10,130 nucleotides of DNA. Origin: an uncultured Woeseiaceae bacterium. Its GTDB lineage: Bacteria; Pseudomonadota; Gammaproteobacteria; Woeseiales; Woeseiaceae. The stretch is from positions 1-10,130 of the forward strand of contig CAMYMP010000725.1 of the NCBI GenBank assembly GCA_947259435.1, in the 5' to 3' direction. Below are positions 1 through 10,130 of the stretch, in pieces (within the stretch, counting starts at the first letter, position 1; the number at the start of each line of letters is the position of its first letter). A model generated the notes under the pieces. It did not search any database, was not told the DNA's origin, and was given only the letters and a program-made list of their open reading frames with translations. Made by a program: the position numbers and the translations under genes.

Positions 1-331
1 GGCGCTGTGCTTTGGCCAGGCAGGCGACCGGCCCGACGATCTGATTCGCGAACTCGCGCGCAGCGCCTGGGAATCGGGCCTCGATCGCGTATTCGTTTCC
101 GAACTCGCGAAATATCATCGCGGCCGGGAAGAAGGCGCAGTGTTTGGCGTGATACGCAACGAACTCATCAAGCGCGGCGCCAGAGAAGATCAGATCGAAC
201 ATCACATGCAGGAGATCGAGTCGCTCGACTCGGCATTGGAATGGGCCGAGCCGGGCGATCTCATCGTAATGCTAGCCCTCGAACGTTCTCCGGACCTCTA
301 CGAAAAGTTACACACCTTGTCGAACACCTAG
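1..331 (+). CDS. Mur ligase / cyanophycin synthetase-like protein, C-terminal fragment (5' end outside window)
   Basis: Only the last 109 codons are present; reading begins at base 2 and ends with TAG at 329-331. The visible protein starts ALCFGQAGDRPDDLIREL and contains a segment AKYHRGREEGAVFGVIRNEL, then an acidic stretch and ALEWAEPGDLIVML. This order (a GDR turn, an RGR-x-EG-x-V segment, then A-x-PGDL-hydrophobic) is what I know from the C-terminal domain of ATP-dependent Mur ligases, especially the Mur-like half of cyanophycin synthetases. Those enzymes join amino acids to a peptide or polymer carboxylate in the cytoplasm. The ATP-binding P-loop and central domain would lie upstream, so the substrate cannot be judged. 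It could equally be a stand-alone Mur-ligase-domain protein. The gene converges on the M3 peptidase gene. Confidence 0.6.
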   Translation, partial: ALCFGQAGDRPDDLIRELARSAWESGLDRVFVSELAKYHRGREEGAVFGVIRNELIKRGAREDQIEHHMQEIESLDSALEWAEPGDLIVMLALERSPDLYEKLHTLSNT

Positions 332-334
332 GGT

Positions 335-409
335 CGCGGGCGGGGAGGTGTTCATCGGAAGTAAAGCGCAGCGCAGCGAGCCATGAAGATGAGCACCTAC
401 CGGGCCGCG
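335..409. terminator. Long imperfect hairpin between convergent genes (possible bidirectional terminator or REP-like element)
   Basis: Bases 335-356 can pair with 388-409: by hand I count 18 Watson-Crick pairs, one G-U and three mismatches around a 31-base loop. The inner part, GAGGTGTTCATC against GATGAGCACCT, is the strongest. The right arm runs into a perfect 12-bp palindrome, GGGCCGCGGCCC, at 402-413. The element fills most of the gap between two genes that end facing each other, as expected for a shared terminator. However, neither side has the T-run of a classical intrinsic terminator, so a repeat element or RNA-stabilising structure is also possible. Confidence 0.4.
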
Positions 410-423
410 GCCCAATTGCCTGT

Positions 424-2565
424 CTAGTTCAGTCCGCGCTTTTCGAGTAGCGGTCCGATTTCCGGTTCGCGGCCGCGGAAGTTCTGATACAGCTCCATGC
501 CAGGTCGTGTTCCGCCTTTGCTCAGAATTTCCTTGCGGTAACGGGCCGCCGTGTCCTGATCGAACAGGCTCGTTTCCCGGAATGCCATGAAAGTGTCGGC
601 GTCGAGAATCTCCGACCAGATGTAGCTGTAGTAGCCGGCCGAATATCCGCCCGAGAATATATGCTGGAAGTAGCCACTGCGATAGCGCGGGATGATCTCC
701 TCGATCAGGCCGATGTCGGCCATGGCGGCGCTTTCGAATCCCCGCGGCTCGACTGCTTCGGTCGTGTCGAGCACGTGGTAGGCCATATCGAGGTAGGCGG
801 CCGCCAGGTATTCAACGGTGACAAAGCCCTGATTGAACGTAGCTGACGCAGTGATCTTGTCGACAGCCTCCTGTGGAATCGGCTCGCCGGTCTGGTAGTG
901 ATTCGCAAACATGCGCAGCACTTCAGGTTCGCGCATCCAGTTCTCCATGACTTGCGACGGATATTCGACAAAGTCTCGCGGCGTGCTCGTTCCCGCAAGA
1001 GATTCGTAAGTCACATTCGACAACATGCCGTGCAGCGCATGGCCAAATTCGTGAAAAAATGTTTCGGCTTCCGTCAGGCTCAAGAGCGACGGCGAGTCGT
1101 CGGTCGGTGCCGGGAAGTTGAAATTGTTCGTCACGACCGGTGTCACGAAACCGTCGATGTTCGACTGCGAGCGCAGGGCGTTCATCCAGGCGCCGCCACG
1201 CTTTGATTCGCGCGCGAAGTAGTCCAAATACAGGATAGCGAGGTGGCTGCCATCGGCCTCCTTGACTTCAAATACCTGTTGCTCCGGATGCCACGTAGGC
1301 AGGTCTTCGCGCTGTTCGAATTGCAGGCCGAACAATTTCGTTGCAAGGGCGAAAACGCCATCGCGAACCGCGTTGACCTCGAAGAAGGGACGCAGTGCGT
1401 CCGCGTCAAGATCGAACTTGGCCTTGCGAACTTTTTCGGTGTAGTAACGCCAATCCCAGGCACGCAGGCGATCGTCGATACCGTCGGCTTTCATCAGCGC
1501 CTGCATATCGGCTCGCTCGGCGATCGCAACTGCAAGCGCGGGTCTCCATATCTGGTCGAGCAGGTTGTAAACGTTATCCGGGGTCTCGGCCATGTTGTCG
1601 GACAGCACATAATTCGCGTGGCTTTCATAGCCCATCAGCGCGGAGCGCTCAGCCCGAAGCTGCACCATGCGCGAGATAATCGCCTTATTGTCCACTTCGT
1701 TGTCGTTGTCGCCGCGCATGGCATAGCCATCGAATATCTTTTTGCGCATTTCGCGATTCGGCGAGTACTCCAGGAACGGATTGATGCTCGGGCGCTGCAG
1801 CGTGAATACCCAGCATTCACAATCGTGGCCGCGTCGCTTCGCTTCTTCGGCGGCCAGAGAGACAAGGCTAGCAGGCAGGTCACCAAGGTCCGCCCTGTCG
1901 GTGACGAGCAACTCGAAATTATTTGTGTCTTCCAAAACGTTGTCCCCGAACTGCTGCGACAGCTCGGCGAGTTCCGCGTTGATCTCACGCAGCCGATCCT
2001 GCGCCTCGTCCTCAAGATTGGCGCCGGAGCGTACGAATTCCTTGTGCGTTTCTTCGAGTAGGCGCTGTTGTTCGCCATCGAGTTCGAGATCGTCGCGCTG
2101 TTCGTACACGGTGAGTACGCGGTCGAACAGATCCTTGTTGAGGCGGATGTTATCCCGATGTGCCGCGAGTTCCGGAGCGATGGTTTTGGCAGTCTCCTTT
2201 GTCACGTCGTCTGAATTTGCCGAGTCGATCGCGAAGAAGATTCGACTAACTCTGCTCAGCGAGCCACCGCTGCGCTCGAGCGCTTCGATCGTATTGTCGA
2301 AACTCGGGGCTTCTGTCCGGGCGACGATAGCGTCGATCTCGGCATTGTGCTCGTCCATGCTGGCGCGAAAGGCCGGCAGGTAGTGTTCCGATTCGATCTG
2401 ATCGAATGGCGGGACGCCAAACTGTGTGTCCCATCCGTTGAGCAGCGGATTCGTAGCGATCACAGCATTAGCCGTGGCGTCCTCGAGCTCAGTTCCTGGC
2501 TCGTCACTGCACGACGAGACGGCCAGGCTAAATGCGATAGCCGTTAGTAGCAAATTCGACTTCAT
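424..2565 (-). CDS. M3 family metallopeptidase, Dcp-like peptidyl-dipeptidase, predicted lipoprotein
   Basis: A zinc peptidase of 713 residues, the usual length for the oligopeptidase A / peptidyl-dipeptidase Dcp family, which trims short peptides. The zinc site is intact: HEFGH at residues 505-509 inside ETFFHEFGHALHGML, with the third ligand Glu534 in DFVEYPSQVMENW. The substrate-binding HIFSGGYSAGYYSYIWSEIL segment is at about 635-654. The N terminus has two charged or polar residues, a hydrophobic stretch and a lipobox-like V-S-S-C ending at Cys19. Ser follows Cys19, which favours an outer-membrane-anchored, periplasm-facing lipoprotein. The ATG start is supported by GAGGA six bases upstream. 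A C-x-C pair at 249-251 is unusual. It lies downstream of the hydrolase remnant and EVE gene, with a 71-bp AT-rich gap that could hold its own promoter. Family assignment is firm; Dcp versus OpdA specificity is inferred. Confidence 0.93.
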   Translation of the reverse strand: MKSNLLLTAIAFSLAVSSCSDEPGTELEDATANAVIATNPLLNGWDTQFGVPPFDQIESEHYLPAFRASMDEHNAEIDAIVARTEAPSFDNTIEALERSGGSLSRVSRIFFAIDSANSDDVTKETAKTIAPELAAHRDNIRLNKDLFDRVLTVYEQRDDLELDGEQQRLLEETHKEFVRSGANLEDEAQDRLREINAELAELSQQFGDNVLEDTNNFELLVTDRADLGDLPASLVSLAAEEAKRRGHDCECWVFTLQRPSINPFLEYSPNREMRKKIFDGYAMRGDNDNEVDNKAIISRMVQLRAERSALMGYESHANYVLSDNMAETPDNVYNLLDQIWRPALAVAIAERADMQALMKADGIDDRLRAWDWRYYTEKVRKAKFDLDADALRPFFEVNAVRDGVFALATKLFGLQFEQREDLPTWHPEQQVFEVKEADGSHLAILYLDYFARESKRGGAWMNALRSQSNIDGFVTPVVTNNFNFPAPTDDSPSLLSLTEAETFFHEFGHALHGMLSNVTYESLAGTSTPRDFVEYPSQVMENWMREPEVLRMFANHYQTGEPIPQEAVDKITASATFNQGFVTVEYLAAAYLDMAYHVLDTTEAVEPRGFESAAMADIGLIEEIIPRYRSGYFQHIFSGGYSAGYYSYIWSEILDADTFMAFRETSLFDQDTAARYRKEILSKGGTRPGMELYQNFRGREPEIGPLLEKRGLN

Positions 2566-2636
2566 GATAGTTCCTCAACATATTTACGTTACTTAACTTA
2601 TTTAGACGCTCATCCGACTCAAGAAGTTGCAAAAGT
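2566..2636 (-). promoter_or_regulatory. AT-rich upstream region of the M3 peptidase gene
   Basis: This 71-bp gap is clearly more AT-rich than its surroundings. Read on the minus strand it contains TTGCAA, TTGAGT and TAAATA/TAAGTT stretches and a small palindrome GTTA-CT-TAAC (2588-2597), followed by the GAGGA ribosome binding site just before ATG. No pair of hexamers has both good sequence and 16-18 bp spacing, so I cannot place a promoter exactly. The composition and position make a promoter plausible. Confidence 0.3.
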
Positions 2637-2905
2637 TCATTCTGCGATCGGCAAGCCGCGCATGAAGTCTAGCGTCTGTTCCAGCATCTCGTCGGTGTTG
2701 TCAGGTGACAGGATGTTACCGGCCAAAACGTGTTTACTCGGGTCGCCGACGTCGTCGAACTCAATGAGGCGCTTGCGCGGCGCATCGACCAGCCGCAGGG
2801 CAGCGCCGGCACTGCCACTTCATTGATCAGGGCCGGAGGCGTGGCGATGAATCCCGCAACAGCGAGCAGAATGACGACCAGTACAGCAAGGAGTGACCTG
2901 GGCAA
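2637..2905 (-). pseudogene. Remnant of an exported alpha/beta hydrolase gene (large internal deletion plus frameshift)
   Basis: The first ~36 codons, from a TTG at 2905 six bases after the EVE stop, give a typical signal peptide or membrane anchor (LLAVLVVILLAVAGFIATPP). That frame then becomes meaningless (RRASASLSSTTSATR...). In a shifted frame the DNA down to TGA at 2637-2639 reads LRLVDAPRKRLIEFDD, then KHVLAGNILSP and a final helix ending MRGLPIAE. I recognise the KRLIEFDD...HVLAG-x-ILSP pattern as the C terminus around the catalytic His of alpha/beta hydrolases that start with such an anchor. The nucleophile elbow (G-x-S-x-G) and everything between are missing, and a TGA at about 2822 blocks the second frame upstream. 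So this looks like a gene of about 300 codons that lost most of its middle. The exact junction, near 2800-2820, cannot be fixed by eye. Family identity is from memory of pattern, not a search. Confidence 0.6.
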
Positions 2906-2911
2906 GAGGCG

Positions 2912-3364
2912 CTACTCCAGGGTCAGGATCAGATCCCAATGTTCGTCGCTGACGGGCATTATCGATAGCCGGTTGCCCCGTCGCGTCAGGATCATGTCGT
3001 CGAGCCCCGGATGAGCTTTTATTTCCGCAAGCGTGATGGGCTTTCTGAGTTTGCGCACGAACTCGACGTCGACGAGCACCCAGCGCGGATCGTCCTCGCT
3101 GCTTTTCGGGTCGAAGTACTTCGAGTCCGTGTCAAATTGGGTCGGGTCCGGATAGGGTTCGCTCGCGACCCTCGCAATGCCGGATATGCCGGGTTCTTTG
3201 CAGCTCGAGTGATAGAAAAAGATCTCGTCGTCAATGCGCATTTCGTCCCGCATCATGTTGCGGGCCTGATAATTGCGAACACTGTCCCACATCTCGCGAC
3301 CGTCCCGCTCGAGATCGTCGATGCTGTAAACGTCGGGTTCTGATTTCATCAGCCAGTAGGCCAC
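2912..3364 (-). CDS. EVE domain-containing protein (COG2947 type)
   Basis: A protein of 150 residues made of a single EVE domain (PUA-like fold), the normal size for the bacterial family. Diagnostic segments are AYWLMKSEPD (2-11), WDSVRNYQARNMMRDEM (26-42), DEIFFYHSSC, then GISGIARV and RRGNRLSIMPVS near the C terminus. EVE domains are thought to bind modified bases in nucleic acids through an aromatic pocket; the role of this stand-alone cytoplasmic version is not established. The start is GTG at 3364: an in-frame TAG lies 13 codons upstream and no other start codon intervenes, while the first ATG (codon 6) would cut into the conserved AYWLMKSEP. An AGGTGG lies only three bases before the GTG, which is close for a ribosome binding site. 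The gene is divergent from the DUF47 gene and sits 6 bp upstream of the hydrolase remnant, so the two were probably co-transcribed. Confidence 0.92.
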   Translation of the reverse strand: MAYWLMKSEPDVYSIDDLERDGREMWDSVRNYQARNMMRDEMRIDDEIFFYHSSCKEPGISGIARVASEPYPDPTQFDTDSKYFDPKSSEDDPRWVLVDVEFVRKLRKPITLAEIKAHPGLDDMILTRRGNRLSIMPVSDEHWDLILTLE

Positions 3365-3435
3365 GTTCCACCTGTTGTCTGTCTTCTCGTCGGGCTGCGG
3401 AGTCTAACACGACGGGTCCGTTTCGAAAGGCGCTA

Positions 3436-3444
3436 TGGTACGAT
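3436..3444 (+). promoter_or_regulatory. Candidate extended -10 promoter for the DUF47-pit-ggt-MFS run
   Basis: The 116-bp gap between the divergent EVE and DUF47 genes contains TGGTACGAT, which fits an extended -10 element (TG-n-TACGAT, 4 of 6 to TATAAT). It sits about 37 bases before the DUF47 start codon. No good -35 hexamer is found 16-18 bp upstream, which is tolerated for extended -10 promoters. It is flanked by GGCGC (3429-3433) and GCGCC (3446-3450), which can pair. I see no Pho box. This is a weak call. Confidence 0.25.
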
Positions 3445-3480
3445 GGCGCCACGATTCAGGAGAGGACCGGACCGACTGAA

Positions 3481-4155
3481 ATGACAAACGTACTTGCGAA
3501 TATTTTTGGCTCATCACCGGTCCAGCCGCTCGAAAAACACGTCGACATTGCGTATCGCTGTGCGAAACAGTTGCTGGGTTTTTTTGCAGCAGCAGTAGCT
3601 GGCGAATGGGACAAAGCCGCAAGCTTCCGCGACGAAATCGAGAAGCTTGAGCACGCGGCGGACGATCTGAAAAAAGAAATCCGGCTGCATCTTCCGAAGA
3701 GTCTGTTTATGCCGGTACCGCGCGAGGATCTGCTGGAGCTCCTGCTCGTGCAGGACAAGATCGCGAATCGCACAAAAGACGTTTCGGGCATAGTGCTGGG
3801 TCGCAAGATGCAGATTCCACCGGCGATTGCCGAACAGTTCCTTGAGTTTGTCGACCGCAATGTGGATGCGGCGAAGCAGGCACGCAAAAGTGTGCGCGAG
3901 CTGGACGAATTATTCACCGCTGGCTTTCGCGGCGCAGAAGTGGATCTGGTCGCCGGCATGATCGAAGAACTCGACCGTATCGAGACCGATACCGACGACA
4001 AACAAGCGGCGTTGCGCGCGGCGCTGTTTGCGATCGAAGACTCGCTGAATCCGGTCGACGCCGTATTCATGTATCAGGTCATCGAACTAACGGGCGAGAT
4101 TGCGGACATGGCCGAACGTGTCGGCCGCCGGCTTGAGCTGTTGCTCTCTCACTAA
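3481..4155 (+). CDS. DUF47 / PhoU-like Pit accessory protein (TIGR00153 family)
   Basis: A helical cytoplasmic protein of 224 residues, matching the usual length of the DUF47 (UPF0111) family. Recognisable segments are EIEKLEHAADDLKKEIRLHL (52-71), LPKSLFMPVPREDLLELLLVQDKI (71-94, with the typical F-x-P-V-x-R-E-D-L), NRTKDVSGIVLGRKMQIP (96-113), and a final helix DAVFMYQVIELTGEIADMAERV (193-214). These acidic helices resemble PhoU, and in many bacteria the gene directly precedes pit, as here. Known work on such pairs supports a role in regulating or assisting phosphate uptake by Pit. The ATG at 3481 has its best purine-rich sequence, AGGAGAGGA, 14 bases upstream, which is unusually far. There is no alternative in-frame ATG, GTG or TTG nearby upstream. 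It is probably the first gene of the run to 8517. Confidence 0.93.
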   Translation: MTNVLANIFGSSPVQPLEKHVDIAYRCAKQLLGFFAAAVAGEWDKAASFRDEIEKLEHAADDLKKEIRLHLPKSLFMPVPREDLLELLLVQDKIANRTKDVSGIVLGRKMQIPPAIAEQFLEFVDRNVDAAKQARKSVRELDELFTAGFRGAEVDLVAGMIEELDRIETDTDDKQAALRAALFAIEDSLNPVDAVFMYQVIELTGEIADMAERVGRRLELLLSH

Positions 4156-4171
4156 TAATTATTCAAAAAGT

Positions 4172-4189
4172 CGGGCGCTTTGGCGTCCG
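4172..4189. other. Intercistronic hairpin between DUF47 gene and pit
   Basis: CGGGCGC (4172-4178) pairs with GCGTCCG (4183-4189) through seven pairs including one G-U, around a TTTG loop. The hairpin occupies the centre of the 47-bp gap and lies just before the pit ribosome binding site. On the + strand no T-run follows, so it is unlikely to stop pit transcription. On the minus strand it is followed by a run of five T, the form of an intrinsic terminator against antisense transcription. It could also affect RNA processing or pit translation. Confidence 0.35.
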
Positions 4190-4202
4190 TGAGGGCAGTT
4201 TC

Positions 4203-5453
4203 ATGGAAGCACAGCTCGTTTATATAGGCCTGGCCGCCGTGTTCGGCATCTTCATGGCATGGGGTATCGGCGCGAACGATGTCGCCAATGCAATGGCGAC
4301 GTCGGTCGGCTCCAAAGCACTGACCATCAAACAGGCAATTCTCGTTGCCGCCGTGTTCGAGTTCATGGGTGCGGTGCTTGCCGGCGGCGAAGTCACGTCC
4401 ACGATCAGAAAAGGCATTGTCGATGCGGACCTGCTAGAAGGCAGCCCTGAGTTGCTGATTTACGGCATGCTCGCGGCTCTGCTCGCCGCGGGCACCTGGC
4501 TACTGATTGCATCGCGCAACGGCTGGCCTGTTTCGACAACGCATTCGATCGTTGGCGCAATTGTCGGGTTCGCCGCTGTCGGCATAGGCGTCGATGCCGT
4601 GCAGTGGGGCAAGGTCGGCACGATCGTCATGAGCTGGGTGGTGTCACCGCTGACCGCCGGGTTCATCGCTTACCTCATTTACCGCAGTGTGCAGCGCCTG
4701 ATTCTGCGCCAGGAAGATCCGCTGGCCAAAGCCAAGCGTTATGTGCCCGTCTACATTTTTCTCGCCGCGTTTACGATCACGCTCGTAACGATACTGAAGG
4801 GACTCAAACACGTCGGGCTGAATCTCGATTTGCGCGAAGCATACGCACTCGCGATTGCGATTGCGGTCGGCATCGCAATCGTTGGTGCGTTGGCCATTCG
4901 GCGCATCCAGCCCGACAAGAAAGCCGAAAAGCACCAGCACTTCCATACGGTCGAGCGCGTCTTCGGCGTACTGATGATCGTAACCGCCTGCGGCATGGCG
5001 TTCGCGCACGGCTCGAACGATGTCGCCAACGCGATTGGTCCCCTTGCAGCAGTAATCAGCGTCGCACAGACTGGCTCGATCGCGGCCAAGTCCGCGTTGC
5101 CGGTGTGGGTACTGATGCTCGGCGGTGGCGGAATCGTGATCGGTCTCGCAACGTTTGGCCGTCATGTCATTGCGACAGTCGGCAAGAAGATCACGCAGTT
5201 GACGCCCAGCCGCGGATTTGCGGCCGAACTTGCGGCGGCAACGACGATCGTCATTGCGTCAGGTACCGGCATACCGATATCGACGACGCACACGCTGGTT
5301 GGCGCGGTGCTCGGCGTCGGCATGGCGCGTGGCATCGAGGCGATCGATCTTCGCGTCGTCGCGCGCATACTCGTGTCATGGGTCGTAACCATTCCGGCCG
5401 GCGCATTTCTCGCGATCGTGTTTTTCTTTATATTCAAGATGGTCTTGCCGTAA
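4203..5453 (+). CDS. pit: Inorganic phosphate transporter, PiT family
   Basis: An inner-membrane protein of 416 residues in the PiT family, which takes up phosphate (often as a metal-phosphate complex) driven by protons or sodium. Both family repeats are visible: the N-terminal GIGANDVANAMATSVGSKAL (21-40) and the C-terminal HGSNDVANAIGPLAAV (269-284), each later followed by an STTH motif (111-114 and 360-363, the second in ISTTHTLVGAVLGVG). About ten hydrophobic segments can be counted, with a hydrophilic central loop around 235-250 that is rich in Lys and His. The ATG at 4203 is preceded by GAGGG with good spacing. Pairing with the DUF47 gene 47 bp upstream is a classic arrangement. The ggt start follows only 16 bp after the pit stop, so read-through transcription into ggt and the MFS gene is likely. 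Family assignment is firm; the co-transported ion cannot be told. Confidence 0.95.
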   Translation: MEAQLVYIGLAAVFGIFMAWGIGANDVANAMATSVGSKALTIKQAILVAAVFEFMGAVLAGGEVTSTIRKGIVDADLLEGSPELLIYGMLAALLAAGTWLLIASRNGWPVSTTHSIVGAIVGFAAVGIGVDAVQWGKVGTIVMSWVVSPLTAGFIAYLIYRSVQRLILRQEDPLAKAKRYVPVYIFLAAFTITLVTILKGLKHVGLNLDLREAYALAIAIAVGIAIVGALAIRRIQPDKKAEKHQHFHTVERVFGVLMIVTACGMAFAHGSNDVANAIGPLAAVISVAQTGSIAAKSALPVWVLMLGGGGIVIGLATFGRHVIATVGKKITQLTPSRGFAAELAAATTIVIASGTGIPISTTHTLVGAVLGVGMARGIEAIDLRVVARILVSWVVTIPAGAFLAIVFFFIFKMVLP

Positions 5454-5469
5454 CGGGAGTGAGCTGCCG

Positions 5470-7235
5470 ATGCGCCGCCTATTCATAGCTGTTGTCGCGC
5501 TGCAGATGTCCTGCGCCATGGCCCAGGTCGTCGAGCCGTCGGTTATTCGTTACACCGACTTGCGGCACCCGGTCTACAGTTCGACCGGGATGATCGCGGC
5601 GCAAAGCAATACCGCGGCCGTAGTCGGTGCAGAGGTGCTTGCAGATGGCGGCAATGCGGTTGATGCTGCGGTTGCGGTCGGCTTCTCGCTCGCGGTCACG
5701 CTACCGCGGGCCGGCAATATCGGCGGTGGTGGGTTCATGCTCGTGTACGACGCCGAATCCGATTCAGCCACGGCGATCGATTATCGAGAAATGGCGCCGC
5801 CGGCCGCGCACCGTGACATGTTCCTCGATGAGAATGGCAACGCTGATCCGGAACTATCGCGCTTCAGCCACAAAGCCTCGGGCGTCCCGGGCACGGTGGC
5901 CGGGTTGTACCTTGCACACAAAAAGTTTGGCCGTATGTCGTGGAAGCGCGTCGTTCAGCCCGCGGCCGATCTCGCTCGTGAAGGCATTGTCGTAACGCGT
6001 GACCTCGCGAACCTGCTTGCATCCCGCAAGGAGAGGATGTGTCGTGACGCGTCAACCTGCGAATATTTCTATAAACCTGGTGGTGTTCCGTACCGAATGG
6101 GCGAGACCCTTGTGCAATCGGATCTCGCCGAATCGCTGCAATTGATTGCGGACGAGGGGCCTGACGCGTTTTATCGCGGCGCGATTGCCGAGAAGATAGC
6201 GGCCGAGATGAAACGGGGCGGGGGTCTGATTGACATGGAGGCACTTGCGGCCTACAAGCCCGTGATCCGCGAGCCGCTCCGCGGCAGCTACCGCGGCTAC
6301 GAGATCGTCACGATGCCACCGCCGAGCTCGGGAGGTGCCCACATCCTGCAAATGCTGAACGTGCTGTCGCATTTTCCCGTGACGGCGATGGGCGCTGGCA
6401 GCGCCGACGCGACGCATCTGCTGGCCGAAGTCATGCGGCTTGCCTATGCCGATCGCAGCAAACACCTTGGCGATCCCGACTTCTATGACGTCCCCGTCGA
6501 CTGGCTCACGAGCGCGGACTATGCCGCTGAGCTCGCAGACTCGATCGATATGAAATGGGCGCGCCCGTCGACTGACGTAGCCCCCGGTGTCGCGCCGTTG
6601 CATGAAAGCGAAGACACAACTCACTTTTCGGTCATCGATACGGACGGCAATATCGTGTCGAATACCTACACGCTGAATTTCTCTTACGGCTCGGCCATAT
6701 CCGTTGCCGGCGCCGGATTCCTGCTCAACAATGAAATGGACGACTTCGTCTCCAAACCGGGCGTGCCCAACGCGTTCGGTTTGCTGGGCGGCAAGGCGAA
6801 TTCGGTCGAGGCCGGCAAGCGGCCATTGAGTTCGATGACGCCGGCCATCGTATTTGCTGACGGTGAGCCGTGGTTTGCGACGGGCAGCCCGGGCGGTAGC
6901 CGTATCATTACAACGGTGCTGCAGGTATCATTACAACGGTGCTGCAGATGCTCGTCAACGTCATCGACCATGGCATGAACCTTGCGGACGCATCGAATCA
7001 ACCGCGCGTGCACCATCAGTGGTTTCCTGACGAGCTGCAGCTCGAATCCGGATTCAGTCCCGATACGATTCGGCTTCTCGAGGCCCGAGGACATGTAGTG
7101 CGACCCTCAACACGATCGATGGGCAGCCTGCAGTCCGTCGCGATTCGCGACGGCTTGTACCGCGGCGCGTCGGATCCGCGCCGACCGAATGCTGGCGCCG
7201 CTGCGCCCGCCGCCATAGATGCCACTGTCCACTAA
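5470..7235 (+). pseudogene. ggt: Gamma-glutamyltransferase, frameshifted by a 23-bp tandem duplication
   Basis: GGT is a self-cleaving periplasmic enzyme that transfers or hydrolyses gamma-glutamyl groups, for example from glutathione. The first frame (5470-6978) has a Sec signal peptide ending A-M-A at 16-18, DYREMAP with the substrate-binding Arg106, the processing site DTTHFS with the likely nucleophile Thr383, TYTLN with Thr401, PLSSM (452-456) and GSPGGSRIITTVLQ (472-485). Reading then runs into 17 unrelated residues and TGA at 6976-6978. The true C terminus continues in another frame from 6948 to TAA at 7235: LVNVIDHGMNLADA, PRVHHQWFPDELQLE and YRGASDPRRP are all typical GGT. Removing one 23-base repeat joins both into 580 codons, the size of E. 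coli GGT. As written, the product loses half of the small subunit and should be inactive. A GGAGTG ribosome binding site precedes the ATG. A Cys191/Cys197 pair could form a disulfide. All known catalytic residues up to the break are intact, so inactivation is recent or an artefact. Confidence 0.9.
6902..6947 (+). repeat. Perfect 23-bp tandem direct duplication inside ggt
   Basis: Two identical adjacent copies, 6902-6924 and 6925-6947, each starting GTATCATTACAAC and ending GGTGCTGCAG. The bases on either side do not extend the match, so there are exactly two copies. The first copy encodes the conserved I-T-T-V-L-Q segment; the second repeats the same bases shifted by 23, which is not a multiple of three, and so breaks the frame. 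Confidence 0.98.
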
Positions 7236-8517
7236 CCAGGCAAAATCCGGCATCAGTTTTGCCGCGCGGCGCTACGCGATGGTCGTACTGGCCATCGTCT
7301 ATATGTTCAACTTCGTTGACCGGCAAATCCTGTCAATCCTGCTGCCGGCGATTCGCGACGAGTTTCAGGTCGGGGATACGGTACTTGGCCTGCTCGCCGG
7401 AACGGCATTCGCGTTGTTCTACGTCATTCTCGGCGTGCCGATCGCGCAGCTGGCCGACAGGGTCAATCGGCGCAATCTCATCGCGGCCGCGGTCGCCGTC
7501 TGGAGCGGCATGACCGCGCTGTCGGGACTGGCGGCCAATATCTGGCATCTGGTGCTGGCGCGCGTCGGCGTCGGCATCGGCGAAGCCGGGTGCAGCCCGC
7601 CCGCGCACTCGATGATTGCAGACCTGTATCCGCCCGAGCGGCGCTCGTCGGCCATGGGCTTCTACACGCTCGGAATTTCGGCGGGCGTCATGCTCGCCTA
7701 TCTCGCCGGCGGCTGGGTTGCGCAGAACATAGGCTGGCGCGAAGCGTTCTTTATTGTCGGCATCCCCGGCCTGCTGCTGGCGCTGGTAGTCCGGTTCACA
7801 TTGACCGAACCGCAACGCGGCGCGTCCGAGCAGCGGACGGACAGCGGCAAGCCGCCGACCCTGTTGCTTGTGGCCACGTTTCTTCTGGCGCGGCGCTCGT
7901 TCCTGTACATGGCGATAGCCGCAGGTCTGAGCGCGTTCGTCGGCTATGCGGTCATCAACTTCATGCCGAGCTTCATCGTGCGCAGCTTCGGCATGGACGT
8001 CGCCGTGCTCGGCTTCTGGCTTGGTCTGATCTATGGCATAGCTGGCGGCTTCGGTTTTTTCATGGGCGGCTATTTCGCCGATCACTTCGGTCGCGAGAAT
8101 CACCGCAGCGCATTGGCGTTTATCGGTTTGGCGCAGGCCGTGTCGGCGATACTATTCGCCGCGGTATTCCTGGCATCGAGCGTAACCTGGTGCCTGATTC
8201 TGCTCGTCGTACCGGCAGTAACATCGAATTTCTATCTGGCCCCGGTACTGAGCCAGACACAGAGCCTCGTGTCCTTGCGCATGCGGGCCGTTGCCTCGTC
8301 GCTCGTATTGTTGATCATTAACGTGATTGGACTCGCTATGGGTCCTCCCGTTACGGGCCTGATCAGTGACGTCCTGGAGCCCGGCTTTGGCGACGAATCC
8401 ATGCGCTACAGCCTGCTGATCGTAAGCGCATTCTTGCTGCCTGCGGCGGCGTGGTGCTACTACCAGGCCGGCAAGTCGATTGACGGTGACCTGCAGCGCG
8501 CGGACGAACACGACTGA
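7219..8517 (+). CDS. Spinster-type MFS transporter
   Basis: A 432-residue inner-membrane protein with twelve predicted helices, the standard size for the major facilitator superfamily. Helix 1 carries NFVDRQILSILLPAI (31-45), the V/I-DRQ signature of spinster-like transporters. Motif A is present as GVPIAQLADRVNRRNL (72-87), followed by ARVGVGIGEAGCSPPAHSMI (114-133). A degenerate motif A, GGYFADHFGREN (283-294), marks the second half, and a short polar loop (195-213) separates the halves. The substrate cannot be told from sequence; relatives move lipids, organic acids and other metabolites. The ATG at 7219 overlaps the repaired ggt end by 17 bases and has no clear ribosome binding site, so translation is probably coupled to ggt. 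The next ATG (codon 21, 7279) has none either and lies at the start of helix 1. In the frameshifted form of ggt, ribosomes stop about 240 bases before this start. Confidence 0.92.
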   Translation: MPLSTNQAKSGISFAARRYAMVVLAIVYMFNFVDRQILSILLPAIRDEFQVGDTVLGLLAGTAFALFYVILGVPIAQLADRVNRRNLIAAAVAVWSGMTALSGLAANIWHLVLARVGVGIGEAGCSPPAHSMIADLYPPERRSSAMGFYTLGISAGVMLAYLAGGWVAQNIGWREAFFIVGIPGLLLALVVRFTLTEPQRGASEQRTDSGKPPTLLLVATFLLARRSFLYMAIAAGLSAFVGYAVINFMPSFIVRSFGMDVAVLGFWLGLIYGIAGGFGFFMGGYFADHFGRENHRSALAFIGLAQAVSAILFAAVFLASSVTWCLILLVVPAVTSNFYLAPVLSQTQSLVSLRMRAVASSLVLLIINVIGLAMGPPVTGLISDVLEPGFGDESMRYSLLIVSAFLLPAAAWCYYQAGKSIDGDLQRADEHD

Positions 8518-8521
8518 GCGA

Positions 8522-9910
8522 TCATACGGCGCGCAGGTACCAGTCGAAGTCGATTGGGCTGACGACGTTGTGGAACTGCCGAGACTCCTCGCGACGATTG
8601 CGCGCGTAATACCGGCAATAATCTTCACCGAGGTAGGTGGGCAGGATTTTGCTTTTCGAGAAACTGTCGATCGCACGCTCCCAGCGGTCGGGGATTCGCG
8701 TTTTGATTCTTACACGTTCGCCTTCCTCGATCATCCGCCCGGGGGCGATCTTGTGCTTCAGCCCGTGGTGCACACCGGCCGCAATAGCGGCGGTTACCAG
8801 GTAGGGATTGGCATCCGCGCCTGCAACACGATGTTCGAAGCGCAGATTGCTTTCGTCAGCCTGCGGAATGCGAACCGCCACAACGCGGTGATTGACACCC
8901 CAGTTCGTATCAACCGGCGCAAAGTTTTCAGGCAAAAGCCTGCGGTATGAGTTGGCATTCGGCGCGAATATCGCGGTCGACTCCGCCATCGTCTGCAGCA
9001 GGCCGCCGACCGCGTGACGCAGTCGCGCCGAGAACGGCGGCGATGCGAGCTTGTCGCGCCCATAAGAGAAGTAATTGTCGCCGTTGCGATCGACAAGGCT
9101 CATGTGAATATGCAGGCCACTGCCCGAATCTTCGGCGAATGGTTTGGCCATGAAACAGGCGACGAAGCCGTGCTTCAGGGCCGTTGCTTTCACGGCTCTT
9201 TTGAGAAGAAGTGCGTGATCGCACGCCAGTGCGGGATCGTCTACGTGCGTAAGATTGATCTCGAATTGTCCCGGTGCGAATTCTGAGGTTGCGGTGTCGG
9301 CCGGTATGCCCTGCGCGTCGCAATAATCGTATAGCTCGTCGAGGAATTGTTCGATCTCCGCAAGGTCACCAGGGTGATAGACCTGCGGCCCGGGCTGCGG
9401 CCGACCGAGTCCAGGCACGCGCGAAGCTCGTGGAGTCGGCTTGTTCGCCTTGGCATCGAGCAGATAAAACTCCAGCTCCGTGGCCATGACGATCTTGAGC
9501 CCCATCTTTGTGAGCGGCGCGATCGATCGTTCCAGCACGGCTCGAGGATCGGCGAAGTACGGCTCGCCGCTTTTCTCGAACATACGGAACAACGCCTGTG
9601 CAGTCGGCCGAGAGGCCCAGGGGACCGTCGCCATGCTGCCGGGCACCAGGCGACACTGGACGTCCGGATCGCCATCCCCGTCGCCAACCATGCCCGGAAG
9701 TACCGCGCCGAGCGTGCTCATCAGGAGCGCGCCGCCACAAAACCAGAACTCTTCGTCACAGGTCTTTTCGAAGCTGGATCGGCGGATGCGCTTGCCACGC
9801 AATATCCCACAGATATCGGGCACGAGCAGTTCCATGGTGGCTGTGTCCGGGTGGTGATTCAGCAAGCGGCGCAATTCATTGCGTAGCGGATTGTCCTGCT
9901 TTTTCGCCAT
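8522..9910 (-). CDS. Glutamine synthetase family protein, PuuA-like gamma-glutamyl-amine ligase
   Basis: 462 residues, close to E. coli PuuA (gamma-glutamylputrescine synthetase, about 472). The enzyme family uses ATP to join the gamma-carboxyl of glutamate to an amine in the cytoplasm. The N-terminal beta-grasp part contains ICGILRGKRI (33-42). The catalytic domain shows metal ligands in ELEFYLLD (145-152) and APGQFEINL (212-220), the FMAKPFAEDSGSGLHIHMSL block (253-272) with His267 and His269, NSYRRL (320-325), HRVVAVRIP (341-349) and RFEHRVAGADANPYLV (357-372). Several of these blocks match PuuA almost word for word, more closely than ammonia-using GlnA. The C terminus ends FDWYLRAV as in this subfamily. 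The ATG at 9910 has AGGGA about eight bases upstream. The gene converges on the MFS gene with four bases between stops. Substrate (putrescine, another polyamine or another amine) is unknown; no other puu pathway gene is visible. Confidence 0.92.
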   Translation of the reverse strand: MAKKQDNPLRNELRRLLNHHPDTATMELLVPDICGILRGKRIRRSSFEKTCDEEFWFCGGALLMSTLGAVLPGMVGDGDGDPDVQCRLVPGSMATVPWASRPTAQALFRMFEKSGEPYFADPRAVLERSIAPLTKMGLKIVMATELEFYLLDAKANKPTPRASRVPGLGRPQPGPQVYHPGDLAEIEQFLDELYDYCDAQGIPADTATSEFAPGQFEINLTHVDDPALACDHALLLKRAVKATALKHGFVACFMAKPFAEDSGSGLHIHMSLVDRNGDNYFSYGRDKLASPPFSARLRHAVGGLLQTMAESTAIFAPNANSYRRLLPENFAPVDTNWGVNHRVVAVRIPQADESNLRFEHRVAGADANPYLVTAAIAAGVHHGLKHKIAPGRMIEEGERVRIKTRIPDRWERAIDSFSKSKILPTYLGEDYCRYYARNRREESRQFHNVVSPIDFDWYLRAV

Positions 9911-9928
9911 CGTGGATCCCTGGTTGCC

Positions 9929-10105
9929 GTGTTTCCTGCGAGCTTGGATGATCTGCCGCCAGGCCGCAAGAGGACCGGATATCCGCGTGCCTTGCCCGAG
10001 TGGCGGCTGGCCGTGCGGGCAGCTGCAGGCTGCCTGGCGCTGTTGTGTGGCGGCGCCGTGCTAATATTCGGTGACGCCAAGCTGCAGGAAAAAGAAAATC
10101 AATAA
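9929..10105 (+). CDS. Possible small single-pass membrane protein (58 residues, doubtful)
   Basis: An open frame from GTG at 9929 (or TTG at 9944) to TAA at 10103-10105, divergent from the PuuA-like gene. It would encode a hydrophilic, Arg/Pro-rich N-terminal half (LPPGRKRTGYPRALPEW), one hydrophobic helix (AAAGCLALLCGGAVLIFG) and a short charged tail DAKLQEKENQ. The charge layout (positive before, acidic and mixed after the helix) suits a membrane anchor. I do not recognise a family, there is no convincing ribosome binding site, and short open frames arise easily in GC-rich DNA. No other coding frame is convincing in the last 220 bases, so this is the best explanation if the region codes at all. 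The rest of this stretch would be the promoter region of the ligase gene, in which I could not place a clear promoter. Confidence 0.25.
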   Translation: MFPASLDDLPPGRKRTGYPRALPEWRLAVRAAAGCLALLCGGAVLIFGDAKLQEKENQ

Positions 10106-10130
10106 GCACCGGCTGCGGGCACGGGCCCGA

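Follow-up and report, generated by a model that had tools for sequence, protein, structure and literature searches.

A perfect 23-bp tandem duplication shifts the reading frame of an otherwise intact ggt gene in a single contig

Our analysis of a 10,130-base contig (hereafter the window, meaning the whole stretch of DNA that was analysed) suggests that a short stretch was tandemly duplicated very recently, in a genuine event that inactivated a conserved ggt gene, a reading to which we assign a probability of about 0.6. It is supported by the exact number of two copies, by the open frame of the gene in all 80 related loci compared, by equal constraint on both of its parts, and by the clean state of the other genes. 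Against it count the origin of the sequence in a lone contig and the fact that an untrimmed contig join would look identical. If the lesion is real, the window has caught a conserved enzyme gene shortly after it was inactivated, and an overlapping transporter gene may be affected as well. If it is an artefact, it warns that a single join suffices to make an intact gene pass for a pseudogene. General understanding is changed by neither outcome.

The duplication and the two parts of ggt

The two 23-base copies are identical, adjacent and head to tail, as the original prediction had described them, and they amount to exactly 2.0 units (Table 1). The chance expectation of such an exact pair is about 1e-10 (arithmetic, 10130 x 4^-23). 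The repeat is not extended by the bases outside it, which are C versus G on the left and A versus G on the right, and there is therefore no microhomology. Because 23 is not a multiple of three, the second copy shifts the ggt frame, and the ORF ends at the predicted stop after 485 native and 17 foreign residues. The 95 C-terminal residues, whose loss had also been foreseen correctly, lie in another frame that opens at GTG 6939 or at ATG 6948 (95 aa from the latter, which is native Met486). Between them, the two parts cover the PF01019 model (512 positions) end to end, with positions 2-433 matched by the first and 428-511 by the second. The truncated ORF alone still belongs to the GGT family by profile, with PF01019 and TIGR00066 scores to be read against cut-offs of 27 and 357.85 bits, and it scores 604.6 bits with the narrower model PRK09615, under the cut-off of 990.

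Table 1. Features of the window, with coordinates counted from its first base
Feature	Coordinates	Strand	Remarks
3' end of a gene weakly like cyanophycin synthetase	2-331	+	runs off the window
M3 peptidase	424-2565	-	
EVE-domain protein	2912-3364	-	
DUF47/PhoU-like gene	3481-4155	+	upstream of transporter gene
Pit-type (PHO4) transporter gene	4203-5453	+	directly upstream of ggt
Truncated ggt ORF	5470-6978	+	502 aa; PF01019 524.8 bits, TIGR00066 527.6 bits
23-bp unit, copy 1	6902-6924	+	native ggt frame still kept
23-bp unit, copy 2	6925-6947	+	identical to copy 1; absent in L001
Severed C-terminal ggt part, native residues 486-580	6948-7235	+	other frame; PF01019 match
MFS transporter gene	7219-8517	+	start overlaps native ggt stop by 17 bp in window and L001
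Glutamine-synthetase-like protein	8522-9910	-	

Two of the neighbouring genes resemble known families at a distance. The partial gene at the left edge matches the C-terminal part of cyanophycin synthetase with an E value of 1.2e-11 and 43.6 bits (cut-off 877), and the glutamine-synthetase-like product reaches the cut-off of none of the four NCBIfam models that it matched, gamma-glutamylputrescine synthetase among them.

The gene in relatives and its constraint

The best genome relatives of the window are metagenome-assembled Gammaproteobacteria, several of them titled Woeseiaceae, and by this kinship the DNA probably comes from an uncultured, Woeseiaceae-like gammaproteobacterium. The nearest, L001 (JAOTUB010000067.1), has the same gene order, with a DNA identity of 86% over window positions 2891-10003 and 80% over 426-2645, and encodes a GGT of 580 aa that is 91% identical and has a single copy of the unit. 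The nearest other database protein among the matches listed has the same length (580 aa) and identity (91%). Conservation of the order DUF47-Pit transporter-ggt is widespread among the closest relatives (window 4203-8517; loci L001-L029).

The original prediction had proposed a comparison of ggt among relatives, which we made by tblastn with the GGT of L001. The matches run through residues 476-505 without gap, insertion or stop in all 80 related loci, L001 included; the nearest of these loci is 91% identical in protein, and none is a strain of the same species. The window itself gave the sole gapped match of the 81, with three gap columns across the site, because tblastn extended the downstream frame leftward. 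We used this count instead of a strict-motif scan, which recovered 76 of 100 loci (58 of the 80 in the main set); loci L081-L100 partly repeat those of the main set (L081 is the L001 locus).

Relative to L001, dN/dS is 0.082 over the 485 codons that precede the duplication and 0.092 over the 95 that follow it, and ranges between 0.057 and 0.116 in the six other window genes. None of these six genes has a frame break in this comparison (711 of 713 codons aligned in one, full length in the other five), and the record is thus not prone to indels. Since both parts of ggt are as constrained as the neighbouring genes, the lesion is very recent or not real, and these ratios indicate that ggt is under full constraint still, or was until very recently. 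The earlier description of the gene as otherwise intact and free of further decay therefore stands, with no second lesion and equally low dN/dS on both sides, and the very recent age proposed for the event gains support from the same ratios and from the uninterrupted frame of the relatives.

A broken ggt might also have been a trend of the family, but this is not borne out by the genes and proteins of relatives that we examined. In a survey of 107 genomes, 48 of the top 51 rows among the matches listed have no internal stop and three have one TAG (G048, G084, G088); in G048 (L091) the open frame takes in 477 codons upstream of the start of the SPGG motif and 106 codons downstream of it. Each of the 119 further proteins listed (best 120 of 8000) measures at least 550 aa. 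The motif pattern is present in 107 of them, all of which continue for at least 95 residues from the motif except P0077 (87). No second record of the same species turned up among the genome relatives and database matches, viral contigs gave no match, and the 764 plasmid records were all under 60% identity.

One relative carries a repeat of another kind: L003 has an in-frame 21-bp tandem array (seven codons; L003:4613-4763) at the 3' end of its ggt. From the start of the SPGG motif its frame continues for another 157 codons, versus 99-124 in the other motif-bearing loci of the 80-locus set.

Origin of the duplication

In a sample of 1,210,130 bases (60 stretches of 20 kb from the genomes of five relatives, plus the window; 1,503 N), seven rows had units of 14-100 bp, and the duplication of the window was the only exact one with a unit of at least 18 bp. 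The 80 loci and the window, which together make 800,624 bases, contain four sites with units of at least 20 bp, the window being one of them. At the other three (L003, L057 and L033) the units measure 21/63, 24 and 21 bp, all multiples of three, and each is present in more than 2.1 copies. The rarity of exact duplications of this size in relatives fits a rare mutation, but it also fits an artefact.

Such an artefact would arise if two pieces sharing 23 bases had been joined untrimmed, so that the shared stretch was written twice while the ggt of the organism is intact. We regard this as the main rival reading, possible but less likely than a genuine lesion. It would account for perfect copies without microhomology, for full constraint on both sides, for the confinement of the lesion to a lone contig, and for the lack of another duplication with a unit of at least 18 bp in 1.2 million bases of relatives. 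Yet the site shows neither an N nor a jump in divergence, no such fault appears in the other genes, and the 46-bp array is short compared with usual read lengths. The divergence from L001 is similar on the two sides (dS of 0.53 before and 0.45 after), which rules out a join of distant genomes and remains compatible with two pieces of one population. Our literature search, judged by title and abstract, found nothing on duplications made by untrimmed joins. Among the database proteins, P0121, which is the free 95-aa C-terminal piece of the window, represents a pair of member sequences; the other member may be a further record of the lesion or a fragment from the end of a contig.

A genuine duplication, the reading that we favour, would have arisen in one replication or repair error without microhomology. 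We rejected two more specific origins. A hairpin-driven duplication is not borne out by the single-stranded fold of 6870-6990, which is no better than that of shuffled sequences (z 0.57; 146 of 200 at least as good). Recurrent breakage at the site was considered in a search that used the C-terminal piece as query and gave 74 proteins, 13 of them opening at the equivalent of Met486; others open at MDDF (10), MTP (11) or MHHQW (2), by our own count. These varied openings at internal Met codons reflect start choice in fragments and not repeated lesions. As judged by title and abstract, no literature on a GGT frameshift by tandem duplication was found, the accessible part of PMC12175321 does not name GGT ('glutamyl' is absent from it), and that of PMC13410964 deals with homopolymers.

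All readings besides a real allele, an artefact and a switch (discussed below) jointly receive very little of our belief. An extremely improbable one is the scar of a mobile element that inserted with a long target-site duplication and was later excised, leaving both target copies behind. A few insertion-sequence families make target duplications of more than 20 bp, and the exactness of the duplication and its lack of microhomology would fit such a scar, but not one base of an element lies between the copies, no transposase is present among the identified genes of the window, and such excision is rare.

Consequences and comparison with known systems

The truncated product retains the nucleophile Thr (residue 383, aligned with position 1 of the E. 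coli small chain) and the aligned GSPGGSR, which provides the Gly-Gly of the oxyanion hole; the roles of these residues are described in the accessible part of the review PMC8062742. In the alignment, the severed part corresponds to positions 104-182 of the E. coli small chain, including R513 and R571 (counted along the alignment), and both arginines are now in another frame, outside a chain that no longer holds a complete small subunit. According to the accessible part of PMC8062742, replacing R513 or R571 blocks self-cleavage of the E. coli enzyme, salt bridges in the C-terminal region matter in H. pylori GGT, and B. licheniformis GGT is impaired in processing and activity by deletions that reach past the ninth residue from the C-terminus. 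Because the region aligned to R513 and R571, each needed for self-cleavage, is missing, the truncated GGT is probably inactive, and would be unable to cleave itself into two subunits.

The two parts might instead act as a split enzyme, the 95-residue part being made by ribosomes that restart at GTG 6939 or ATG 6948 and the chains then assembling. Both starts precede the stop of the truncated ORF, and the second is a native Met codon. Yet no purine-rich ribosome site was seen by eye before either start, and free C-terminal pieces among the database proteins begin at further conserved internal Met codons too, so that starts at internal Met reflect gene calling in fragments. We regard this possibility as close to negligible.

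Judged from the conserved gene order and the position of the MFS gene in relatives, the DUF47-Pit-ggt-MFS set is likely an operon, which would link phosphate or sulfate uptake with GGT. In 24 of the 80 loci the C-terminal ggt part and the MFS match are both on the plus strand, and in 21 of these the MFS gene overlaps or abuts ggt, starting within a span from 21 bp upstream to 5 bp downstream of the ggt stop (approximate positions, from tblastn ends). In the window, translation of ggt now stops 240 bases short of the MFS start, and this untranslated gap may weaken translation of the overlapping gene unless ribosomes restart at ATG 6948. No promoter-like site was found in 6850-7300, and the single terminator-like match is on the minus strand. 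The cell may tolerate the loss of this GGT, given that its relatives have one to three additional PF01019 genes (two to four matches per genome in all eight relatives' genomes examined, which are of unstated completeness). A transient null allele, rather than a regulated state, would be the most likely outcome.

A regulated state would imply that the two copies are the off state of a phase switch, the unit being regularly gained and lost by slipped-strand mispairing as a form of bet-hedging. We consider this very unlikely. As in phase-variable loci, a frame-shifting tandem repeat (two copies of 23 bp) lies within the gene. Perfect tandem duplications are able to contract, the event could in principle be reversed, and ggt is otherwise intact. 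Tandem duplications in open frames do switch pneumococcal capsule genes, as the accessible part of PMC4022640 relates. Yet the window has two copies only, no microhomology to make the event recur and no unusual fold, and at residues 476-505 none of the 80 relatives (the nearest at 91% protein identity) has an indel or a repeat, be it kept or varying in copy number. The reversible, phase-switch-like state of the original prediction is thus unsupported beyond the general ability of such duplications to contract. Even fainter is the prospect that the lineage uses ggt as a contingency locus, with new duplications turning GGT off and lowering the coupled MFS transporter at the same time, and contraction switching the two back on; if true, this would be a bet-hedged nutrient-salvage operon and not a surface antigen.

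Compared with E. coli-type GGT (PF01019, TIGR00066; E. coli 2dbu, 2e0w), the ggt of the window shares the nucleophile Thr and GSPGGSR within native residues 1-485 and also retains the C-terminal part, but in another frame. Its product no longer joins both parts in one chain, and its small subunit breaks off some 103 residues beyond the nucleophile, followed by the 17 foreign residues. The pneumococcal capsule genes (Waite et al. 2001, 2003, as given in the accessible part of PMC4022640) likewise have a short perfect duplication in an open frame that turns the gene off and may contract. Their switching was observed in culture, and that source puts reversion at about 1e-5 or less for insertions of up to nine bp, whereas the window offers one state of an enzyme gene in one contig. 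In icaC of Staphylococcus aureus (accessible part of PMC4117637), a change in repeat number likewise shifts the frame and cuts the protein short close to its C-terminal part, but the array there has a 4-nt unit, varies among isolates and reverts, whereas the window has one 23-bp unit written twice and absent in relatives.
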